64,000 bases of DNA from Mycolicibacterium arabiense (GTDB lineage Bacteria > Actinomycetota > Actinomycetes > Mycobacteriales > Mycobacteriaceae). Under the pieces are notes generated by a model. That model was given only the letters and a program-made list of their open reading frames with translations, searched no databases and was not told the origin of the DNA. The stretch covers positions 1,860,001-1,924,000 of the forward strand of contig NZ_AP022593.1 in the NCBI RefSeq assembly GCF_010731815.2. Direction: 5' to 3'. The translations under genes and the position numbers were made by a program. Shown in pieces: positions 1-64,000 of the stretch (its first letter is position 1; every line of letters starts with the position of its first letter).

Positions 1-1115
1 GCTATCACACCATCGAATTGCCCTCGTACCTCGGCTTCTTCGGTGGACGACGGTTCGTGCCCATCGTCGTCTCCCTGGCCTGCCTCTTCCTCGCGTTCGC
101 GATGAGCTACTTCTACCCGATCTTCGACGCCGGTCTGACGAGCCTTGGCCAGTTCATCGGCGGCGCCGGAGCGCTGGGCGCCTTCGTCTACGGCTTCGCC
201 AACCGCATGTTGATTCCGCTGGGCCTGCACCACATTCCGAACTCCTACGTGTGGTTCATCTACGGCGACTACCAGACCCCGGACGGCAACGTCGTCACGG
301 GAGAATTGACCCGGTTCGCTGCCGGCGACACCACGGCCGGTCTGCTCACGTCGGGCTTCTTCCCCATCCTGATGTTCGGTTTGCCGGCAGCCGCTCTGGC
401 AATGATCCACGTGGCCAACAAGAAGCAGCGCAAGGTCGCGGTCGGCATCCTGTCGGCCGCCGGCCTGACCGCATTCGTCACCGGCATCACCGAACCGCTC
501 GAGTTCGCCTTCATGTTCGTCGCGTTCCCGCTCTACGTGGTCCACGCCGTGCTGACCGGCCTCTCGCTGGCCATCGCGTACCTCCTCGACATCCACCTCG
601 GCTTCTCGTTCTCGGCCGGTCTCATCGACCTCCTGCTCTACGGCACGGCGCCTGCGGCCAAGAACATCCCACTGCTCATCGGCATGGGCGTGGTGTTCTT
701 CGCCATCTACTACCTGCTCTTCCGGTTCGCGATCACGAAGTGGAACATGCGCACCCCGGGCCGCGAGCCCGAGGAGGAGTTCGAGGCCGAGGAGCGTGCC
801 AACCTGGGCGAGGGCACCGACGCCCCCACCACCGTCGCCACCGGCACCGGTACTGGTACGGCGACCGCCACGGAGACCGCCGTCGAGAGCAAGGCCGAGC
901 AGGTGATCTCGGCGTTCGGCGGCCGGGACAACCTGGTCAACGTCGACGCCTGCATCACGCGGCTGCGCATGGAGGTCGTCGATAAGGGCAAAGTCGATCA
1001 GGTGCGGCTGAAGACCCTGGGCGCGGCGGGCGTCGTCGAGGTCGGCAACAGCGTTCAAGCCGTGTTCGGCACCCAGGCCGAGGCGCTGAAGAACGACATC
1101 ACCGAGATCCTCTGA
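1..1115 (+). CDS. PTS sugar permease EIIC-EIIB, N-terminus outside the window
   Basis: This is the C-terminal part of a phosphotransferase permease of the glucose/N-acetylglucosamine family, which imports and phosphorylates a sugar. The reading frame is open from base 3, with no start visible. Hydrophobic helices and the HHIPNSYVW and GITEPLEFAFMF stretches mark the EIIC channel. An acidic, Thr/Ala/Gly-rich linker follows, around bases 760-895. The EIIB domain is at the end, with the phosphorylated cysteine in the motif DACITRLR. Whether the sugar is glucose (PtsG) or GlcNAc (NagE) cannot be settled from this fragment. No partner PTS gene is visible downstream. Confidence 0.9.
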   Translation, partial: YHTIELPSYLGFFGGRRFVPIVVSLACLFLAFAMSYFYPIFDAGLTSLGQFIGGAGALGAFVYGFANRMLIPLGLHHIPNSYVWFIYGDYQTPDGNVVTGELTRFAAGDTTAGLLTSGFFPILMFGLPAAALAMIHVANKKQRKVAVGILSAAGLTAFVTGITEPLEFAFMFVAFPLYVVHAVLTGLSLAIAYLLDIHLGFSFSAGLIDLLLYGTAPAAKNIPLLIGMGVVFFAIYYLLFRFAITKWNMRTPGREPEEEFEAEERANLGEGTDAPTTVATGTGTGTATATETAVESKAEQVISAFGGRDNLVNVDACITRLRMEVVDKGKVDQVRLKTLGAAGVVEVGNSVQAVFGTQAEALKNDITEIL

Positions 1116-1169
1116 GCGCGTCCGCGCTCGGATGTTTCACTCGCGCAACGACGTGGGTAGACACCTGTC

Positions 1170-1724
1170 ATGTTGCTGAACACTGACTTCACGAAACGGA
1201 TCGTCATCGCAGGTGCGGCCGCTGCCGCGCTCGCCATCACCCCGCTCGGTGTTCCGACCGCGCTCGCCGAGCCCGCACCGCCTCCGCCGCCGTGCTCCGA
1301 CGTCAACGCGCCGGGTTGCGCCACGGCAGGCCCGGGTGGCGCCCAGGCAACGGTTCCGGGTGCGGGTGCCGTGGCAGGCCCCGATGGTGCGCAGGCCGTA
1401 GTGCCCGGCGCAGGCGCCGAAGCCGGACCGGGTGGTGCGGGTGCCACTGTCCCCGGCGCGGGTGCGACCGCAGGTCCTGAAGGCGCTCAAGCCGTCGTGC
1501 CCGGCGCAGGCGCCACCGCAGGTCCGGACGGCGCACAGGCCGTCGTCCCAGGCGCCAACGCCGAGGCCGACCGTGGCGGTGCGGCCGTCGGGGTCCCCGG
1601 CGCTGGAGCAGTGGCCGGCCCGGACGGAGCGCAGGCGAATGTCCCAGGAGCGAACGCCGAGGCGGGACCCGGCGGAGCGGAGTTCTGCATCGCGAACGTG
1701 GGATGCGTCGGCGGTAGTAGGTAA
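1170..1724 (+). CDS. Secreted protein with seven 16-residue Gly/Ala/Pro repeats
   Basis: A 184-residue exported protein of unknown function. A signal peptide ends near ALAEP (residue 34) and is followed by a proline run. Residues 54-165 are seven consecutive 16-residue units of the form GPDGAQAVVPGAGAEA, alternating in the third position (D, G or E), encoded by 48-bp DNA units. Two cysteine pairs flank the repeat block: C42/C50 before it and C173/C179 after it. The regular low-complexity core suggests a cell-wall or extracellular structural role, but that is inference. A strong hairpin lies just downstream. The start at 1170 gives a normal signal sequence. Confidence 0.8.
   Translation: MLLNTDFTKRIVIAGAAAAALAITPLGVPTALAEPAPPPPPCSDVNAPGCATAGPGGAQATVPGAGAVAGPDGAQAVVPGAGAEAGPGGAGATVPGAGATAGPEGAQAVVPGAGATAGPDGAQAVVPGANAEADRGGAAVGVPGAGAVAGPDGAQANVPGANAEAGPGGAEFCIANVGCVGGSR
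1329..1664 (+). repeat. Seven tandem 48-bp coding repeats
   Basis: Seven imperfect in-frame copies of a 48-bp unit encode the 16-residue repeat of the secreted protein. Units differ by substitutions only; no unit gains or loses a codon. The sixth unit is the most diverged (it begins DRGGAAVG). Such an array is expected to vary in copy number between strains. Confidence 0.85.
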
Positions 1725-1741
1725 CCGAAGCTCATCGAAGG

Positions 1742-1779
1742 CGAAGGCGGGCCAGGACGAAAGTCCTGGCCCGCCTTCG
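1742..1779. terminator. Strong hairpin between convergent genes
   Basis: A perfect 17-bp inverted repeat with a GAAA tetraloop (arms 1742-1758 and 1763-1779). It lies between the repeat protein ending at 1724 and the convergent DUF2993 gene ending at 1799. There is no T-tract, as is usual for mycobacterial terminators. It could serve both directions. Confidence 0.75.
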
Positions 1780-1798
1780 TGCTACGAGGATGTCGCGC

Positions 1799-2920
1799 CT
1801 AGAGGCGCGCGAAGCAGGGGTCGGCGTCCTCCTTGGGGATCGTCGCGTCCTGGCTGGAGAACTTTCCGACCACGCCTGCGTCGGTGACCTCGACACTGTC
1901 GGCGTGGATGCCCAGCGGATAGTTGTCGTTGAGCTTCGTGGTCAGGTCGTCGAGCGCCTTCTGGATGGTGTCCTTCGGGATCGGACCCGTGACCTCGAGT
2001 ACCTGGAGGTCCAGATCACCGTCTACGACAACGGGTTTGGCGACGACGCTGTTCTCCCCGGCTTCGAGGACGATGGTGCCCTGCCCGGTGTTCGTACCCA
2101 CCCCGGTGATCAGGTTGCCGACCCCGGGAAGCTCGGCGGCCACGGTGTCCTTGATGCCTGCCGACTTCCAGGTCAGAGTCGCCTGCAGCGAGCCGATGGT
2201 TCCCTTGGAGTCGTCGGTCTCCTGCAACCGCACGTCCTCCAGCGTCACGTCGGCCGTCATGCCATCGGCGGACTGCACGCGATCTCCCGCAGTGACCACC
2301 GAGATGTTCGTGTAGTGCCCGGTGATGTGCTGCCACAGGAACGGCGGGTTCACGCCGAAGGAGATCGTGGCTCCGTCCTGCACGACGCATTCGGCGACGT
2401 CGACCAGGATGCCGTCGGCCCGGTTGCGGGCATATAGTTCGCCACCCGCAAGGCCGCCGGCGAGTACCGCGACGACGATGAGGGCCAGCAGTGCGACGGT
2501 CTGCCGGTTGAGGACGAGCCCGCGGCGTGCACGCGGAGCGGGTTGATCGGGTTCGGCGGCGACCGCCGGTTCCGACGGCGGAAGTGGCGGCGGCGGAGGC
2601 GGCTGGCGCGGTGGTGCCTGCGGCGGGGGCAGCGGGCGCTCGACCGTGCGCGGCGGAGTTGGCGGCGCAGCGCGCGGCGGAGGTGGCATCCGCGGTGGCG
2701 GCGGCTGGCGGGGCGGGGGTGGCACCCGCGGCGGCGGTGGCGGTGCTCCCCGGCCGGGCGGACCGGGTCGGCGGGGTGAACGGAACTGCTCGGTGGGCGG
2801 TTCGGGCGCGTGCGGGATGCGCCGCGTGGCCGGGTCAGACGGCGGCGGCGGTGGAGGCCGCCGGCCGCGCCAACCTGGCTCTCCCGGACGTTGCGGTGGC
2901 GGCGTCGTCACCTGCGCCAT
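1799..2920 (-). CDS. Proline-rich membrane-anchored DUF2993 (LmeA-like) protein
   Basis: A 373-residue protein. The first ~140 residues are very rich in Pro and Arg and should be cytoplasmic. One hydrophobic helix follows (TVALLALIVVAVLAGG), then a DUF2993 domain (about residues 165-373). In this family the mycobacterial protein LmeA acts in mannan elongation of lipoglycans and binds phospholipid. This protein differs by its long Pro-rich cytoplasmic arm and uncleaved anchor. Only the family and the membrane topology are supported; a lipid-binding role in the envelope is inferred. It converges on the repeat protein. Confidence 0.75.
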   Translation of the reverse strand: MAQVTTPPPQRPGEPGWRGRRPPPPPPSDPATRRIPHAPEPPTEQFRSPRRPGPPGRGAPPPPPRVPPPPRQPPPPRMPPPPRAAPPTPPRTVERPLPPPQAPPRQPPPPPPLPPSEPAVAAEPDQPAPRARRGLVLNRQTVALLALIVVAVLAGGLAGGELYARNRADGILVDVAECVVQDGATISFGVNPPFLWQHITGHYTNISVVTAGDRVQSADGMTADVTLEDVRLQETDDSKGTIGSLQATLTWKSAGIKDTVAAELPGVGNLITGVGTNTGQGTIVLEAGENSVVAKPVVVDGDLDLQVLEVTGPIPKDTIQKALDDLTTKLNDNYPLGIHADSVEVTDAGVVGKFSSQDATIPKEDADPCFARL

Positions 2921-2958
2921 GATGCCTCATCGCAACGGTTGCCCGACGGATACCGACG

Positions 2959-4941
2959 TCAGGTGGCATCACCCATCACCAAACCCTCGCGGCGGGGATC
3001 CGCACCGCCGGTCCAGCCGGGGTCGCTGCGCACGATGGCGGACAAGCCGCTGGACTGGTCGGCCAGGTCGACCTGGTGGCCCAACGCCCGTAGGCCTCGT
3101 ACCAGGGCGTCGTGGTCGCCATTGTCGGTGACGTCGACGTTGGGGTGTTCTCCGCCGACGTTGGTCTTCGGCGAGTTGGCGGCCCCGAAGTCCACCATCG
3201 ACACGGCCTGCTGCGGGTCCATGCCCCAATCCAGCATTCCGACCAGGGTCTTGACCACGAACTGGATGATCACCGACCCGCCCGGTGAGCCGAGCGCGGC
3301 GTACAGCGGCCCGCGGCCCTGCTCCGTTCGGTCGAACACCAGGGTGGGGGCCATCGTGCTGCGCGGCCGCTTGCCGGGCTCGATGCGATTGGCCACCGGC
3401 GCCCCGTCTGGGCCCACGGGCTCGGCGGAGAAGTCGGTCAGCTGGTTGTTGAGGATGAAGCCGTCGACCATGTGGAACGACCCGAACGCCGATTCCACCG
3501 TGGTGGTGAACGATGCGGCATTGCCCTGCCCGTCGACGATGCTGATGTGGCTGGTGCCATGTTCCGGAACCGCCGGGGTGGGGGCCTTCGGTGGGCCGAA
3601 CTCGCCGGGCTTGGCGGTGCCCATGCTCCGCCGTTCGTCGATCCCGGCGGACCGCTGAGCGAGGTATGCCGGGTTGAGCAAGGTGTCGGGCGTGCCGCCG
3701 GGAAGCGGCACGAACTCGGTGTCGGCGACGTACCGGTCTCGATCGGCGTAGGCCAGTCGCTCGGCTTCGGAGATGAGGTGGACGCCCATCACGGTGGGCT
3801 TGCCGCCGTTGAGGTCCATGTCGGTGGGCCGGTGCTCGCTCATGTCGAAGCGCTCGATCATGCCGAGTACCGCGGCCACCGCGATGCCGCCCGACGACGG
3901 TGGCGGCATGCCGCACACCTCGTGGTTGCGGTACGGAACGCACAGCGGCTCACGCTTCTTCGCGGTGTAGCGCTCGAGATCGGCCACTGTCATGAGACTC
4001 GGGGTACGGCCCCCCGAGGTGTCCGCGGCTTCCGCCACCACCGCCTCGGCGACCGCCCCGGTGTAGAAGCCCTGCGGACCCTCGGATGCGATGGCGCCCA
4101 ACGTCTTCGAGTACGCCGGGTTGGTCAGACGCGTGCCTGCCACCTTCGGGCTGCCGTCGGGCCCGAGGAAGTACGCGGCGGCCTCGGGGTCGATCTTCAG
4201 CTTCGCCGCGGAATCGGCGATGGCGCTGGCCAATCGCGGGCTGACGTCGAAACCACCGTCGGCGAGGTCGACCGCCGGAGCGAACAGGTCGCGCCACGGC
4301 GTCTTGCCGTGCTCGGCATGGACGTCCCCGAGCATGCGCACCGCGCCCGGTACTCCGATCGACCGGCCCGACGCGCGGGCGTCCGGCTTGGGCGCGGTGC
4401 GGTCGACGTCGTCGATCCAGCGCAGGTAGTTCTCGGTGGCCGCGGCGGGAGCCACTTCGCGGCCGTCGTAGGCCTGCACCGACTTCGACGCGGCGTCGTA
4501 GTACACCAGAAACCCGCCGCCACCGATCCCGGACGACTGCGGCTCGACGAGCCCGAGCACCGTCTGCGCGACCACGAGGGCGTCGGCGGCGGTTCCGCCT
4601 TCGCCGAGCACCTCGCATGCGGCCTGCGTGGCGAGCGGGTTGGCCGTCACGACGCCGTAGGTCGAGGTCCGAACCGGGGTCATGTCGGTCCGGTAACCGG
4701 TCGCCACCTCTGGGTTCGTCGACAGGTTCTGCGTGGTCGTCGGCGACGCGGCGGGCGACGGCTTCGCCGACGTCTTGGGCGCGGGCGTGCCGTTCGAGAC
4801 GATCTCGCATGGCGTGGGGGCCACGGCGGTCGGTGCAGAGTCGTCACCGCAGCCGGCGAGCACGAGCACCAGGATTGCGAGGTGGACCGTCACCATGCGG
4901 GGAGTGAGCTGGATCCGCAGCATCTTTGGACGGTAGTTCAT
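2959..4941 (-). CDS. ggt: Gamma-glutamyltransferase, lipoprotein form
   Basis: This enzyme cleaves gamma-glutamyl bonds of glutathione-like substrates and is made as a proenzyme that self-cleaves. The catalytic threonine is in PEHGTSHISIVDGQGN, the usual autocleavage site. The proenzyme is about 660 residues, close to the family length. The N-terminus has a lipobox (LVLAGC) after a short hydrophobic stretch, so the protein should be anchored outside the membrane. The open frame runs further upstream to 5271, but that would put the signal sequence deep inside; ATGs at 4941 or 4923 fit better. It is divergent from the cutinase gene. Confidence 0.9.
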   Translation of the reverse strand: MNYRPKMLRIQLTPRMVTVHLAILVLVLAGCGDDSAPTAVAPTPCEIVSNGTPAPKTSAKPSPAASPTTTQNLSTNPEVATGYRTDMTPVRTSTYGVVTANPLATQAACEVLGEGGTAADALVVAQTVLGLVEPQSSGIGGGGFLVYYDAASKSVQAYDGREVAPAAATENYLRWIDDVDRTAPKPDARASGRSIGVPGAVRMLGDVHAEHGKTPWRDLFAPAVDLADGGFDVSPRLASAIADSAAKLKIDPEAAAYFLGPDGSPKVAGTRLTNPAYSKTLGAIASEGPQGFYTGAVAEAVVAEAADTSGGRTPSLMTVADLERYTAKKREPLCVPYRNHEVCGMPPPSSGGIAVAAVLGMIERFDMSEHRPTDMDLNGGKPTVMGVHLISEAERLAYADRDRYVADTEFVPLPGGTPDTLLNPAYLAQRSAGIDERRSMGTAKPGEFGPPKAPTPAVPEHGTSHISIVDGQGNAASFTTTVESAFGSFHMVDGFILNNQLTDFSAEPVGPDGAPVANRIEPGKRPRSTMAPTLVFDRTEQGRGPLYAALGSPGGSVIIQFVVKTLVGMLDWGMDPQQAVSMVDFGAANSPKTNVGGEHPNVDVTDNGDHDALVRGLRALGHQVDLADQSSGLSAIVRSDPGWTGGADPRREGLVMGDAT

Positions 4942-5026
4942 CGGTAGCCAATTCGTGACCCTGTTACTAGAGTGATCCCTGTGGCGCATGGGTATATGCC
5001 CAGCACGCCCATGTCGAGGAGATCCC

Positions 5027-5701
5027 GTGTCCGTCGGTAGCACGCAACGCGCACGCATGACCGCGATGGTCGCGGCGGCCCTTGGCGTGCTCACGATGTC
5101 GACCGGCATCGGGATGCCGGCGGCTGCCGCCGCCTCGAAGTGCCCCGACGTCGAAGTGATCTTCGCCCGCGGCACCGACGAACCCCCTGGCATCGGAAAG
5201 GTCGGCAAGGCGCTGGTCGACGCCCTGCGACCGATGGTCAAGGGCCAGAAGGTCGAGTCGTACGCGGTCAAGTACCCCGCGTCGTACGACTTCCTTCAGG
5301 TGGCCGCCGGTGCCAACGACGCCAGCAAGCGGCTGCAGGCGACCGCCGCGAAGTGCCCCGACACCAAGATCGTGCTCGGCGGGTACTCCCAGGGCGCGGC
5401 CGTCATCGACGTCGTCACGACCTCGCCGATCGCCGGGCTCGGGTACACCGCGCCACTGCCGGCCGCGGTCGTGCCACACGTCGCGGCCGTCACCGTCTTC
5501 GGCAACCCGGCAGCGCGCCTCGGCCGCCCACTTACCCTCATGAGTCCCGACTTCGGCGCCCGCACGGCGGACCTGTGCAACACCAACGACCCGATCTGCT
5601 CACCGGGCAGGGACTTCGACGCCCACGTCCGGTATCAGCAGTCCGGCCTCGTGAAGCTCGCCGCCGAGTGGGTGACCAAGCACGTCAAGCCGCGGGACTG
5701 A
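5027..5701 (+). CDS. Cutinase-family serine esterase, secreted
   Basis: An alpha/beta-hydrolase of the cutinase/CULP family, expected to hydrolyse lipid esters outside the cell. A signal peptide ends near PAAAAASK. The nucleophile is the serine in GGYSQGAAV; the Asp and His of the triad are in DPICSPG and DAHVRY. Cysteine placement fits two disulfides. I chose the GTG at 5027 because GAGGAG lies five bases upstream; an in-frame ATG at 5057 is possible, and an ATG at 4988 would lengthen the N-terminus without benefit. The length of 224 residues is normal for the family. Confidence 0.88.
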   Translation: MSVGSTQRARMTAMVAAALGVLTMSTGIGMPAAAAASKCPDVEVIFARGTDEPPGIGKVGKALVDALRPMVKGQKVESYAVKYPASYDFLQVAAGANDASKRLQATAAKCPDTKIVLGGYSQGAAVIDVVTTSPIAGLGYTAPLPAAVVPHVAAVTVFGNPAARLGRPLTLMSPDFGARTADLCNTNDPICSPGRDFDAHVRYQQSGLVKLAAEWVTKHVKPRD

Positions 5702-5711
5702 GCGTCCGACG

Positions 5712-6407
5712 TCAGTCGAAGAGCCGGTCGAGCGCATCGTGTTCGAGTGCAATCCACCGATCCCGTTGTCCCCGAACCTCCTTCACCTCGTCATCGGTGA
5801 GATGCTCGGCCCCGTCCGGCGTGATGCGGCACAAGTCCATCGGGCCACCGACGCTCGGCGACGACGCATCCAGTGCGTCGAGCACCCGGATCGCCGCCAC
5901 CATGCCGTATTCGACGTCGCGTTCGGTCATCTGGAAGTGGGCGAGCAGAGCATGGGCCTGCTGAGCCATCGGGGCGCCGCTGCCGATCGACTGGAAGCCG
6001 GTCTCCTCGTGATGCCCGATGAGCCCGTTCGGGTCGAGGTCGACGATGAAGGGTTTGCCGTCGGCGTATCCGGCAGTCAGGACGTACGTGGCGGGCGTAC
6101 CCGCCTCCCCCTGTCCCGGTACGTGTTCGATGAAGTTCGCGTAGTGATGCTTGAGCACCGGGACCACCCGGGCCTGCAGTGAGTGGCCGACGTCGTTCGA
6201 CTCCACGACGGCCTCACCCTCGGCATCGAAGATCTGCTCGAGGTCGTAGAGCACCGCGCGGGATCCGCTGCCGCCCCATGCCGCGTGCTTGCCCATCGCG
6301 TGCAACTTCTGCGCCGGATAGGTGAGCCCGCGGCCCGGATCGGTGATCTGCGAATCCGACGCCATGGCGATTCCGTTGGCGCACTTGATGGCAAGGACGA
6401 CGGTCAT
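5712..6407 (-). CDS. Proteasome-like Ntn-hydrolase
   Basis: A 231-residue protein with the fold signature of 20S proteasome subunits. If only the initiator Met is removed, Thr2 becomes the N-terminal nucleophile. Asp18 and Lys34 then fall exactly at the Asp17 and Lys33 positions of proteasomal beta subunits. The segment AIKCANGIAMASDSQ aligns with the matching strand of mycobacterial PrcB. There is no propeptide, no adjacent alpha subunit, and no pup or mpa gene nearby, so this is not PrcB. Substrate and assembly state are unknown. It is convergent with the cutinase gene. Confidence 0.75.
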   Translation of the reverse strand: MTVVLAIKCANGIAMASDSQITDPGRGLTYPAQKLHAMGKHAAWGGSGSRAVLYDLEQIFDAEGEAVVESNDVGHSLQARVVPVLKHHYANFIEHVPGQGEAGTPATYVLTAGYADGKPFIVDLDPNGLIGHHEETGFQSIGSGAPMAQQAHALLAHFQMTERDVEYGMVAAIRVLDALDASSPSVGGPMDLCRITPDGAEHLTDDEVKEVRGQRDRWIALEHDALDRLFD

Positions 6408-6464
6408 GTGCCTACTCTCGTCAGCCGCGCGGGTGCCCGGTGACTCGACCCTACGGGAGGGTCA

Positions 6465-8225
6465 TCAGCGCGCGCCGCGAACCAATCGGCCCGGCCGCGC
6501 GCCCGTGTCGACACCGTGGCGCCGCGTGACGACTCCGCTCACGATCGTCGCGTCGTACCCCGAGGCGCCCTGCACCAGACGGTGACCGCCTGCGGGCAGG
6601 TCGTACGCCATCCGCGGCGCGTGCAACGTCAGGGCTTCCATGTCGATCACGTTGACGTCGGCCTTCTTCCCCACGGCGATGACGCCCCGGTCCGAGAGAC
6701 CGAACAGCTGCGCGGTGTCGTGAGACTGCTTGCGCACCACGTACTCCAGCGGGAGCTTGTCGCCGCGGTGCCGGTCGCGCGCCCAATGGGTCAGCAGGAA
6801 GGTCGGATACGACGCATCGCAGATCATGCTGCAGTGCGCGCCGCCGTCGGAGAGACCCAGGACGCCGGCGGGGTGGGTCATCATCTCGCGGATCGCGTCG
6901 TGGTTGCCGTCGGAGTAGTTGAACATCGGCAGCATCAGCATTGCGGCGGCGTTCGCCTCGAGCATCAGGTCGTACATCGTCGGCAGCAGTTCCTCGCCGC
7001 GGTCGCGGGCGATCGACGCGACGGTGCGGTCCGCGGTCGGCTCGTAGTCCGGCGGCTCGCCGAGGTGGTAGAGCCGGTCACCCGAATACTGTGCCAGCGC
7101 GAACATTCCGTCGAAGAGGACGTTCGGGTCGATCGGCAGGTCCTCCTCGGCGAGGATCGCGGCGCGCACCGCGGGCTCCGCCAGGCGGGCCGCGAGTTCC
7201 TCACGGCTGCACTGCGCCTTCAGCCTTCGGTACGTCGGGCGGTGCGTGAAGGCATGGTGGCCCGGGAAGCCGAGCAGCATCCCGAAGGGGCGCGCGGCGA
7301 CCTGCGGGTGCAGGCGGCTACCCGCTTCGTGTGCCGCGGCGGAGATGTCGAGTTGCTCCCGCCACAGGTTGGGGTCGGCGTCGACCTGGATCAGCGCGAA
7401 GCTCAGCGCACAGTCGATCTCGGAGCCCAGGCGCTGCATCCACTCGAGTTCCTTCTTCGGGGCGATGATGTCCTCACCGGCGGCGCCTTGGGGCGCGAGT
7501 TCGAAGACGCCTGCACCCCCGGCCGCCATCGCTCGTCCGAGCGCGAACAACTCCTCCTCGGCGGCGAACGTGCCGGGCACGGGTTCGCCGTCCATGGCGC
7601 GGTGCGCAAGCGTCCGCGACGACGAGAATCCCAGCGCGCCGGCTTCGGCCGCCTCGCGCACCAGTCGGCTCATCGCCGCGATGTCGTCGTCGGTCGCGGG
7701 TTCGTTGCGGGCGCCGCGCTCCCCCATCGCGTAGGCGCGCACCGTGCCGTGCGCGACTTGGCTCCCGACGTCGACGGCCAGCTCCCGGCGTTCGATGACG
7801 TCGAGGTACTCGGCATAGGTCTCCCAGCCCCAGGTGATGCCCTCGGTGAGCGCGGTGCCCGGGATGTCCTCGACGCCTTCCATCAGCTCGATCAGCCACT
7901 GCTCCTGACCGGGGCGTACCGGCGCGAACCCGACGCCGCAGTTGCCTGCGACGACCGTGGTCACGCCGTGGTTGCTGGACGGTTCGAGCAGACTGTCCCA
8001 GCTGACCTGCCCGTCGTAGTGGGTGTGGATGTCGACGAAGCCAGGGGCGACGATCCGTCCCGTCGCGTCGATCGTCTCGGCCGCCTCGCCACCGAGCGGC
8101 TCGTCGCCGGGCCCCCGGCGACGGACTTCGACGATCTTGCCGTCCTTGATCGCGACGTCGGCGGCGAACCGTGCCGCGCCCGTTCCGTCGACGACGGTTC
8201 CGCCCGTGATCTTGACGTCGAACAC
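6465..8225 (-). CDS. N-acyl-D-amino-acid deacylase / D-aminoacylase-type amidohydrolase
   Basis: A 586-residue amidohydrolase expected to remove acyl groups from D-amino acids or related amides. Metal-binding HxH is in FVDIHTHYDGQ near residue 66, and a likely catalytic Asp is in LSDGGAHCS. The overall length and the C-terminal beta-sandwich segment (GKKADVNVID) fit the D-aminoacylase group of the superfamily. It starts with GTG at 8225 after a GAGGGAG ribosome site. It is divergent from a TetR gene, and two palindromes lie in the gap, so TetR control is likely. The exact substrate cannot be told from sequence. Confidence 0.82.
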   Translation of the reverse strand: MFDVKITGGTVVDGTGAARFAADVAIKDGKIVEVRRRGPGDEPLGGEAAETIDATGRIVAPGFVDIHTHYDGQVSWDSLLEPSSNHGVTTVVAGNCGVGFAPVRPGQEQWLIELMEGVEDIPGTALTEGITWGWETYAEYLDVIERRELAVDVGSQVAHGTVRAYAMGERGARNEPATDDDIAAMSRLVREAAEAGALGFSSSRTLAHRAMDGEPVPGTFAAEEELFALGRAMAAGGAGVFELAPQGAAGEDIIAPKKELEWMQRLGSEIDCALSFALIQVDADPNLWREQLDISAAAHEAGSRLHPQVAARPFGMLLGFPGHHAFTHRPTYRRLKAQCSREELAARLAEPAVRAAILAEEDLPIDPNVLFDGMFALAQYSGDRLYHLGEPPDYEPTADRTVASIARDRGEELLPTMYDLMLEANAAAMLMLPMFNYSDGNHDAIREMMTHPAGVLGLSDGGAHCSMICDASYPTFLLTHWARDRHRGDKLPLEYVVRKQSHDTAQLFGLSDRGVIAVGKKADVNVIDMEALTLHAPRMAYDLPAGGHRLVQGASGYDATIVSGVVTRRHGVDTGARPGRLVRGAR

Positions 8226-8253
8226 GAATACTCCCTCGCAGGCCGCTTGTGGT

Positions 8254-8268
8254 TGTAACGTCGTTACA
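8254..8268. promoter_or_regulatory. Palindromic operator 1, TetR-type
   Basis: A perfect palindrome, TGTAACG-T-CGTTACA, in the gap between the divergent amidohydrolase and TetR genes. A second, weaker copy follows 23 bp further on, about two helical turns. This is the expected layout for a TetR repressor controlling itself and its neighbour. Confidence 0.75.
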
Positions 8269-8276
8269 CGGCGGAA

Positions 8277-8291
8277 TGTAACACCGCTACA
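8277..8291. promoter_or_regulatory. Palindromic operator 2, TetR-type
   Basis: The sequence TGTAAC-ACC-GCTACA matches operator 1 with one mismatch in the outer hexamers. Its centre is 23 bp from the first site, so both would face the same side of the helix. Confidence 0.65.
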
Positions 8292-8323
8292 GAGACCGTG
8301 GCGCCGAAATGAGGAGGTAAGTC

Positions 8324-8956
8324 ATGACTTCCACGAGCGCCGAATCCATCATGGACGCCGCCGCCCACCTGATCGAGCGCGACGGCGTCGAAGCGTTCAC
8401 CATGCGCGGCCTCGCCGACCGCCTCGGCGTCGCCGTGACGTCCATCTACTGGCACGTCGGCGGCAAGGACGCCCTCTTCGACCGGCTGGTCGAACGATTG
8501 CTCGGCGAGCTGGCGAACCTGCCTGCCGACGGCAGCTCCCCGGTCGAGCGCATCGCATCGCTGGCCCGCAACCAGCGCCGCGTACTCATCGATCGCCAAC
8601 ACCTCCTGGCGATCGCCCACGAGCGGGATAGGACGCCGATGCTGTTCCTGCCCATTCAGCAGACGCTGGCCGCGCAGCTCGCCGAACTGGGCGTCACTGG
8701 AACCGATGCCGCGCTCGTGCTGCGCGCGATCCAGGTGCACGTCATCTCCTCGGCGGTGATGCAGTTCTCGGCGGTCCGCGGCGCCAAGCACGACGAGGAG
8801 GACCCGTCGCTGTGGACTGACGACTGGCCCGACCGCGAACTCGTCAGGGCCCTGCAGTCGCCCACCGACTACGACGCGGTCTTCGACTACGGGCTCGACG
8901 CGTTGGTTGCCCCGCTGCGAGATCGTCGTCAGCCGTCGGGGTCGAGCGAGTACTGA
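8324..8956 (+). CDS. TetR-family repressor of the divergent amidohydrolase
   Basis: A 210-residue TetR-family regulator. The helix-turn-helix is near residues 28-55 (MRGLADRLGVAVTSIYWHV), and the C-terminal part is a helical ligand-binding domain. A strong ribosome site, GAGGAGG, precedes the ATG. It is divergent from the amidohydrolase gene with two TGTAAC-type palindromes between them, so it probably represses both genes until a ligand binds. Its last 28 bases overlap the end of the convergent TetR gene. Confidence 0.85.
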   Translation: MTSTSAESIMDAAAHLIERDGVEAFTMRGLADRLGVAVTSIYWHVGGKDALFDRLVERLLGELANLPADGSSPVERIASLARNQRRVLIDRQHLLAIAHERDRTPMLFLPIQQTLAAQLAELGVTGTDAALVLRAIQVHVISSAVMQFSAVRGAKHDEEDPSLWTDDWPDRELVRALQSPTDYDAVFDYGLDALVAPLRDRRQPSGSSEY

Positions 8957-9603
8957 GCCGCTATCCCGTTCAGCAACAACGTGATACGGCGGTCGAACGC
9001 CTCGTCGCCGAACGGGTCGTGCCCCGAGGCCGCGACTGCCCTCAGCGTCGGATGGGCACCCGGCCCGCTGCGTGCCGTGAGCGCGAAGATGCGCGACGTC
9101 CACGGTCGACCGGTGTCGGCGAGGATCCGCTCCCTGTGCGCCTCGGTGACGCTGCCCATCGCCAGGGCGGTGACGGCGGCCCACGCTTCGATGGCCTGAT
9201 CGGGCTCGAGCCCTTGCGCGCCAAGTGCATCGAGGGCGTGCGCGACGTACTCCATCTGCCCGTCGTCGGCGACCTGGCCGCCGACGAACTTCTCCACCAG
9301 TGCGGGCTCCGACGACAGTGCGCCACGTACGTAGTTGGCGTAGGTCCGCAGGAAGGCCGCCCAGTGTTCGCCCGCGTAACGCGGCGGCGGCGCGTCCCCC
9401 AGTGCCCGTCGTGCCGCCAGCCGGAGTAGCTCGTCCTTGTTCTTCACGTGGTGGTAGAGACCCGGCACGCTGACGCCCAGCCGCTCGGCCACCCGCCGCA
9501 TGGTCGCGCGTTCGGCGCCCACGTCGAGCACGGCCTGCGCGATGGCCTCCGAGCTGATGCGCCGCGGTCGGCCGCGTCGCGGCGTCGGATCCTCGGGCGG
9601 CAT
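8929..9603 (-). CDS. TetR-family regulator downstream of the molybdopterin enzyme
   Basis: A 224-residue TetR-family regulator with the helix-turn-helix in MRRVAERLGVSVPGLYHHV. The ATG at 9603 starts two bases after the stop of the molybdopterin oxidoreductase gene, so the two are probably co-transcribed; an upstream in-frame start at 9627 would overlap that gene. Its 3' end overlaps the convergent TetR gene by 28 bases. Its target may be the oxidoreductase operon, but no palindrome stands out there. Confidence 0.82.
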   Translation of the reverse strand: MPPEDPTPRRGRPRRISSEAIAQAVLDVGAERATMRRVAERLGVSVPGLYHHVKNKDELLRLAARRALGDAPPPRYAGEHWAAFLRTYANYVRGALSSEPALVEKFVGGQVADDGQMEYVAHALDALGAQGLEPDQAIEAWAAVTALAMGSVTEAHRERILADTGRPWTSRIFALTARSGPGAHPTLRAVAASGHDPFGDEAFDRRITLLLNGIAAQYSLDPDG

Positions 9604-9605
9604 CG

Positions 9606-11852
9606 TCACACCCGACCGACCTGACACGGCACGCCGTTGAGTGCGTGGGTGTTGCTGGGGACGTCGATGACGTCGGTGGGGTTGAGTAGATTATTGTTCA
9701 CCCCGGGATGCGCGTTGGCCGTTGCCATCTGGGTGCCAGGGACACCGTGCCCCCAGCCGTGCGGTAGCGACACCACACCCGGCATCACCTCGTCACTGAC
9801 CTCGGCGACGACGGTGACCGCACCCTCGGTCGTACGGACGCACACGTCGTGGTCGTGCAGCACACCTGTGCGGGCGGCATCGAGGGGGTTGATCAACAGC
9901 GTGCACCGCTCCCTGCCACGCATCAGGGCGGGCACGTTGTGCAGCCAAGAGTTGTTCGACCGCAGGTGCCGTCGACTGATCAGCACCAGCTCGGGGGTGT
10001 CCCGTTCCATCCGTCGCACGAGGCGCGGTATGTCGCCGACGATATGGGAATGGATCAGCTCGACCCGTCCCGACGGCGTGGTCACGGCGTCGTCGAGCCG
10101 GCCGCCCTCGAGTTCGGCCAGGCGCAGGCCGTCGGGGTGACGCCGGACCTCCGCGAGCGTCAATCCATCCGGCCGTTCGCCGAAGCGATCGCCCCACGGC
10201 CCGACCCGAATGCCGAGATCTGCCAGGCGCTCTGGTCCAGAGCCAGCGAGCCGAGCCATGACCGTCGGCGCATCCAGGCCACTGAGCGGGTTGTCGGGCA
10301 GCGCCGACATCGTGGCGATCATGCCGCCGACGTACAGATCGTCGAGCCCGGCGACGTCGACGTCGGGCACCGGTGTGCCGAACATGGCGCCGCCGAGGCG
10401 CAGCAGCAGTTCCCACTCCAGAGGGCGTCCGGGGTCGGGCTCGAACACGGCATCGGACCACTTCACGCATGACGCCGTCGAGTGCATCCAGTACAAGTCA
10501 TCGACGTGGGGCCGTTCCAGCGGGGAGAGCCCCGGCAGGATCACATGGGCGTGTCGGGTCGTCTCGTTGAGCCAGTTGTCGACGGCGATCATGGCGTCCA
10601 GCCGGGGCAAGGCCTCCGCCAGCCGACCCGCTCCGGGCGCGGAGACCGCAGGGTTGCCCGCGACCGTGATCAACGCACGGAGGCGGCCGTCACCCGGGGT
10701 GTCGATCTCCTCGGCGAGACAGCCGACCGGGAACTGCCCCAACACTTCCGGAGCCCCGCGCACCCGGCTGTGGAACCGCCCGAACTGCCAGCCCACGCCC
10801 GTCTGATCGGGTGGCTTCGCGAACATCGGCGTCCACACCGGGGGCTTGGGGAACACCGCTCCGCCTGGTCTGTCGAGGGCGCCCAGAGCGGTGTTGACGA
10901 CGAACACCAGCCAGGTGGCCAGGGTCCCGAATTCCTGTGTGGATGCGCCGATTCGGCTGTACAGCACCGGCTTCGAAGCGTGGGCGAGTTCGTGGGCGAG
11001 CCGCCGGATGGTCTCCGCCGGTATCCCGGTGACGGGTCCGATACGCTCCGGGGTGAACGGTTCGGCGAGCGCGATCGCCTCGTCCAGACCGTCGACGCGG
11101 CCCGCGAGATGCGCCGGCCGCCGAACCCATCCCTGCTCACCGAGCGTGCGCAGCAGGGCGAACAGAAGTAGGGCGTCGGTGCCGGGCTGAACCGGCACCC
11201 ATTCGCTCGCCTGCCTGGCCGTGCCCGTGCGGCGCGGGTCGACCACCACCACCCGACCGCGATCGGCGATCGCCGAGAGCAGGCCCATGACGTCCGGCGC
11301 CGAGAGCATCGAACCCTGCGACGCAGACGGGTTGGCGCCCAACATCATCAGGTAGTCGGTACGCGACAGGTCCGGGATCGGGGCGTTCCACATCGCGCCG
11401 AAGAGCAGTGATCCGACGACGTTGAGCGGCCACTGGTCGACGGTCCCCGGTGAGTAGTACGCCTGCATGCCGACCGCCTGGGCGAAGCCGATCAGCGCTC
11501 CGATGTGTGTCGCCAGGGCGTGATTGTGCGCCACCGGGTTGCCGACGTAGACGGTCAGTGCCCTGGCACCGTCGGTGTCGAGGACGGGCCGCAGCACCCG
11601 CTCTGCTTCGGCGAACGCATCGTCCCAGGACACTTCCTCGTGCCCGCCGCCTTGGCGACGCACCATGGGACGGCGCAGTCGATCGGGATCGTCGTGTAGG
11701 TGCGCCAGGGACACGCCCTTGGGGCACAGATGTCCACGCGACCAGACGTCGTCGGCATTGCCACGAATGTCCGTGACGCGGCCCTGCTCGACATGGACGC
11801 GAAGCCCGCACATGGCCTCGCACAGCGGGCAGGTGATCTTGCGTTCGTCCAC
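9606..11852 (-). CDS. Molybdopterin-dependent oxidoreductase, formate dehydrogenase/nitrate reductase superfamily
   Basis: A 748-residue catalytic subunit of the DMSO-reductase superfamily. An N-terminal 4Fe-4S site is seen (CPLCEAMCG, then HLCPKG), followed by Mo-bis-MGD domains and the C-terminal dinucleotide-binding domain. At the region expected to supply the Mo ligand the text is YYSPGTVDQ, with no Cys or selenocysteine, so formate dehydrogenase or Nap-type activity is doubtful. I chose the GTG at 11852, which follows GAGGGG; the longer reading from 11885 adds only basic residues. No electron-transfer subunit is beside it. Substrate unknown. Confidence 0.83.
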   Translation of the reverse strand: MDERKITCPLCEAMCGLRVHVEQGRVTDIRGNADDVWSRGHLCPKGVSLAHLHDDPDRLRRPMVRRQGGGHEEVSWDDAFAEAERVLRPVLDTDGARALTVYVGNPVAHNHALATHIGALIGFAQAVGMQAYYSPGTVDQWPLNVVGSLLFGAMWNAPIPDLSRTDYLMMLGANPSASQGSMLSAPDVMGLLSAIADRGRVVVVDPRRTGTARQASEWVPVQPGTDALLLFALLRTLGEQGWVRRPAHLAGRVDGLDEAIALAEPFTPERIGPVTGIPAETIRRLAHELAHASKPVLYSRIGASTQEFGTLATWLVFVVNTALGALDRPGGAVFPKPPVWTPMFAKPPDQTGVGWQFGRFHSRVRGAPEVLGQFPVGCLAEEIDTPGDGRLRALITVAGNPAVSAPGAGRLAEALPRLDAMIAVDNWLNETTRHAHVILPGLSPLERPHVDDLYWMHSTASCVKWSDAVFEPDPGRPLEWELLLRLGGAMFGTPVPDVDVAGLDDLYVGGMIATMSALPDNPLSGLDAPTVMARLAGSGPERLADLGIRVGPWGDRFGERPDGLTLAEVRRHPDGLRLAELEGGRLDDAVTTPSGRVELIHSHIVGDIPRLVRRMERDTPELVLISRRHLRSNNSWLHNVPALMRGRERCTLLINPLDAARTGVLHDHDVCVRTTEGAVTVVAEVSDEVMPGVVSLPHGWGHGVPGTQMATANAHPGVNNNLLNPTDVIDVPSNTHALNGVPCQVGRV

Positions 11853-12120
11853 GTCGACCCCTCGCACCGCGCGCCACCGCCACAATGATTTTGATAATGC
11901 CTATCGAAAAGCCGCCCGTCGGTCAAGGGGGCTCGCGTCCGGACGCCGAACTATGCATCACTGTGAAGATTTGGCAAAGGTCTAACTCACGCCGTTCAAC
12001 ATTGCGAAAACCGGCTAAGTCGCCCTTTGAACTGCTATGACTTCTCGTACAGCGCAATTTTTGTGCATTGAACCTAGCTTTTAGCAATCTCAGACCCTAT
12101 GGTGGGAGGTGTTCATCAGA

Positions 12121-12273
12121 GTGACGGATCAGGAACGGGGCGGGGAAATGAACGGCGAGCACGATGCGATCGACCGAGACCGCGCTCTACTCGCTGCCGT
12201 CCGGGTCGCGGTCGCGGCCTTCGGCCCGCGGCCGCACGAGTGGCTCGACGAATCGGCCGACGAGCGGGTCTGA
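12121..12273 (+). CDS. Small hypothetical ORF
   Basis: A 50-codon reading frame from a GTG (an ATG at 12148 is also possible), with GGGAGG upstream. The product would be acidic and Arg-rich, ending PHEWLDESADERV, and I recognise no family. The 270 bases before it (11853-12120) are clearly richer in A+T than the flanks and look like a promoter region for this ORF or for the minus-strand oxidoreductase gene. It is too short to be sure that it is translated. Confidence 0.35.
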   Translation: MTDQERGGEMNGEHDAIDRDRALLAAVRVAVAAFGPRPHEWLDESADERV

Positions 12274-12361
12274 CGTCCTCCGATCTTTCGCGTCCGTGAC
12301 GTGACGCTCGATCGTCCGCCCTGACTGCGTGAGCCCCTGTCTTGCGGGGTAATACCGCTGC

Positions 12362-12793
12362 ATGGCATTGGTCAACAGCTCCGGGTACGCCCACGTCCGT
12401 CTCACGGTCACCGACATCGGCCGCTCTGCGAGCTTCTACGACCAGGTGTTCGGCTGGCCGAGGGCCATCGACGCATCGGAGTCGGCGAACGACCCCGGCG
12501 TCGAGGACTCACCGGAGAAGTTCTACGGCGGCGTCGTGTATCAGACGCCTCAAGGCACGTTGTTCGGTCTGCGACCCGTCGGCAGTGACCAGTTCGACTC
12601 CACTCGAACCGGTCTCGACCACATCAGTTTCGCCGTCTCCAGCCGTGACGACCTCGAGACGGCAGCGCGCTCGATGAGCGAGGCGGGCATCGAGCGCGGT
12701 GAGATCATCGACCTAACCGACGCCGGCATCGCCATCCTGTCGTTTCAAGATCCCGACGGCATCAACGTCGAACTGACCGCACCGTTGTCGTAG
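12362..12793 (+). CDS. VOC/glyoxalase-family protein
   Basis: A 143-residue protein of the vicinal-oxygen-chelate fold. It has one long module, starting YAHVRLTVTDIGRSASFYD and ending with DPDGINVELTAP, the typical last strand with its metal-binding Glu. Such proteins isomerise, cleave or bind small molecules using a metal; the substrate is not evident. It begins a tight run of three genes: the TPR protein starts eight bases after its stop. Confidence 0.8.
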   Translation: MALVNSSGYAHVRLTVTDIGRSASFYDQVFGWPRAIDASESANDPGVEDSPEKFYGGVVYQTPQGTLFGLRPVGSDQFDSTRTGLDHISFAVSSRDDLETAARSMSEAGIERGEIIDLTDAGIAILSFQDPDGINVELTAPLS

Positions 12794-12800
12794 CCCGTAC

Positions 12801-14522
12801 ATGGATCGACCGAACGTGCTCGACGATGACTCGTACTTCGACCTCGGCAGCTACCACCGACCCGTCGACACCGACTCGCCTGCCGCCCAACGCTGGTTCG
12901 ACCGCGGAATGGTGTGGGCATTCGGCTTCAACCACGACGAAGCGGTCTGGTGCTTCGAGCAGGCACTGGCGTTGGACCCGACGCTGTCACTGGCACGCTG
13001 CGCGATCGCGTACGCAGTCGGCCCGAACTACAACCGGGCCTGGGAATCGTTCGACACCGTGGGGCGCGCAGCAGCCCTCGAACGGGCACTGACCGAGCTG
13101 ACCCTCGCCGCCGAACACGGCGGCGGACCCGTGGCGAAGGGCCTGATCGCGGCGCTCTCCGCCCGCTTCCCCACCGACGACGCGGAAGACATCGAGACAC
13201 TCGAGACGGGGCACGCCGCTTACGCCGACGCGATGCTGGAACTGGCGCTCGAACACCCCGATGACGTCGACGTGCAGACGCTCGCCGCCGACGCGTTGAT
13301 CAACCTGACGGTGTGGAAGCTGTGGGACGTCAAGACCGGCGAACCGGCGCCAGGGTCCCGGGTCGTCGAAGCCCGCCGGCTGATGGAATCCGCGCTCGGT
13401 ACCCCCGCAGGCCGTCGACACCCGGGGCTGCTGCACTTCTACCTCCATGCCATGGAGATGTCGGGCACCCCCGAGGCGGCGTTGCCCGCGGCGGACTGGC
13501 TCCGTGGGCTCGTCCCCGGATGCGGTCACCTGCTGCACATGCCGTCGCACATCGACGTGCTGTGCGGCGACTACCGGAATGCCGTGGTCGCCAACCAGAT
13601 CGCGGTGGACGCCGACCGAGCGTTCGTGCACCGGCGCGGCGCTGCAAACACCTACTCGCGCTACCGCGCGCACAACCTGCACTTCGTCGTGTACGCGGCG
13701 ATGTTCCAGGGCTCGTACCAGACGGCCATCGACGCCGCCGACGAACTCTCCCGTCAGTTCACGCCCGAATTGCTGAGCGACTCGTCGTTGCCGATGGCCG
13801 ATTGGCTGGAGGCGTTCACCCCGATCCGCGTACACGTGCTCATCCGATTCGGCAGATGGACGGAACTGATCGACGAGCCGCTGCCCGAGGACACCGACCT
13901 GTACTGCACGACCGCAGCGACCATCCTCTACGGCCGCGGCGTGGCGCTCGCCGCGACCGGTCGCGTGTCCGAGGCACGGGCCGTCCGCGAGGAATTCCAG
14001 GCTGCCCGCCGCCGCATACCGACGTCGCGGTCGTTGTTCAAGGTCCGAAGCGTCGACACCATGGCCATTGCCGCCGCCATGCTGGACGGCGAAATCGCCT
14101 ACCGCGAACGCGAATACGACGTCGCCTTCCGCCACCTGCGCGTGGCGGTCGAGTTGGACGACACGCTGCCCTACGACGAGCCGTGGGGGTGGATGCAGCC
14201 GGCCCGACACGCCCTGGGTGCCCTGTTGCTCGAGCAGGACCGCGTCGAAGAGGCCGCCCGCGTGTATGCGGCAGACCTGGGGCTCGACGAAACACTGGGG
14301 AGGTCCTGCCAGCATCCGACGAACGTGTGGAGCCTGCACGGATATCACGAGTGCCTCTTGCGGCTGGGTCGCGACGACGAGGCCACCATCATCGGCAACC
14401 AGCTGGCACTGGCAGCGGCACGGGCGGACGTGAACGTCCGAGCCTCGTGCGCCTGCCGACTCGAGACTCCGGAATCATGTCGTAACGCAGAGGAGCGGGT
14501 AGCAATCGCCCGCAATGGGTAG
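12801..14522 (+). CDS. TPR-repeat protein
   Basis: A 573-residue soluble protein with degenerate tetratricopeptide-like helices, for example NHDEAVWCFEQALALDPTLSLA near residues 45-65 and further pairs toward the C-terminus (EDRVEEAARVYAADLG-like region). No enzyme motif is seen and there is no signal peptide, so it is probably a cytoplasmic scaffold. It sits between the VOC protein and the RsbW-like kinase; its last eight bases overlap the kinase start, so the three genes are likely one operon. Function unknown. Confidence 0.7.
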   Translation: MDRPNVLDDDSYFDLGSYHRPVDTDSPAAQRWFDRGMVWAFGFNHDEAVWCFEQALALDPTLSLARCAIAYAVGPNYNRAWESFDTVGRAAALERALTELTLAAEHGGGPVAKGLIAALSARFPTDDAEDIETLETGHAAYADAMLELALEHPDDVDVQTLAADALINLTVWKLWDVKTGEPAPGSRVVEARRLMESALGTPAGRRHPGLLHFYLHAMEMSGTPEAALPAADWLRGLVPGCGHLLHMPSHIDVLCGDYRNAVVANQIAVDADRAFVHRRGAANTYSRYRAHNLHFVVYAAMFQGSYQTAIDAADELSRQFTPELLSDSSLPMADWLEAFTPIRVHVLIRFGRWTELIDEPLPEDTDLYCTTAATILYGRGVALAATGRVSEARAVREEFQAARRRIPTSRSLFKVRSVDTMAIAAAMLDGEIAYREREYDVAFRHLRVAVELDDTLPYDEPWGWMQPARHALGALLLEQDRVEEAARVYAADLGLDETLGRSCQHPTNVWSLHGYHECLLRLGRDDEATIIGNQLALAAARADVNVRASCACRLETPESCRNAEERVAIARNG

Positions 14523-15003
14523 CCGGACGTTCATGGTGACGACGCCGAGTGCCCACGTGAGCCGCGGCAAGCAACTCAAGGAGCGGGGGCGGGCGGACGG
14601 ACGGACGGCGGCGGCGTTCCGCATGAAGGTCGACGAATGGATTCACGGCGCCGTGACCGTCTCCCCCGAACGGCGGGCCGACATCATTCTGGCGACGGAC
14701 GAAGCGCTCTCCAATTGCGCCGAGCACGCCTACCGGGGTGCCGAAACGTGCGGTCCGATGTCACTCGGCGTGACGCTCGACCACGCCCAGAGCGTGGTGA
14801 CGGTGTGCGTCCAAGACGAAGGTGCCTGGACCGAGCCCGCGGCGCACGAGACCCCGACGGCCCGTGGCCGGGGTCTGCTACTGATGAAGGCCCTTGCGGA
14901 CGACATCACGATCGACGGTCGGGACGACGGCACCACGATCTGCATGCGGTTCGCGCAGTGCTACTCGAAGCCCACGTCGATCGCGGGCGGCCGACGGGTC
15001 TAA
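14515..15003 (+). CDS. RsbW-like anti-sigma factor / GHKL ATPase
   Basis: A 162-residue single-domain GHKL ATPase like the anti-sigma kinases RsbW and SpoIIAB. The N box is ATDEALSNCAEHAY, the G1 box is VQDEGAW, and the G2 box is RGRGLLLMKALAD. Such proteins hold a sigma factor and phosphorylate an anti-anti-sigma protein. Neither partner is encoded next to it. The ATG overlaps the end of the TPR gene by eight bases, which suggests translational coupling and a link between the two products. Confidence 0.8.
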   Translation: MGSRTFMVTTPSAHVSRGKQLKERGRADGRTAAAFRMKVDEWIHGAVTVSPERRADIILATDEALSNCAEHAYRGAETCGPMSLGVTLDHAQSVVTVCVQDEGAWTEPAAHETPTARGRGLLLMKALADDITIDGRDDGTTICMRFAQCYSKPTSIAGGRRV

Positions 15004-15010
15004 CCCGTAG

Positions 15011-16429
15011 CTACCAGCTGCTCGGGGCGTAGTCCTTCAGGAAGCACCCGTACAGATCCTCCCCTGACTCGCCGCGCACGATCGGGTCGTAGACGCGAGC
15101 GGCACCGTCGACGAGGTCGAGCGGAGCGTGGAAACCCTCTTCGGCGAGCCGCAATTTCGTCGGATGCGGCCGCTCGTCGGTGATCCATCCCGTATCGACG
15201 GCGGTCATCAGGATGCCGTCTTGCTCCAGCATCTCGGCGGCGCTGGTACGCGTCAGCATGTTGAGCGCCGCCTTCGCCATGTTGGTGTGCGGGTGCCCAG
15301 GCCCCTTGTACGCCCGGCTGAACTGCCCCTCCATCGCCGACACGTTCACCACGTACGTCCGGCGGGATGACGACGCGGCCAGTGCCGGACGCAGTCGACT
15401 GATCAGGATGAACGGGGCGGTCTGGTTGCACAGCTGCACCTCGAGCAGCTCCAGGGCGTCGACCTCGTGCACGCGTTGAGTCCAACTGTTGACCGAGGCC
15501 GTGTCGGGCAGCAGACCGCCCGCGTCGATGGCCGTACCCGCCGCGATCCGATCGGGAGAGGCGCTACGCGCCGTCAGGGCCAACTCCGTGAGCGCATGCG
15601 GTGCTCGAGTCTGCGCCAGACTGCCGGCGAGTGCGGCGGGATGGGCCTCGCTGACGCGGTCGAACGTGACCACGTCGACGAGTTCCGGTGCCGGGATCCG
15701 CTCGGCCTCGACGAGTGCTGCATACGAACCCGGTGAGCGGCGCACGGTCTGGGCGGCGTTGTTGACCAGGATGTCGAGTGGACCCCGCGCGGCCACGGTG
15801 TCCGCAAGCGCGACCACCTGAGCGGGGTCGCGCAGGTCGATGCCCACGACGTGCAGCCGGTGCAGCCAGTCGGCGCTGTCGGGCATCGCAGCGAAGCGGC
15901 GCACGGCGTCGTTCGGAAAGCGGGTGGTGATCGTCGTGCGGGCCCCGTCGCGCAGCAGACGCAGCGCGATGTACATGCCGATCTTCGCGCGACCCCCGGT
16001 GAGCAGGGCGTTCTTGCCGGTCAAGTCGGTGCGGGCGTTGCGCTTCGCGTGGTTGATCGTCGCGCAATCCGGGCAGAGCTGGTGGTAGAAGGCGTCGACG
16101 ATCGTGTAGCGGTCCTTGCACACGTAGCAGGCGCGTGACCGGAGCAACGTGCCCGCGCTGGCGCCGACAGCGGTGGAGATCAGGGGCAGGCCCCGTGTCT
16201 CGTCGTCGACGCGGCCGGGGGCGCCGGTGGCGGTGGCGGCTGTCACGGCGTGGTCGGCGACTGCCACGGCGTCGCGCTTGGCGTCGCGGCGGGCCTTCTT
16301 GACCGACTTGAAGATGCTTGCGGTGGCCCGACGAATCGTGACTGCATCGGGGTGCTCCGGTGGCAACGACTCGATGTCGGCCAGCACCTGCAGGCACGTG
16401 TTGAGTTTGTCGGGGTCGATCGCGTTCAC
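15011..16429 (-). CDS. Short-chain dehydrogenase with N-terminal zinc ribbon, altered active site
   Basis: A 472-residue protein. A helical N-terminus is followed by a CxxC-x14-CxxC site (C101, C104, C119, C122; CYVC and CPDC) and then a Rossmann SDR domain with TGGRAKIG at 144-151 and NNAAQ. At the catalytic position the usual YxxxK reads TNMAK, so the Tyr is replaced by Thr. The open frame runs to 16825, but GTG at 16429 is chosen: a TACTCT -10 box ends six bases before it, which fits a leaderless start. The protein could be a non-catalytic or unusual NAD(P) enzyme. Divergent from the luciferase-like gene. Confidence 0.75.
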   Translation of the reverse strand: MNAIDPDKLNTCLQVLADIESLPPEHPDAVTIRRATASIFKSVKKARRDAKRDAVAVADHAVTAATATGAPGRVDDETRGLPLISTAVGASAGTLLRSRACYVCKDRYTIVDAFYHQLCPDCATINHAKRNARTDLTGKNALLTGGRAKIGMYIALRLLRDGARTTITTRFPNDAVRRFAAMPDSADWLHRLHVVGIDLRDPAQVVALADTVAARGPLDILVNNAAQTVRRSPGSYAALVEAERIPAPELVDVVTFDRVSEAHPAALAGSLAQTRAPHALTELALTARSASPDRIAAGTAIDAGGLLPDTASVNSWTQRVHEVDALELLEVQLCNQTAPFILISRLRPALAASSSRRTYVVNVSAMEGQFSRAYKGPGHPHTNMAKAALNMLTRTSAAEMLEQDGILMTAVDTGWITDERPHPTKLRLAEEGFHAPLDLVDGAARVYDPIVRGESGEDLYGCFLKDYAPSSW

Positions 16430-16435
16430 GTGGGA

Positions 16436-16441
16436 AGAGTA
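16436..16441 (-). promoter_or_regulatory. -10 box TACTCT of a leaderless promoter
   Basis: On the minus strand TACTCT is followed by six bases and then the GTG of the zinc-ribbon SDR. The match to TANNNT at this distance means transcription should begin at the start codon itself. No ribosome site is visible, consistent with this. Confidence 0.55.
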
Positions 16442-16606
16442 CGGCCCTGAAGCACGTTGCCCCGCCGCGAGAATGTGCACTCTGCTGAACACAAGACGGC
16501 GGGGCTTCGCTGGGCCGACCCCTCGGAGCCGTGCCCTACGGGGTGGATCGCCGTAAGTGCTTGTAGTCAAACGCAAATAACGCAGGCAACCGGCGCGCCG
16601 GGACAT

Positions 16607-16625
16607 GTTGAACGAGTGGTTCAAC
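16607..16625. promoter_or_regulatory. Inverted repeat upstream of the luciferase-like gene
   Basis: GTTGAAC-GAGTG-GTTCAAC, with perfect 7-bp arms, lies about 65 bases before the ATG at 16691 in the divergent gap with the SDR gene. It looks like an operator for a dimeric repressor; no regulator gene is adjacent. Confidence 0.5.
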
Positions 16626-16690
16626 AACGCATCACGTCCCATCGACCCGAAGTGCACCACCAGCGACCGACTCCAGACCACAATCGCGGC

Positions 16691-17842
16691 ATGCGCTTCG
16701 GAAACTTCATGGCACCGTTTCACCCCGTCGGTCAGAACCCGACGCTTGCGATCGAACGTGACCTCGACCTGATCGTGGCCATGGATCGCCTCGGTTTCGA
16801 CGAAGCGTGGGTGGGCGAGCACCATTCGGCGGGGTTCGAGATCATCGCGTCACCCGAGGTGTTCATCGGCGTCGCAGCGGAGCGGACCAAGCACATCAAA
16901 CTCGGGACAGGCGTGAGTTCGCTGCCGTATCACCATCCGCTGATGCTGGCCGACCGCATGGTCCTGCTCGACCACCTCACCCGCGGCCGGGTGATGCTCG
17001 GGTGCGGCCCAGGGCAGCTCACGTCGGATGCGCACATGCTCGGCATCCCCGCCGACGAACAGCGTCCGCGCATGGAGCAGTGCCTCGACGCGATCATGCG
17101 ACTGGTGCGCGGCGAGACCGTCACCATGCACACCGAGGGCTTCACGCTGCAGGACGCGCGACTGCAGCTGAAGCCGTACAGCGATCCGTGTTTCGACGTC
17201 GCCGTCGCGGCATCTTTCTCGCCGACGGGCCCGCGCGGTGCAGGCAAGCACGGCATCGGCATGTTGTCGATTGCGGCCACCGCGAAACAGGGCATGGATC
17301 TGCTGGCCCAGCACTGGACGACATGGGAGGAGGTCGCGCATGCCCACGGTCACGTCGCGGACCGATCGAAGTGGCGGCTCGTCGGACCGATGCATCTCGC
17401 GGAGACCAGGGAGCAGGCCGAGCGCGACGTCGAGTACGGCATAGCCGAGTTCTCGCAATACTTTTCGCACATCCTGCCCGCGGGACCGGTGCAGGGCGAG
17501 ACGACCGCCGAGATCATCGCCAACAATCACGCATCGGGTTTCGCCGTGATCGGTACCCCTGCCGACGCGGTGGCGAAGATCGAGGAACTCGTCGAGGCGA
17601 GCAACGGCGGCTTCGGGGCGTTCCTCCTCTTCGACCACGACTGGGCCCCGCCCGCCGCCAAGCTACGGAGCTACGAGCTGTTCGCCCAGTACGTGATGCC
17701 GCACTTCACCGGTCACCTCACCGCACCGCAGGCGTCGCGCGACTGGGTCACCGCGAGCGGTACGGAGTTCGTGGACCGGGCGTCGCATGCCATCGGCAAG
17801 GCGATCGAGGACCACGCGGCCGAACAGGCGGCGACGAAGTAA
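16691..17842 (+). CDS. LLM-class flavin-dependent monooxygenase
   Basis: A 383-residue member of the bacterial luciferase-like superfamily, which uses FMNH2 or F420. It starts MRFGNFMAPFHPVG and has the GEHHSAG motif (residues ~37-43) and the GTGVSSLPYHHP strand typical of the family. A strongly family-like central section is followed by a C-terminal helical tail. The upstream open frame to 16457 has no family features, so the ATG at 16691 is chosen. Substrate is not determined. It stands alone and is divergent from the SDR gene. Confidence 0.85.
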   Translation: MRFGNFMAPFHPVGQNPTLAIERDLDLIVAMDRLGFDEAWVGEHHSAGFEIIASPEVFIGVAAERTKHIKLGTGVSSLPYHHPLMLADRMVLLDHLTRGRVMLGCGPGQLTSDAHMLGIPADEQRPRMEQCLDAIMRLVRGETVTMHTEGFTLQDARLQLKPYSDPCFDVAVAASFSPTGPRGAGKHGIGMLSIAATAKQGMDLLAQHWTTWEEVAHAHGHVADRSKWRLVGPMHLAETREQAERDVEYGIAEFSQYFSHILPAGPVQGETTAEIIANNHASGFAVIGTPADAVAKIEELVEASNGGFGAFLLFDHDWAPPAAKLRSYELFAQYVMPHFTGHLTAPQASRDWVTASGTEFVDRASHAIGKAIEDHAAEQAATK

Positions 17843-18000
17843 GGGGCGGGCGTTCGAGGGCGATCGGTAGCTACCGAGGGATTACATCGGACCCGGCGAA
17901 TGCCGTTGCGAGCTAGCGGCTTAGAGCGGCCGGCCACGCCTCCGACGGCGTTGGTGCGTCAACTCCTGCACGTTAACAGAGATCTGGGGATGGCTCTGAC

Positions 18001-18684
18001 CTACCACCGAGAACTCACGTCGTCCGCGATCAGGCGCGCGATCCTCGGCGCCGAGTCGGCGGGATCGGCACTGCACGTGTTGACGTCGACGATGATGTTG
18101 TTGCGCAACGACAGACTGCGTCCGCATGCCCAGCCGGGAGCCGCGGCATCCTTCTGCGTCGCGATCACGCTGAGGGTCGCGTCGACGTTCGAGATCTCGC
18201 CCGGGTACCACATCGACCCACTCTGGGTGTGGGTGTACTCATGACAGGCCGGCCACTGCGCGACGGAGGCGTCGAAGAATGCGCCGGCCAGCTCCGGAGT
18301 CGGGAACAGCACCACTGCCTGCTTCAGATAGTGCGTGAAGCGGTCGCCGTTGTTGAGGCTCTCGTCGCGCTCTGCCCAGAAACCGCTGTTGGCGTAGACC
18401 GGCGCCTCCGCCGCGCCGTCGATGGCGAGGCATTCCATGGGCGCCATGGTGGCGCTGTTGTCACTCATCGCGGACTGGCTGCCTGTGAGCGCCATCCCCG
18501 TCGTCCCCATCGCCGCGTTGACCTCTTCAGGCGTGAGCAACAAGCTCGCCAGCTCCCGCTCGACGAGGGGTCGCGGAACCAGGCTCGGGGTCGGCGTGAC
18601 CACCTCGGCGTGACCCGTCCGCGTGCAGCCGCTGACGAGAATGCAGATGGCAGCCGTTGCGATCGCTGCCGTTGATCGGCGCAT
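18001..18684 (-). CDS. Lipoprotein with PknH-like extracellular sensor domain
   Basis: A 227-residue lipoprotein with the lipobox LVSGC at residue ~19 and a PknH_C-type domain (about residues 45-227). Cysteines in PMECLA, WPACHEY, WACGRS and VNTCSA would form the two conserved disulfides of this domain. In mycobacteria the domain occurs on the Ser/Thr kinase PknH and on several stand-alone lipoproteins; the ligand is unknown. I chose the ATG at 18684, which follows GGGAGAG and gives a proper signal, over the longer frame to 18771. Bases 17843-18000 hold no gene. Confidence 0.8.
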   Translation of the reverse strand: MRRSTAAIATAAICILVSGCTRTGHAEVVTPTPSLVPRPLVERELASLLLTPEEVNAAMGTTGMALTGSQSAMSDNSATMAPMECLAIDGAAEAPVYANSGFWAERDESLNNGDRFTHYLKQAVVLFPTPELAGAFFDASVAQWPACHEYTHTQSGSMWYPGEISNVDATLSVIATQKDAAAPGWACGRSLSLRNNIIVDVNTCSADPADSAPRIARLIADDVSSRW

Positions 18685-18863
18685 GTAGCTCTCCCTTCGA
18701 GCCGGGACCGAACGTTTTCTAATGGCACCAATTCGCTCTAGCGCACACGGAGAATCGTCCAGCAAACCCACCCGAAGGCGCGAAATGTCGGCCGGTGATT
18801 CGTGATAACGATGTGCGGCGCTTCTTGATAACGAATCGTGCGGTCGTGGGCCATCATGAGTTC

Positions 18864-19409
18864 ATGGGGAGGCGTCTCTTGGGGCTCGACGTCACGTGGT
18901 TGCTCGTCTTCAGCGCGGTGACCGTCGTGATCGTCGAGATCGTGGTCGGTTCGATGACACTCGCGTCATCCACGCCGAAGTCCCGCGCCGCCGTGTCGTT
19001 GCGGAGCGCCGTCCCTTTGGACCCGGAGTACGAGAACGTCAACCGCGTCTCCGGCTGGCCGCGACAGTGGCTGGAAGCAGTGTGTGCGCCACCGATCCAT
19101 CAGCTTCGCGATTACCAACGGCTGCCCAACGCGACCAGCACCGCGTCGTGCCGGTCGCTGACGGAGTACGCGGGCGAGGGGTCCTACCTGGTGATCGCGC
19201 GGTTCCCGAGTGAACTGCCGATGCAGGTCGACCTGGGCAACGAGCGGTATCCGTTCTACGTCTTCGCGCGGGAGAGCGGAGCGCTCATCGCGATCGCCAC
19301 CGTCTCCCGAACGTCGGTGATCAGCACCCGCGGCCTAGGCGTATCGCCCTATCTGCAACCACTCGAACGCTTCGGCTTCAACGTCTATAGCGGCCCCGGG
19401 CCGCCATGA
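18864..19409 (+). CDS. Small membrane-anchored protein, tandem paralogue 1
   Basis: A 181-residue protein with one N-terminal hydrophobic helix (WLLVFSAVTVVIVEIVVG) and an extracytoplasmic domain. It shares with the next gene the pattern Ala-rich stalk, SLRSAVPLDP/SVRDAIPLHQ, a W..VC motif, a second Cys, and the ending LEPLERFG.NV. The two cysteines (AVCAPP, ASCRSL) could form a disulfide. I recognise no named family. ATG 18864 puts the helix at the N-terminus; the longer frame from 18795 is possible. Its stop overlaps the paralogue's start by four bases. Confidence 0.65.
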   Translation: MGRRLLGLDVTWLLVFSAVTVVIVEIVVGSMTLASSTPKSRAAVSLRSAVPLDPEYENVNRVSGWPRQWLEAVCAPPIHQLRDYQRLPNATSTASCRSLTEYAGEGSYLVIARFPSELPMQVDLGNERYPFYVFARESGALIAIATVSRTSVISTRGLGVSPYLQPLERFGFNVYSGPGPP

Positions 19410-19939
19410 TGTCGACCGCAACACGACTGCTGGTCGCCGGCGCAGCAGCGGTGGCCGTCGTGATCCAGATGGCGATCGTGGTCGAGACGGCCGTGTCGGT
19501 CGCCCCCCGACCGCGCGCGGCCCTGTCGGTGCGCGACGCGATCCCGTTGCACCAGGTGATCAGGAATGCCGATCGGGAGTCGCCGTGGCCCGAGGTGTGG
19601 GTGGATGCGGTGTGCGACCGTCCGGTCTACCCGGTCAGAGGGTCCGAGGAGATGCCGCATGCGACGCGGATCGCAACGTGTACCTCCCGGGTCAAGCTGG
19701 GCGGAGACGTCGACTACTTGATGATCGCCTACTACCCCAGCGATCAACTGATGCAGGCCGACCTACGCGACCGCGGCTACACCTACTACTGGTCGGGCAG
19801 CCGGTGGGACAAGCCCTTCGTGATAGCGACGGTGTCGGAGACGACGGTCATCGGTGCGTCAGGCCTGCCGGTCGCGTCGTCGCTCGAGCCGCTGGAGCGG
19901 TTCGGACGGAACGTGGAGCGGGTTCCGCAGAATCCGTGA
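19406..19939 (+). CDS. Small membrane-anchored protein, tandem paralogue 2
   Basis: A 177-residue protein resembling the preceding gene along its length: N-terminal helix (LVAGAAAVAVVIQMAIVV), then ALSVRDAIPLHQ, WVDAVCDRPVYP, IATCTSR, a tyrosine-rich strand, IATVSETTVI and LEPLERFGRNV. The ATGA overlap with the upstream stop suggests translational coupling, so the pair arose by tandem duplication and is probably made together. Location should be the outer face of the membrane. Function unknown. Confidence 0.65.
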   Translation: MMSTATRLLVAGAAAVAVVIQMAIVVETAVSVAPRPRAALSVRDAIPLHQVIRNADRESPWPEVWVDAVCDRPVYPVRGSEEMPHATRIATCTSRVKLGGDVDYLMIAYYPSDQLMQADLRDRGYTYYWSGSRWDKPFVIATVSETTVIGASGLPVASSLEPLERFGRNVERVPQNP

Positions 19940-20056
19940 GGAGGGTCTCGTATCCATCGTGTGCCCCTGGGCTATGGTCGCGACGGTAACGACAACTGCC
20001 TGCAGCAATTGGGGAGTGGAGCGCACACTGGGCGTTAGGGCGTCGAAGGGCGGGGA

Positions 20057-20401
20057 ATGAAGGCAGTCTTAACGGCCGTCGCCGTCATGCTGTCGGCAGC
20101 GATGGCAACGGGGGCGCCAGCGAACGCCGAGCCGGAGAACATATACGGGTTAGTTACCCCTGACGAGCGGCAGGCCATCTTCCAGAACGGCTGGCGCTAT
20201 TGCGTGATGCTCGACGACGCCGCTGATGACCACCCGCCCGTCACGACTGAAGATGCATTGGCGGTGGTGAACTCGCTGCGCAACGAAGGATGGGATGTGG
20301 AATCGGCAGGTGACATCACATGGGAGTCGGTCGAGGGACGCTGCCCCGAGTACATCGACCAGGTGAAACGGGCAATGCGCACGTTCGGACCGATGGACTG
20401 A
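20057..20401 (+). CDS. Exported DUF732-like small protein
   Basis: A 114-residue protein with a cleavable signal peptide (ends near GAPANAEP) and a small all-helical domain with Cys in WRYCVML and GRCPEY. The pattern is that of the DUF732 family, very common in mycobacteria and of unknown function. A GGCGGGGA ribosome site abuts the ATG. It belongs to a run of small exported proteins between 18.0 and 20.9 kb, each apparently with its own promoter. Confidence 0.7.
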   Translation: MKAVLTAVAVMLSAAMATGAPANAEPENIYGLVTPDERQAIFQNGWRYCVMLDDAADDHPPVTTEDALAVVNSLRNEGWDVESAGDITWESVEGRCPEYIDQVKRAMRTFGPMD

Positions 20402-20489
20402 TGGGCTGATCACCTACGCCCAGCTATTGATGGCCTGCACCCGCGGGGCCCGTTGCAGCAAATCGACACTGATCATGACGGGCGTGCTA

Positions 20490-20495
20490 TAGCCT
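20490..20495 (+). promoter_or_regulatory. -10 box TAGCCT, leaderless promoter
   Basis: TAGCCT is followed by seven bases and the ATG at 20503. No Shine-Dalgarno sequence fits between, so the lipoprotein mRNA is probably leaderless. Confidence 0.5.
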
Positions 20496-20502
20496 CCCCG
20501 AA

Positions 20503-20940
20503 ATGAGGGGAATCCGTACTGCTGCTCTAATTCTCGGTGCCATCCTGTTGACCGCGTGCGGTTCGTCAGAGAATGCACCCGCAACCGTCACCGCGTCACC
20601 TTCCACAGTCACTGTTCGAGAGACTCCTATAGCAGCTGCACCCGCTCCGTCTGAACCGTCGGCCGCGTTGTCCCCTGCGCCGGCGGTGCCGGCGGAGTCA
20701 TGGGTGATGCCCGATCTGACCGGTCAAAATCTGCAGGCCGCCCAGGATGCGATCCAAGCGCTGACCGGCGGCAAGGTGTTCTTCAGCGGATCTACCGACC
20801 TCACCGGGCAAAGCCGCAACCAAATGATGGACCGCAATTGGCAGGTGTGCACGTCGACGCCAGCTCCTGGGAGCGTGCTGACGTCTGCGTCGTCAGTCGA
20901 GTTCGGCGTTGTGCGCATCGACGTCGAGACCTGCCCCTAG
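20503..20940 (+). CDS. PASTA-domain lipoprotein
   Basis: A 145-residue lipoprotein. The signal peptide ends in the lipobox LLTAC. A Thr/Ser/Pro/Ala-rich linker (about residues 25-65) leads to a single PASTA-like domain starting VMPDLTGQNLQAAQDAI, with a disulfide likely between QVCTSTP and VETCP. PASTA domains bind muropeptides or serve as spacers in cell-wall proteins. It follows the DUF732-like gene by about 100 bases that hold a leaderless-type promoter. A role in sensing or binding the wall is inferred. Confidence 0.75.
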   Translation: MRGIRTAALILGAILLTACGSSENAPATVTASPSTVTVRETPIAAAPAPSEPSAALSPAPAVPAESWVMPDLTGQNLQAAQDAIQALTGGKVFFSGSTDLTGQSRNQMMDRNWQVCTSTPAPGSVLTSASSVEFGVVRIDVETCP

Positions 20941-21130
20941 AACGGCCAGCAATCTGGGCTGTCGGCGGTGAAGACCCAGGGAACGCGTTGCATCCCGGCT
21001 TCGGCCGCACGCGACTATCGCGGCGAGTGATCGGCAGCGATGTCTAGAGTCCCCTAGCCGCGGCCGCCCTAGCCAAGGTCTGCGCGAAGCGATGCCGTGC
21101 TTGGGATGAGAGCTTCTAACCCAATGAGAA

Positions 21131-21159
21131 CGGTGGAGCTGCCGGGAATCAAACCCGGG
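21131..21159 (+). repeat. Distal attachment-site copy of the tmRNA 3' end
   Basis: Twenty-nine bases matching 24189-24217 with a single difference (A for G at base 21151). The match covers the tmRNA acceptor stem and T-arm but stops abruptly on both sides. It is in the same orientation as the gene copy, as expected for attL/attR. Confidence 0.75.
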
Positions 21160-21327
21160 CGTGTTTGGGCAAGGTCCCGCGGTGATCTTGTCGGTGCCAC
21201 CGATAGTCTCGAACGCAACGGGCTGCTCGATGGCGACGACGCAGAGATCGCCACGAAGGTGTCCGCTGCGTGGAACCCGGTGTTCGAGCGCATCAAGGAT
21301 CTGGTGTTGGATCTCCGCCAGGAGTGA
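21160..21327 (+). pseudogene. Possible truncated coding fragment next to the att copy
   Basis: The frame ending at 21327 reads as plausible protein (RGDLVGATDSLERNG... to DLVLDLRQE), acidic and helical in character, but it runs straight out of the att repeat with no start codon of its own. It may be the 3' end of an island gene cut at the junction. I cannot name a family. Confidence 0.3.
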
Positions 21328-21395
21328 AAGGACTGCCGGGCCGCGCTCAGGCTGGTGCGAATCGACTGCGGGGCGTTCATCGACAGCATGGAGGC

Positions 21396-21527
21396 GTGAC
21401 CAAGGTTCTGAGCGCCCGCATTTCCATTCCGCCCGAGTCGCAACGGCGGGCGCGGATCATGTTCGACGCGGCACGTCGGTCGCATCTGAACCACGACGGT
21501 GGCGATGAGAAGCAGTTGTTCTGGTAG
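21396..21527 (+). CDS. Short ORF, possible DNA-binding fragment
   Basis: A 43-codon frame from a GTG after GGAGGC. The product would be basic (SARISIPPESQRRARIMF, then DEKQLFW). The N-terminal strand followed by an Arg-rich helix is vaguely like a ribbon-helix-helix protein, but it is too short to assign. It may be a decayed island gene. Confidence 0.25.
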   Translation: MTKVLSARISIPPESQRRARIMFDAARRSHLNHDGGDEKQLFW

Positions 21528-21667
21528 CTCGCGACCCGGGGTCAGTCGGGCCGTCGCCATGGCATGGCGCTGCTCTTTCAACACCCAACGGACTACTAGT
21601 TGGCTTGTAGTGCAACCGGTCTCGGGTGTGAATGGCAGCCGGGGCTGCAGGATCAGACGAAGGCCGA

Positions 21668-22555
21668 TCATGCCGAAGACGTGTGTTTGAGGTTCTTCAG
21701 CGCCCATTCTTTAATCGTGATCCCAGGTCGGCCCAAGACCGTTTGTACATCGTCGCGGACGACGGTTTGGGGGCCCATATTGCCGGCCACGGCCTGCCGC
21801 ATCGTCTGTACGGCGCTCTGCATGTAGAGGCGAGTGCCGGCATCGGGGATTGCTGGCACGTCGGCGGCCAAATGTTCAGGGCCTGTCATATTGCAGGTGA
21901 TTGTCATACCAAGTGCTTCGGTTAGGATTTCGGCGACCTCGGGGCCTGTGACGACCTCGGTACTGAGGAAGTAGTCCGCGCGGGCGTGTTTATCTGGACC
22001 CTCGCGCAACACGGCGGCGGCGACGGCGGCAATGTCTGAGGCGAACGTCCACCCCTGGAGGGCGTCGCGCCACGCGACGCCGAATGAACCGGTCTCGGTG
22101 ATCGGTGGGTCGACGTCAAGCGTGCTGTCACCGATCACGTTGGGGTGTAGATGCGTCCAAGCGATGCCGCTGGCCTCGATGTAGGTCTCGATCAAATCGT
22201 GCCAGGAAAAATGGGGAATGTTGTCGCGGCGGGAGCTGAACACTCCGAGGTGGACGAGGTGCCTGACGCCAGCCGTGACCGCGGCATCGACGAACATCTT
22301 GCTTTGGTAGAGCATCTCGGCGGTGTAACCAGTGAGGAGAAATACTCGGTCAACGCCCTGCAGGGCTTCGGCGAAGTGCTCGGGGACGTTCAGATCAAGA
22401 ATAATGGCATCGCGGCCCTCCGCACGCCACGCGGCGGCTACGTCGTTGCGGCTGGTGGCCAGCCGTACATCGATGCCGTCATGATTTCGGTCGAGTTCCT
22501 GGACAACTTGCGATCCGACTGTTCCAGATGCGCCGATGATTAAAGCTGTTGCCAT
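21668..22555 (-). CDS. NmrA-like NAD(P)-binding oxidoreductase
   Basis: A 295-residue atypical SDR of the NmrA/HSCARG type. The dinucleotide motif is GASGTVGSQ near residue 8, and the chain has the family's LGVFSS and HLHPNVIG-like segments without a YxxxK site. Such proteins act as NAD(P)H sensors or quinone/azoreductase-like enzymes. AGGTG lies before the ATG at 22555; the longer frame to 22657 is not family-like. It sits 114 bases behind a TetR gene in the same direction and is probably its target. It is cargo of the remnant tmRNA island. Confidence 0.8.
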   Translation of the reverse strand: MATALIIGASGTVGSQVVQELDRNHDGIDVRLATSRNDVAAAWRAEGRDAIILDLNVPEHFAEALQGVDRVFLLTGYTAEMLYQSKMFVDAAVTAGVRHLVHLGVFSSRRDNIPHFSWHDLIETYIEASGIAWTHLHPNVIGDSTLDVDPPITETGSFGVAWRDALQGWTFASDIAAVAAAVLREGPDKHARADYFLSTEVVTGPEVAEILTEALGMTITCNMTGPEHLAADVPAIPDAGTRLYMQSAVQTMRQAVAGNMGPQTVVRDDVQTVLGRPGITIKEWALKNLKHTSSA

Positions 22556-22669
22556 TGTAAGCACCTTTCTATCCTGCGATTTCGGGAGATTGACCCAAAG
22601 AATTAGTTTTCGTCTGTGATCATGGCCCAACTTGTGGCGGCGCTGATGCCGATGCACCGTCGGGTCGTG

Positions 22670-23227
22670 CTAAACCGCCAGCGCATCCATGAACAGGTCG
22701 ACCAGTCGTTGAAGCTGCTGATCACTACTGTGTTGTGCAGCGTGGGTGACACCACCCACAAGCAGCAGGGCAACATCGGCGGAAACATCTGCGCGCAGAG
22801 TTGCGTCTTTCGCGCCCATTTCTAGGAGGACACTAACTGCGTCCTCGAGCAATTCGTGAGCGTCGCCGTACGGATTTGCGCCGGAAGCTATTACAGCATT
22901 CAGGGCGCTGCACATGTTGCTGTTGGCCTTGGCATGATTGAGGAACTGCTCCAGCCACAACCGGGTTGCCACATTCCCCGGATGTTGTGACGCGAGGTCC
23001 GTAGCCAGATCACACACAAGGGCGAGCTGGCGTCGATGGGCGGCAACGACTAAAGACTCTTGGGTCGGAAAGTGGCGATACAAGGTGCCAACCCCGACGC
23101 CGGCCTCGTGGGCGATGCGTGCCGGCGTGTGATCCGACCCCTCGGCGAACATGCGCGCCGCTACCTCCAGCAATCGATCTCGATTCTCCAAAGCGTCTCG
23201 CCGCGGTCGGCGGGGTGGTGCGGACAT
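22670..23227 (-). CDS. TetR-family regulator of the island
   Basis: A 185-residue TetR-family regulator with the helix-turn-helix in TPARIAHEAGVGVGTLYRHF (about residues 37-56) and a TetR_C-like ligand domain. A GAGAG site precedes the ATG at 23227. A perfect palindrome 32 bases upstream is a likely autoregulatory operator. It precedes the NmrA-like gene in the same direction; such pairs are usually induced together by an electrophile or quinone, which is inference here. Confidence 0.85.
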   Translation of the reverse strand: MSAPPRRPRRDALENRDRLLEVAARMFAEGSDHTPARIAHEAGVGVGTLYRHFPTQESLVVAAHRRQLALVCDLATDLASQHPGNVATRLWLEQFLNHAKANSNMCSALNAVIASGANPYGDAHELLEDAVSVLLEMGAKDATLRADVSADVALLLVGGVTHAAQHSSDQQLQRLVDLFMDALAV

Positions 23228-23258
23228 AAGGTTCTCTCTTAACCATGAATCGTGTAAA

Positions 23259-23272
23259 CGGAATTGATTCCG
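23259..23272. promoter_or_regulatory. Palindromic operator before the island TetR gene
   Basis: CGGAAT-TG-ATTCCG, with perfect 6-bp arms, lies 32 bases upstream of the TetR start in an A/T-richer patch that would hold its promoter. Autorepression of the TetR-NmrA pair is the simplest reading. Confidence 0.55.
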
Positions 23273-24153
23273 CTTCTACCGTACCTCAGCAAGAGAGAGC
23301 CTGATCGAAGCCGCGGCAGAGGCGACGCCGACGGACGCCTAAGCGTCGCCGCGGCACTGGTGGGTACTCGTCCCGAGTCGACATCCAGCCTGTGTTGTTC
23401 CGGAGAGAAAGACGGCTCTCGCACCGTCCCGTGGTCTCGGTAACGCCTCCGACCTCATCGCAAAAACATCCGCAACAACCAAACCGGCGGGCCGTCGCTG
23501 CAGCAGGCCGTCGACGTGCCGGCGCGCCGCCCCATCCGTGTGATGCGAATGCCGGTGGACATACTCCTTGCCCGCAACCACACTTCCATCCGACCCACCC
23601 CACCTTCGTGCCGGGATACGCCGTGATGTTCTCGCGGTGCGTTGGCTCGACTGACCGGGTTAACGTCATGCGCTGAATGCCTGGTGTCAGCGGCATGTTC
23701 GCGCCGGTGCTACTCGTTCGTCGAGCAACTCGTCGGCACGTCGTGAGAACGACGGCCTCGACCGCGTGCGACCGTTCGTCGGCGTCGGCCAGCCGTGCTC
23801 CCCTTACGCCTGGCGAACGTTGGCTGTTAACAGCAGCTCCAATTCGATGACGTCGACGTCTCGGCTCACCGCTGAATGCAATCCATCGGGGCCGTCCGGG
23901 ATCATCGTCCGTCGTCGGGCACCACTGGACAGTGAGTGGAGCACGCCGTTCTGCTGGATCCAGACACCGAGGCTGAAAACGCTCTGGTTGACAGCCACTC
24001 GGCGATGGGAATGCCCGTCTAATTCGCGGCGGCAGCTTCGTGAGGGCGATGCGCCAGCCCTCTGTGCCCGTCGGCCCGGTCTCGCCTTCGGAGTGACGCC
24101 ATAGCGCGACGGTAGCAGCGCCCTGTGACTTGACAAGCCTTTGACAAAAGGAA
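23273..24153. other. About 880 bases without a supportable gene
   Basis: Open frames exist on both strands (for example 23286-23696 and 23804-24163 on the minus strand), but none shows a domain, a good ribosome site or codon use like the neighbours. An integrase would be expected next to the tmRNA; I cannot read one here. The stretch is probably decayed island DNA. Confidence 0.5.
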
Positions 24154-24175
24154 AGGCCCCCATTTCTGGGGGCCT
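24154..24175 (-). terminator. Rho-independent terminator of the tmRNA gene
   Basis: A 9-bp perfect stem (arms 24154-24162 and 24167-24175) with a 4-base loop. On the minus strand it is followed by TTTCCTTTTG, a usable T-tract. It lies 15 bases after the tmRNA 3' end. Confidence 0.85.
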
Positions 24176-24188
24176 GACCTGGTATTTT

Positions 24189-24217
24189 CGGTGGAGCTGC
24201 CGGGAATCGAACCCGGG
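24189..24217 (-). repeat. Attachment site within the tmRNA 3' end
   Basis: The gene-proximal copy of the 29-bp direct repeat. It comprises the T-arm and acceptor-stem 3' strand of the tmRNA, so integration here preserves a working tmRNA. Confidence 0.75.
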
Positions 24218-24557
24218 TCCTACGGCATTCCCTCGAGGCTTCTCCGTGCGCAGTTCGCTATGTCTCTACTCGGATCTCCCGTTCACGCGAACAAGACGAG
24301 ATGACGATCCCAGTCGCTGTTTGATGTCCCCATGGGTCCCGCGACCGAACCCATGGGTGGGTCCCTCTAGCTGATGCCAGGGTCCGGGCCGAGGGCGCTC
24401 CCGGTCTGACAGACACACCGTCGCTTAGGCAGCGAGGGCGTAGTCGCGCTGATTTGAATCGGCGCTTAATTGGTTGCAACGACGCTTACGGTGGTCATTT
24501 GCCTGCACCGGCACGCTTCCCTTGATTCGATGCGCGAAGTCGAAACCGTTCAGCCCC
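24190..24557 (-). ncRNA. ssrA: Transfer-messenger RNA
   Basis: A 368-nt tmRNA that rescues stalled ribosomes together with SmpB. The 5' end is GGGGCTGAACGGTTTCGAC, pairing with the 3' acceptor strand CAGCTCC. The tag frame at 24464-24426 on the minus strand encodes ADSNQRDYALAA followed by TAA. The T-arm is the canonical GGTTCGATTCC. The DNA reads ACCG at the 3' end, so the final A of CCA is not encoded and must be added. smpB lies 1.8 kb upstream on the same strand. Confidence 0.97.
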
Positions 24558-24634
24558 TCGCACCCCTGCCAACTTCAGCAGGATCTTTCATCTTACCGGC
24601 AGGTATGACAAACGCCAACGGCCTTTCATTCCAT

Positions 24635-25480
24635 CTAGATCACGTAGTTCAGGTTGGCCACGATGCGCTGGCCCACCTCGACGTCACCGCCGTACTCGAT
24701 CTCCTCCGGGCGGCCGGCGACCAGCGGCCGCCCGCCACACAGTCTGGTGAACTGCAAGCCGTCCACCGCAATGGTGGTCGTCGGTTCGGCTCCGCCGAAG
24801 TCGTCGACGAGCGCCGCCCGACCGTCGACCGCTACCCGGATCGTGCGCGACAGCGGTCCGGTGAGGCGGATCTCCACCCGTGACCCGTCCGGCGCCTTGC
24901 CGCGCTTGCCCACCACGAACCCCATGCTGACGGTCATCTCGTCGAGCGCCAGCCGGGCCGTCGGTCCTTCGAGTTCAGCGTCGGCAGCCGCACTCGACAG
25001 CGCGTCGCGGATGTCGTGCTCGTGCATCCAGCAGTCGAACACCCGGATGCGCATGAACCGCCCGTACGTGTCGGGTCCGGCGGGGGTGGCCGTCGGAGCG
25101 TTCCACTCGTCGTCGCTCATCGCGGACAGGACCTCGCGGCGTCGACCGGTCACGCTGCGGAAGCGCTCGATCACCCGCGCACCCGGCTCGCCGCTGAGGT
25201 GGCGGACCCAGCATTCGTTGAGTTCGCCGATCGGGTTGCGCACGTGGTCGAGGGACGAGACGTCGTGCTCCGGCGTCGGTTCGCCGAGCAGCATCGATTC
25301 GGTACCGATGACGTGGGCGACGACGTCACTGACACACCATCCAGGCAGCGACGTGGGCGTCGACCAGGCCTCGGCAGGGACGTTGGCGAGCAGACGGTCG
25401 ATGTCGTCCCACGACGTGAAGAGGCCGTCGAGCACCTCGGTCTTGTCGAGAAGGGTCAGGGGTCGTGAAGGGCTGTTCAC
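24635..25480 (-). CDS. Mycothiol-dependent maleylpyruvate isomerase-like (DinB-fold) protein
   Basis: A 281-residue protein of the maleylpyruvate isomerase N-terminal family, whose members use mycothiol and bind a metal through a DinB-like four-helix bundle. Seen are the PTSLPGWCVSDVVAHVIGTE segment (residues ~43-62), with its first His ligand, and HEHDIRDAL, with the others. A C-terminal SCP2-like domain follows. The GTG at 25480 is chosen because the much longer open frame upstream lies over the next gene. Precise substrate unknown. Confidence 0.78.
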   Translation of the reverse strand: MNSPSRPLTLLDKTEVLDGLFTSWDDIDRLLANVPAEAWSTPTSLPGWCVSDVVAHVIGTESMLLGEPTPEHDVSSLDHVRNPIGELNECWVRHLSGEPGARVIERFRSVTGRRREVLSAMSDDEWNAPTATPAGPDTYGRFMRIRVFDCWMHEHDIRDALSSAAADAELEGPTARLALDEMTVSMGFVVGKRGKAPDGSRVEIRLTGPLSRTIRVAVDGRAALVDDFGGAEPTTTIAVDGLQFTRLCGGRPLVAGRPEEIEYGGDVEVGQRIVANLNYVI

Positions 25481-25503
25481 CCGACGACCGTAGCGCGTGA
25501 GCC

Positions 25504-26375
25504 TCAGCCCGCTGCGATCATTGCGACCGCGGCCAGCGCCAGCACCATGCCAACCGCTTGCCAACGCGTCACGTGTTCCTTGAGCACCAGCATCGCCAGC
25601 GCCACCGTGCCCGCGGGATAGAGCGAGATGAGCACCCCGGTCAGCGAGAGCAGCGACACCTGCAGAGCCAGAAGCATCGCGACGTTGGCGATGGTGTCGA
25701 GTACGCCCGCGGCGAGCGCCAGCTTCAGCGGGACGCCGCGCGGCACCACGAGGTTGGCGCTCGCCAGCGCGATGAGAACGACCAGCACGCTCGCCGACAC
25801 CCGAGCGAAGACCAGCGGCCACAGCCGCGCCTCGACCGGTGCCTGATCGATCAGCACGAAGTTCAGCCCGAACGCCAGCCCGGAACCGACCGTCATCCAC
25901 GCGACCTGCTTGGTGAAGCGATGCGGTCGGTCCGCCTCGCCCTCGGCCTCGCGGCTGACGAGGACGACCGCGAGCAGGGCCACCACGATCCCGGCGTAGG
26001 CCACGACGCTCGGCCGCTCCCCCAGCGCCACGCCAACCCCGACCGGTACCCCGGCCACCAGGATCGCGGTCAGCGGCGACACCACCGATATCGGTCCCGC
26101 GGCGAGCGCCGCGTAGAACCACCAGACGCCGAACGCCTGGCTGATCCCACACAGCGCGCCCCACACCACGGCGGGCGTCGTGACCGTCCCGCCGAACACG
26201 ACGGCCAGCACCGTCAGCAGCACCATCGCGATCGGTTAGGAGACGAGGACGACGCGCAGCGCGGCGACCCGGCGGGACGCGATGCCGCCGACGAAGTCGC
26301 TCACCCCGTAGCCCGCGGCCGACAGCAGGGCGAACAGGATTCCGGTCAGCGTCGGAGCCGCTCCGGCGGCGACAT
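25504..26375 (-). pseudogene. EamA/DMT-family transporter, disrupted
   Basis: Residues 1-240 of an open frame from 26226 encode about eight to nine hydrophobic helices of a drug/metabolite (EamA) transporter. Directly upstream, in the same frame, lies the missing first helix (LTGILFALLSAAGYGVSDF... to VVLVS), separated from the rest by one TAA at 26238-26236. An ATG at 26375 overlaps the smpB stop (TGATG) but is out of frame with that helix. So the gene has a nonsense codon and apparently also a frameshift near its start. A shortened product from 26226 would lack the first helix and probably not work. Confidence 0.7.
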
Positions 26376-26875
26376 CAGCGCATGCCCTTGATGCGACGGC
26401 CCAACTCGCGGGTCACCTCACGCTCGGCGTCCCGCTTGGCCATGTCCTGCCGCTTGTCGTGCGCCTGCTTGCCTCGGGCCAGCGCCAGCTCCACCTTGAC
26501 CTTGCCGTTGGTGAAGTACAGCGACAGCGGCACCAGCGTGAGATTGCCGTCCCTGATCTTGCCGATCAGGTTGTCGATCTCGCTGCGGTGCAGCAGCAGT
26601 TTCCGGTTGCGCCGCGGAGCGTGGTTCGTCCAGCTGCCGTGGTGATACTCCGGGATGTGCAGGTTGCGCAGCCAGATCTCGCCGTCGTCCACGGTCGCGA
26701 ACGCGTCGGCCAGCGACGCGGTTCCGTCGCGCAGCGCCTTCACCTCGGTGCCCATCAGCGCCACACCCGCTTCGAAGGTGTCGAGGATCGCGTAGTTGTG
26801 CCGCGCCTTGCGATTGGTCGCGACCACTTGGTTGTTGCGCCGCGTGGCCTCGTCGACCTTCTTCTTGTTGACCAC
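26375..26875 (-). CDS. smpB: SsrA-binding protein SmpB
   Basis: A 166-residue SmpB, the protein that delivers tmRNA to stalled ribosomes. The OB-fold core is recognisable in [24 protein letters not shown] and [10 protein letters not shown]. The basic C-terminal tail ([12 protein letters not shown]...RRIKGMR) enters the empty mRNA channel. It starts with GTG one base after the ftsX stop, so translation is coupled. The order smpB-ftsX-ftsE matches M. tuberculosis Rv3100c-Rv3102c. Its RNA partner ssrA is 1.8 kb downstream. Confidence 0.97.
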
Positions 26876-26876
26876 G

Positions 26877-27770
26877 CTAACGCCGTACGTACAGGCGCAA
26901 TGTCGCGTACGCGGTCACACCGGCCATGGCCAGCGCCACGAACAACAGCAGCGGTGAGATGTAGAGGATGTCGGCGTAGTCGATCCTGGCTATCAGGTTG
27001 GCCTCGTAGAACTGGTTGAGCGCCTGGTCGAGGAACAACGCGCGCACCGTGATGAGACCGAGGATCGATATCACCACGCCGAGGAGGGCCGCAAGCATCG
27101 CCTCCAGCAGGAACGGCAGTTGGGTGTACCAACGACTGGCACCGACCAGCCGCATGATCCCCACCTCGGTTCTTCGGGTGTACGCCGCGACTTGAACCAT
27201 GTTCGCGATCAACAGGACCGCGCCGACGGCCTGCACGAGAGCGACGGCGAAGGCGACGCTGCTCAACCCGTCGAGTACCGCGAACAGCCGGTCGATCAGG
27301 TCCTTCTGGTTCAACACGTTCAACACGCCGGGTTGCCCGACGAGTGATCTGTCGAAGTCCTCGTGTTCCTCGGGGTTGTTCAACTTGACGATGAACGACG
27401 CCGGGAACGCGTCCTTGCCTGCGACGTCCTTGTACTGCGGGAACTTCGCGATCGCATCGTCGTAGGCCTGATCACGATTGAGGAAGCGGACCGACCGGAC
27501 GTCGTCGCGGTCCTCGATCTGCTTGCGCAGCGCCGCACACGGGTCGGCGTCGCAGGACGGATCGTTGGCCGACACGTCGTTGTTGAGGAAGACCTGGCTC
27601 TCGACCCGGTCCAGGTAGATGGTGCGCGAGCTGTCGGCCAGTCGCACCACCAGCAGCCCGCCGCCGAACAGGCCGATGGAGATGGCGGTGGTCAAGATCA
27701 TCGCCACCGTCATGGTGACGTTGCGGCGAAGTCCCGTGAGGACTTCGTTGATGAGGAAGCCGAAGCGCAC
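26877..27770 (-). CDS. ftsX: Cell-division permease-like protein FtsX
   Basis: A 297-residue membrane protein that, with FtsE, forms the ABC-type complex activating peptidoglycan hydrolases (RipC in mycobacteria) at the septum. One helix near the N-terminus ([22 protein letters not shown]) is followed by a ~100-residue extracellular domain with a Cys pair (PSCDADPC), then three more helices. GTG start directly abuts the ftsE stop with no gap. Confidence 0.96.
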
Positions 27771-28460
27771 TTAGCGATCCATTCCGTAGACACCGCGTTG
27801 TTCGTCGCGGATCAGGCGTCCCAGCTCGAGTTCGATGACGCGCTGGCGCATGGAGTCGACGATGTGATGGTCGTGTGTCGCCATCAGCACCGTCGTACCG
27901 GTGCGGTTGATCCGCTCGAGCAGATCCATGATGTCCTTGCTGGTTTCCGGGTCCAGGTTGCCCGTCGGCTCGTCGGCCAACAACACCAGGGGTCGGTTGA
28001 CGAAGGCGCGCGCGATCGCGACGCGTTGCTGCTCGCCACCGGACAGTTCGTTGGGCAGTCGGGTCGCCTTGCCGGACAGGCCGACCATCTCCAGGACGTC
28101 GGGCACTACCCGGTTGATGACGTCACTGCGCTTGCCGATCACCTCCAGCGCGAAGGCGACGTTCTCGAAGACCGTCTTCTGCTGCAGCAGCCGGAAGTCC
28201 TGGAAGACGCACCCCAGCACCTGCCGCAGACTCGGGATGTGGCGATTCGACAACTTGTTGACGTGAAACTTGGAGACACGAATGTCGCCGTGCGTCGGGT
28301 GTTCTTCGGCGAGCAGCAGTCTCATGAACGTCGACTTGCCCGAACCCGACGGACCGATGAGGAAGACGAACTCACCCTTGTCGATGTTGAGCGACACGTC
28401 GTCCAAGGCCGGACGGCCAGAAGACTTGTACTGCTTGCTCACGTGGTCGAGGGTGATCAT
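27771..28460 (-). CDS. ftsE: Cell-division ATP-binding protein FtsE
   Basis: A 229-residue ABC ATPase. Walker A is GPSGSGKST (residues 36-44), the signature is LSGGEQQR, Walker B is LLADEP, and the H-loop is ATHDHHIV. It powers conformational change of FtsX at the division site. The ATG at 28460 gives the standard length; the open frame continues upstream without family similarity. It is followed immediately by ftsX. Confidence 0.96.
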
Positions 28461-28501
28461 CACGGCACGCCAGTGTAGCGGGACACCTTTTCCTGCCCCC
28501 G

Positions 28502-29011
28502 CTACTGCGGGGGCGGCGTCGGAGACGGAGCCGGTCCGGGCAGCGTGGGGAGCTGGAATGGCAGCCCCGGCTGTGTCGTCTGCACCACGGTGGTCGGCGG
28601 CAGCGGTCCCGGGCCGTCGGGGTCGACGACGGAGGACGGTGCCGGCGGACCCGTCGTCGTCGGTGACGTCGGAGTGGTCGGCGACGTCGTCGTGGGAGTG
28701 GTCGTCGTCGGGGTGGGCGTCGTCGTGGTCGTCGTGGTGGTCCGCGGCGTCGTGGTCCTCGGCCGTTCCTGGACGTTGGTCCGCGGCACCCACGTGTACG
28801 CGGGGTCGGGGACGAAGCCCGGCGGCACGATCGCGGTCTCGGGCGCTGCGGGCGGCGGGGCTGGCTCCGGCTGATAGGTGTTGTAGACCCATAGGACCAC
28901 GAAGTACGCCACGATCAAGGCGGCCGTGGACGTGCGGATTCGCCCGTTGATGATGTACCCGGGCCAGCCGCGGTCGGTGCGCCTCCTGGTCAACCACCTG
29001 CGGAAGGTCAT
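28502..29011 (-). CDS. Thr/Pro-rich single-pass membrane protein (Rv3103c-like)
   Basis: A 169-residue protein with a short basic cytoplasmic N-terminus, one helix ([19 protein letters not shown]) and an extracytoplasmic tail almost wholly Pro and Thr, with long threonine runs. The tail should be disordered and may be O-mannosylated, as is common for mycobacterial Thr/Pro-rich exported segments. Its place between the MscS channel and ftsE matches M. tuberculosis Rv3103c. Its ATG overlaps the mscS stop by four bases. A role in division is suggested only by position. Confidence 0.8.
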
Positions 29012-29973
29012 GACGCGTCCTCGGTCTTCGACACCGGGCCGACGTTGGCCGGACTCGGGATCGTGTTCACCACCGGCGAGGTGTCCGCGGCAGTGACGAT
29101 TCCGGCGCGCATGAGCGCGGCCACGACGAGAAGTCGCAGACGTCGACCCACCTCGAACTGCTTGCCGGGCAGCGTGCGCGCGACCATTCGCAGGTTGACG
29201 GTGTCGACCTCGATGCTCTCCACGCCCATGACCTGGGGAGCGTCGAGGAGCAGCTTTCGCAGACTCTCGTCCTTCATCGCGGTCTCGCTGACGCCGTGCA
29301 GCAGTTCGTCGACCCTGGTGAGGTCCGCGGTCGTCGGGACGGGAATGTCGATGACCGCGCGCGCCCAGTCCTTCGACAGGTTCATGGTCTTGACGATCTG
29401 GCCATTGGGGATGGTGAACACCTCACCCTCGGCCGACCGCAGCTTGGTGACGCGCAGCGTGACGTCCTCGACCGTGCCCTCGGCGGGCGTCGAGACACCC
29501 GTGACCGTCAGTGCAACGAGGTCGCCGAAGCCGTACTGCTTCTCGGTGATGACGAAGAAGCCCGCCAGCAGGTCCTGCACGATGCGCTGGGCACCGAAGC
29601 CCAGCGCCGCACCAAGCACGGCCGCGGGTGCGACCAGCGATCCGACGGGGATCGCCAGCGCGTCGGTGACCTCTACCAGGACGACGACGAAGAGCACCGC
29701 GATCGACACCCAGGAGATGACCGAGGCGACCGCCTGCCGGTGCTTGGCACTCTCGGTGCGCACCAGCTGATCGGTCTCCTGGAAGTCCGCGTCGATGCGG
29801 CGGGTGATCTTCTGCGCGGCCCAGTTGATGAAGCGGGCGGCGAGCACGGCGAAGATCACCAACAACGTGATCTTCAGACCGCGCGTGATGATCCACTCGC
29901 CGATCTCGCCTCGCCAGAAGTCCTGCCAGCGTTGCGCGACCGAGAATGCGAGGTAGTTCGTGTTAGTCGTCAT
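29008..29973 (-). CDS. MscS-family mechanosensitive channel (Rv3104c-like)
   Basis: A 321-residue small-conductance channel homologue that should open under membrane tension. Predicted helices at about residues 28-48, 82-104 and 108-135; the last is the Gly/Ala-rich pore helix ([19 protein letters not shown]). The cytoplasmic beta domain follows (GDLVALTV...[22 protein letters not shown]). Overlaps prfB by eleven bases upstream and the Thr/Pro-rich gene by four downstream. Confidence 0.88.
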
Positions 29974-31078
29974 CTTTCCTATTGCGCCAACGGATTCCCG
30001 CTTCGAGGAAACCGTCGATGTCGCCGTCGAGCACTGCGGCCGGATTGCCGACTTCGTAGTCGTTGCGCAGATCCTTGACCATCTGATAGGGGTGCAGAAC
30101 GTAGGACCGCATCTGCGAACCCCAGGAACTGCCGCCGTCGCTCTTGAGGGCGTCCATCTCGGCGCGTTCCTCTAGACGCTTGCGTTCGAGCAGCTTCGCC
30201 TGCAGAACGCGCATCGCCGAAACCTTGTTCTGCAATTGCGATTTCTCGTTCTGACAGGTCACGACGATACCCGTGGGGATGTGGGTCAGGCGAACGGCCG
30301 AGTCGGTGGTGTTCACCGACTGCCCACCCGGTCCACTGGACCGGTACACGTCGACGCGCAGGTCGCCCTCGGGTATCTCGATGTGGTCGGTGGTTTCCAC
30401 GACGGGCAGCACCTCGACTTCGGCGAACGACGTCTGCCGTCGACTCTGATTGTCGAACGGACTGATCCGCACCAGCCGGTGGGTGCCCTGCTCGACCGAG
30501 AGCGTCCCGTACGCGTACGGCGCGTGCACCGCGAACGTCGCGCTCTTGATGCCGGCCTCTTCGGCGTAGGAGGTGTCGAAGACCTCGACGCCGTAGTCGT
30601 GCTTCTCCGCCCACCGGATGTACATGCGCATCAACATCTCGGCCCAGTCGGCGGCATCGATGCCACCTGCCCCCGACCGGATGGTCACGACGGCCTCGCG
30701 CTCGTCGTACTCGCCGGACAGCAGCGTCCGCACTTCCATCGCCTCGATGTCCTCGCGGAGCGACGCGAGTTCGGCGTCGGCGTCGGCGAGGGCTTCGGTC
30801 GCGCCGGCACCTTCCTCCTCGGCGGCCATCTCGTAGAGCACGGGGAGGTCGTCGAGCCGCTGACGCAACGCTTCGACGCGACGAAGTTCGCCCTGGGCGT
30901 GGGACAGCGCGCTGGTCACCTTCTGTGCCCGGGTCTGGTCGTCCCACAGCTTGGGGTCGGACGCTTCCTGCTCCAGGGTGGTGATGCGTTCCCGGAGTCC
31001 GTCGACGTCGAGCACCCGCTCCACCGTGGTCAGCGTGGTGTCCAGTGCAGCGATGTCTGATTGACGGTCGGGTTCCAC
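29963..31078 (-). CDS. prfB: Peptide chain release factor 2
   Basis: A 371-residue class I release factor that reads UAA and UGA. The anticodon-like tripeptide SPF is in [12 protein letters not shown], and the GGQ loop is in [17 protein letters not shown]. It starts with GTG at 31078. The frame is continuous, so the programmed +1 frameshift of the E. coli gene is absent. It heads the minus-strand run prfB-mscS-Rv3103c-like-ftsE-ftsX-smpB and is divergent from fprA, exactly as in M. tuberculosis. Confidence 0.96.
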
Positions 31079-31246
31079 GGTGGTTCAGCGTACCGACAGG
31101 CTCATCGAAACCCCTCGCTCCTGCCCACGCGACGGACGATGCGGAGTTAGAGTCGGCGTGCAACCGCCCTTGGCGACGACGCGACAGCCCCCGTGCGCGC
31201 CGCCTGGCCCGGGGCTCGAGCAGATGTCTGCAGAGAAGGCGGAGGT

Positions 31247-32629
31247 ATGCGGCCGTATCACGTGGCGATAGTCGGCTCGGGACCTTCGGGTTACTTCGCC
31301 GCAGCGTCCCTGCTCAAGTACGCGGACTCGAAGGAGCCCTTCGACGGGGTCGAACCCCGCGACGTTCGCGTCGACATGTTGGAGATGCTGCCGACGCCGT
31401 GGGGCCTGGTCCGCTCCGGCGTCGCGCCCGACCATCCCAAGATCAAGTCGATCAGCGCGCAGTTCGAGAAGACGTCGTCCGACCCGCGGTTCCGGTTCTT
31501 CGGCAACATCGAGGTCGGCAATCACGTCACCGCCGACGAGCTCGCCGAGCGCTACGACGCGGTCGTGTACGCCGTGGGCGCGCAATCCGACCGCGCGCTG
31601 GACATCCCCGGCGAAGATCTGGTCGGCAGCGTGCCCGCGGTCGACTTCGTGGGTTGGTACAACGCCCACCCGCACTTCGGCGAGATGCTGCCCGACCTCA
31701 CCTCCGGTCGCGCCGTCGTGATCGGCAACGGCAACGTCGCCCTGGACGTCGCTCGCATCCTCGTCAGCGACCCCGATCTGCTGGCGGCGACCGACATCGC
31801 AGACCACGCTCTGGACTCCCTGCACGCACGTGGCGTCGAAGAGGTGGTCGTGGTCGGGCGGCGCGGGCCGCTGCAGGCGCCGTTCACCACCCTCGAACTA
31901 CGCGAACTCGGCGATCTGGAAGCGATGGCCGACGTGGACGTCGTCGTCGATCCCGAGGACTTCGCGGGTATCACCGACGAGGATCTCGAAGCCGCGGGCA
32001 AGACCGTCAAGCAGAACGTCAAGGTCCTGCGCGGTTTCGCCGAGCGGCCGTCCAAGGGCGCCAAGCGGCGCATCGTCTTCCGGTTCCACACCTCCCCCAT
32101 CGAGATCAAGGGCGACGGCAAGGTCGAGTCGATCGTGCTGGGCCGCAACGAGTTGGTCGACGAGGGCGGCCGCGTGGTCGCGAAGGACACCGGCATCCGC
32201 GAGGAACTGCCCGCTCAATTGGTGGTGCGCGCGGTCGGTTACCGCGGCGTCGCCACCCCTGGGCTGCCGTTCGACGAACGGTCGGGCACCATCCCGCACA
32301 GCGACGGCCGCGTGGAGGGCACCCGCAACGCCTACGTCGTCGGCTGGATCAAGCGCGGCCCGTCGGGCGTGATCGGCAGCAACAAGAAGGACTCCCAGTC
32401 GACCGTCAACACCCTGCTGGCGGACCTCGCGTCGGCAGACCTGGCCGATCTCGAGCCGGACCACGACCGGCGGATCGCCGAATGGCTGGTGGAGCGGCAA
32501 CCCAAGGTGGTGACCGGCGACCACTGGAAGCTGATCGACGACTTCGAGCGGTCGGCGGGCGAGAAACTCGGCAGGCCGCGGGTGAAGGTGACCAGCCTCG
32601 CGGAGTTGCTCCGCATCACGCACGGCTAG
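31247..32629 (+). CDS. fprA: NADPH-ferredoxin reductase FprA
   Basis: A 460-residue flavoprotein, an adrenodoxin-reductase homologue that passes electrons from NADPH to ferredoxins (and so to P450s). The FAD motif is VAIVGSGPSGYFAA at residues 6-19, PTPWGLVRSGVAPDHPK is conserved, and the NADPH motif is VVIGNGNVALDVAR. The ATG at 31247 directly follows GGCGGAGGT. It is divergent from prfB, as in M. tuberculosis Rv3106. Confidence 0.96.
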   Translation: MRPYHVAIVGSGPSGYFAAASLLKYADSKEPFDGVEPRDVRVDMLEMLPTPWGLVRSGVAPDHPKIKSISAQFEKTSSDPRFRFFGNIEVGNHVTADELAERYDAVVYAVGAQSDRALDIPGEDLVGSVPAVDFVGWYNAHPHFGEMLPDLTSGRAVVIGNGNVALDVARILVSDPDLLAATDIADHALDSLHARGVEEVVVVGRRGPLQAPFTTLELRELGDLEAMADVDVVVDPEDFAGITDEDLEAAGKTVKQNVKVLRGFAERPSKGAKRRIVFRFHTSPIEIKGDGKVESIVLGRNELVDEGGRVVAKDTGIREELPAQLVVRAVGYRGVATPGLPFDERSGTIPHSDGRVEGTRNAYVVGWIKRGPSGVIGSNKKDSQSTVNTLLADLASADLADLEPDHDRRIAEWLVERQPKVVTGDHWKLIDDFERSAGEKLGRPRVKVTSLAELLRITHG

Positions 32630-33030
32630 CGTGCCGGCGGGGTCACCTTGTCGGCCTCGATCGTCACGATGACGCGGGTCTCGTCCGGATTCCCACTGAA
32701 GTAGGGGTACGGCGTGCCGAGGTACTTCTGGGAGATCTCGTCGATGCTCTCCTTGCCCCCGTCGCTCGTCATCGAGACGACGCGTCCCCGGATTGCATAG
32801 AAGCGGTAGACGTTCTCGGGGTCGACGACGTTGATCGCGACCCGCGGGTCGCGCTCGAAGTTCTTCTGCTTCTGCATGCCGCCGACGATGTTGAGGACGA
32901 CGTTCGCACCGTCGGTGGTCACCCACGTCTCGGTGAGTTGCGGCGAGCCATCTGGCATCAGCGTGGCGACGAAGCACGGGCTGGGCTTGCGCATGAGATC
33001 GATGAGGTCGGACGGCAGTGTCGTTGGCAT
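32626..33030 (-). CDS. PPOX-class F420/FMN-dependent enzyme
   Basis: A 134-residue split beta-barrel protein of the pyridoxamine-5'-phosphate-oxidase-like group that in mycobacteria often binds F420. Seen are CFVATLMPDGSPQLTETWV, NFERDPRVAINVVDP and YRFYAIRGRV. The ATG at 33030 follows GGAGG. Its stop overlaps the end of fprA by four bases in convergent orientation. Substrate and cofactor choice (F420 or FMN) are not decided by sequence alone. Confidence 0.82.
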   Translation of the reverse strand: MPTTLPSDLIDLMRKPSPCFVATLMPDGSPQLTETWVTTDGANVVLNIVGGMQKQKNFERDPRVAINVVDPENVYRFYAIRGRVVSMTSDGGKESIDEISQKYLGTPYPYFSGNPDETRVIVTIEADKVTPPAR

Positions 33031-33065
33031 GCCTCCGTCATACCCGTTTTGTCGGTGCGTGGTCG

Positions 33066-33071
33066 TAGAAT
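33066..33071 (+). promoter_or_regulatory. -10 box TAGAAT, leaderless promoter
   Basis: TAGAAT is followed by seven bases and then the ATG at 33079, with no ribosome site between. The spacing predicts that the transcript begins at the ATG. Confidence 0.6.
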
Positions 33072-33078
33072 CGGACAC

Positions 33079-34356
33079 ATGTTCGACATGCTGGACTTCG
33101 ACCCCACCACGGTGGACGAGGCCGGCCTGATCGACCGCATCGCCCAGTTGGAGCGGCTCAAGGCCACCGCCGCCGCAGCCCAAGCCCGCATGACCGCCGC
33201 CCTGGACCTGAAACGCCGCACCGCCGAAGCCGACGCCGGGGTCCCGATGCGCAAACGCGGCCAGGGCCTCGCCTCCGAAGTCGGGCTGGCACGGCGTGAG
33301 TCACCGAAGCAGGGCAGCCGCCACCTCGGGTTCGCCCGCGCCCTGGTCCACGAAATGCCCCACACCCTGGCCGCCCTGGAATCCGGGATCCTCTCCGAAT
33401 GGCGGGCCACGCTGCTCGTCCGGGAATCGGCGTGCCTCGAGGTCGAGGACCGCCGGACCCTGGACGCCGAGATGTGCGCCGACCCCACCACCTTGGTGGG
33501 CAAGGGCGACAAGCGCATCGAAGCCGACGCCAAGGCCATCGCCTACCGCCTCGACCCCCACGCCGTGGTCGACAAGGCTCGCCTGGCGCGAGAGGACCGG
33601 TGCGTCAGCATCCGGCCCGCCGCCGACACCATGGCCTGGGTCAGCATCCTGCTGCCCGTGGCCCACGGCGTGTCGATCTACGCCACCCTCAAACGCGCCG
33701 CCGACACCACCAGTGACGGCCGCAGCCGCGGCCAGGTCATGGCCGACACGGCCGTGGAACGCATTACTGGCCGCCCCGCCGACGTCCCGGTCCCGGTGAC
33801 CGTCGACGTGGTGATCACCGACGAGACCCTGCTCGGTGGGGACACCGAACCCGCCCGCGTTCCCGGGTACGGACCGATCCCCGCCACCGTGGCACGACAC
33901 CTGATCTCCAACGCAGTGGGCGACGAGCGGTCGCGGGCGACGCTGCGCCGGCTCTACCGCCACCCGAAGACCGGGGCGCTGGTGACGATGGAGTCCCGCG
34001 CCCGGCTGTTCCCGAAGGCGTTGGCGGCGTTCATCGCGCTGCGCGACGACACCTGTCGCACCCCGTACTGCAACGCACCCATCCGCCACACCGACCACGC
34101 CGTTCCCGACTCCCGTGGCGGGCCCACCACCGGACTCAACGGCAACGGACTGTGCGAAGCGTGCAACTACGCCAAGGAAGCACCCGGCTGGCGCGTCCGC
34201 ACCCGCGACCAACATGGCTGTCACACAACCGACGTCACCACACCCACCGGCACCACCTACACCGGCAAGGCCCCACCACTACCCGGCCGCAACACCGAAC
34301 ACGTCACCGAAATCGACGTCGCACGCTTCCGAGTGGTGGTGCGCCGCGCGGCCTAG
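33079..34356 (+). CDS. DUF222 / HNH endonuclease-domain protein (13E12 family)
   Basis: A 425-residue member of the actinobacterial DUF222-HNH family. The N-terminal DUF222 part (about residues 15-300) starts with an Ala/Arg-rich helical segment. The C-terminal HNH motif is complete: CRTPYCNAPIRHTDH, then GG, N, LCEACNYAK, with the zinc cysteines present, so nuclease activity is plausible. The family is multicopy in mycobacteria and its role is unsettled. The long upstream open frame over fprA is an artefact of high GC; the ATG at 33079 sits behind a leaderless-type promoter. Its end overlaps the next, convergent gene by four bases. Confidence 0.88.
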   Translation: MFDMLDFDPTTVDEAGLIDRIAQLERLKATAAAAQARMTAALDLKRRTAEADAGVPMRKRGQGLASEVGLARRESPKQGSRHLGFARALVHEMPHTLAALESGILSEWRATLLVRESACLEVEDRRTLDAEMCADPTTLVGKGDKRIEADAKAIAYRLDPHAVVDKARLAREDRCVSIRPAADTMAWVSILLPVAHGVSIYATLKRAADTTSDGRSRGQVMADTAVERITGRPADVPVPVTVDVVITDETLLGGDTEPARVPGYGPIPATVARHLISNAVGDERSRATLRRLYRHPKTGALVTMESRARLFPKALAAFIALRDDTCRTPYCNAPIRHTDHAVPDSRGGPTTGLNGNGLCEACNYAKEAPGWRVRTRDQHGCHTTDVTTPTGTTYTGKAPPLPGRNTEHVTEIDVARFRVVVRRAA

Positions 34357-34844
34357 TTCGGCGAGGGGGGCGGCGGCTGGTACGGCGGTGGCGGGTACGG
34401 AGGCGGCTGCTGTGAAGGGGGCGGTGGCGGCGGCTGATACGGCGGCGGTGGCGGCGGCCCGTCCGGATACGGCACATCGGGTTGTTCGGGCGGAGCGAAG
34501 CCCCACTTGTCGGGGTTCTTCGGCGAGTACACGACGGGGATGAGCTGACCCATGGTCGGCCAGGCGTTCACGTCGACGGCCATCTGCTGATACACGACGT
34601 GCTCGTTGACCGTCGGGCCGTTGATGACGCCGGTGATCGTGACGAACTGCTCGCCTTCGGCATTGGCAGGTCGCGGACTGAGCCCCGTCACCAGCAGCGT
34701 TCCGTGCGCCAATCCGGCGCCGCGGGCCCCGCCGCCCCCGAATCCACCTCCCCCGGGCCCGCGATTGCGGAGTCGAGGCACCACGATCATCGCCAGCACG
34801 CCGAGGATGACCACTATCGCGAGGAATTCGAACACACCGCCCAT
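34353..34844 (-). CDS. Small membrane protein with Gly-rich loop and Pro-rich tail
   Basis: A 163-residue protein with one N-terminal helix ([18 protein letters not shown]), a Gly-rich linker, a compact middle domain (about residues 45-115, [19 protein letters not shown]...) and a C-terminal tail of Pro/Tyr/Gln repeats. I recognise no named family. The Pro/Tyr tail could be a protein-binding arm. It is divergent from hisN with only 15 bases between the starts, so the two promoters must overlap. Confidence 0.7.
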
Positions 34845-34859
34845 GGTAGGACTCTTGCC

Positions 34860-35639
34860 ATGAGCACCGTTTCCGATGACATCACGCTCGCCCTCCGAAT
34901 GGCCGACGAGGCCGACGCCATGACGATGGACCGGTTCGGCGCACTGGATCTGCAGATCGAGACCAAGCCCGACCTCACTCCGGTCACCGACGCCGACCGC
35001 GGCGCCGAGGAGGCGTTGCGCGAGGTGATCTCGCGCGAGCGCCCCGGCGACGCGCTACTCGGCGAAGAGTTCGGCGGCACAGCGGTTTTCGAGGGCCGCC
35101 AGTGGGTGCTCGACCCGATCGACGGCACGAAGAACTTCGTCCGCGGCGTCCCCGTCTGGTCGACGCTGATCTCGCTGCTCGAGGATGGCGTACCGACCGT
35201 GGGCGTCGTCAGCGCACCGGCACTGGGACGCCGGTGGTGGGCCGGCACGGGCGAGGGCGCCTTCACGTCGTTCGCCGGCAGGACGCGCCCCATCTCGGTC
35301 TCGAAGGTCGGCGACATCGAGTCGGCCAGCCTGTCGTATTCGGACCTCGTCGGCTGGGAAGGCAAGCGCTCGCGCTTCCTCGACCTGACCGAAGCCGTCT
35401 GGCGGGTCCGCGGCTACGGCGACTTCTGGTCGTACTGCCTGCTGGCAGAGGGCGCGGTGGACGTCGTCGCCGAACCCGAGGTGAAGTTGTGGGACCTCGC
35501 CGCCATCGACGTGCTGGTGCGCGAGGCAGGCGGGCGGTTCACCAACCTCGACGGTGCTCCGGGCCCCCACGGTGGCAGTGCCGTCGCCACGAACGGTCTG
35601 TTGCACGACGCGGTGCTCGCCAGGCTGTCGGCGTCCTGA
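34860..35639 (+). CDS. hisN: Histidinol-phosphatase, inositol-monophosphatase fold
   Basis: A 259-residue Mg-dependent phosphatase; the M. tuberculosis orthologue (Rv3137) removes phosphate from histidinol-phosphate in histidine synthesis. Metal-site motifs are [23 protein letters not shown] and [15 protein letters not shown]. The frame is open further upstream, but the ATG at 34860 gives the family length. It precedes fadE24 by about 90 bases that hold a palindrome. Other IMPase-fold substrates cannot be excluded by sequence alone. Confidence 0.88.
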
Positions 35640-35670
35640 CCACCGTGTGACGGCTCTAACAGAGCGCGTC

Positions 35671-35692
35671 TATCTTACTCGGGAGTAAGATA
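35671..35692. promoter_or_regulatory. Perfect 22-bp palindrome before fadE24
   Basis: TATCTTACTC-GG-GAGTAAGATA has perfect 10-bp arms. It ends 39 bases before the fadE24 ATG, in the gap after hisN. The length and symmetry indicate an operator for a TetR-type regulator of fatty-acid or lipid catabolism genes. No regulator gene is next to it, so the controlling protein must act from elsewhere. Confidence 0.8.
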
Positions 35693-35731
35693 CGGTCAGA
35701 TTGCATTGCCCCAACGACGCGAGGCTGCGAC

Positions 35732-37129
35732 ATGACCAACACCCTGCCGTCCAAGAGCGGAACCAACCAGCGCCCCCGACGCGCCGGATCCGAGAGCGGC
35801 ATCGGCCTGCAACGGCCCAAGCGCACGGCGACGTCCATCGGGCTCGCCCTCGTCACTCCCCTGGTCGGTCAGGAGTTCCTCGACCGCTACGGCCTGCGCG
35901 ACCCGCTCAACCGCGGTCTGCGCTACGGCGTGAAGACGGCGTTCTCGGCACTCGGCGCGTCCACCCGCCAGTTCAAGCGGGTGCAGGGCGGCGGCAAGCC
36001 CCCGACCCGGTTGAAGCCGAGCGGCGCGGACTACTTCGACCTCACCCCCGACGACGACCAGAAGATGATCGTCGAGACGGTCTCCGAGTTCGCCGAGGAG
36101 ATCCTGCGGCCCGCCGCCCACGACGCCGACGCGGCCGCGACGTACCCGCAGGGCCTCATCGCCAAGGCCGCCGAACTCGGCATCACCGCGATTAACGTCC
36201 CCGAGGACTTCGACGGCATCGCCGAGCACCGCAGCACCGTCACCAACGCCCTGGTCGCCGAGGCGCTCGCATACGGGGACATGGGTCAGGCATTGCCGAT
36301 CCTGGCCCCCGGCGGTGTGGCGTCGGCCCTGACCCACTGGGGTAGCGCGGATCAGCAGGCCACCTACCTCAACGAGTTCGCAGGCGAGAGCGTGCCGCAG
36401 GCATGCGTCGCCATCGCCGAGCCGCATGCACTGTTCGATCCGACCGCACTGAAGACCACCGCGGTACGGACCCCCAGCGGCTACCGCCTCTCGGGCGTGA
36501 AGTCGCTGGTACCCGCAGCCGCCGACGCCGAACTGTTCATCGTCGCCGCGCAGCTCAACGGCAAGCCTGCACTGTTCATCGTCGAGTCGGCCTCCGAGGG
36601 CCTCACGGTCAAGGCCGACCCCAGCATGGGCATCCGCGCCGCCGCGCTGGGCCGCGTCGAATTGAACGACGTGGCCGTGCCGCTGCACAATCGGCTAGGT
36701 GAGGACGACGCCAGCGACTCGGACTACTCCGAGGCGATTGCGCTGGCCCGATTGGGTTGGGCCGCACTGGCAGTCGGCACCTCGCACGCGGTGCTCGACT
36801 ACGTCGTGCCCTACGTCAAGGAACGCGAGGCGTTCGGCGAACCCATCGCGCGCAGGCAGGCCGTCGCCTTCATGTGCGCCAACATCGCCATCGAACTCGA
36901 CGGCCTCCGCCTGATCACCTGGCGAGGCGCCGCGCGCGCCGAGCAAGGCCTGTCGTTCGCGCGAGAAGCAGCGCTGGCCAAGCGCATCGCCACCGACAAG
37001 GGCATGCAGATCGGCCTCGACGGCGTCCAGCTGCTCGGCGGCCACGGCTTCACCAAGGAGCACCCGGTGGAGCGTTGGTATCGCGACCTGCGGGCTCTCG
37101 GCGTCGCCGAGGGTGTCGTCGTCCTCTAA
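35732..37129 (+). CDS. fadE24: Acyl-CoA dehydrogenase FadE24
   Basis: A 465-residue acyl-CoA dehydrogenase homologue of M. tuberculosis Rv3139. A ~90-residue N-terminal extension rich in Arg and Lys precedes the usual helical, beta and C-terminal helical domains (for example DGVQLLGGHGFTKEHPVERWYRD). Together with FadE23 it probably forms a mixed-subunit enzyme, as do other paired FadEs in mycobacteria; that is inference. It is preceded by a perfect 22-bp palindrome and followed 35 bases later by fadE23. Substrate unknown. Confidence 0.88.
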   Translation: MTNTLPSKSGTNQRPRRAGSESGIGLQRPKRTATSIGLALVTPLVGQEFLDRYGLRDPLNRGLRYGVKTAFSALGASTRQFKRVQGGGKPPTRLKPSGADYFDLTPDDDQKMIVETVSEFAEEILRPAAHDADAAATYPQGLIAKAAELGITAINVPEDFDGIAEHRSTVTNALVAEALAYGDMGQALPILAPGGVASALTHWGSADQQATYLNEFAGESVPQACVAIAEPHALFDPTALKTTAVRTPSGYRLSGVKSLVPAAADAELFIVAAQLNGKPALFIVESASEGLTVKADPSMGIRAAALGRVELNDVAVPLHNRLGEDDASDSDYSEAIALARLGWAALAVGTSHAVLDYVVPYVKEREAFGEPIARRQAVAFMCANIAIELDGLRLITWRGAARAEQGLSFAREAALAKRIATDKGMQIGLDGVQLLGGHGFTKEHPVERWYRDLRALGVAEGVVVL

Positions 37130-37164
37130 CGGCCACGCAACACACCAGGAACGGAAAACCAGTC

Positions 37165-38373
37165 ATGGCAATCAATCTCGAAATGCCGAAGAAGTTGCAG
37201 GCCGTCATCGACATGGCCCACGAGGGCGCCGCGGAGATGCTGCGGCCGATCTCGCGCAAGTACGACCTGGCCGAACACGCCTATCCCGTCGAGCTGGACA
37301 CCCTCGCCGACCTGTTCGAGGGAATCACCGAGGCCAACACCATCTCCTTCGCGGGCACCGATGCCTTTCGCGGCGTCGACGGGCCGAAGGAAAACGTGAA
37401 CGGCGCCAACATGTCTGCGCTCGTGAACGCGCTCGAGATCAGCTGGGGCGACGTCGCCCTGCTGCTGTCGGTGCCCTTCCAGGGCTTGGGCAATGCCGCC
37501 CTGTCGGGTGTCGCCACCGACGAACAACTCGAACGCCTCGGCAAGGTATGGGCCGCAATGGCCATCACCGAGCCCAGCTTCGGGTCGGACTCGGCCGCCG
37601 TCTCCACCACCGCGAAGCTCGACGGCGACGAGTACGTCATCAACGGCGAGAAGATCTACGTCACCGCGGGCGCCCGCGCGAGCCACATCGTCGTGTGGGC
37701 GACGCTGGACAAGTCCAAGGGCCGTGCCGCGATCAAGTCGTTCATCGTGCCGCGCGACCACCCCGGCGTCTCGGTCGAGCGGCTCGAGCACAAGCTGGGC
37801 ATCAAGGCGTCCGACACCGCCGCCATCCGCTTCGACAACGCGCGGATTCCCAAGGAGAACCTGCTCGGCAACCCGGACATCCAGGTGGACAAGGGGTTTG
37901 CGGGCGTCATGGAGACGTTCGACAACACCCGGCCCATCGTGGCGGCGATGGCCGTCGGCGTCGCACGGGCGTCGCTCGAGGAACTCCGCAAGATCCTCAC
38001 CGAGGCCGGGGTCGAGATCTCCTACGACAAGCCGGCACACGCGCAGAATGCCGCGGCCGCGGAGTTCCTCCGCATGGAGGCCGAGTGGGAGTCCGGTTAC
38101 CTGCTGACGCTGCGCTCGGCGTGGCAGGCGGACAACAAGATCCCGAACTCCAAGGAGGCGTCGATGGGCAAGGCGAAGGCCGCACGCGTCGCCTCCGACG
38201 TCACGCTGAAGACCGTGGAACTGGCCGGCACCACCGGCTACTCCGAGGAAATGCTGCTGGAGAAGTGGGCCCGCGACTCCAAGATCCTCGACATCTTCGA
38301 GGGCACCCAGCAGATCCAGCAGCTCGTCGTCGCTCGCCGGCTGCTCGGCCTGTCTTCTGCAGAGCTGAAGTAA
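37165..38373 (+). CDS. fadE23: Acyl-CoA dehydrogenase FadE23
   Basis: A 402-residue acyl-CoA dehydrogenase, homologue of Rv3140. The FAD-binding strand reads MAITEPSFGSDSAAVSTTA, and the C-terminal FAD motif is DIFEGTQQIQQLVVARRL. The ATG at 37165 is chosen because the frame upstream is a shadow of fadE24. In the same direction as fadE24 and probably co-transcribed; a hairpin at 38386-38409 follows its stop by 12 bases. Likely partner of FadE24. Confidence 0.9.
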   Translation: MAINLEMPKKLQAVIDMAHEGAAEMLRPISRKYDLAEHAYPVELDTLADLFEGITEANTISFAGTDAFRGVDGPKENVNGANMSALVNALEISWGDVALLLSVPFQGLGNAALSGVATDEQLERLGKVWAAMAITEPSFGSDSAAVSTTAKLDGDEYVINGEKIYVTAGARASHIVVWATLDKSKGRAAIKSFIVPRDHPGVSVERLEHKLGIKASDTAAIRFDNARIPKENLLGNPDIQVDKGFAGVMETFDNTRPIVAAMAVGVARASLEELRKILTEAGVEISYDKPAHAQNAAAAEFLRMEAEWESGYLLTLRSAWQADNKIPNSKEASMGKAKAARVASDVTLKTVELAGTTGYSEEMLLEKWARDSKILDIFEGTQQIQQLVVARRLLGLSSAELK

Positions 38374-38385
38374 CCCAGACCCGCT

Positions 38386-38409
38386 GTCCCGACGCGCTAG
38401 CGTCGGGAC
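38386..38409. promoter_or_regulatory. Perfect hairpin/palindrome abutting the fadB4 start codon
   Basis: Two perfect 10-bp arms (38386-38395 and 38400-38409) with a 4-base spacer end exactly at the fadB4 ATG (38410). A -10-like box, TAGCGT (38398-38403), lies inside it. If fadB4 is leaderless the palindrome is an operator over the promoter; if it is read through from fadE23 the RNA hairpin would hide the start codon or end the fadE23 transcript. Confidence 0.7.
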
Positions 38410-39408
38410 ATGGATTCCTTCAACGCTCTCGTCGCCCGGCAGGACGGCGATCGGATCACCACGGCCATCGAGACACTGAGCCACGACGACCTGCCGCCGG
38501 GTGACGTCACGATCCGGGTTGCCTACTCCAGCGTGAACTTCAAGGACGCGCTCGCCGTCACTCCCAAGGGTGGCGTCGTGCGCGACTACCCCATCGTTCC
38601 GGGCATCGATCTCGCGGGCGAGGTCGTCGACTCGCAGTCCCCGGACTTCAACGTCGGCGACCAGGTGCTGGCGCACGGCTACGACATCGGTACCGCGAAG
38701 CACGGCGGCTACGCCGAGTACGCCCGGCTGCCCGCCGACCAGGTGGTCCATCTCGGCGCACTGAGCGCAGACGACGCCATGGCCATCGGCACGGCAGGCT
38801 TCACCGCCGCGCTGAGCGTCCAAGCACTCGTCGACCGTGGCATCACACCGGACGACGGCGAGATCGTCGTCACCGGCGCCACGGGCGGCGTGGGATCGCT
38901 CTCGATCGACCTCCTGGCATCCGCGGGCTACACGGTCGTGGCGTCGACCGGCAAGCAGGACGCCTCCGACCACCTCAGGGCGCTGGGCGCCAGCGAGGTG
39001 ATCCCCCGGCTGCCCGAGGACCCCGACGCCAAGCCCCGGCCCCTGAACAAGACGCGATGGGCCGGCGCCGTGGACTGCGTCGGCGGCGCCACGCTGGCCC
39101 ACGTCCTGAGCACCGTCGCGTACGGCGGCGCCGTGGCCGCGAGCGGGCTGACGGGCGGCCCGGCACTCAACACCACCGTGATGCCGTTCATCCTGCGCGG
39201 AGTGGCGCTGCTGGGCATCGACTCGGTCCTGCTACCCATCGAGCCGCGGCGGGAGCTGTGGCAGCGGCTGGGCGACTCGATGCGACCTCAGCACCTCGAC
39301 AACGTAAAACACCCCGTCGATGTCAAGGACGTGGTGTCCGTGATCGACGAGGTGCGGGCCGGCCGTTACTCCGGCCGGGGTGTGGTGCGGGTGGCGGGCG
39401 GTTTCTAA
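38410..39408 (+). CDS. fadB4: Zinc-free quinone/acrylyl-CoA reductase-like oxidoreductase FadB4
   Basis: A 332-residue medium-chain dehydrogenase of the AcuI/YhdH type, homologue of Rv3141. It has the NADPH motif GATGGVGS and no zinc-binding residues. AcuI-type members reduce acrylyl-CoA or similar enoyl compounds with NADPH. It lies 36 bases after fadE23. No Shine-Dalgarno sequence fits, and a leaderless promoter is likely. The name fadB4 is inherited from M. tuberculosis and does not prove a beta-oxidation role. Confidence 0.88.
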   Translation: MDSFNALVARQDGDRITTAIETLSHDDLPPGDVTIRVAYSSVNFKDALAVTPKGGVVRDYPIVPGIDLAGEVVDSQSPDFNVGDQVLAHGYDIGTAKHGGYAEYARLPADQVVHLGALSADDAMAIGTAGFTAALSVQALVDRGITPDDGEIVVTGATGGVGSLSIDLLASAGYTVVASTGKQDASDHLRALGASEVIPRLPEDPDAKPRPLNKTRWAGAVDCVGGATLAHVLSTVAYGGAVAASGLTGGPALNTTVMPFILRGVALLGIDSVLLPIEPRRELWQRLGDSMRPQHLDNVKHPVDVKDVVSVIDEVRAGRYSGRGVVRVAGGF

Positions 39409-39419
39409 GCGCCCGCCAC
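39391..39419. terminator. Hairpin spanning the fadB4 stop codon
   Basis: Perfect 10-bp arms (39391-39400 and 39410-39419) enclose a 9-base loop that contains the fadB4 TAA. It lies between convergent fadB4 and the antigen 85 gene (ends 39430). No T-tract is seen. Confidence 0.6.
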
Positions 39420-39429
39420 CCCACTCACA

Positions 39430-40416
<987 letters not shown>

Positions 40417-40643
40417 TCAGTTCCGTTTACGGCATGAGGCCGTGCATCCTGCGGCCGGATGACCGCTTCTAGCACCGCGGCGGCGCCAATGCCCCGCGAT
40501 ATGCCCACTCAACCACGCCACGGGCACAGTCGAGTAGACCGTAAGCATTCAGTTGTGGTGAAGGCAGTAAAACATGTAGCCGTCGCCTCTAGAAAGTCCA
40601 GGGCCGGTGACGGCGTCGTCAGAAACGGCTTCTAGGCCGCCCG

Positions 40644-40649
40644 TAGAGT
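40644..40649 (+). promoter_or_regulatory. -10 box TAGAGT, leaderless promoter
   Basis: TAGAGT is followed by six bases and the ATG at 40656, without a ribosome site. The 240-base gap with the antigen 85 gene also has to contain that gene's promoter. Confidence 0.55.
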
Positions 40650-40655
40650 GCCGCC

Positions 40656-41228
40656 ATGGCAACTTCGCGGGCTCGCTCGGACGACGGCCCGGCGGCGCGC
40701 CTCGGCATCGAAGACTGGCTGCAGGCCGGCTTCGCCATCCTCGCTGAGCAGGGCATCAAGGCTTTGAAGGTCGACTCGCTGTGCGCCCGCCTCGGGGTCA
40801 CCAAGGGCAGTTTCTATTGGCACTTCACCGGGATGCCCGCCTACCGATCGGCGCTCGTCACGTCCTGGGGCGAACTTCGCGACGGGGATAGACGCGATTT
40901 CGAGGAGCTCGGCGTGTTGCCTCCCCGCGAACGTCTAACGCGGATGATGGCCTCGCTCGTCAGCCCGGCGCACTGGACGCTCGAGCGGGCCATGCGCGAG
41001 TGGGCCCGCACCGACGAGTCGGTCGCCGTGGGCGTGCGGGCGGCCGATCGCAGGGTGCTGCGGGCGGTGCGCGCGGCGTTCGTCGACTTCGGGTTCGACG
41101 ACGAGGAAGCGGACGTGCGCGCCAACGCGACGTTCGCCGCGGGCATCGGCCTGCTCCATCTGTCCGGAAGCGCGCCCCGCGACGCCGCCCAGGCGGAACG
41201 CTTCCTCGACCTGATGCTCGCCCACTGA
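40656..41228 (+). CDS. TetR-family regulator
   Basis: A 190-residue TetR-family regulator with an unusually placed helix-turn-helix (VDSLCARLGVTKGSFYWHF, about residues 39-57). The C-terminal part has the acidic FGFDDEEADVRANATF stretch common to one mycobacterial subgroup. It is just upstream of and in the same direction as the flavin monooxygenase-like gene, and a palindrome lies between them, so that gene is the likely target. Confidence 0.85.
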   Translation: MATSRARSDDGPAARLGIEDWLQAGFAILAEQGIKALKVDSLCARLGVTKGSFYWHFTGMPAYRSALVTSWGELRDGDRRDFEELGVLPPRERLTRMMASLVSPAHWTLERAMREWARTDESVAVGVRAADRRVLRAVRAAFVDFGFDDEEADVRANATFAAGIGLLHLSGSAPRDAAQAERFLDLMLAH

Positions 41229-41246
41229 CACCACGCAGGCAGCTTC

Positions 41247-41262
41247 CATACTAAAAAGTATG
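41247..41262. promoter_or_regulatory. Palindromic operator before the monooxygenase-like gene
   Basis: CATACT-AAAA-AGTATG, perfect 6-bp arms with an A-rich spacer, ends 13 bases before the ATG at 41276. It follows the TetR gene and is well placed to block transcription of the catabolic genes. Confidence 0.65.
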
Positions 41263-41275
41263 TTAGGTTTCGGCG

Positions 41276-42430
41276 ATGGCAACCTCCATCACCGACGACT
41301 TCGTCGCACGGCTCGCCGATCGCGCGCGCGGCGCCGAGCAGATGCGGCGTCTGCCAGACGAGACACTCGACGACCTCGCGACGACCGGCTTCACCGAACT
41401 GCTGGTGCCCAAGCGCTTTGGTGGCGACCAGGCGGCGTTCCCAGAGGTGCTCGACCCCGTGCGGCGCATGGCCCACGGCTGCACGTCGAGTGCGTGGACC
41501 ATCGGCTTCTACGCCCTGCACAACTGGATGCTCGCGTTGTTCGGCGAGCAGGCCCAGGAGGAGGCGTTCCGCGCGCGGCCCTTTCTGGCGCCGGCCCCGC
41601 TGGCGCCCACCGGCCGCGGCCTGCCCACCGACGGCGGCATCCGGCTGACCGGCAGATGGTCGTGGGCCACCGGCGCGATGGGCGGCAACTGGATGATCGT
41701 GGCCTGCATCTGCGGCCCCGACGACCCCGCGGCCCTCTACCCCGCTCTGGCACTGCTCCCCATCGGCGACGTGACGATCGAGGACGTCTGGCACACCGAC
41801 GGCATGTGCGCGACCGGGTCCAACGACGCCGTCGTCACCGACGTCTTCGTGCCCGACCATCGGATGGTGCGGGTCGCCGACGTCTACGGCGGCACGGCTC
41901 CCGGTGCCCAGCTGCACGACAGCCCGACCTATCGGTGGCCGCTGGTGCCCGCGCTCGCCCTCCTCGCCGCCATGCCCGCACTGGGCAGTGCCGAGCGCGT
42001 CGCGCAGATGTACGCCGACCGGGTGGGGCAACGCGTACTGGCCTACGAGGGCGTGAGGCAAAAAGACAAGCCCATCGCTCAGGCTCGGCTTGCGGAGGCC
42101 AGGGTGCGACTGCGCGCACTGCACGGGCTGCTTCGGTCCACCGTCGACCAGATCGAGGCGACGGTGACCGCGGGCGAGGTCGTGGAGCGTCAGGTGCGTG
42201 GCGATGCGCGGATGGCGGCCGCGCACGTCGTGCACGAATCTCGGGCGGTCATCGCCATGCTGTTCGAGGCGTCGGGCGCCAGCGTGCACTTCCTCGACAA
42301 CCCACTGCAGCGCTTCAAGCGCGACGTCGACGTCCTGTCCGGCCACGTGGTGTTCGACTACGACACCAGCCGCGAATTGGCAGGCGCCTTGACGCTCGGC
42401 ATGAAGATCCCACGCACGGCGATGGTGTGA
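41276..42430 (+). CDS. HsaA-like flavin-dependent monooxygenase / acyl-CoA dehydrogenase fold
   Basis: A 384-residue protein of the acyl-CoA dehydrogenase fold, of the group that contains the two-component flavin hydroxylase HsaA rather than true dehydrogenases. Typical are the Ser/Thr-rich segment HGCTSSAWTIGFYALHNWMLALFG and the DVWHTDGMCATGSNDAVVTDVFVPDH strand; the catalytic Glu of dehydrogenases is not visible. HsaA-type enzymes ortho-hydroxylate phenols with reduced flavin from a partner reductase. The neighbouring F420-type gene and dioxygenase gene support an aromatic pathway. Substrate unknown. Confidence 0.72.
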   Translation: MATSITDDFVARLADRARGAEQMRRLPDETLDDLATTGFTELLVPKRFGGDQAAFPEVLDPVRRMAHGCTSSAWTIGFYALHNWMLALFGEQAQEEAFRARPFLAPAPLAPTGRGLPTDGGIRLTGRWSWATGAMGGNWMIVACICGPDDPAALYPALALLPIGDVTIEDVWHTDGMCATGSNDAVVTDVFVPDHRMVRVADVYGGTAPGAQLHDSPTYRWPLVPALALLAAMPALGSAERVAQMYADRVGQRVLAYEGVRQKDKPIAQARLAEARVRLRALHGLLRSTVDQIEATVTAGEVVERQVRGDARMAAAHVVHESRAVIAMLFEASGASVHFLDNPLQRFKRDVDVLSGHVVFDYDTSRELAGALTLGMKIPRTAMV

Positions 42431-42445
42431 GGAAGGCTGCGATGC

Positions 42446-42835
42446 ATGGCCGACCACCTGCGTGACCGCTTCACCGCCTTCTTCCAGAAGAACGTCGCCA
42501 ACCCGGTGATGCGTCGGAATCCCCTGCAGACGCTGCTGGAGACGACGGGGCGCAAGTCCGGTCAGCCGCGGCGAACTCCGCTTGGCGGGAGCCGGGTCGG
42601 GAACGAGTTCTGGTTCGTCTCCGAGTTCGGCGACCAGTCGCAGTACGTCAAGAACATCCAGGCGAATCCCCGGGTGCGGGTGCGCCTGCGGGGACGTTGG
42701 CATTCCGGGGTGGCGCACCTCGTGCCCGACGACGACCCCCGGCGTCGGCTCCAGTCGCTCCCCTCGTTCAACAGTTTCGGCGTGCGCACATTCGGCACCA
42801 ATCTCTTGACGATTCGGGTCGATCTCGACAATTGA
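42446..42835 (+). CDS. Ddn-like F420H2-dependent nitroreductase-family protein
   Basis: A 129-residue split-barrel protein of the deazaflavin (F420)-dependent nitroreductase family, to which Ddn belongs. Seen are LLETTGRKSGQPRRTPLGG, EFWFVSEFG, and QYVKNIQANPRVRVRLRGRW. Fifteen bases separate it from the flavin monooxygenase-like gene, so they are probably co-transcribed. It might feed electrons to, or act after, that enzyme; this is only inferred from position. Confidence 0.83.
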   Translation: MADHLRDRFTAFFQKNVANPVMRRNPLQTLLETTGRKSGQPRRTPLGGSRVGNEFWFVSEFGDQSQYVKNIQANPRVRVRLRGRWHSGVAHLVPDDDPRRRLQSLPSFNSFGVRTFGTNLLTIRVDLDN

Positions 42836-42861
42836 CGGGTGTTGACCCGCGGCAGAAGTAA

Positions 42862-42881
42862 AACTAATGTCACTTTTAGTT
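42862..42881. promoter_or_regulatory. Inverted repeat before the dioxygenase gene
   Basis: AACTAA-N8-TTAGTT lies about 21 bases before the start of the dioxygenase gene (42903) in an unusually A/T-rich patch. It resembles a TetR-type operator and would mark a separate promoter for the second half of the catabolic cluster. Confidence 0.5.
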
Positions 42882-42902
42882 CACTGCGCCGAAGGAGTCG
42901 CC

Positions 42903-44048
42903 ATGGAATCGTTCGTCCACCTCCGCAAGGGCACCACGCCCAAGCGGCTGCACGCGGATCTCGACGGGCTGAAAGACGACGAACTCGGCCGCAGTGGCTT
43001 CGTCGGTCGCACCGCGAACATGTACCGCCGCAACGACCCAACGGCGTACCGGTCGGTCGGCCCCCTGCGCCCGGTCGACGTGCTGTCGAGCGAACTGAAG
43101 CCCAGCGATGCCACCGACGCGCACGGCGGCCCGATGCTGATGTTCTCCAACGCCGACTGCCAGGTGCTGCTCTCGCGACGCAGCGAGCCGATGCCGTTCT
43201 TCGTCCGCTACGTCGACGGCGACCTGCTGTCGTTCGTGCACGAGGGCTCCGGACTGCTGGAGACCGAGTTCGGTCCGCTGCGCTACCGCGCCGGCGACTG
43301 GGTCTACATCCCGAAGGCGTGCACGTGGCGCCAGGTGCCTGACTCACCCGGGGGGCAGGAGCGCAGCGACTCGGGGGAAGGCACGAGTGCGTCCACGTGG
43401 CTCATGGTGCAGGCCACCGATGAGTTCCGGGTGCCGCCGCCGGGAACACTCGGCAGGCACTTCCCCTTCGATCCGTCCCAGACCGGGATTCCAGACCCGC
43501 AGCCCATCGACGACGGCGACGGACCCTTGGTCGACGGCGAGTACGAGGTCCGGCTCATCCATGACGGTGGCCCGACGTCGCTGTTCTACCAACACCATCC
43601 GCTCGACGTGGAGGGTTGGCGCGGCGACAACTTCGCGTTCACGTTCAACATCGCCGACTACAACGTCGTCACCTCCGACAGCGTCCACCTGCCGCCGACG
43701 GTGCACCTGTTCATGGAGGCGACCGGCGTCTACGTCATGAACTTCCTGCCCAAGCCCGCCGAGAGCAGGCCCGGCACCGAGCGCACGCCGTGGTACCACC
43801 GCAACGTCGACTTCGACGAGATCGCGTTCTTCCACAGCGGCTCGCTCTACGGCATCCCGATGCCGCCGGGTCTGATCTCCCATGCGCCGCAGGGGGTTCA
43901 CCACGGAGCGCCGGAGAAGGCGCGGGAACGTGCGCGCCGTAAATTCGGCGACTACGACCGCGTCGACTGGTCGGTGATCGCCGTGGACACCCGGCGCCGA
44001 CTCATCCCGTCGCAGGAGATCCTCGCCAACGACCTCGGGCAGCATTAG
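42903..44048 (+). CDS. Homogentisate 1,2-dioxygenase family protein
   Basis: A 381-residue cupin-type dioxygenase homologous to homogentisate dioxygenase, which opens the homogentisate ring. Metal-site motifs are in YHRNVDFDEIAFFHSG and, near the end, GVHHGAPEKARER. GAAGGAG precedes the ATG at 42903. Residues 149-158 (PGGQERSDSG) come from a GC-rich repeat inserted in frame in a loop, so the protein carries about ten foreign residues. No maleylacetoacetate isomerase or fumarylacetoacetase is adjacent, so the true substrate may be a relative of homogentisate. Confidence 0.8.
   Translation: MESFVHLRKGTTPKRLHADLDGLKDDELGRSGFVGRTANMYRRNDPTAYRSVGPLRPVDVLSSELKPSDATDAHGGPMLMFSNADCQVLLSRRSEPMPFFVRYVDGDLLSFVHEGSGLLETEFGPLRYRAGDWVYIPKACTWRQVPDSPGGQERSDSGEGTSASTWLMVQATDEFRVPPPGTLGRHFPFDPSQTGIPDPQPIDDGDGPLVDGEYEVRLIHDGGPTSLFYQHHPLDVEGWRGDNFAFTFNIADYNVVTSDSVHLPPTVHLFMEATGVYVMNFLPKPAESRPGTERTPWYHRNVDFDEIAFFHSGSLYGIPMPPGLISHAPQGVHHGAPEKARERARRKFGDYDRVDWSVIAVDTRRRLIPSQEILANDLGQH
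43347..43376 (+). repeat. Short GC-rich repeat, copy 1, inside the dioxygenase gene
   Basis: Carries the core GGCAGGAGCGCAGCGAC (43354-43370), flanked by GGGG runs. Translated here as PGGQERSDSG without disturbing the frame. The same core is at 45245-45261, and, inverted with one change, at 46486-46517. Confidence 0.8.
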
Positions 44049-45226
44049 TGAGCGCCCCGACGAAGCACGCCTACGATCGCATCCCGTATCTCGTTGCCTA
44101 CCAGAACACCTCGGGTGTGCGCGACGTCTACGGCGGGGTTGCCGAACTCGTCGTGCTGGAGAGCTATCTGCTCAAGCCGGACACTCCGAGCGATACCGTG
44201 CTGGTGTTCATGCACCCGATCGGTGGGGGTGCGTATCTACCGATGATCAACGCCCTGGCCCGCGCCGGTCACCACGTCATCTACTGCAACAGTCGGTTCC
44301 GCGGCACCGACTCGGCGCTGCTGATGGAGAAGGTCGTCGAGGACCTCGGCGAGTGCATCAAGGACGCCAAGAACCGGCTGGGCTACGCCAAGGTCGTGCT
44401 GGCCGGCTGGAGCGGCGGCGGCTCGCTGTCGGCGTTCTACCAGCAGCAGGCGCAACACCCGACCGTCACCGCGAGCCCATCCGGCGACGGCCCCGATCTG
44501 ACGAAGCTCGGCCTGATCCCGGCAGACGGCATCATGCTGCTGGCAGCCCACGTCAGCAGGCACGGCACCATGACCGAATGGCTCGACGCGTCGATCCTCG
44601 ACGAGTCCGACCCGTCACGCCGCGACCCCGAGCTGGACCTCTACGACCCGGCGAACCCGAACCAGCCGCCGTACACGGCCGAGTTCCTCGAGCGCTACCG
44701 CGCGGCGCAGATCGCCCGCAACCGCCGGATCACCGCCTGGGTCAAGGACAAGCTGGCCGCCCTGCGGGCCGCGGGCCGCCCGGATGACGAGTTCGCGTTC
44801 GTCGTGCACGGCACCATGGCCGACCCGCGCTGGCTCGATCCGACCGTGGATCCCAACGAACGCACCCCGGGCACCTGCTATCTGGGCGATCCTCGGGTGG
44901 TGAACAACTCACCCGTCGGCCTCGCGCGGTTCTGCACATTGCGCAGCTGGCTCTCACAATGGAGCTATGACGACGCCAACGGTGACGCCGTGAAGGCCGG
45001 ACCCGACATCGCGGTACCCGCACTGGTCATCGGCAACCTCGCCGACGACGCCTGCACGCCGAGCCACACCCGCCGGTTGTTCGAGGCCATCGGGCATCCC
45101 GACAAGGAGATGCACGAGATCCCGGGCGCCAACCACTACTACGCGGGTCCGGACCAGCGCGACACCCTGCGACAGGCCGTCGGGATGTGCACGGATTGGC
45201 TTCGGCGGCACGGGTTCTCGGAGTGA
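44048..45226 (+). CDS. Alpha/beta hydrolase
   Basis: A 392-residue alpha/beta-hydrolase. The nucleophile is in AGWSGGGSL, an Asp is in NLADDACTP, and the His is in PGANHYYAGP. An insertion between core and lid covers about residues 140-260. Its GTG start overlaps the dioxygenase stop by one base, so the two are coupled; a role in hydrolysing the ring-cleavage product or a CoA ester is likely from position. The next gene overlaps its stop by four bases. Confidence 0.82.
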   Translation: MSAPTKHAYDRIPYLVAYQNTSGVRDVYGGVAELVVLESYLLKPDTPSDTVLVFMHPIGGGAYLPMINALARAGHHVIYCNSRFRGTDSALLMEKVVEDLGECIKDAKNRLGYAKVVLAGWSGGGSLSAFYQQQAQHPTVTASPSGDGPDLTKLGLIPADGIMLLAAHVSRHGTMTEWLDASILDESDPSRRDPELDLYDPANPNQPPYTAEFLERYRAAQIARNRRITAWVKDKLAALRAAGRPDDEFAFVVHGTMADPRWLDPTVDPNERTPGTCYLGDPRVVNNSPVGLARFCTLRSWLSQWSYDDANGDAVKAGPDIAVPALVIGNLADDACTPSHTRRLFEAIGHPDKEMHEIPGANHYYAGPDQRDTLRQAVGMCTDWLRRHGFSE

Positions 45227-46470
45227 CGGCCACCCCAACCGGCGGGCAGGAGCGCAGCGACCCGGGAAATGTATCCGGCCCGCTCGACGGCATCCGGGTC
45301 ATCGAGGTCGGCACGCTGATCTCGGGGCCGTTCGCCGGAAGATTGCTCGGTGACATGGGCGCCGAGGTCGTCAAGATCGAGCCGCCCGGTGCGCCCGACC
45401 CGCTCCGCACCTGGGGCCAAGCCGAACTCGACGGACACCACTTCTTCTGGACCGTGCACGCCCGCAACAAGAAGGCCGTCACCCTCAACCTCCGCGAAGC
45501 CAAGGGCCGGGACCTGTTCCTGGACCTGGTCGAGCAGTCCGACGTCATCGTCGAGAACTTCCGGCCCGGCACGCTGGAGAAGTGGGGTCTGAGCTATGAC
45601 GTTCTGCGACAACGCAATCGCGGCATCATCCTGGTACGGGTATCGGGCTACGGCCAGACCGGACCCGACTCGCACAAGGCCGGCTACGCTTCCGTCGCCG
45701 AGGCCGCCAGCGGCCTGCGACACATGAACGGCTTCCCCGGCGGCCCGCCGCCACGTCTGGCCCTGTCCCTCGGCGACAGCCTGGCGGGCATGTTCGCCGC
45801 CCAAGGCGCACTGGCTGCGCTGTACCGGCGCAGCGTGACCGGCGAGGGTCAGGTGGTGGACGCCGCCCTCACCGAGGCCTGCCTGGCGGTACAGGAATCG
45901 ACGATCCCCGACTACGACGTGGGCGGCGTCGTTCGCGGGCCGTCGGGCACCCGGCTCGAAGGCATCGCGCCGTCGAACATCTACCAGAGCGCCGACGGGA
46001 GCTGGGTGGTGATCGCCGCCAACCAGGACACGGTGTTCCGCCGACTGTGCAGCGCGATGGACCGCCCCGAACTGGCCACCGACGAGCGGTTCGCCGATCA
46101 CGTCAGCCGGGGCCGCAACCAGGACGAGATCGACGCGATCATCGGCGTGTGGGCCGCCGAACGCCAGCCCGCCGACATCATCGCGACGCTGTCGGCCGCC
46201 GGCGTGATCAGCGGCCCCATCAACACCGTCGCCGAGGTGGTGGCGGACCCTCAGCTGCAGGCGCGCGGCATGATCGCCGACCACTTCGACGAACGGATCG
46301 GTCGCAACGTCAAGGGCCCCGGCGTCGTGCCGGTGCTCTCCGATACGCCGGGCACCATCCGCAACGCCGGCTCCGCCACGCCGGGGCAGCACAACGACGA
46401 GGTGTACCGCGACCTGCTGGGCCGGTCGGCCGAGGACCTCGACGAGCTGCGAGCGGAGGGAGTCGTATGA
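45223..46470 (+). CDS. CaiB/BaiF-type CoA transferase
   Basis: A 415-residue class III CoA transferase that would move CoA onto a carboxylic acid. Family marks are GIRVIEVGTLISGPFAGRLL, GAEVVKIEPPGAPDPLRTW, and the catalytic Asp in VVDAALTEA. Residues 6-15 (TGGQERSDPG) are encoded by the second copy of the GC-rich repeat just after the start. The GTG at 45223 overlaps the hydrolase stop by four bases, and its own stop overlaps the lyase start by four. Confidence 0.88.
   Translation: MTATPTGGQERSDPGNVSGPLDGIRVIEVGTLISGPFAGRLLGDMGAEVVKIEPPGAPDPLRTWGQAELDGHHFFWTVHARNKKAVTLNLREAKGRDLFLDLVEQSDVIVENFRPGTLEKWGLSYDVLRQRNRGIILVRVSGYGQTGPDSHKAGYASVAEAASGLRHMNGFPGGPPPRLALSLGDSLAGMFAAQGALAALYRRSVTGEGQVVDAALTEACLAVQESTIPDYDVGGVVRGPSGTRLEGIAPSNIYQSADGSWVVIAANQDTVFRRLCSAMDRPELATDERFADHVSRGRNQDEIDAIIGVWAAERQPADIIATLSAAGVISGPINTVAEVVADPQLQARGMIADHFDERIGRNVKGPGVVPVLSDTPGTIRNAGSATPGQHNDEVYRDLLGRSAEDLDELRAEGVV
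45235..45266 (+). repeat. Short GC-rich repeat, copy 2, inside the CoA-transferase gene
   Basis: Contains the identical 17-base core at 45245-45261, near the 5' end of the CoA-transferase frame. It reads as TGGQERSDPG, the same frame as copy 1. Confidence 0.8.
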
Positions 46471-47414
46471 ACCCGCCGGATACACCCCCCGAGTCGCTTC
46501 GCTCCTGCCCGCCGGGTCACGTCACCATCCGCGAAGTCTGCCTGCGCGACGGCCTGCAGATCGAGGCACCGATTCCGTTGTCGGCCAAGCTCGAACTGCT
46601 CGACGCCGTGCTCGCCACCGGGGTGCGCGAGGTCGAGGCCACCGCGTTCGTCTCACCGTCGAAGGTGCCGGCACTGGCCGATGCTGCCGCGCTGGCGGCC
46701 GAACTGCCCCGGCTGCGTCAGCAGTACGACGTGGAGTTCTCCGCACTGGTCGCCGGGGCGGGCGGCGCCGGGCGCGCCGTCGCGGCCGGCATCGGTTCCA
46801 TCGAGTATGTGGTCTCCGCAGCCGACGGCCACAGTCAGGCCAACGTCGGCCGCTCGACCGCCGACTCGACCCACCTGATCGCCGACATCGCGAGGATCGC
46901 GCACGAACACGACGCCACCATCGAGGTGATCATCGCGACGGCGTGGGACTGCCCGTTCGACGGGCCCACCGACCCCCGCCGCGTGCTCGACATCGCAACG
47001 GCGGCAATGGAGATCGGCGTCGACCGGCTGGCCATCGCGGACACCATCGGCACCACCACGCCGCGGCGCGTCACCACGCTGGTCGAGGCACTCGCACCCG
47101 TGGTGGGCGACCTCCCGCTCGGCGCGCACTTCCACAACACCCGCGGTGCCGGCCTGGCAAGTGCGTACGCCGCGGTGTGCGCGGGCGTCACTCGGCTCGA
47201 CGCATCCGTCGGTGGGCTCGGCGGCTGCCCGTTCGCACCCGGCGCGAGCGGCAATATCGCCACCGAGGATCTGGTGTACATGCTGCGTGACAGCGACATC
47301 GGCGTCGACGTGGATCTCCCTGCTGCCATCCGCGCTGCCGACGTCGCCCGCCGGGTGGTCGGCCACGATCTGCCGAGCGCGCTGCTGCGCGCCGGTGACC
47401 GCATCCTGAGTTGA
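46467..47414 (+). CDS. Hydroxymethylglutaryl-CoA lyase family protein
   Basis: A 315-residue TIM-barrel lyase that splits HMG-CoA-like 3-hydroxyacyl-CoAs into acetoacetate and acetyl-CoA. Catalytic RDGLQ is at residues ~25-29; metal histidines are in GAHFHNTRG, and the flap signature is GGLGGCPFAPGASGN. Residues 7-17 (PPESLRSCPPG) come from the inverted copy of the GC-rich repeat. ATG overlaps the CoA-transferase stop (ATGA). It probably completes the same pathway. Confidence 0.88.
   Translation: MNPPDTPPESLRSCPPGHVTIREVCLRDGLQIEAPIPLSAKLELLDAVLATGVREVEATAFVSPSKVPALADAAALAAELPRLRQQYDVEFSALVAGAGGAGRAVAAGIGSIEYVVSAADGHSQANVGRSTADSTHLIADIARIAHEHDATIEVIIATAWDCPFDGPTDPRRVLDIATAAMEIGVDRLAIADTIGTTTPRRVTTLVEALAPVVGDLPLGAHFHNTRGAGLASAYAAVCAGVTRLDASVGGLGGCPFAPGASGNIATEDLVYMLRDSDIGVDVDLPAAIRAADVARRVVGHDLPSALLRAGDRILS
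46486..46517 (-). repeat. Short GC-rich repeat, copy 3, inverted, inside the lyase gene
   Basis: The reverse complement of this 32-base segment matches copy 1 with about two differences. On the plus strand it is read as PPESLRSCPPG at the start of the lyase. Confidence 0.8.
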
Positions 47415-47421
47415 GCACGCC

Positions 47422-48033
47422 GTGAAACAGGACGTCCTCACCGCCAAGGGCAGGCAGACCCGTGAGTCGATCGAACGCGCGGCGCGGAAGCTGTTCGCCG
47501 AGCGCGGCTTTCACGGCACCACCCTGGCGGACATCACGTCTGCGGCAGGCAAGTCGTCGGCTGCGTTCTACCGGTACTACACCGACAAGGAAGACCTGCT
47601 GTACGCGCTGGCGGAATCGTTCCTGCACGACGTCGTGATGCCGTCGGGGCTGACGGTGCACCTACCCGAGTCACCGGACGACACCGCGTTCTTCACCGCG
47701 GTGGTCACGGGGTACTGGAACATGTTCAAGCAGAACTTCGGCATCATGGTCGCGGTCAACCAACTCGCGGACACCAAGCCGCGCTTCGCCCACGTGCAGA
47801 ACGAGTTCCGGCGCTTCGGCATCGACATGGTCGCGGCGTCGGTACGCCGCGCCCATGAGCAGGGCCATGCCTCCGACGTCGATCCCGAGCACACGGGTGC
47901 GGCGATCGCGCTGCTGTTCGAGAACTTCACCGTGGTCTCGCTGCGCCCGTCGGGTCTGGGCTTGAACATCAGCGACGCCGATGCCATCACCACGCTCTCG
48001 ACGATCTGGAAGAAGACGCTGTACGGCTATTAG
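47422..48033 (+). CDS. TetR-family regulator of the catabolic cluster
   Basis: A 203-residue TetR-family regulator with the helix-turn-helix in TLADITSAAGKSSAAFYRYY (about residues 34-53) and a TetR_C-like ligand domain. GTG start at 47422, eight bases after the lyase stop. In the middle of the operon, it would sense a pathway intermediate. Candidate sites are the palindromes at 41247 and 42862. Confidence 0.85.
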   Translation: MKQDVLTAKGRQTRESIERAARKLFAERGFHGTTLADITSAAGKSSAAFYRYYTDKEDLLYALAESFLHDVVMPSGLTVHLPESPDDTAFFTAVVTGYWNMFKQNFGIMVAVNQLADTKPRFAHVQNEFRRFGIDMVAASVRRAHEQGHASDVDPEHTGAAIALLFENFTVVSLRPSGLGLNISDADAITTLSTIWKKTLYGY

Positions 48034-48059
48034 CGACTCGGTCGCCGAAAGGAATCAAC

Positions 48060-49319
48060 GTGGATTTCGCACTGCCCGAACACCTTCCCGGCCTGCTGGC
48101 CGAGATGGACGCCTTCATCGACGCGGAGATCAAGCCGCTCGAGGCCGAGCACATGCAGTACTTCGACAGGCGCCGCGAATACGCGCGCACCGACTGGGAG
48201 AACGACGGCATCCCCCGCCGGGAGTGGGAGGACCTGCTCGACGAGATGCGCAGGCGCGCCGACGCCGCGGGCTGGCTGCGGTACGGGCTGCCGTCGCGGT
48301 TCGGCGGGCGTGACGGCACCAACCTCGACATGGCCGTCATCCGGGAACATCTGGCTCACAAAGGACTCGGTCTGCACAACGACCTGCAGGACGAGTCGTC
48401 GATCGTCGGCAACTTCCCCCAGGTCATCATGATGGACCGGTTCGGTACCGAGGAGCAGAAGCGCGACTGGATCGAGGCCCTGCTGACCGGCACGCGGTCG
48501 ATGGCCTTCGGTCTCTCCGAACCCGGCCACGGATCCGACGCCACCTGGCTGGAGACCACGGCCGTCGCCGACGGGGACGGGTGGGTGATCAACGGGACCA
48601 AGCGGTGGAACACCGGCGTCCACCGCGCCACCCACGACCTGGTCTTCGCCCGCACCTCCGGCGAGGCAGGCCAGGCGCGCGGCATCACCGCGTTCCTGGT
48701 CCCGACCGACACCCCTGGATTCACCGTGCCGTTCTACTGGTGGACGTTCAACATGCCCACCGACCACGGCGAGGTGGAACTCGAGGACGTGCGGGTGCCC
48801 GCCGACGCCGTACTCGGAGAAGTGGACCGCGGACTCGAGGTCGGGCAAACCTTTCTGCACGAGAACAGGATTCGGCAGGCCGCGAGCAGCCTCGGTGCAG
48901 CGCAGTTCTGCATCGACCGCGCCGCGGAATACGCCAGTGAGCGAGTGGTGTTCGGCAAGCCGCTGTCGGTGAACCAGGCCGTGCAGTGGCCGCTCGTCGA
49001 ACTGCAGACCGAGGCGCAGATGGTGCGGCTGCTGGTGTACTACGCCGCGTGGCACCTCGACCGCAATCACCACATGGAGGTCAGCGACAAGGTGTCGATG
49101 GCCAACTACCGCGCCAACCGGCTGGTCTGCGAGGCCGCCGACCGCGCGATGCAGGTGCACGGCGGAATCGGCTACAGCCGCCACGAACCGTTCGAGCACA
49201 TCTACCGCCATCACCGGCGCTACCGGATCACCGAGGGCGCCGAGGAGATCCAGATCCGCCGGGTCGCGCAGCGGATGTTCAAGTTCGGCTCGCGGCGCGA
49301 AGAGCCGAAGGCGCCGTGA
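48060..49319 (+). CDS. Acyl-CoA dehydrogenase, LvaC/ACAD11-like
   Basis: A 419-residue acyl-CoA dehydrogenase family protein. Family marks are MAFGLSEPGHGSDA, GERVVFGKPLSVNQAVQWPLVEL-like text (SERVVFGKPLS) and MQVHGGIGYSRHEPFEHIYRHHR. In place of a dehydrogenase Glu the tail has RYRITEGAEEIQIRRVAQ. Coupled with an APH-type kinase and a DUF6285 protein, it fits the LvaC role: removing phosphate from 4-phosphoacyl-CoA during conversion to 3-hydroxyacyl-CoA. That role is inferred from gene order. GTG start. Confidence 0.82.
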   Translation: MDFALPEHLPGLLAEMDAFIDAEIKPLEAEHMQYFDRRREYARTDWENDGIPRREWEDLLDEMRRRADAAGWLRYGLPSRFGGRDGTNLDMAVIREHLAHKGLGLHNDLQDESSIVGNFPQVIMMDRFGTEEQKRDWIEALLTGTRSMAFGLSEPGHGSDATWLETTAVADGDGWVINGTKRWNTGVHRATHDLVFARTSGEAGQARGITAFLVPTDTPGFTVPFYWWTFNMPTDHGEVELEDVRVPADAVLGEVDRGLEVGQTFLHENRIRQAASSLGAAQFCIDRAAEYASERVVFGKPLSVNQAVQWPLVELQTEAQMVRLLVYYAAWHLDRNHHMEVSDKVSMANYRANRLVCEAADRAMQVHGGIGYSRHEPFEHIYRHHRRYRITEGAEEIQIRRVAQRMFKFGSRREEPKAP

Positions 49320-50299
49320 ACTCCGAGGACCTCGGGCCCGCACTGGCCGCGGTGCTGGCACCCTCGCTCGGCGACGTCCGGGTGGAAGACCTGCGCGTCC
49401 TGACCGGTGGCGCGAGCCGGGCGACGTGGGCGTTCAATGCAGTGACCGGTGGCCAGGGCGAGCGGCCGCTGATCCTGCGCATCGGCCCACCCGACGAGGT
49501 GCACGCCGGCATGACGCTCGAGGCGGCGGCACTGACCCGGGCGGCGGCCGCCGGTGCGCCGGTCCCCCACGTCCTGGTCGCCGAGGACGCCACGACGTCG
49601 CTGGGCAGTCCGTTCCTGGTGTGCGACTTCGTCGGCGGCGAGACCATCGTGCGGCGCATCCAGCGTGCGCTCGACGACGCCTCCCGGGCCGAGCTGCTCA
49701 CCCAGTGTGCGGGTGCGCTCGCGACGATCCACTGCGCCGACGCCGACGGCATCGGCCTCCCGGCCACCGACCAACTCGAGGAGTGGCACGGCCAGCTCGA
49801 CGAGATGGGCGACACTACCGCCACATTCGAGTGGGCATTCCGCTGGCTGGCCGCAAACCGGCCCCCGGTGTCACCGACGGTGCTCGTCCACGGCGACTTC
49901 CGGATGGGCAATCTCATCATCGACACCGAGGCCTCGCCTGCCCGGCTGGCGGCGGTACTGGACTGGGAACTCACCCACGCCGGCGAGATCTACGAGGACA
50001 TCGCGTGGTTCTGCATCAGAGCGTGGCGCTTCGGGGCACCCCGGTCACTCGGCGCCGGGGGGCTGGGCAGCGTCGAGGACTTCCTGCGCGCCTACGAGGC
50101 GGCGTCGGGCGTCTATTTGGATCGCGCTGCCGTGCACTGGTGGCTGGTGCTGGCGACCCTGCGGTGGGGCGTCATCTGCCGGTACCAAGCCGAGCGGCAC
50201 CTCTCGGGCCAGACCCGGTCGGTCGAGTTGGCGGCGATCGGGCGCCGGGTGTGCGAGACCGAGTTCGACCTGCTCACCCTTCTCGAGGAGCACGCATGA
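49316..50299 (+). CDS. APH-family kinase, LvaA/ACAD10-like
   Basis: A 327-residue phosphotransferase of the aminoglycoside-phosphotransferase fold. The catalytic loop is LVHGDFRMGNLI and the metal site AVLDWELTHAGE. In the Pseudomonas levulinate pathway LvaA uses such a kinase to phosphorylate the 4-hydroxyl of 4-hydroxyvaleryl-CoA, and mammalian ACAD10/11 carry the same domain fused to an acyl-CoA dehydrogenase. The GTG overlaps the upstream dehydrogenase stop by four bases, and its stop overlaps the DUF6285 start by four, supporting a joint complex. Substrate not known. Confidence 0.82.
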   Translation: MNSEDLGPALAAVLAPSLGDVRVEDLRVLTGGASRATWAFNAVTGGQGERPLILRIGPPDEVHAGMTLEAAALTRAAAAGAPVPHVLVAEDATTSLGSPFLVCDFVGGETIVRRIQRALDDASRAELLTQCAGALATIHCADADGIGLPATDQLEEWHGQLDEMGDTTATFEWAFRWLAANRPPVSPTVLVHGDFRMGNLIIDTEASPARLAAVLDWELTHAGEIYEDIAWFCIRAWRFGAPRSLGAGGLGSVEDFLRAYEAASGVYLDRAAVHWWLVLATLRWGVICRYQAERHLSGQTRSVELAAIGRRVCETEFDLLTLLEEHA

Positions 50300-50637
50300 C
50301 CCTCCACGGCAGGCCCACGGCCGCCGAACTCGTCGCGGCGGTGGCCGAGTTCCTCGACACCGAGGTGCGTGGGCAGTCGACCGGACCCGATGGTCGACCC
50401 ACGGGGGCGGTCGACTTCCATACCCGTGTCGCCGCCAACGCACTGCGGATCGTCGAGCGCGAACTGCTCGACACCGCACCCGATCCGGACTTCCTCGGCT
50501 TCGGCGACGAACGCGCGCTCGCGTCGGCGATCCGCTCGGGTGAACTCGACGACCGGGCAGCCGACGTCCTGCCCCTGCTGCGCACACTGGTCACCCGGCG
50601 CCTCGCCGTCGCGCACCCCGGGTACGAGGAGGAGTGA
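50296..50637 (+). CDS. DUF6285 protein, LvaB-like
   Basis: A 113-residue helical protein of the DUF6285 type (LHGRPTAAELVAAVAEFLDTEV at the N-terminus, VDFHTRVAANALRIVERELL in the middle). It overlaps the kinase gene by four bases. Small proteins at this place beside an APH kinase are needed by LvaA for activity, and this one should be the partner of the kinase at 49316. I assign the role from context, not from a catalytic motif. Confidence 0.72.
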   Translation: MTLHGRPTAAELVAAVAEFLDTEVRGQSTGPDGRPTGAVDFHTRVAANALRIVERELLDTAPDPDFLGFGDERALASAIRSGELDDRAADVLPLLRTLVTRRLAVAHPGYEEE

Positions 50638-50642
50638 CTCGT

Positions 50643-51269
50643 TCAGATCCGGCGGACTCGCGCCAGCCACGCCGGCTCATCGACCGTGGTGCCGACCGCG
50701 AGTCCGAGCGCCTCGGCATGTGCCTCGGTCACGACGCCGCGGTAGGTCGTGACGTCGAGGGCCTCGATCTCCCAGCCGGTCCCGAACGCCTCGCGAATCG
50801 TCGCCTCGCTGACCTGCGGGCCGAAACCGCGACCCGCGTCCGACAGCGCCAGCACGTGAACCAGTCCGCCGCTGCGCACGACCGCGTGCAGGCTCCGAAC
50901 GTATCGCTCGCGGTCGTCGTCGCCGAAGAGGTGGAACAGCGCGCTGTCCACCACCGCGTCGTAGGCGGGTTCGTCGCCCAGGTCGGTCGCGTCGGCCACC
51001 TCGAAGCGCGCCGGGACTCCCTTCGCCTCCGCGTTGGCCCGGGCCTGCGCCACCGCGCTGGGGGCGAAGTCGATGCCGAGGACGTCGTAGTCGAGCGCGG
51101 TGAGCAGGATGGTGTGCTCGCCGAGTCCGCATCCCGGGTCGAGCACCTTGCCGCGGATCCGGCCGGTCTGCTCCGAGGCGACGATCGCAGGTTGCGGCTC
51201 GCCGATCACCCAGGGGGCGGTATGGGTCTTGTAGGCGTCGTCGAAGCGTTGCATTGCTGGTGTAGTCAT
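50643..51269 (-). CDS. SAM-dependent methyltransferase
   Basis: A 208-residue class I methyltransferase. The SAM motif is VLDPGCGLGEHTI; the acidic post-motif is VLGIDFAPSA, and motif IV is YDAVVDSALFHLFGD. The text resembles tellurite/thiol methyltransferases. The ATG at 51269 is chosen; the frame to 51290 adds a few residues. It converges on the DUF6285 gene and is divergent from the NTF2-like gene. Substrate unknown. Confidence 0.8.
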   Translation of the reverse strand: MTTPAMQRFDDAYKTHTAPWVIGEPQPAIVASEQTGRIRGKVLDPGCGLGEHTILLTALDYDVLGIDFAPSAVAQARANAEAKGVPARFEVADATDLGDEPAYDAVVDSALFHLFGDDDRERYVRSLHAVVRSGGLVHVLALSDAGRGFGPQVSEATIREAFGTGWEIEALDVTTYRGVVTEAHAEALGLAVGTTVDEPAWLARVRRI

Positions 51270-51322
51270 GGCGCCAGTGTCATACCTCAACCAAACTCAA
51301 GGTCAAGAGCAGAGGAGGACCG

Positions 51323-51691
51323 ATGACCGAGGCAGTCGCCCGTCGCCTGTTCGACGCCATCGAACGCGGCGCCTACGCCGACGTCGAGTCGATGTGGGCC
51401 GACGACGTCACGGTATGGCACAGCGGCGACCGGGCCGACAACGACCGGGTCCGCGCACTGAAGGTGATCCGGTGGTTCATCGACGCCACCGTGTCGCGGC
51501 GCTACGAGATCCTCGACCGCCAGACGTTCGACGGCGGTTTCGTCCAGCAGCACGTGTTGCACGCCGACGCGACGACGGGCGCGTCGATCGCCCTGCGGGT
51601 GTGCATCGTGATCAAGGTGGGCACCGACGGCCTGATCACTCGGATCGACGAGTACTTCGACCCCGCGGACATGGCACCGCTGCTGTCGTAG
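51323..51691 (+). CDS. SnoaL/NTF2-like fold protein
   Basis: A 122-residue cone-shaped NTF2-like protein of the SnoaL/ketosteroid-isomerase type (VARRLFDAIERGAYADVESMW, then LITRIDEYFDPADM). Such proteins act as isomerases, hydrolases or ligand carriers. AGAGGA lies before the ATG at 51323. It is divergent from the methyltransferase and eleven bases before the receiver-like gene. No catalytic residues can be set from sequence alone. Confidence 0.75.
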   Translation: MTEAVARRLFDAIERGAYADVESMWADDVTVWHSGDRADNDRVRALKVIRWFIDATVSRRYEILDRQTFDGGFVQQHVLHADATTGASIALRVCIVIKVGTDGLITRIDEYFDPADMAPLLS

Positions 51692-51694
51692 CAT
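51689..51694 (+). promoter_or_regulatory. -10 box TAGCAT, leaderless promoter
   Basis: TAGCAT overlaps the stop of the NTF2-like gene and is followed by seven bases and the GTG at 51702. This predicts a separate leaderless transcript for the receiver-like gene. Confidence 0.5.
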
Positions 51695-51701
51695 CGGCGA
51701 C

Positions 51702-52124
51702 GTGCCCTCAGCGCAAGAGTCGGCCGCCAGTTCCTCGGGCCACGTCCGGATCCTCGTGTACAGCGACAACGCACACGTCCGCGACCAGATCCGGTCCGCG
51801 CTCGGCACGCGGGTGCATCCCGATCTCCCGGAGTTGACCTACCTCGACGTCGCGACCGCGCCCGTGGTGGTCTCGACCATCGACGGAGGTGGCATCGACC
51901 TGGCGATTCTGGACGGCGAAGCGGCACCGGCAGGCGGTATGGGGCTGGCCAAGCAGCTCAAGGACGAGGTCGCCGACTGCCCGCCGATCCTGGTGCTGAC
52001 CGGCCGCCCCGACGACGCCTGGCTGGCTTCCTGGTCCCGCGCGGAGGCCGCCGTCTCGCACCCCATCGACCCGATCGCACTCGGGGAGGCAGTCGCGGCT
52101 CTGCTGCGCACGCTGGTCAACTGA
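51702..52124 (+). CDS. Response-regulator-like protein (Rv3143-like)
   Basis: A 140-residue protein with a receiver-like domain and no output domain. Homologue of M. tuberculosis Rv3143, which also precedes nuoA. The text HVRILVYSDNAHVRDQI begins the fold, AILDGEAAPAGGMGLAKQLKD holds an Asp at the usual phosphorylation strand, and ILVLTGRPDDAWLASWS follows. The double acidic pocket of phosphorylatable receivers is not complete here, so it may be a pseudo-receiver. A link to respiratory control is suggested by position only. Confidence 0.82.
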   Translation: MPSAQESAASSSGHVRILVYSDNAHVRDQIRSALGTRVHPDLPELTYLDVATAPVVVSTIDGGGIDLAILDGEAAPAGGMGLAKQLKDEVADCPPILVLTGRPDDAWLASWSRAEAAVSHPIDPIALGEAVAALLRTLVN

Positions 52125-52253
52125 CCAGCACGAAATGGCCTGTGGCCGTGTGATCTTCGCGCCGCTCATCGCGGCGGACCGGCGAGTGACTCAGCCGTCG
52201 ATCAGCTGATTTCGATCCTATCCAAAACCCGTCGTGGCATCCGTTAACGTGAC

Positions 52254-52259
52254 TAAGCT
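52254..52259 (+). promoter_or_regulatory. Possible -10 box (TAAGCT) of the nuo operon
   Basis: TAAGCT in the 180-base gap before nuoA fits TANNNT, with no clear -35 match. GAGGGAG lies 8 to 14 bases before the nuoA ATG as the ribosome site. This gap should hold the operon promoter. Confidence 0.35.
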
Positions 52260-52304
52260 GTGTCGTAGCTCACATCGACAGCCCAACGAGGGAGCGGCGG
52301 CGGT

Positions 52305-52679
52305 ATGAACGCATACATACCCATCCTGGTCATCGGCGCGATCGCGACGCTCTTCGCGGTCGGCTCGGTGGGCATCGCGCTGCTGATCGGACCGAGGCGG
52401 TACAACCGCGCCAAGCTCGAGGCCTACGAGTGCGGCATCGAGCCGATCGAACGCGGGTCGGTCAACGGCTTGGCGACGGGTCAGCGGTTCCCGGTGAAGT
52501 ACTACCTGACGGCGATGCTGTTCATCGTCTTCGACATCGAGATCGTCTTCCTCTACCCGTGGGCCGTGTCGTTCGACTCGCTCGGACTGTTCGCCGTGGT
52601 CGAGATGCTGCTGTTCATGCTGACCGTGTTCGTCGCCTACGCCTACGTGTGGCGTCGCGGCGGACTCTCCTGGGATTGA
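52305..52679 (+). CDS. nuoA: NADH dehydrogenase I subunit A
   Basis: A 124-residue membrane subunit with three helices, first gene of the type I (proton-pumping) NADH:quinone oxidoreductase. Conserved loop [12 protein letters not shown] and [22 protein letters not shown] are present. The gap before it is the only large one in the operon, so transcription is likely to start there. Confidence 0.97.
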
Positions 52680-52685
52680 GGACGA

Positions 52686-53239
<554 letters not shown>

Positions 53240-53243
<4 letters not shown>

Positions 53244-53938
53244 CCGACGTCGAGAACGGCAGCGCCACCGGCGCCGAGGAGAGCCGCGAGGTGATCGGCG
53301 CCCGCCGGGGCATGTTCGGCGTCCACGGTAGCGGCGACACGTCCGGTTACGGCGGGCTGATCCGGGAGGTGGCGCTGCCTGCCAGTTCACCTCGGCCCTA
53401 CGGCGGCTACTTCGACGAGGTGGTCGACACGCTCGTGGCCAGCCTCGGTGACGACGCCTTCGATGCCGCGATCGAGCGCGTGGTGGTGTTCCGCGACGAG
53501 CTGACCCTCGACGTGCGCCGCGAGCACCTGGTGGCCGTCGCCCGCACGCTGCTCGACGAGCCTGCGCTGCGATTCGAACTCTGCCTGGGGGTGTCGGGCG
53601 TGCACTATCCCGGTGACGTCGGACGGGAGTTGCACGCCGTCTATCCGCTGATGTCGATCACGCACAATCGCAGGATCAGGTTGGAGGTGGCCGTACCGGA
53701 CGCCGATCCCCATGTGCCATCGCTGTATTCGGTGTATCCCACCACCGATTGGCACGAACGGGAGACCTACGACTTCTTCGGGCTCGTCTTCGACGGCCAT
53801 CCCGCACTGACCAGGATCGAGATGCCGGACGACTGGGTCGGGCATCCGCAACGCAAGGACTACCCGTTGGGCGGCATCCCTGTGGAATACCACGGGGCCA
53901 AGATTCCTCCGCCCGACCAGCGGAGGGCCTACAACTAG
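53240..53938 (+). CDS. nuoC: NADH dehydrogenase I subunit C
   Basis: A 232-residue 30-kDa subunit of the hydrophilic arm. The signature is [14 protein letters not shown]...[16 protein letters not shown]. An N-terminal extension of about 40 residues (ending near [11 protein letters not shown]) is normal in actinobacteria. GTG/ATG overlaps on both sides. The long frame from 52430 is a shadow of nuoA/B. Confidence 0.95.
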
Positions 53939-55254
53939 TGACCGATCACGACACCGACCGCCGCGAGACACTCGTCACCGTCGGCGGGCAAGACTGGCAG
54001 GACGTCGTCGCGGCGGCACGCGATGCGTCGTCGGCGGGCGACCGCATCGTCGTCAACATGGGGCCGCAGCACCCGTCGACGCACGGCGTGCTCCGGCTGA
54101 TCCTCGAGATCGACGGCGAGACGATCACCGAGGCGCGCTGCGGCATCGGCTATCTGCACACCGGCATCGAGAAGAACCTCGAATACCGCACCTGGACCCA
54201 GGGCGTCACGTTCGTCACCCGGATGGACTACCTGTCCCCGTTCTTCAACGAGACGGTGTACTGCCTCGGCGTCGAGAAGCTGCTCGGCGTCACCGACGAT
54301 ATTCCTGAGCGCGCCAGCGTCATTCGCGTGCTGCTGATGGAACTCAACCGCATCTCGAGCCACCTCGTCGCGCTGGCCACCGGCGGCATGGAGCTGGGTT
54401 CGATGTCGGCGATGTTCTTCGGGTTCCGCGAACGGGAGCTTATCCTGTCGATGTTCGAGACCATCACCGGTCTGCGGATGAACCACGCCTTCATCCGGCC
54501 TGGGGGGTTGGCCGCCGACCTGCCCGACGAGGCCATCCCGCAGTTGCAGGAACTCCTGGTACTGCTGCCGAAGCGGTTGTACGACATGGAGAACCTGCTC
54601 AACGAGAACTACATCTGGAAGGCGCGCACCGTCGGCGTCGGCTACCTCGACCTGACCGGCTGCATGGCGCTCGGGATCACGGGTCCCGTGCTGCGCTCCA
54701 CCGGGCTGCCCCACGATCTGCGCCGGGCGCAGCCGTACTGCGGCTACGAGGACTACGAGTTCGACGTCGTCACCACCGATGAGTGCGACGCCTACGGCCG
54801 ATACATGATTCGCGTCAATGAGATGCGGGAGTCGATCAAGATCGTCGAGCAGTGCCTCGATCGCCTGCGGCCCGGGCCGGTGATGATCACCGACAAGAAG
54901 CTGGCCTGGCCCGCGGACCTGAAGATCGGCCCCGATGGCCTTGGCAACTCCCCCGAGCACATCGCGAAGATCATGGGCAGCTCGATGGAGGCGCTGATCC
55001 ATCACTTCAAGCTGGTGACCGAGGGCATTCGCGTGCCTGCCGGGCAGGTGTACGCCGCGGTCGAATCGCCGCGCGGCGAGCTGGGCGTGCACATGGTCAG
55101 CGATGGCGGCACGCGCCCGTACCGCGTGCACTACCGCGACCCGTCGTTCACGAATCTGCAAGCGGTGGCGGTGATGTGCGAGGGCGGCATGGTGGCCGAC
55201 GCGATTGCGGCGGTGGCGTCGATCGATCCGGTGATGGGCGGGGTGGACAGGTGA
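53938..55254 (+). CDS. nuoD: NADH dehydrogenase I subunit D
   Basis: A 438-residue 49-kDa subunit forming the quinone pocket with NuoB. The family start is [15 protein letters not shown] near residue 40, and the C-terminus has [18 protein letters not shown] start shares one base with the nuoC stop. Confidence 0.96.
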
Positions 55255-56090
55255 CACTCGTAGAACTCCAGTTGGGACAGCGGCCCGACGAAGCCGGGCC
55301 GCCGATCACGGCCGGCCCGCAGGCCTATCCCGCCGACGTCACCGCCCGACTCGCCGACGACGCAGCGGTGATCATCGCCAAGTACCCGCACCCGCGATCG
55401 GCCCTGCTGCCACTGCTGCACCTGGTGCAATCGCAGGACGGCTACCTGACTCCCGCGGGCATCGCGTTCTGCGCGGACCGGTTGGCGCTGAGCCCCGCCG
55501 AGGTCACCGCCGTGGCCACCTTCTACTCGATGTACCGACGCACGCCGACCGGTGAGTACCTGGTCGGCGTGTGCACCAACACGCTGTGCGCCGTCATGGG
55601 AGGTGACGCCATCCTCGAGGTCCTCGAGGAGCACCTCGGGGTGCACGCGGGCGAGACCACACCCGATGGCCGGGTCACCCTCGAGCACGTCGAGTGCAAC
55701 GCCGCCTGCGACTACGCGCCGGTGGTGATGGTGAACTGGGAGTTCTTCGACAACCAAACCCCCTCGTCGGCACGCGATCTCGTCGACGACCTACGGTCAG
55801 GCCAGGCGGTGACCCCCACCCGCGGGGCAACGCTGTGCACGTTCCGCCAGACGGCGCGCATCCTGGCGGGCTTCCCCGACGACCGTCCCGGCGCCAACGA
55901 CGGCATGCCGGGTGCGGCGACGCTGGTCGGTCTCGAGGTGGCCCGGGAACGCGGCATGAGCGCGCCGTCGCCGGGCGAGAAGCCCCAAGCGGCAGAGGCA
56001 CCCGACGAGGAGCACATCGCGGCGGAGACGGCGCGCAACGAACCGGCGCCCGCACCCGAGGCGCCACCGACGAACGGTCGCCAGCCATGA
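55251..56090 (+). CDS. nuoE: NADH dehydrogenase I subunit E, with long acidic tail
   Basis: A 279-residue 24-kDa subunit holding the 2Fe-2S cluster N1a. The four cysteines are in CTNTLC and ECNAAC. About 60 C-terminal residues (from [15 protein letters not shown], ending APPTNGRQP) are Ala/Pro/Glu-rich and should be disordered. This makes the protein longer than most NuoE. It overlaps nuoF by four bases. Confidence 0.95.
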
Positions 56091-57400
56091 CCCTCGCACC
56101 CGTGTTGAGCCGCTACTGGGACGAGCCGTCGTCGTGGACCCTGGAGTCCTACCGTCGCCACAACGGCTATCAGGGTCTCGGCAAGGCGTTGGCGATGACT
56201 CCCGACGAGGTCATCGCCTTGGTGAAGGAGTCCGGACTGCGCGGCCGCGGCGGCGCGGGTTTCCCGACGGGCCAGAAGTGGTCATTCATCCCCCAGGGTG
56301 ACGACGGGCCGGGGGCCAAGCCGAAGTACCTGGTGATCAACGCCGACGAGTCGGAACCCGGTACGTGCAAGGACATGCCGTTGATGATGGCCAACCCGCA
56401 CGTCCTCGTCGAGGGCGCGATCATCGCCGCGTATGCGATCCGGGCGCGGCATGCGTTCATCTACCTGCGCGGCGAGGTGGTGCCGGTGCTGCGCAGGCTG
56501 CAGTCCGCCGTCGCGGAGGCCTACGCGGCGGGGTATCTGGGCAGCGACGTCATGGGTTCGGGCTTCGGGCTCGACCTGATCGTGCACGCGGGGGCCGGCG
56601 CCTACATCTGCGGTGAGGAGACCGCGCTGCTCGACTCCCTGGAGGGCCGGCGCGGTCAGCCTCGGCTGCGGCCGCCGTTCCCTGCCGTCGCAGGCCTCTA
56701 CGCGTGCCCGACGGTGGTCAACAACGTCGAGTCGATCGCCAGCGTCCCAGCGGTGGTGTCCGGCGGCGTCGACTGGTTCAAGTCGATGGGGTCGGAGAAG
56801 TCACCGGGCTTCACGCTCTACTCGCTGTCCGGTCACGTCACCCGTCCCGGTCAGTACGAGGCGCCGCTGGGCATCACGCTGCGCGAGCTGCTCGAGTACG
56901 CCGGCGGGGTGCGGGCCGGGCACGAGCTGAAGTTCTGGACCCCAGGCGGATCCTCCACGCCGTTGCTGACGGCCGAACACCTGGACGTGCCACTGGATTA
57001 CGAGAACGTGGCCAAGGCGGGTTCCATGCTTGGCACCAAGGCGTTGCAGATCTTCGACGAGACGACGTGCGTGGTGCGTGCGGTGCGGCGGTGGACGCAG
57101 TTCTACGCCCACGAGTCGTGCGGCAAGTGCACGCCGTGCCGCGAGGGCACGTACTGGCTGGCGCAGATATACGCGCGGCTCGAGGCTGGGCAAGGCAGCG
57201 AGGCGGACATCGACAAACTGCTCGACGTCTCCGACGCCATCCTCGGTAAGTCGTTCTGCGCGCTCGGCGACGGCGCGGCGAGCCCGATCCTGTCGTCCGT
57301 CAAGTACTTCCGCGACGAGTACCTCGCACACCTCGACGGCGGGTGCCCGTTCGACCCTCTTGCATCCATGCTCGCAGCGCCGGAAGGGGTTGGCGTATGA
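56087..57400 (+). CDS. nuoF: NADH dehydrogenase I subunit F
   Basis: A 437-residue subunit that binds NADH and FMN and holds cluster N3. [13 protein letters not shown] and [10 protein letters not shown] line the nucleotide pocket, and [11 protein letters not shown] with a later Cys (FCALGDG) ligates 4Fe-4S. It works with NuoE and NuoG. Its stop overlaps nuoG by four bases. Confidence 0.96.
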
Positions 57401-59787
57401 CGACTGCCGAGGACAAGACCGGGAACGAGTCCCGCACGACGCCGGCCCCGGCCGAGGTCGAGATGGTCTCGCTCACCATCGACGACCATCGGATCAGCGT
57501 GCCGAAGGGCACTCTGGTGATCCGTGCCGCGGAGCTGATGGGCATCCAGATCCCCCGGTTCTGCGACCACCCGCTGCTCGACCCCGTCGGCGCCTGCCGT
57601 CAGTGCCTGGTCGAGGTGGAGGGACAGCGCAAACCGCTCGCGTCCTGCACCACCACCGCCACGCCCGACATGGTGGTGCGCACACAGCTCACCTCGGAGG
57701 TCGCCGACAAGGCGCAGCACGGCGTGATGGAACTGCTGCTGATCAATCATCCGCTGGACTGCCCGGTGTGCGACAAGGGCGGCGAGTGCCCATTGCAGAA
57801 CCAGGCGATGTCCAACGGCCGGGCCGACTCCCGCTTCACCGACGTCAAGCGGACCTACCCGAAACCCATCAATCTGTCGTCGCAGGTGCTGCTCGACCGC
57901 GAACGGTGCGTGCTGTGCGCGAGGTGCACCCGGTTCTCCAATCAGATCGCGGGCGATCCGTTCATCGAACTGATCGAGCGCGGCGCGTTGCAGCAGGTCG
58001 GGATCGCGGCCGGAGAGCCGTTCGATTCGTACTTCTCCGGCAACACCGTGCAGATCTGTCCCGTTGGCGCGCTGACCGGGACCGCCTACCGCTTCCGGGC
58101 CCGACCGTTCGACCTGGTGTCGTCGGCCAGCGTGTGCGAGCACTGCGCTTCTGGATGCGCCCAGCGCACCGATCACCGGCGCGGAAAGGTGTTGCGCCGC
58201 CTCGCTGGTGACGACCCCGAGGTCAACGAGGAGTGGAACTGCGACAAGGGTCGCTGGGCGTTCACTTACGCCAGGCAGGGCGACCGGATCACCACCCCGT
58301 TGATCCGCACGCCCGACGGCACCCACCGCCCGGCGTCGTGGTCGGAGGCCGTCGCTGTTGCGGTTCGTGGTCTGACGTCGGCGGCCGTCCGCACCGGCGT
58401 CCTGGTCGGGGGCCGCGCGACGCTCGAGGACGCCTACGCCTACGCCAAGTTCGCGCGAATCGTGCTCGGCACCAACGACGTCGACTTCCGCAGCCGCGCC
58501 CATTCGGAGGAGGAGGCGCGCTTCCTGGCCGCGGCCGTGGCGGGCCGCTCGATGGCGGTGACGTACGCCGATCTGGAGGCCGCGCCCGCCGTGCTGCTCG
58601 TCGGGTTCGAGCCCGAGGAGGAGTCGCCGATCGTCTTCCTGCGGTTGCGCAAGGCCGTGCGCAAGCGTGGCCTTGCCGTCACCGCCGTCGCGCCGTTCGC
58701 CAGCCGGGGTTTGGCCAAGCTGGGCGGAACGCTCGTCAGCACCCCGCCCGGCGGGGAGGCCGACGCGCTCGACGCGCTGGCCGCCGACGTCGCGCCCGGA
58801 ACGATCGTGCTGGTCGGCGAGCGGCTCGCATGCTCGCCCGGCGCCTACTCCGCGGTGCTTCGACTCGCTCAAGCCGCGGACGCCCGGGTGGGGTGGGTGC
58901 CACGTCGCGCGGGTGACCGCGGCGCACTGGAGGCCGGGGCGATGCCCAATCTCCTGCCTGGCGGCCGCCCGGTCGAAGACGCCCGCGCCCGCGCCGAGGT
59001 GGCCGCGGCATGGCACGTCGACGAATTGCCCTCAGAGGCCGGGCGAGACACGTCGGCGATACTGGCCGCTGCACTCGATGGGTCCCTCGACGCACTGCTC
59101 GTCGGCGGCGTCGAACTCGCCGACCTGCCCGATCCGGAGGCAGCGCGCCTCGCGTTGGACGCCGCACGGTTCGTCGTCAGCCTGGAACTGCGGCACAGCG
59201 ACGTAACCGAGCGCGCCGACGTCGTGTTCCCCGTGGCACCCGTCGCCGAGAAGGCCGGTTCGTTTGTCAACTGGGAGGGCAGGCTGCGGCCCTTCGAGCC
59301 CGCGCTGCCGCCCGAGGCCACCGCCGACATGCGCGTCCTGGCGGCACTCGCCGACGAGGTGGGCATCGACCTGACCCTGCGCGACGCCGCGGGCACCCGC
59401 GCCGAGATCATGCGACTCGGCGCCTGGGACGGATCGACGGCGGAGGCTCCCGACGTCGCGCCGCAGGCGCCAGTGCTGCCACCGGTGGGCACCGCGGTGC
59501 TCACCGGATGGCGCATGCTGCTCGGTACCGGGGCCGTCCACGGTCGGCTCCAGGACGGCGAGCCGCATCTGGCCGGAACGGCCCGGCCGGCCGTCGCGCG
59601 GCTGTCACCGGCCAGCGCCGAAGCCATCGGTGCGCTCGATGGCGATCCGGTGGTCGTGGCGGGCGCAGTCACGCTCCCCCTGGAGATCACCGCGATGCCC
59701 GACGGCGTCGTGTGGGCGCCGCTTGGACTCGTTGCAGCGCAACCCGGTTCGGTCGTCGGCATCACCCGGGCAGGTGACCCGTCGTGA
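57397..59787 (+). CDS. nuoG: NADH dehydrogenase I subunit G
   Basis: A 796-residue iron-sulfur subunit. N-terminal 2Fe-2[15 protein letters not shown] and a later SC. N5 and N4 sites: [17 protein letters not shown] and [16 protein letters not shown] further CEHCASGC with a distant Cys (EEWNCDKG) keeps the extra N7-type cluster. The large C-terminal part is molybdopterin-oxidoreductase-like but has lost the cofactor. GTG of nuoH overlaps its stop by four bases. Confidence 0.96.
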
Positions 59788-61007
59788 CCTACCCCGACCT
59801 CTCGTCGTTCGGACGCGACCCCTGGTGGCTGGTGCTCGCCAAGGCGCTGGGCATCTTCGTTTTCTGCGTGCTGACGGTGCTGGTCGCGATCCTCGTCGAG
59901 CGAAAAGTTCTGGGCCGCATGCAGATGCGGTACGGACCGAACCGCGTCGGTCCGTTCGGCCTGCTGCAGAGCCTTGCCGACGGGGTCAAGCTCGCCCTCA
60001 AGGAGGGGCTGGTCCCAGCCGGCGTCGACAAGCCGATCTACCTGCTGGCACCCGTCATCTCGGTGGTCCCGGCGATCATGGCGTTCGCGGTCATCCCGAT
60101 GGGCGGCATGGTCAGCGTCTTCGGTCACCAGACCCCACTGCAGCTGACGGACCTGCCCGTCGCCGTGCTCTACGTGCTGGCGGTCACGTCGATCGGGGTC
60201 TACGGAATCGTGTTGGCCGGATGGGCATCCGGTTCGACCTACCCCCTGCTCGGCGGGCTCCGCTCCAGCGCTCAGGTGGTGTCCTACGAGATCGCCATGG
60301 CGCTGTCGTTCGCCGCGGTGTTCCTCTACTCAGGCACGATGTCGACCTCGGAGATCGTCGCCGGGCAGCGCGACCTGTGGTACGTCTTCCTGCTGCTGCC
60401 GTCGTTCCTGATCTACGTGACTTCGATGGTCGGCGAGACGAACCGCGCGCCGTTCGACCTGCCCGAGGCCGAGGGCGAGCTGGTCGGCGGCTTCCACACC
60501 GAGTACTCGTCGCTGAAGTTCGCGATGTTCATGCTGGCCGAGTACGTCAACATGACGACGGTGTCGGCGCTGGCCGCCACGTTGTTCCTCGGCGGATGGC
60601 AGGCACCGTGGCCGATCAGCCTGATCGACGGCGCGAACACCGGCTGGTGGCCGCTGCTGTGGTTCGTGGCGAAGGTCTGGATGTTCCTGTTCTTCTTCAT
60701 GTGGCTGCGGGCCACGCTGCCACGGATGCGCTACGACCAGTTCATGAATCTGGGCTGGAAGGTCCTGATCCCCATCTCGCTGGTGTGGATCATGACCGTC
60801 GCGATCGTGCGCACGTTGCGCGCCGAGGGGTACGACGGGCTCGCGGTCTTCCTCGTCATCGCGAGCGCGGTGGTGGGCGTCGGCCTGCTCGCCTACCTCG
60901 GAAAGCGCATGCGCCGCAGGCGGATCCGGCTCGACCCCGGCCCCGCTCCCGACTCGGGTTCGTTCCCGACTCCCCCGATCCCCAGCAAGGAGGTCACCCG
61001 TGCCTAG
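59784..61007 (+). CDS. nuoH: NADH dehydrogenase I subunit H
   Basis: A 407-residue membrane subunit of eight helices that forms the quinone entry chamber with NuoB and D. Conserved [20 protein letters not shown] and [18 protein letters not shown] are present. An extra C-terminal stretch rich in Pro and Arg ([14 protein letters not shown]...) faces the cytoplasm. Overlaps nuoI by eight bases. Confidence 0.96.
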
Positions 61008-61548
61008 CAAACCGAACTTCATCGACGCGGTCGCCGGTTTCGGCGTCACGTTCAAGGCGATGTTCCAAAAGCCGATCACCGAGGAGTATCCGGAGAAGCC
61101 GGGTCCGACCGCAACGCACTATCACGGTCGCCACCAACTCAACCGATACGAGGACGGGTTGGAGAAGTGCATCGGCTGCGAGCTGTGTGCTTGGGCCTGC
61201 CCGGCCGACGCGATCTTCGTCGAGGGCGCCGACAACACCGAGGCGGAACGCTTCTCCCCGGGTGAGCGGTACGGCCGCGTCTATCAGATCAACTACCTGC
61301 GGTGCATCGGCTGCGGCCTGTGCATCGAGGCCTGCCCCACCCGGGCGCTGACGATGACCAACGACTACGAGATGGCCGACGACAACCGGTCCGACCTCAT
61401 CTACGGCAAGGACAAGCTGCTGGCCCCGCTGCAGCCGGACATGACACCACCGCCGCACGGGATGGCCGAGGGCAGCACCGACGAGGACTACTACCGCGGC
61501 AACGTCACCGCCGACGGGCTCGCCACACCGAGGGAACCCGTGCTGTGA
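61000..61548 (+). CDS. nuoI: NADH dehydrogenase I subunit I
   Basis: A 182-residue ferredoxin-like subunit with two 4Fe-4S clusters (N6a/N6b): [15 protein letters not shown] and [15 protein letters not shown]. It links the peripheral arm to NuoB. GTG start at 61000; stop overlaps nuoJ by four bases. Confidence 0.96.
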
Positions 61549-62282
61549 CGGCGGAACTCGTCCTCGCCGCCGACGCCGCGTTCCGCACGTCCACCGGTGA
61601 GGCGGTGCTGTTCTACGCCTTCGGCACACTGGCCGTCATAGCCGCGGTCGCGATGGTCGCCGCGCCGCGGGCCGTGTACTCGGCGATCTTCCTCGCGTGC
61701 ACCATGATCATCCTGGCAGTGCTGTACATCGCCCAGGGCGCGATCTTCCTCGGCGTGGTGCAGATCGTGGTGTACACCGGCGCGGTGATGATGCTGTTCC
61801 TGTTCGTCCTCATGCTCATCGGGGTCGACTCGGCGGACTCACTCGCCGAGACCATCCGCGGCCAGCGGGTGGCCGCGATCGTCTCGGGCGTCGCGTTCGG
61901 ACTGCTGCTGATCGCCGGTGTCGGCAACGCGTCGGCGGGCGGATTCACCGGCCTGGCCGAGGCCAATGCCGGCGGGAACGTCGAGGGCCTCGCCGCGCTG
62001 ATCTTCGTCCGCTACCTGTGGGCGTTCGAACTCACTAGCGCGCTGCTCATCACGGCGGCACTCGGCGCGATGGTGCTCGCGCACCGGGAACGGATCGGCC
62101 GCCGGAAGACGCAGCGCGAGATGGCCATCGAACGGTTCTCCGCGGGCAGTCACCCGACGCCCATGCCCAACCCGGGGGTCTACGCCAGGCACAACGCCGT
62201 CGACATCTCGGCCCGGCTGCCCGACGGGTCCGACTCCGAACTGTCCGTCAGCGCCATCCTGACGCCCAGGAGCGGGACGTGA
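61545..62282 (+). CDS. nuoJ: NADH dehydrogenase I subunit J
   Basis: A 245-residue membrane subunit with five helices ([23 protein letters not shown] and others) plus a soluble C-terminal tail of about 70 residues. The pi-bulge helix [16 protein letters not shown] is conserved. Overlaps nuoK by four bases. The long upstream frame is a shadow of nuoI. Confidence 0.95.
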
Positions 62283-62578
62283 ATCCCACCAACTACCTGT
62301 ACCTGTCGGTGCTGTTGTTCACCATCGGGGCGGCCGGAGTGCTGTTGCGCCGCAACGCGATCGTCATGTTCATGTGCGTCGAGCTGATGCTGAACGCCGC
62401 GAACCTGGCGTTCGTGACGTTCAGCCGCATGCACGGCCACCTCGACGGCCAGGTGGTCGCGTTCTTCACGATGGTGGTCGCCGCCTGCGAGGTCGTCGTC
62501 GGGCTGGCGATCATCATGGCCATCTTCCGCGCCAGACGGTCGGCCGAGGTCGACTCCGCGAACCTGTTGAGGCACTAG
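62279..62578 (+). CDS. nuoK: NADH dehydrogenase I subunit K
   Basis: A 99-residue three-helix membrane subunit. The two conserved membrane glutamates are in [15 protein letters not shown] and [15 protein letters not shown] start; its stop shares one base with the nuoL GTG. Confidence 0.96.
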
Positions 62579-64000
62579 TGACACTTCCGGTGTGGCTGCT
62601 GATCGCGCTACCGCTGGCCGGTGCGGTGGTGTTGTTGCTCGGCGGGCGGGCGACCAACGCCTGGGGGCATCTGCTGGGCACGGCCACCGCCGTCGCGTCG
62701 TTCGCGGTGGGGGTGGTGCTGTTCGTCGACCTGCTGGGCCGCGGCGCCGAGGACCGCGCGATGCACCAGACCCTGTTCTCCTGGCTCCCGGTCGGCGAAC
62801 TCCGGGTGGACTTCGGGCTGCAACTGGATCAGCTGTCGATCTGCTTCGTGTTGCTGATCACCGGCGTCGGCTCGCTCATCCACGTGTACTCCATCGGCTA
62901 CATGGCCCACGACCCGGAGCGCAGGCGCTTCTTCGCCTACCTGAACCTGTTCGTGGCGGCCATGTTGCTGCTCGTGCTCGCCGACAACTACCTCGGCCTC
63001 TACGTCGGGTGGGAGGGCGTCGGCCTGGCGTCGTACCTGCTGATCGGGTTCTGGTCGCACAAGCCATCGGCGGCGACTGCCGCCAAGAAGGCGTTCGTGG
63101 TCAACCGCGTCGGCGACATCGGCCTCGCGCTGGCGCTCATGGTGATGTTCGCCCAACTCGGAACCGTTTCCTACGCAGGCGTGTTCGACGCCGCCGGGCA
63201 GTTGTCCCCGGGCGCACTCAATGCCATCGGACTGCTCCTGCTGCTCGCGGCATGCGGCAAGTCCGCGCAGGTGCCGCTGCAGTCGTGGCTGGGCGACGCG
63301 ATGGAGGGCCCGACACCCGTCTCCGCGCTGATCCACGCCGCCACCATGGTCACGGCGGGCGTGTACCTGATCGTGCGGTCCGGGCCGGTGTACGACCTGG
63401 CGCCCGCGGCCCGCACCGGCGTCGTGGTGGTCGGCGCGGTCACACTGCTGTTCGGTGCGATCATCGGGTGCGCGAAGGACGACATCAAGAAGGCGCTCGC
63501 CGCGTCGACGATGTCGCAGATCGGGTACATGGTGCTCGCCGCGGGCCTCGGCCCGGCCGGCTATGCGATCGCGATCATGCACCTGCTCACCCACGGCTTC
63601 TTCAAGGCCGGGCTGTTCCTCGGCGCGGGCTCGGTCATGCACGGCATGAACGACGAGACCGACATGCGCCGCTATGGCGGGCTCCGCAAGTACATGCCAA
63701 TCACGTTCGTGACGTTCGGACTCGGCTACCTCGCGATCATCGGAGTGCCACCGCTGTCGGGCTTCTTCTCCAAGGACCCCATCATCGAGACCGCCTTCGG
63801 TGGAGGCGGTCTCAAGGGCATCCTGCTCGGCGGTGCCGCGCTACTCGGCGCGGGCATCACGGCGTTCTACATGACGCGGGTCATGCTGATGACGTTCTTC
63901 GGCGAAAGGCGTTGGCAACCCAACAGTCACCCCCACGAGTCGCCGGCCACGATGACGTTGCCGATGATCGTGCTCGCGGTGGGCTCGGTCGGCGCCGGCG
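62578..64000 (+). CDS. nuoL: NADH dehydrogenase I subunit L, cut by the window end
   Basis: The first 474 residues of the large antiporter-like proton-pumping subunit. Key residues are seen: Glu in [18 protein letters not shown] and Lys/His in [38 protein letters not shown] text ([18 protein letters not shown]). The remaining helices, the long lateral helix and nuoM/nuoN lie beyond base 64000. Confidence 0.96.

Follow-up and report, generated by a model that had tools for sequence, protein, structure and literature searches.

The three overlapping genes at this locus of Mycolicibacterium arabiense, encoding an acyl-CoA dehydrogenase, an APH-family kinase and a DUF6285 protein, raise the question whether mycobacteria process hydroxyacyl-CoAs by way of phosphorylation. 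In the lva system of Pseudomonas, LvaABC phosphorylates a 4-hydroxyacyl-CoA, which is then converted to the 2-enoyl- and 3-hydroxyacyl-CoA, and the mammalian ACAD10 and ACAD11 are fusions of a kinase and a dehydrogenase. A preliminary description had read the mycobacterial genes as an LvaABC-like set turning a 4-hydroxyacyl-CoA into a 3-hydroxyacyl-CoA. We analysed the locus in a window of 64,000 nucleotides (contig NZ_AP022593.1, positions 1,860,001 to 1,924,000), to which all coordinates refer unless given in Mb.

On the + strand, the dehydrogenase P0001 (419 aa, 48060..49319; Pfam Acyl-CoA_dh_1, 152.5 bits) is followed by the kinase P0002 (327 aa, 49316..50299), whose GTG start overlaps the preceding stop, and by the DUF6285 protein P0003 (113 aa, 50296..50637). 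Both four-base overlaps described earlier are present, as GTGA at 49316-49319 and ATGA at 50296-50299. For the lineage of P0001 we use a label of our own, ACADx. Also as described, the trio lies behind genes of the same strand for a class III (CaiB-type) CoA transferase (45187..46470; CoA_transf_3, 401.7 bits) and an HMG-CoA-lyase family protein (46467..47414; HMGL-like, 125.5 bits), all three Pfam scores being above their cut-offs. The lyase also passes the curated cut-off of NCBIfam PRK05692 (NF004283; 267 bits against 246), which places it in the family as a putative lyase. The closest NCBIfam model for the CoA transferase, succinate--glutarate CoA-transferase, was matched far under its cut-off (252.8 against 750), and the start of this gene is uncertain because its reading frame overlaps the preceding gene by 40 bases. 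That gene encodes an alpha/beta hydrolase (392 aa, 44048..45226, +) and follows a gene for a remote relative of homogentisate 1,2-dioxygenase (HmgA-like, 42867..44048, +; TIGR01015, E=4.8e-6 and 25.5 bits, cut-off 510.75; PDB 3zds, E=1.6e-6), which, judging from the start of a relative, may begin at 42903. Further upstream on the + strand are genes for a member of the F420H2-dependent quinone reductase family (Ddn-like, 42446..42835) and for an HsaA-like flavin monooxygenase oxygenase component (41276..42430). A TetR-family regulator gene (203 aa, 47422..48033, +), absent from the preliminary description, separates the lyase gene from the dehydrogenase gene. Downstream of the trio the nuo operon starts, with nuoA (52305-52679) and nuoB (52686-53243) both above their NCBIfam cut-offs.

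We compared 51 mycobacterial loci, 19 from genomes and 32 from contigs, including two contigs that are titled as other actinobacteria and carry the same cluster. They comprise 50 distinct dehydrogenase sequences, that of L174 being identical to that of L049, probably from the same genome. The order dehydrogenase-kinase-DUF6285 is kept in all 51, with an in-frame four-base overlap at the first junction in 44 and at the second in 50, so the arrangement is not due to chance. When the presence of the other genes was scored by tblastn at these loci, some of which end early, the CoA transferase, lyase and TetR genes were each found in 49/51, the hydrolase in 46/51 and the HmgA-like gene in 45/51. 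The HsaA-like and Ddn-like genes, found in 10/51 each with the same early ends, belong to the cluster only sometimes. We rejected the idea that the HmgA-like/hydrolase part always accompanies the kinase module, as in two other genomes of the same family (L248 and L249) the HmgA-like gene lies beside the hydrolase gene and apart from ACADx.

Across the genus, DUF6285 was detected in 137 of 148 genomes. Seven of the remaining 11 lack both the dehydrogenase (E<=1e-60) and the kinase (E<=1e-30). The other four carry more distant forms of both (about 65% and 35% identity, respectively), the two alignments ending some 20 to 30 bases from each other, and a weak DUF6285-like frame (E ~1e-4) lies nearby in all three of these that were fetched. 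In each of the 13 genus genomes searched, ACADx and the kinase either both occur or are both missing. The operon is conserved and widespread across the genus, and the kinase and dehydrogenase did not turn out to be unrelated families lacking co-occurrence, the outcome named earlier as speaking against the set: all three genes show conservation as well as coupling.

The two partners of the dehydrogenase are indeed of the lva type. P0002 matches Pfam APH (PF01636) with 122.1 bits (cut-off 23.2) and carries the catalytic motifs HGDxxxxN and DWE of the APH/protein-kinase-like family, as HGDFRMGN and VLDWE, along with a WRF motif. By motif, two kinase classes can be told apart, which we named LvaA-like (with WRF, often with DUF6285) and ACAD10/11-like (with RQxxxW). 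In a tree of 71 kinases, built from one in ten of the mycobacterial kinases and only from kinase matches over 90 bits, a 100/99 clade of 47 rows unites the mycobacterial kinases with LvaA of the lva operons (L056 and L057), so that among the sampled kinases P0002 groups with LvaA. In a search of solved structures 3dxp came first (3e-13) and ACAD11 third (2.3e-8). ACAD11 R176 was discarded as a kinase test since it does not discriminate, the two lva-operon LvaA sequences also being without the RQxxxW stretch. P0003, which adjoins the kinase, matches PF19802 with 62.1 bits (cut-off 28.1) and LvaB of the lva operon matches it with 85.3 bits, which puts P0003 in the Pfam family of LvaB. The predicted structure of P0003 has four helices (pLDDT 88, pTM 0.56); its fold was rejected as a functional clue, as a PDB search with the predicted model gave nothing at E<=0.001.

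The dehydrogenase is different. The phosphate-binding residues R626, H634 and R637 of ACAD11 correspond to F265, Q273 and S276 in P0001. Not one of the three occurs at its column in any of 40 distinct ACADx sequences, and all three do in 17/17 LvaC-type dehydrogenases, the latter having been picked by these same motifs. The HsaA-like row was left out of these counts, and one locus whose stretch extended beyond its own stop (L065) was discarded. The catalytic Asp (ACAD11 D753) is E392 in P0001, with Glu in 40/40 ACADx and Asp in 17/17 LvaC-type sequences; Asp alone is not diagnostic, because 7 of 15 other dehydrogenases also carry it there. One position is shared: that of ACAD11 H597, numbered by hand count on the alignment, is H236 in P0001 and is His in 40/40 ACADx, 16/17 LvaC-type and 0/15 other sequences. 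At the column of the pocket-opening Pro (human ACAD11 P463), likewise counted by hand and possibly off, P0001 has H106; His is found in 39/40 ACADx and Pro in 13/17 LvaC-type sequences.

In both trees, ACADx forms a separate 100/100 clade outside the LvaC clade. It was the sister of LvaC (99/96) in the tree from which six long-branch and eight near-duplicate ACADx rows had been removed and to which a further six dehydrogenases from the genome of the window had been added. The tree that kept the long branches and did not contain the six added dehydrogenases left the sister relation open. ACADx is therefore probably the sister of LvaC/ACAD10-11, a placement that comes from one taxon sampling. 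The identification of P0001 as LvaC was rejected, because R626/H634/R637 and the Asp are missing and P0001 falls outside the LvaC clade in two trees. The LvaABC likeness proposed in the preliminary description thus holds for the kinase, which is in the LvaA clade, and for P0003, which is in the LvaB family, but breaks down at the dehydrogenase, and on the same residues and clade the proposed conversion of 4-hydroxyacyl-CoA to 3-hydroxyacyl-CoA by LvaC chemistry fails the sequence test.

To what extent is ACADx tied to a kinase? The set from outside the mycobacteria comprised 64 loci, all distinct; one sample of 80 loci was not random, being the best 80 of at least 580 by match to a Rhodobacteraceae sequence. 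A kinase lies within 2.5 kb of ACADx in 29/64 loci, and none is that close in 35/64 (25/51 among loci with full flanks). Since the genome of the window (6.45 Mb) contains 28 APH matches, some of them partial, by our arithmetic about 3% of genes would be expected that near a kinase. The nearest kinases at the 29 loci were LvaA-like in 13, ACAD10/11-like in 12 and neither in four. On the kinase tree, the label 'next to ACADx' needs at least 11 changes, seven of them forced by well-supported branches, which indicates many separate origins of the pairing, or repeated loss and regain. Among 296 genomes of the phylum, ACADx (E<=1e-110) was found in 17, and DUF6285 occurs somewhere in all 17, not always adjoining. 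The link between ACADx and the kinase is real but not universal, as all 51 mycobacterial loci are coupled and 29/64 others have a kinase nearby.

Our preferred reading, held tentatively, is that the kinase-coupled ACADx acts on a hydroxyacyl-CoA route by a chemistry other than that of LvaC, the kinase phosphorylating a hydroxyacyl-CoA. It is based on gene identity, coupling, family placement and residue differences. In such a route the dioxygenase-like protein, a relative of ring- or C-C-cleaving oxygenases, and the hydrolase would release an acid, which the CoA transferase would load onto CoA. Together with its DUF6285 subunit, the kinase would phosphorylate a hydroxyl of this acyl-CoA, and ACADx would take the phosphoacyl-CoA or a neighbouring intermediate to an enoyl-CoA with Glu392 and FAD, contacting the phosphate in a different way. 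The HMGL-type lyase could then split a 3-hydroxyacyl-CoA of the route. Several observations run against this reading. The majority of the loci outside the mycobacteria have no close kinase, and ACADx does not have the residues by which ACAD11 holds the 4-phosphate, its base being Glu. Moreover, in the search of solved structures with P0001 ordinary dehydrogenases were nearest (1ukw, 4.5e-54), ahead of ACAD11 (6e-40), and the sisterhood with LvaC comes from a single sampling.

Some of these observations bear on the most serious alternative, which we consider unlikely: ACADx might be an ordinary FAD/ETF-dependent 2,3-dehydrogenase acting on an unphosphorylated acyl-CoA, with the kinase and DUF6285 protein serving another step of the pathway. 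The Glu base and the lack of the ACAD11 phosphate residues throughout the 40 distinct ACADx sequences are in line with it, and the 35 loci without a close kinase suggest that ACADx can function where none is at hand. In addition, an enoyl-CoA hydratase-like family, recognised by eye, recurs near ACADx outside the mycobacteria (18 of the loci in a neighbour clustering that covered only genes found by the gene caller), and annotated hydratases, one of them confirmed, adjoin ACADx at L055. However, the position next to LvaC in one tree, the shared His at the H597 position, the joint presence or absence with the kinase in 13/13 genus genomes and the repeated pairing with two kinase classes all argue against an ordinary dehydrogenase.

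We regard it as improbable that the set is a true equivalent of LvaABC, in which a 4-hydroxyacyl-CoA is phosphorylated and converted to the 2-enoyl- and 3-hydroxyacyl-CoA exactly as in Pseudomonas. For comparison, the lva-type operon on the P. aeruginosa plasmid p12939-PER (L057) consists of a regulator, the kinase, lvaB (annotated by name), the dehydrogenase, a dehydrogenase-family gene at the place of LvaD and an acyl-CoA synthetase. Like the window, the lva operon combines an LvaA-clade kinase, a DUF6285/LvaB partner and an acyl-CoA dehydrogenase, with overlapping kinase and LvaB genes, and these partners and their tight coupling would fit an equivalent system. The window dehydrogenase, however, belongs to a different lineage, with Glu and without HCMR. 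A scan of genes from 35.7 to 52.1 kb, covering a subset of the reading frames, found no LvaD-type SDR or LvaE-type acyl-CoA synthetase; instead a CoA transferase, a hydrolase, an HMGL-type lyase and an HmgA-like gene are present. ACAD10 and ACAD11 likewise share with the window the combination of kinase and acyl-CoA dehydrogenase, a probable sister lineage and the conserved H597 position. They differ in that the genes of the window are separate, its kinase is of the LvaA subclass, is accompanied by DUF6285 and has no RQxxxW stretch, and its dehydrogenase is missing the Asp and the three phosphate residues. According to one study, non-conservative replacement of these residues in ACAD10/11 was the most disruptive to the activity of the dehydrogenase domain (PMC12440821), which speaks against an LvaABC equivalent that has neither the three residues nor the Asp.

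Enzymes with the LvaC signature are found elsewhere in the same genome, which also argues against P0001 filling this role. There are three, two of them beside kinases. The one at 5.559 Mb overlaps an ACAD10/11-like kinase gene by four bases, the one at 2.663 Mb converges on a kinase gene, and both bear RLGGGRIHHAMR and DGPTEVH, the LvaC/ACAD11 determinants. As in the window, an APH-type kinase thus adjoins an acyl-CoA dehydrogenase, in one pair with a four-base overlap; unlike in the window, the LvaC/ACAD11 determinants are present and DUF6285 is absent. If use of the Pseudomonas or mammalian style occurs here, the three LvaC-type enzymes would be better candidates for 4-hydroxyacyl-CoA than P0001. 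The third, P0004 at 3.43 Mb, carries the LvaC determinants, and the surrounding 18 kb (L033) yielded no kinase. This would suit a split system, in which the kinase and DUF6285 protein serve an unlinked LvaC-type dehydrogenase such as P0004 while ACADx merely shares their operon, and so would the fact that the genome has a single DUF6285 match, the one in the window. We nevertheless judge such a split very improbable given the ACADx/kinase overlap in 44/51 loci and the joint presence or absence in 13 genomes, and the 28 APH-family matches, some partial, offer other partners. That the kinase acts on a target other than an acyl-CoA, as a drug-modifying or sugar phosphotransferase placed in the operon by chance, would fit the breadth of the APH family and a weak NCBIfam similarity to APH(3') (E=3.3e-8, far under the cut-off), but is hardly credible for a kinase that shares a clade with lva-operon LvaA, has a DUF6285 partner and belongs to a repeated pairing with acyl-CoA dehydrogenases.

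Beyond the tentative reading of a kinase-coupled ACADx, and somewhat more speculatively, ACADx may be a further lineage of dehydrogenases that process phosphoacyl-CoAs, separated long ago from the first, occurring in bacteria and haloarchaea and represented in mycobacteria by the conserved operon beside nuo. Such enzymes would handle a phosphorylated hydroxyacyl-CoA with another phosphate site and a Glu base, and perhaps serve substrates that are branched or carry the hydroxyl elsewhere.

In the laboratory species M. smegmatis, which probably has the ortholog set, the cluster would lie near nuoA, which is MSMEG_2063 (PMC12702967, PMC12713383). MSMEG_2071 is described as a TetR regulator of 203 residues (PMC5705681), the length of the TetR protein in the window, and by this size and its place it is probably the TetR gene of the cluster. 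The term DUF6285 occurred in no paper found by text search, and a 4-hydroxyacyl-CoA route in mycobacteria in no title or abstract opening found, most subscription papers being outside the scope of both searches.

The use of hydroxyacyl-CoAs by a kinase plus a dehydrogenase has been tied to enzymes only recently, and the sequence rule known for it consists of the Arg/His/Arg set plus the Asp found in LvaC and ACAD10/11. Gene order alone is not sufficient to name such sets 'LvaABC'. The probable ortholog in M. smegmatis makes direct testing possible. A probable sister lineage that breaks the rule, although its genes are found again and again beside kinases of these same two classes, would either widen this chemistry or mark a loss of the phosphate strategy.

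The DUF6285 protein of the window (50296-50637), which closes the main cluster behind the dehydrogenase and the kinase, is predicted to fold into four helices, and a search of the PDB with this predicted structure returned no significant match. An lva-type operon, in which lvaB is named in the annotation, is borne by the large P. aeruginosa plasmid p12939-PER (L057).

Kinase genes also accompany ACADx, the window dehydrogenase lineage without the phosphate residues of LvaC and ACAD11, in other genomes. In three genomes of the genus that do not have the main cluster (L298, L299 and L300), a Nocardia-like kinase-ACADx module was found with a weak DUF6285-like frame close by. The module is followed immediately by gluconokinase and gluconate symporter genes, as called from families above the cut-off in L299 and by eye in L298 and L300. 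On archaeal plasmids of Haloterrigena and Natrinema (L058 and L060), ACADx and the kinase occur together with an unknown protein of ~159 residues; in L058, a profile search gave no PF19802 match for this protein. Hydantoinase/oxoprolinase and acetoacetate-decarboxylase-like genes are neighbours at both loci, with an additional acetone-carboxylase gamma subunit gene in L058.

Near proteobacterial ACADx loci a separate dehydrogenase group is repeatedly found, adjoining CoA transferases in L118, L119, L123, L124 and L125. Its six rows form a 100/100 clade in both dehydrogenase trees, which differ in taxon sampling, and L061 also falls inside.

Shortly upstream of the main cluster, the window holds two more acyl-CoA dehydrogenases and an acrylyl-CoA-reductase-family gene (35732-39408), which we take to resemble the fadE24-fadE23-fadB4 block of M. 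tuberculosis. The remote homogentisate 1,2-dioxygenase relative and the alpha/beta hydrolase (42867-45226) have adjoining counterparts in other actinobacteria, at loci that lack the kinase module (L248, L249 and L253), and the dioxygenase-like family has matches in 49 of 296 phylum genomes (E<=1e-20).

The same genome encodes two pairs of a kinase and a dehydrogenase with the LvaC/ACAD11 phosphate-binding residues and catalytic Asp, both without DUF6285, at G000:C2:5557905-5559958, where the genes overlap by 4 bases, and at G000:C2:2663063-2665116 (L285, L286, L288 and L289 for the two pairs together). For a classical 4-hydroxyacyl-CoA route, such as the preliminary description had suggested for the window set, these two pairs are the better candidates.
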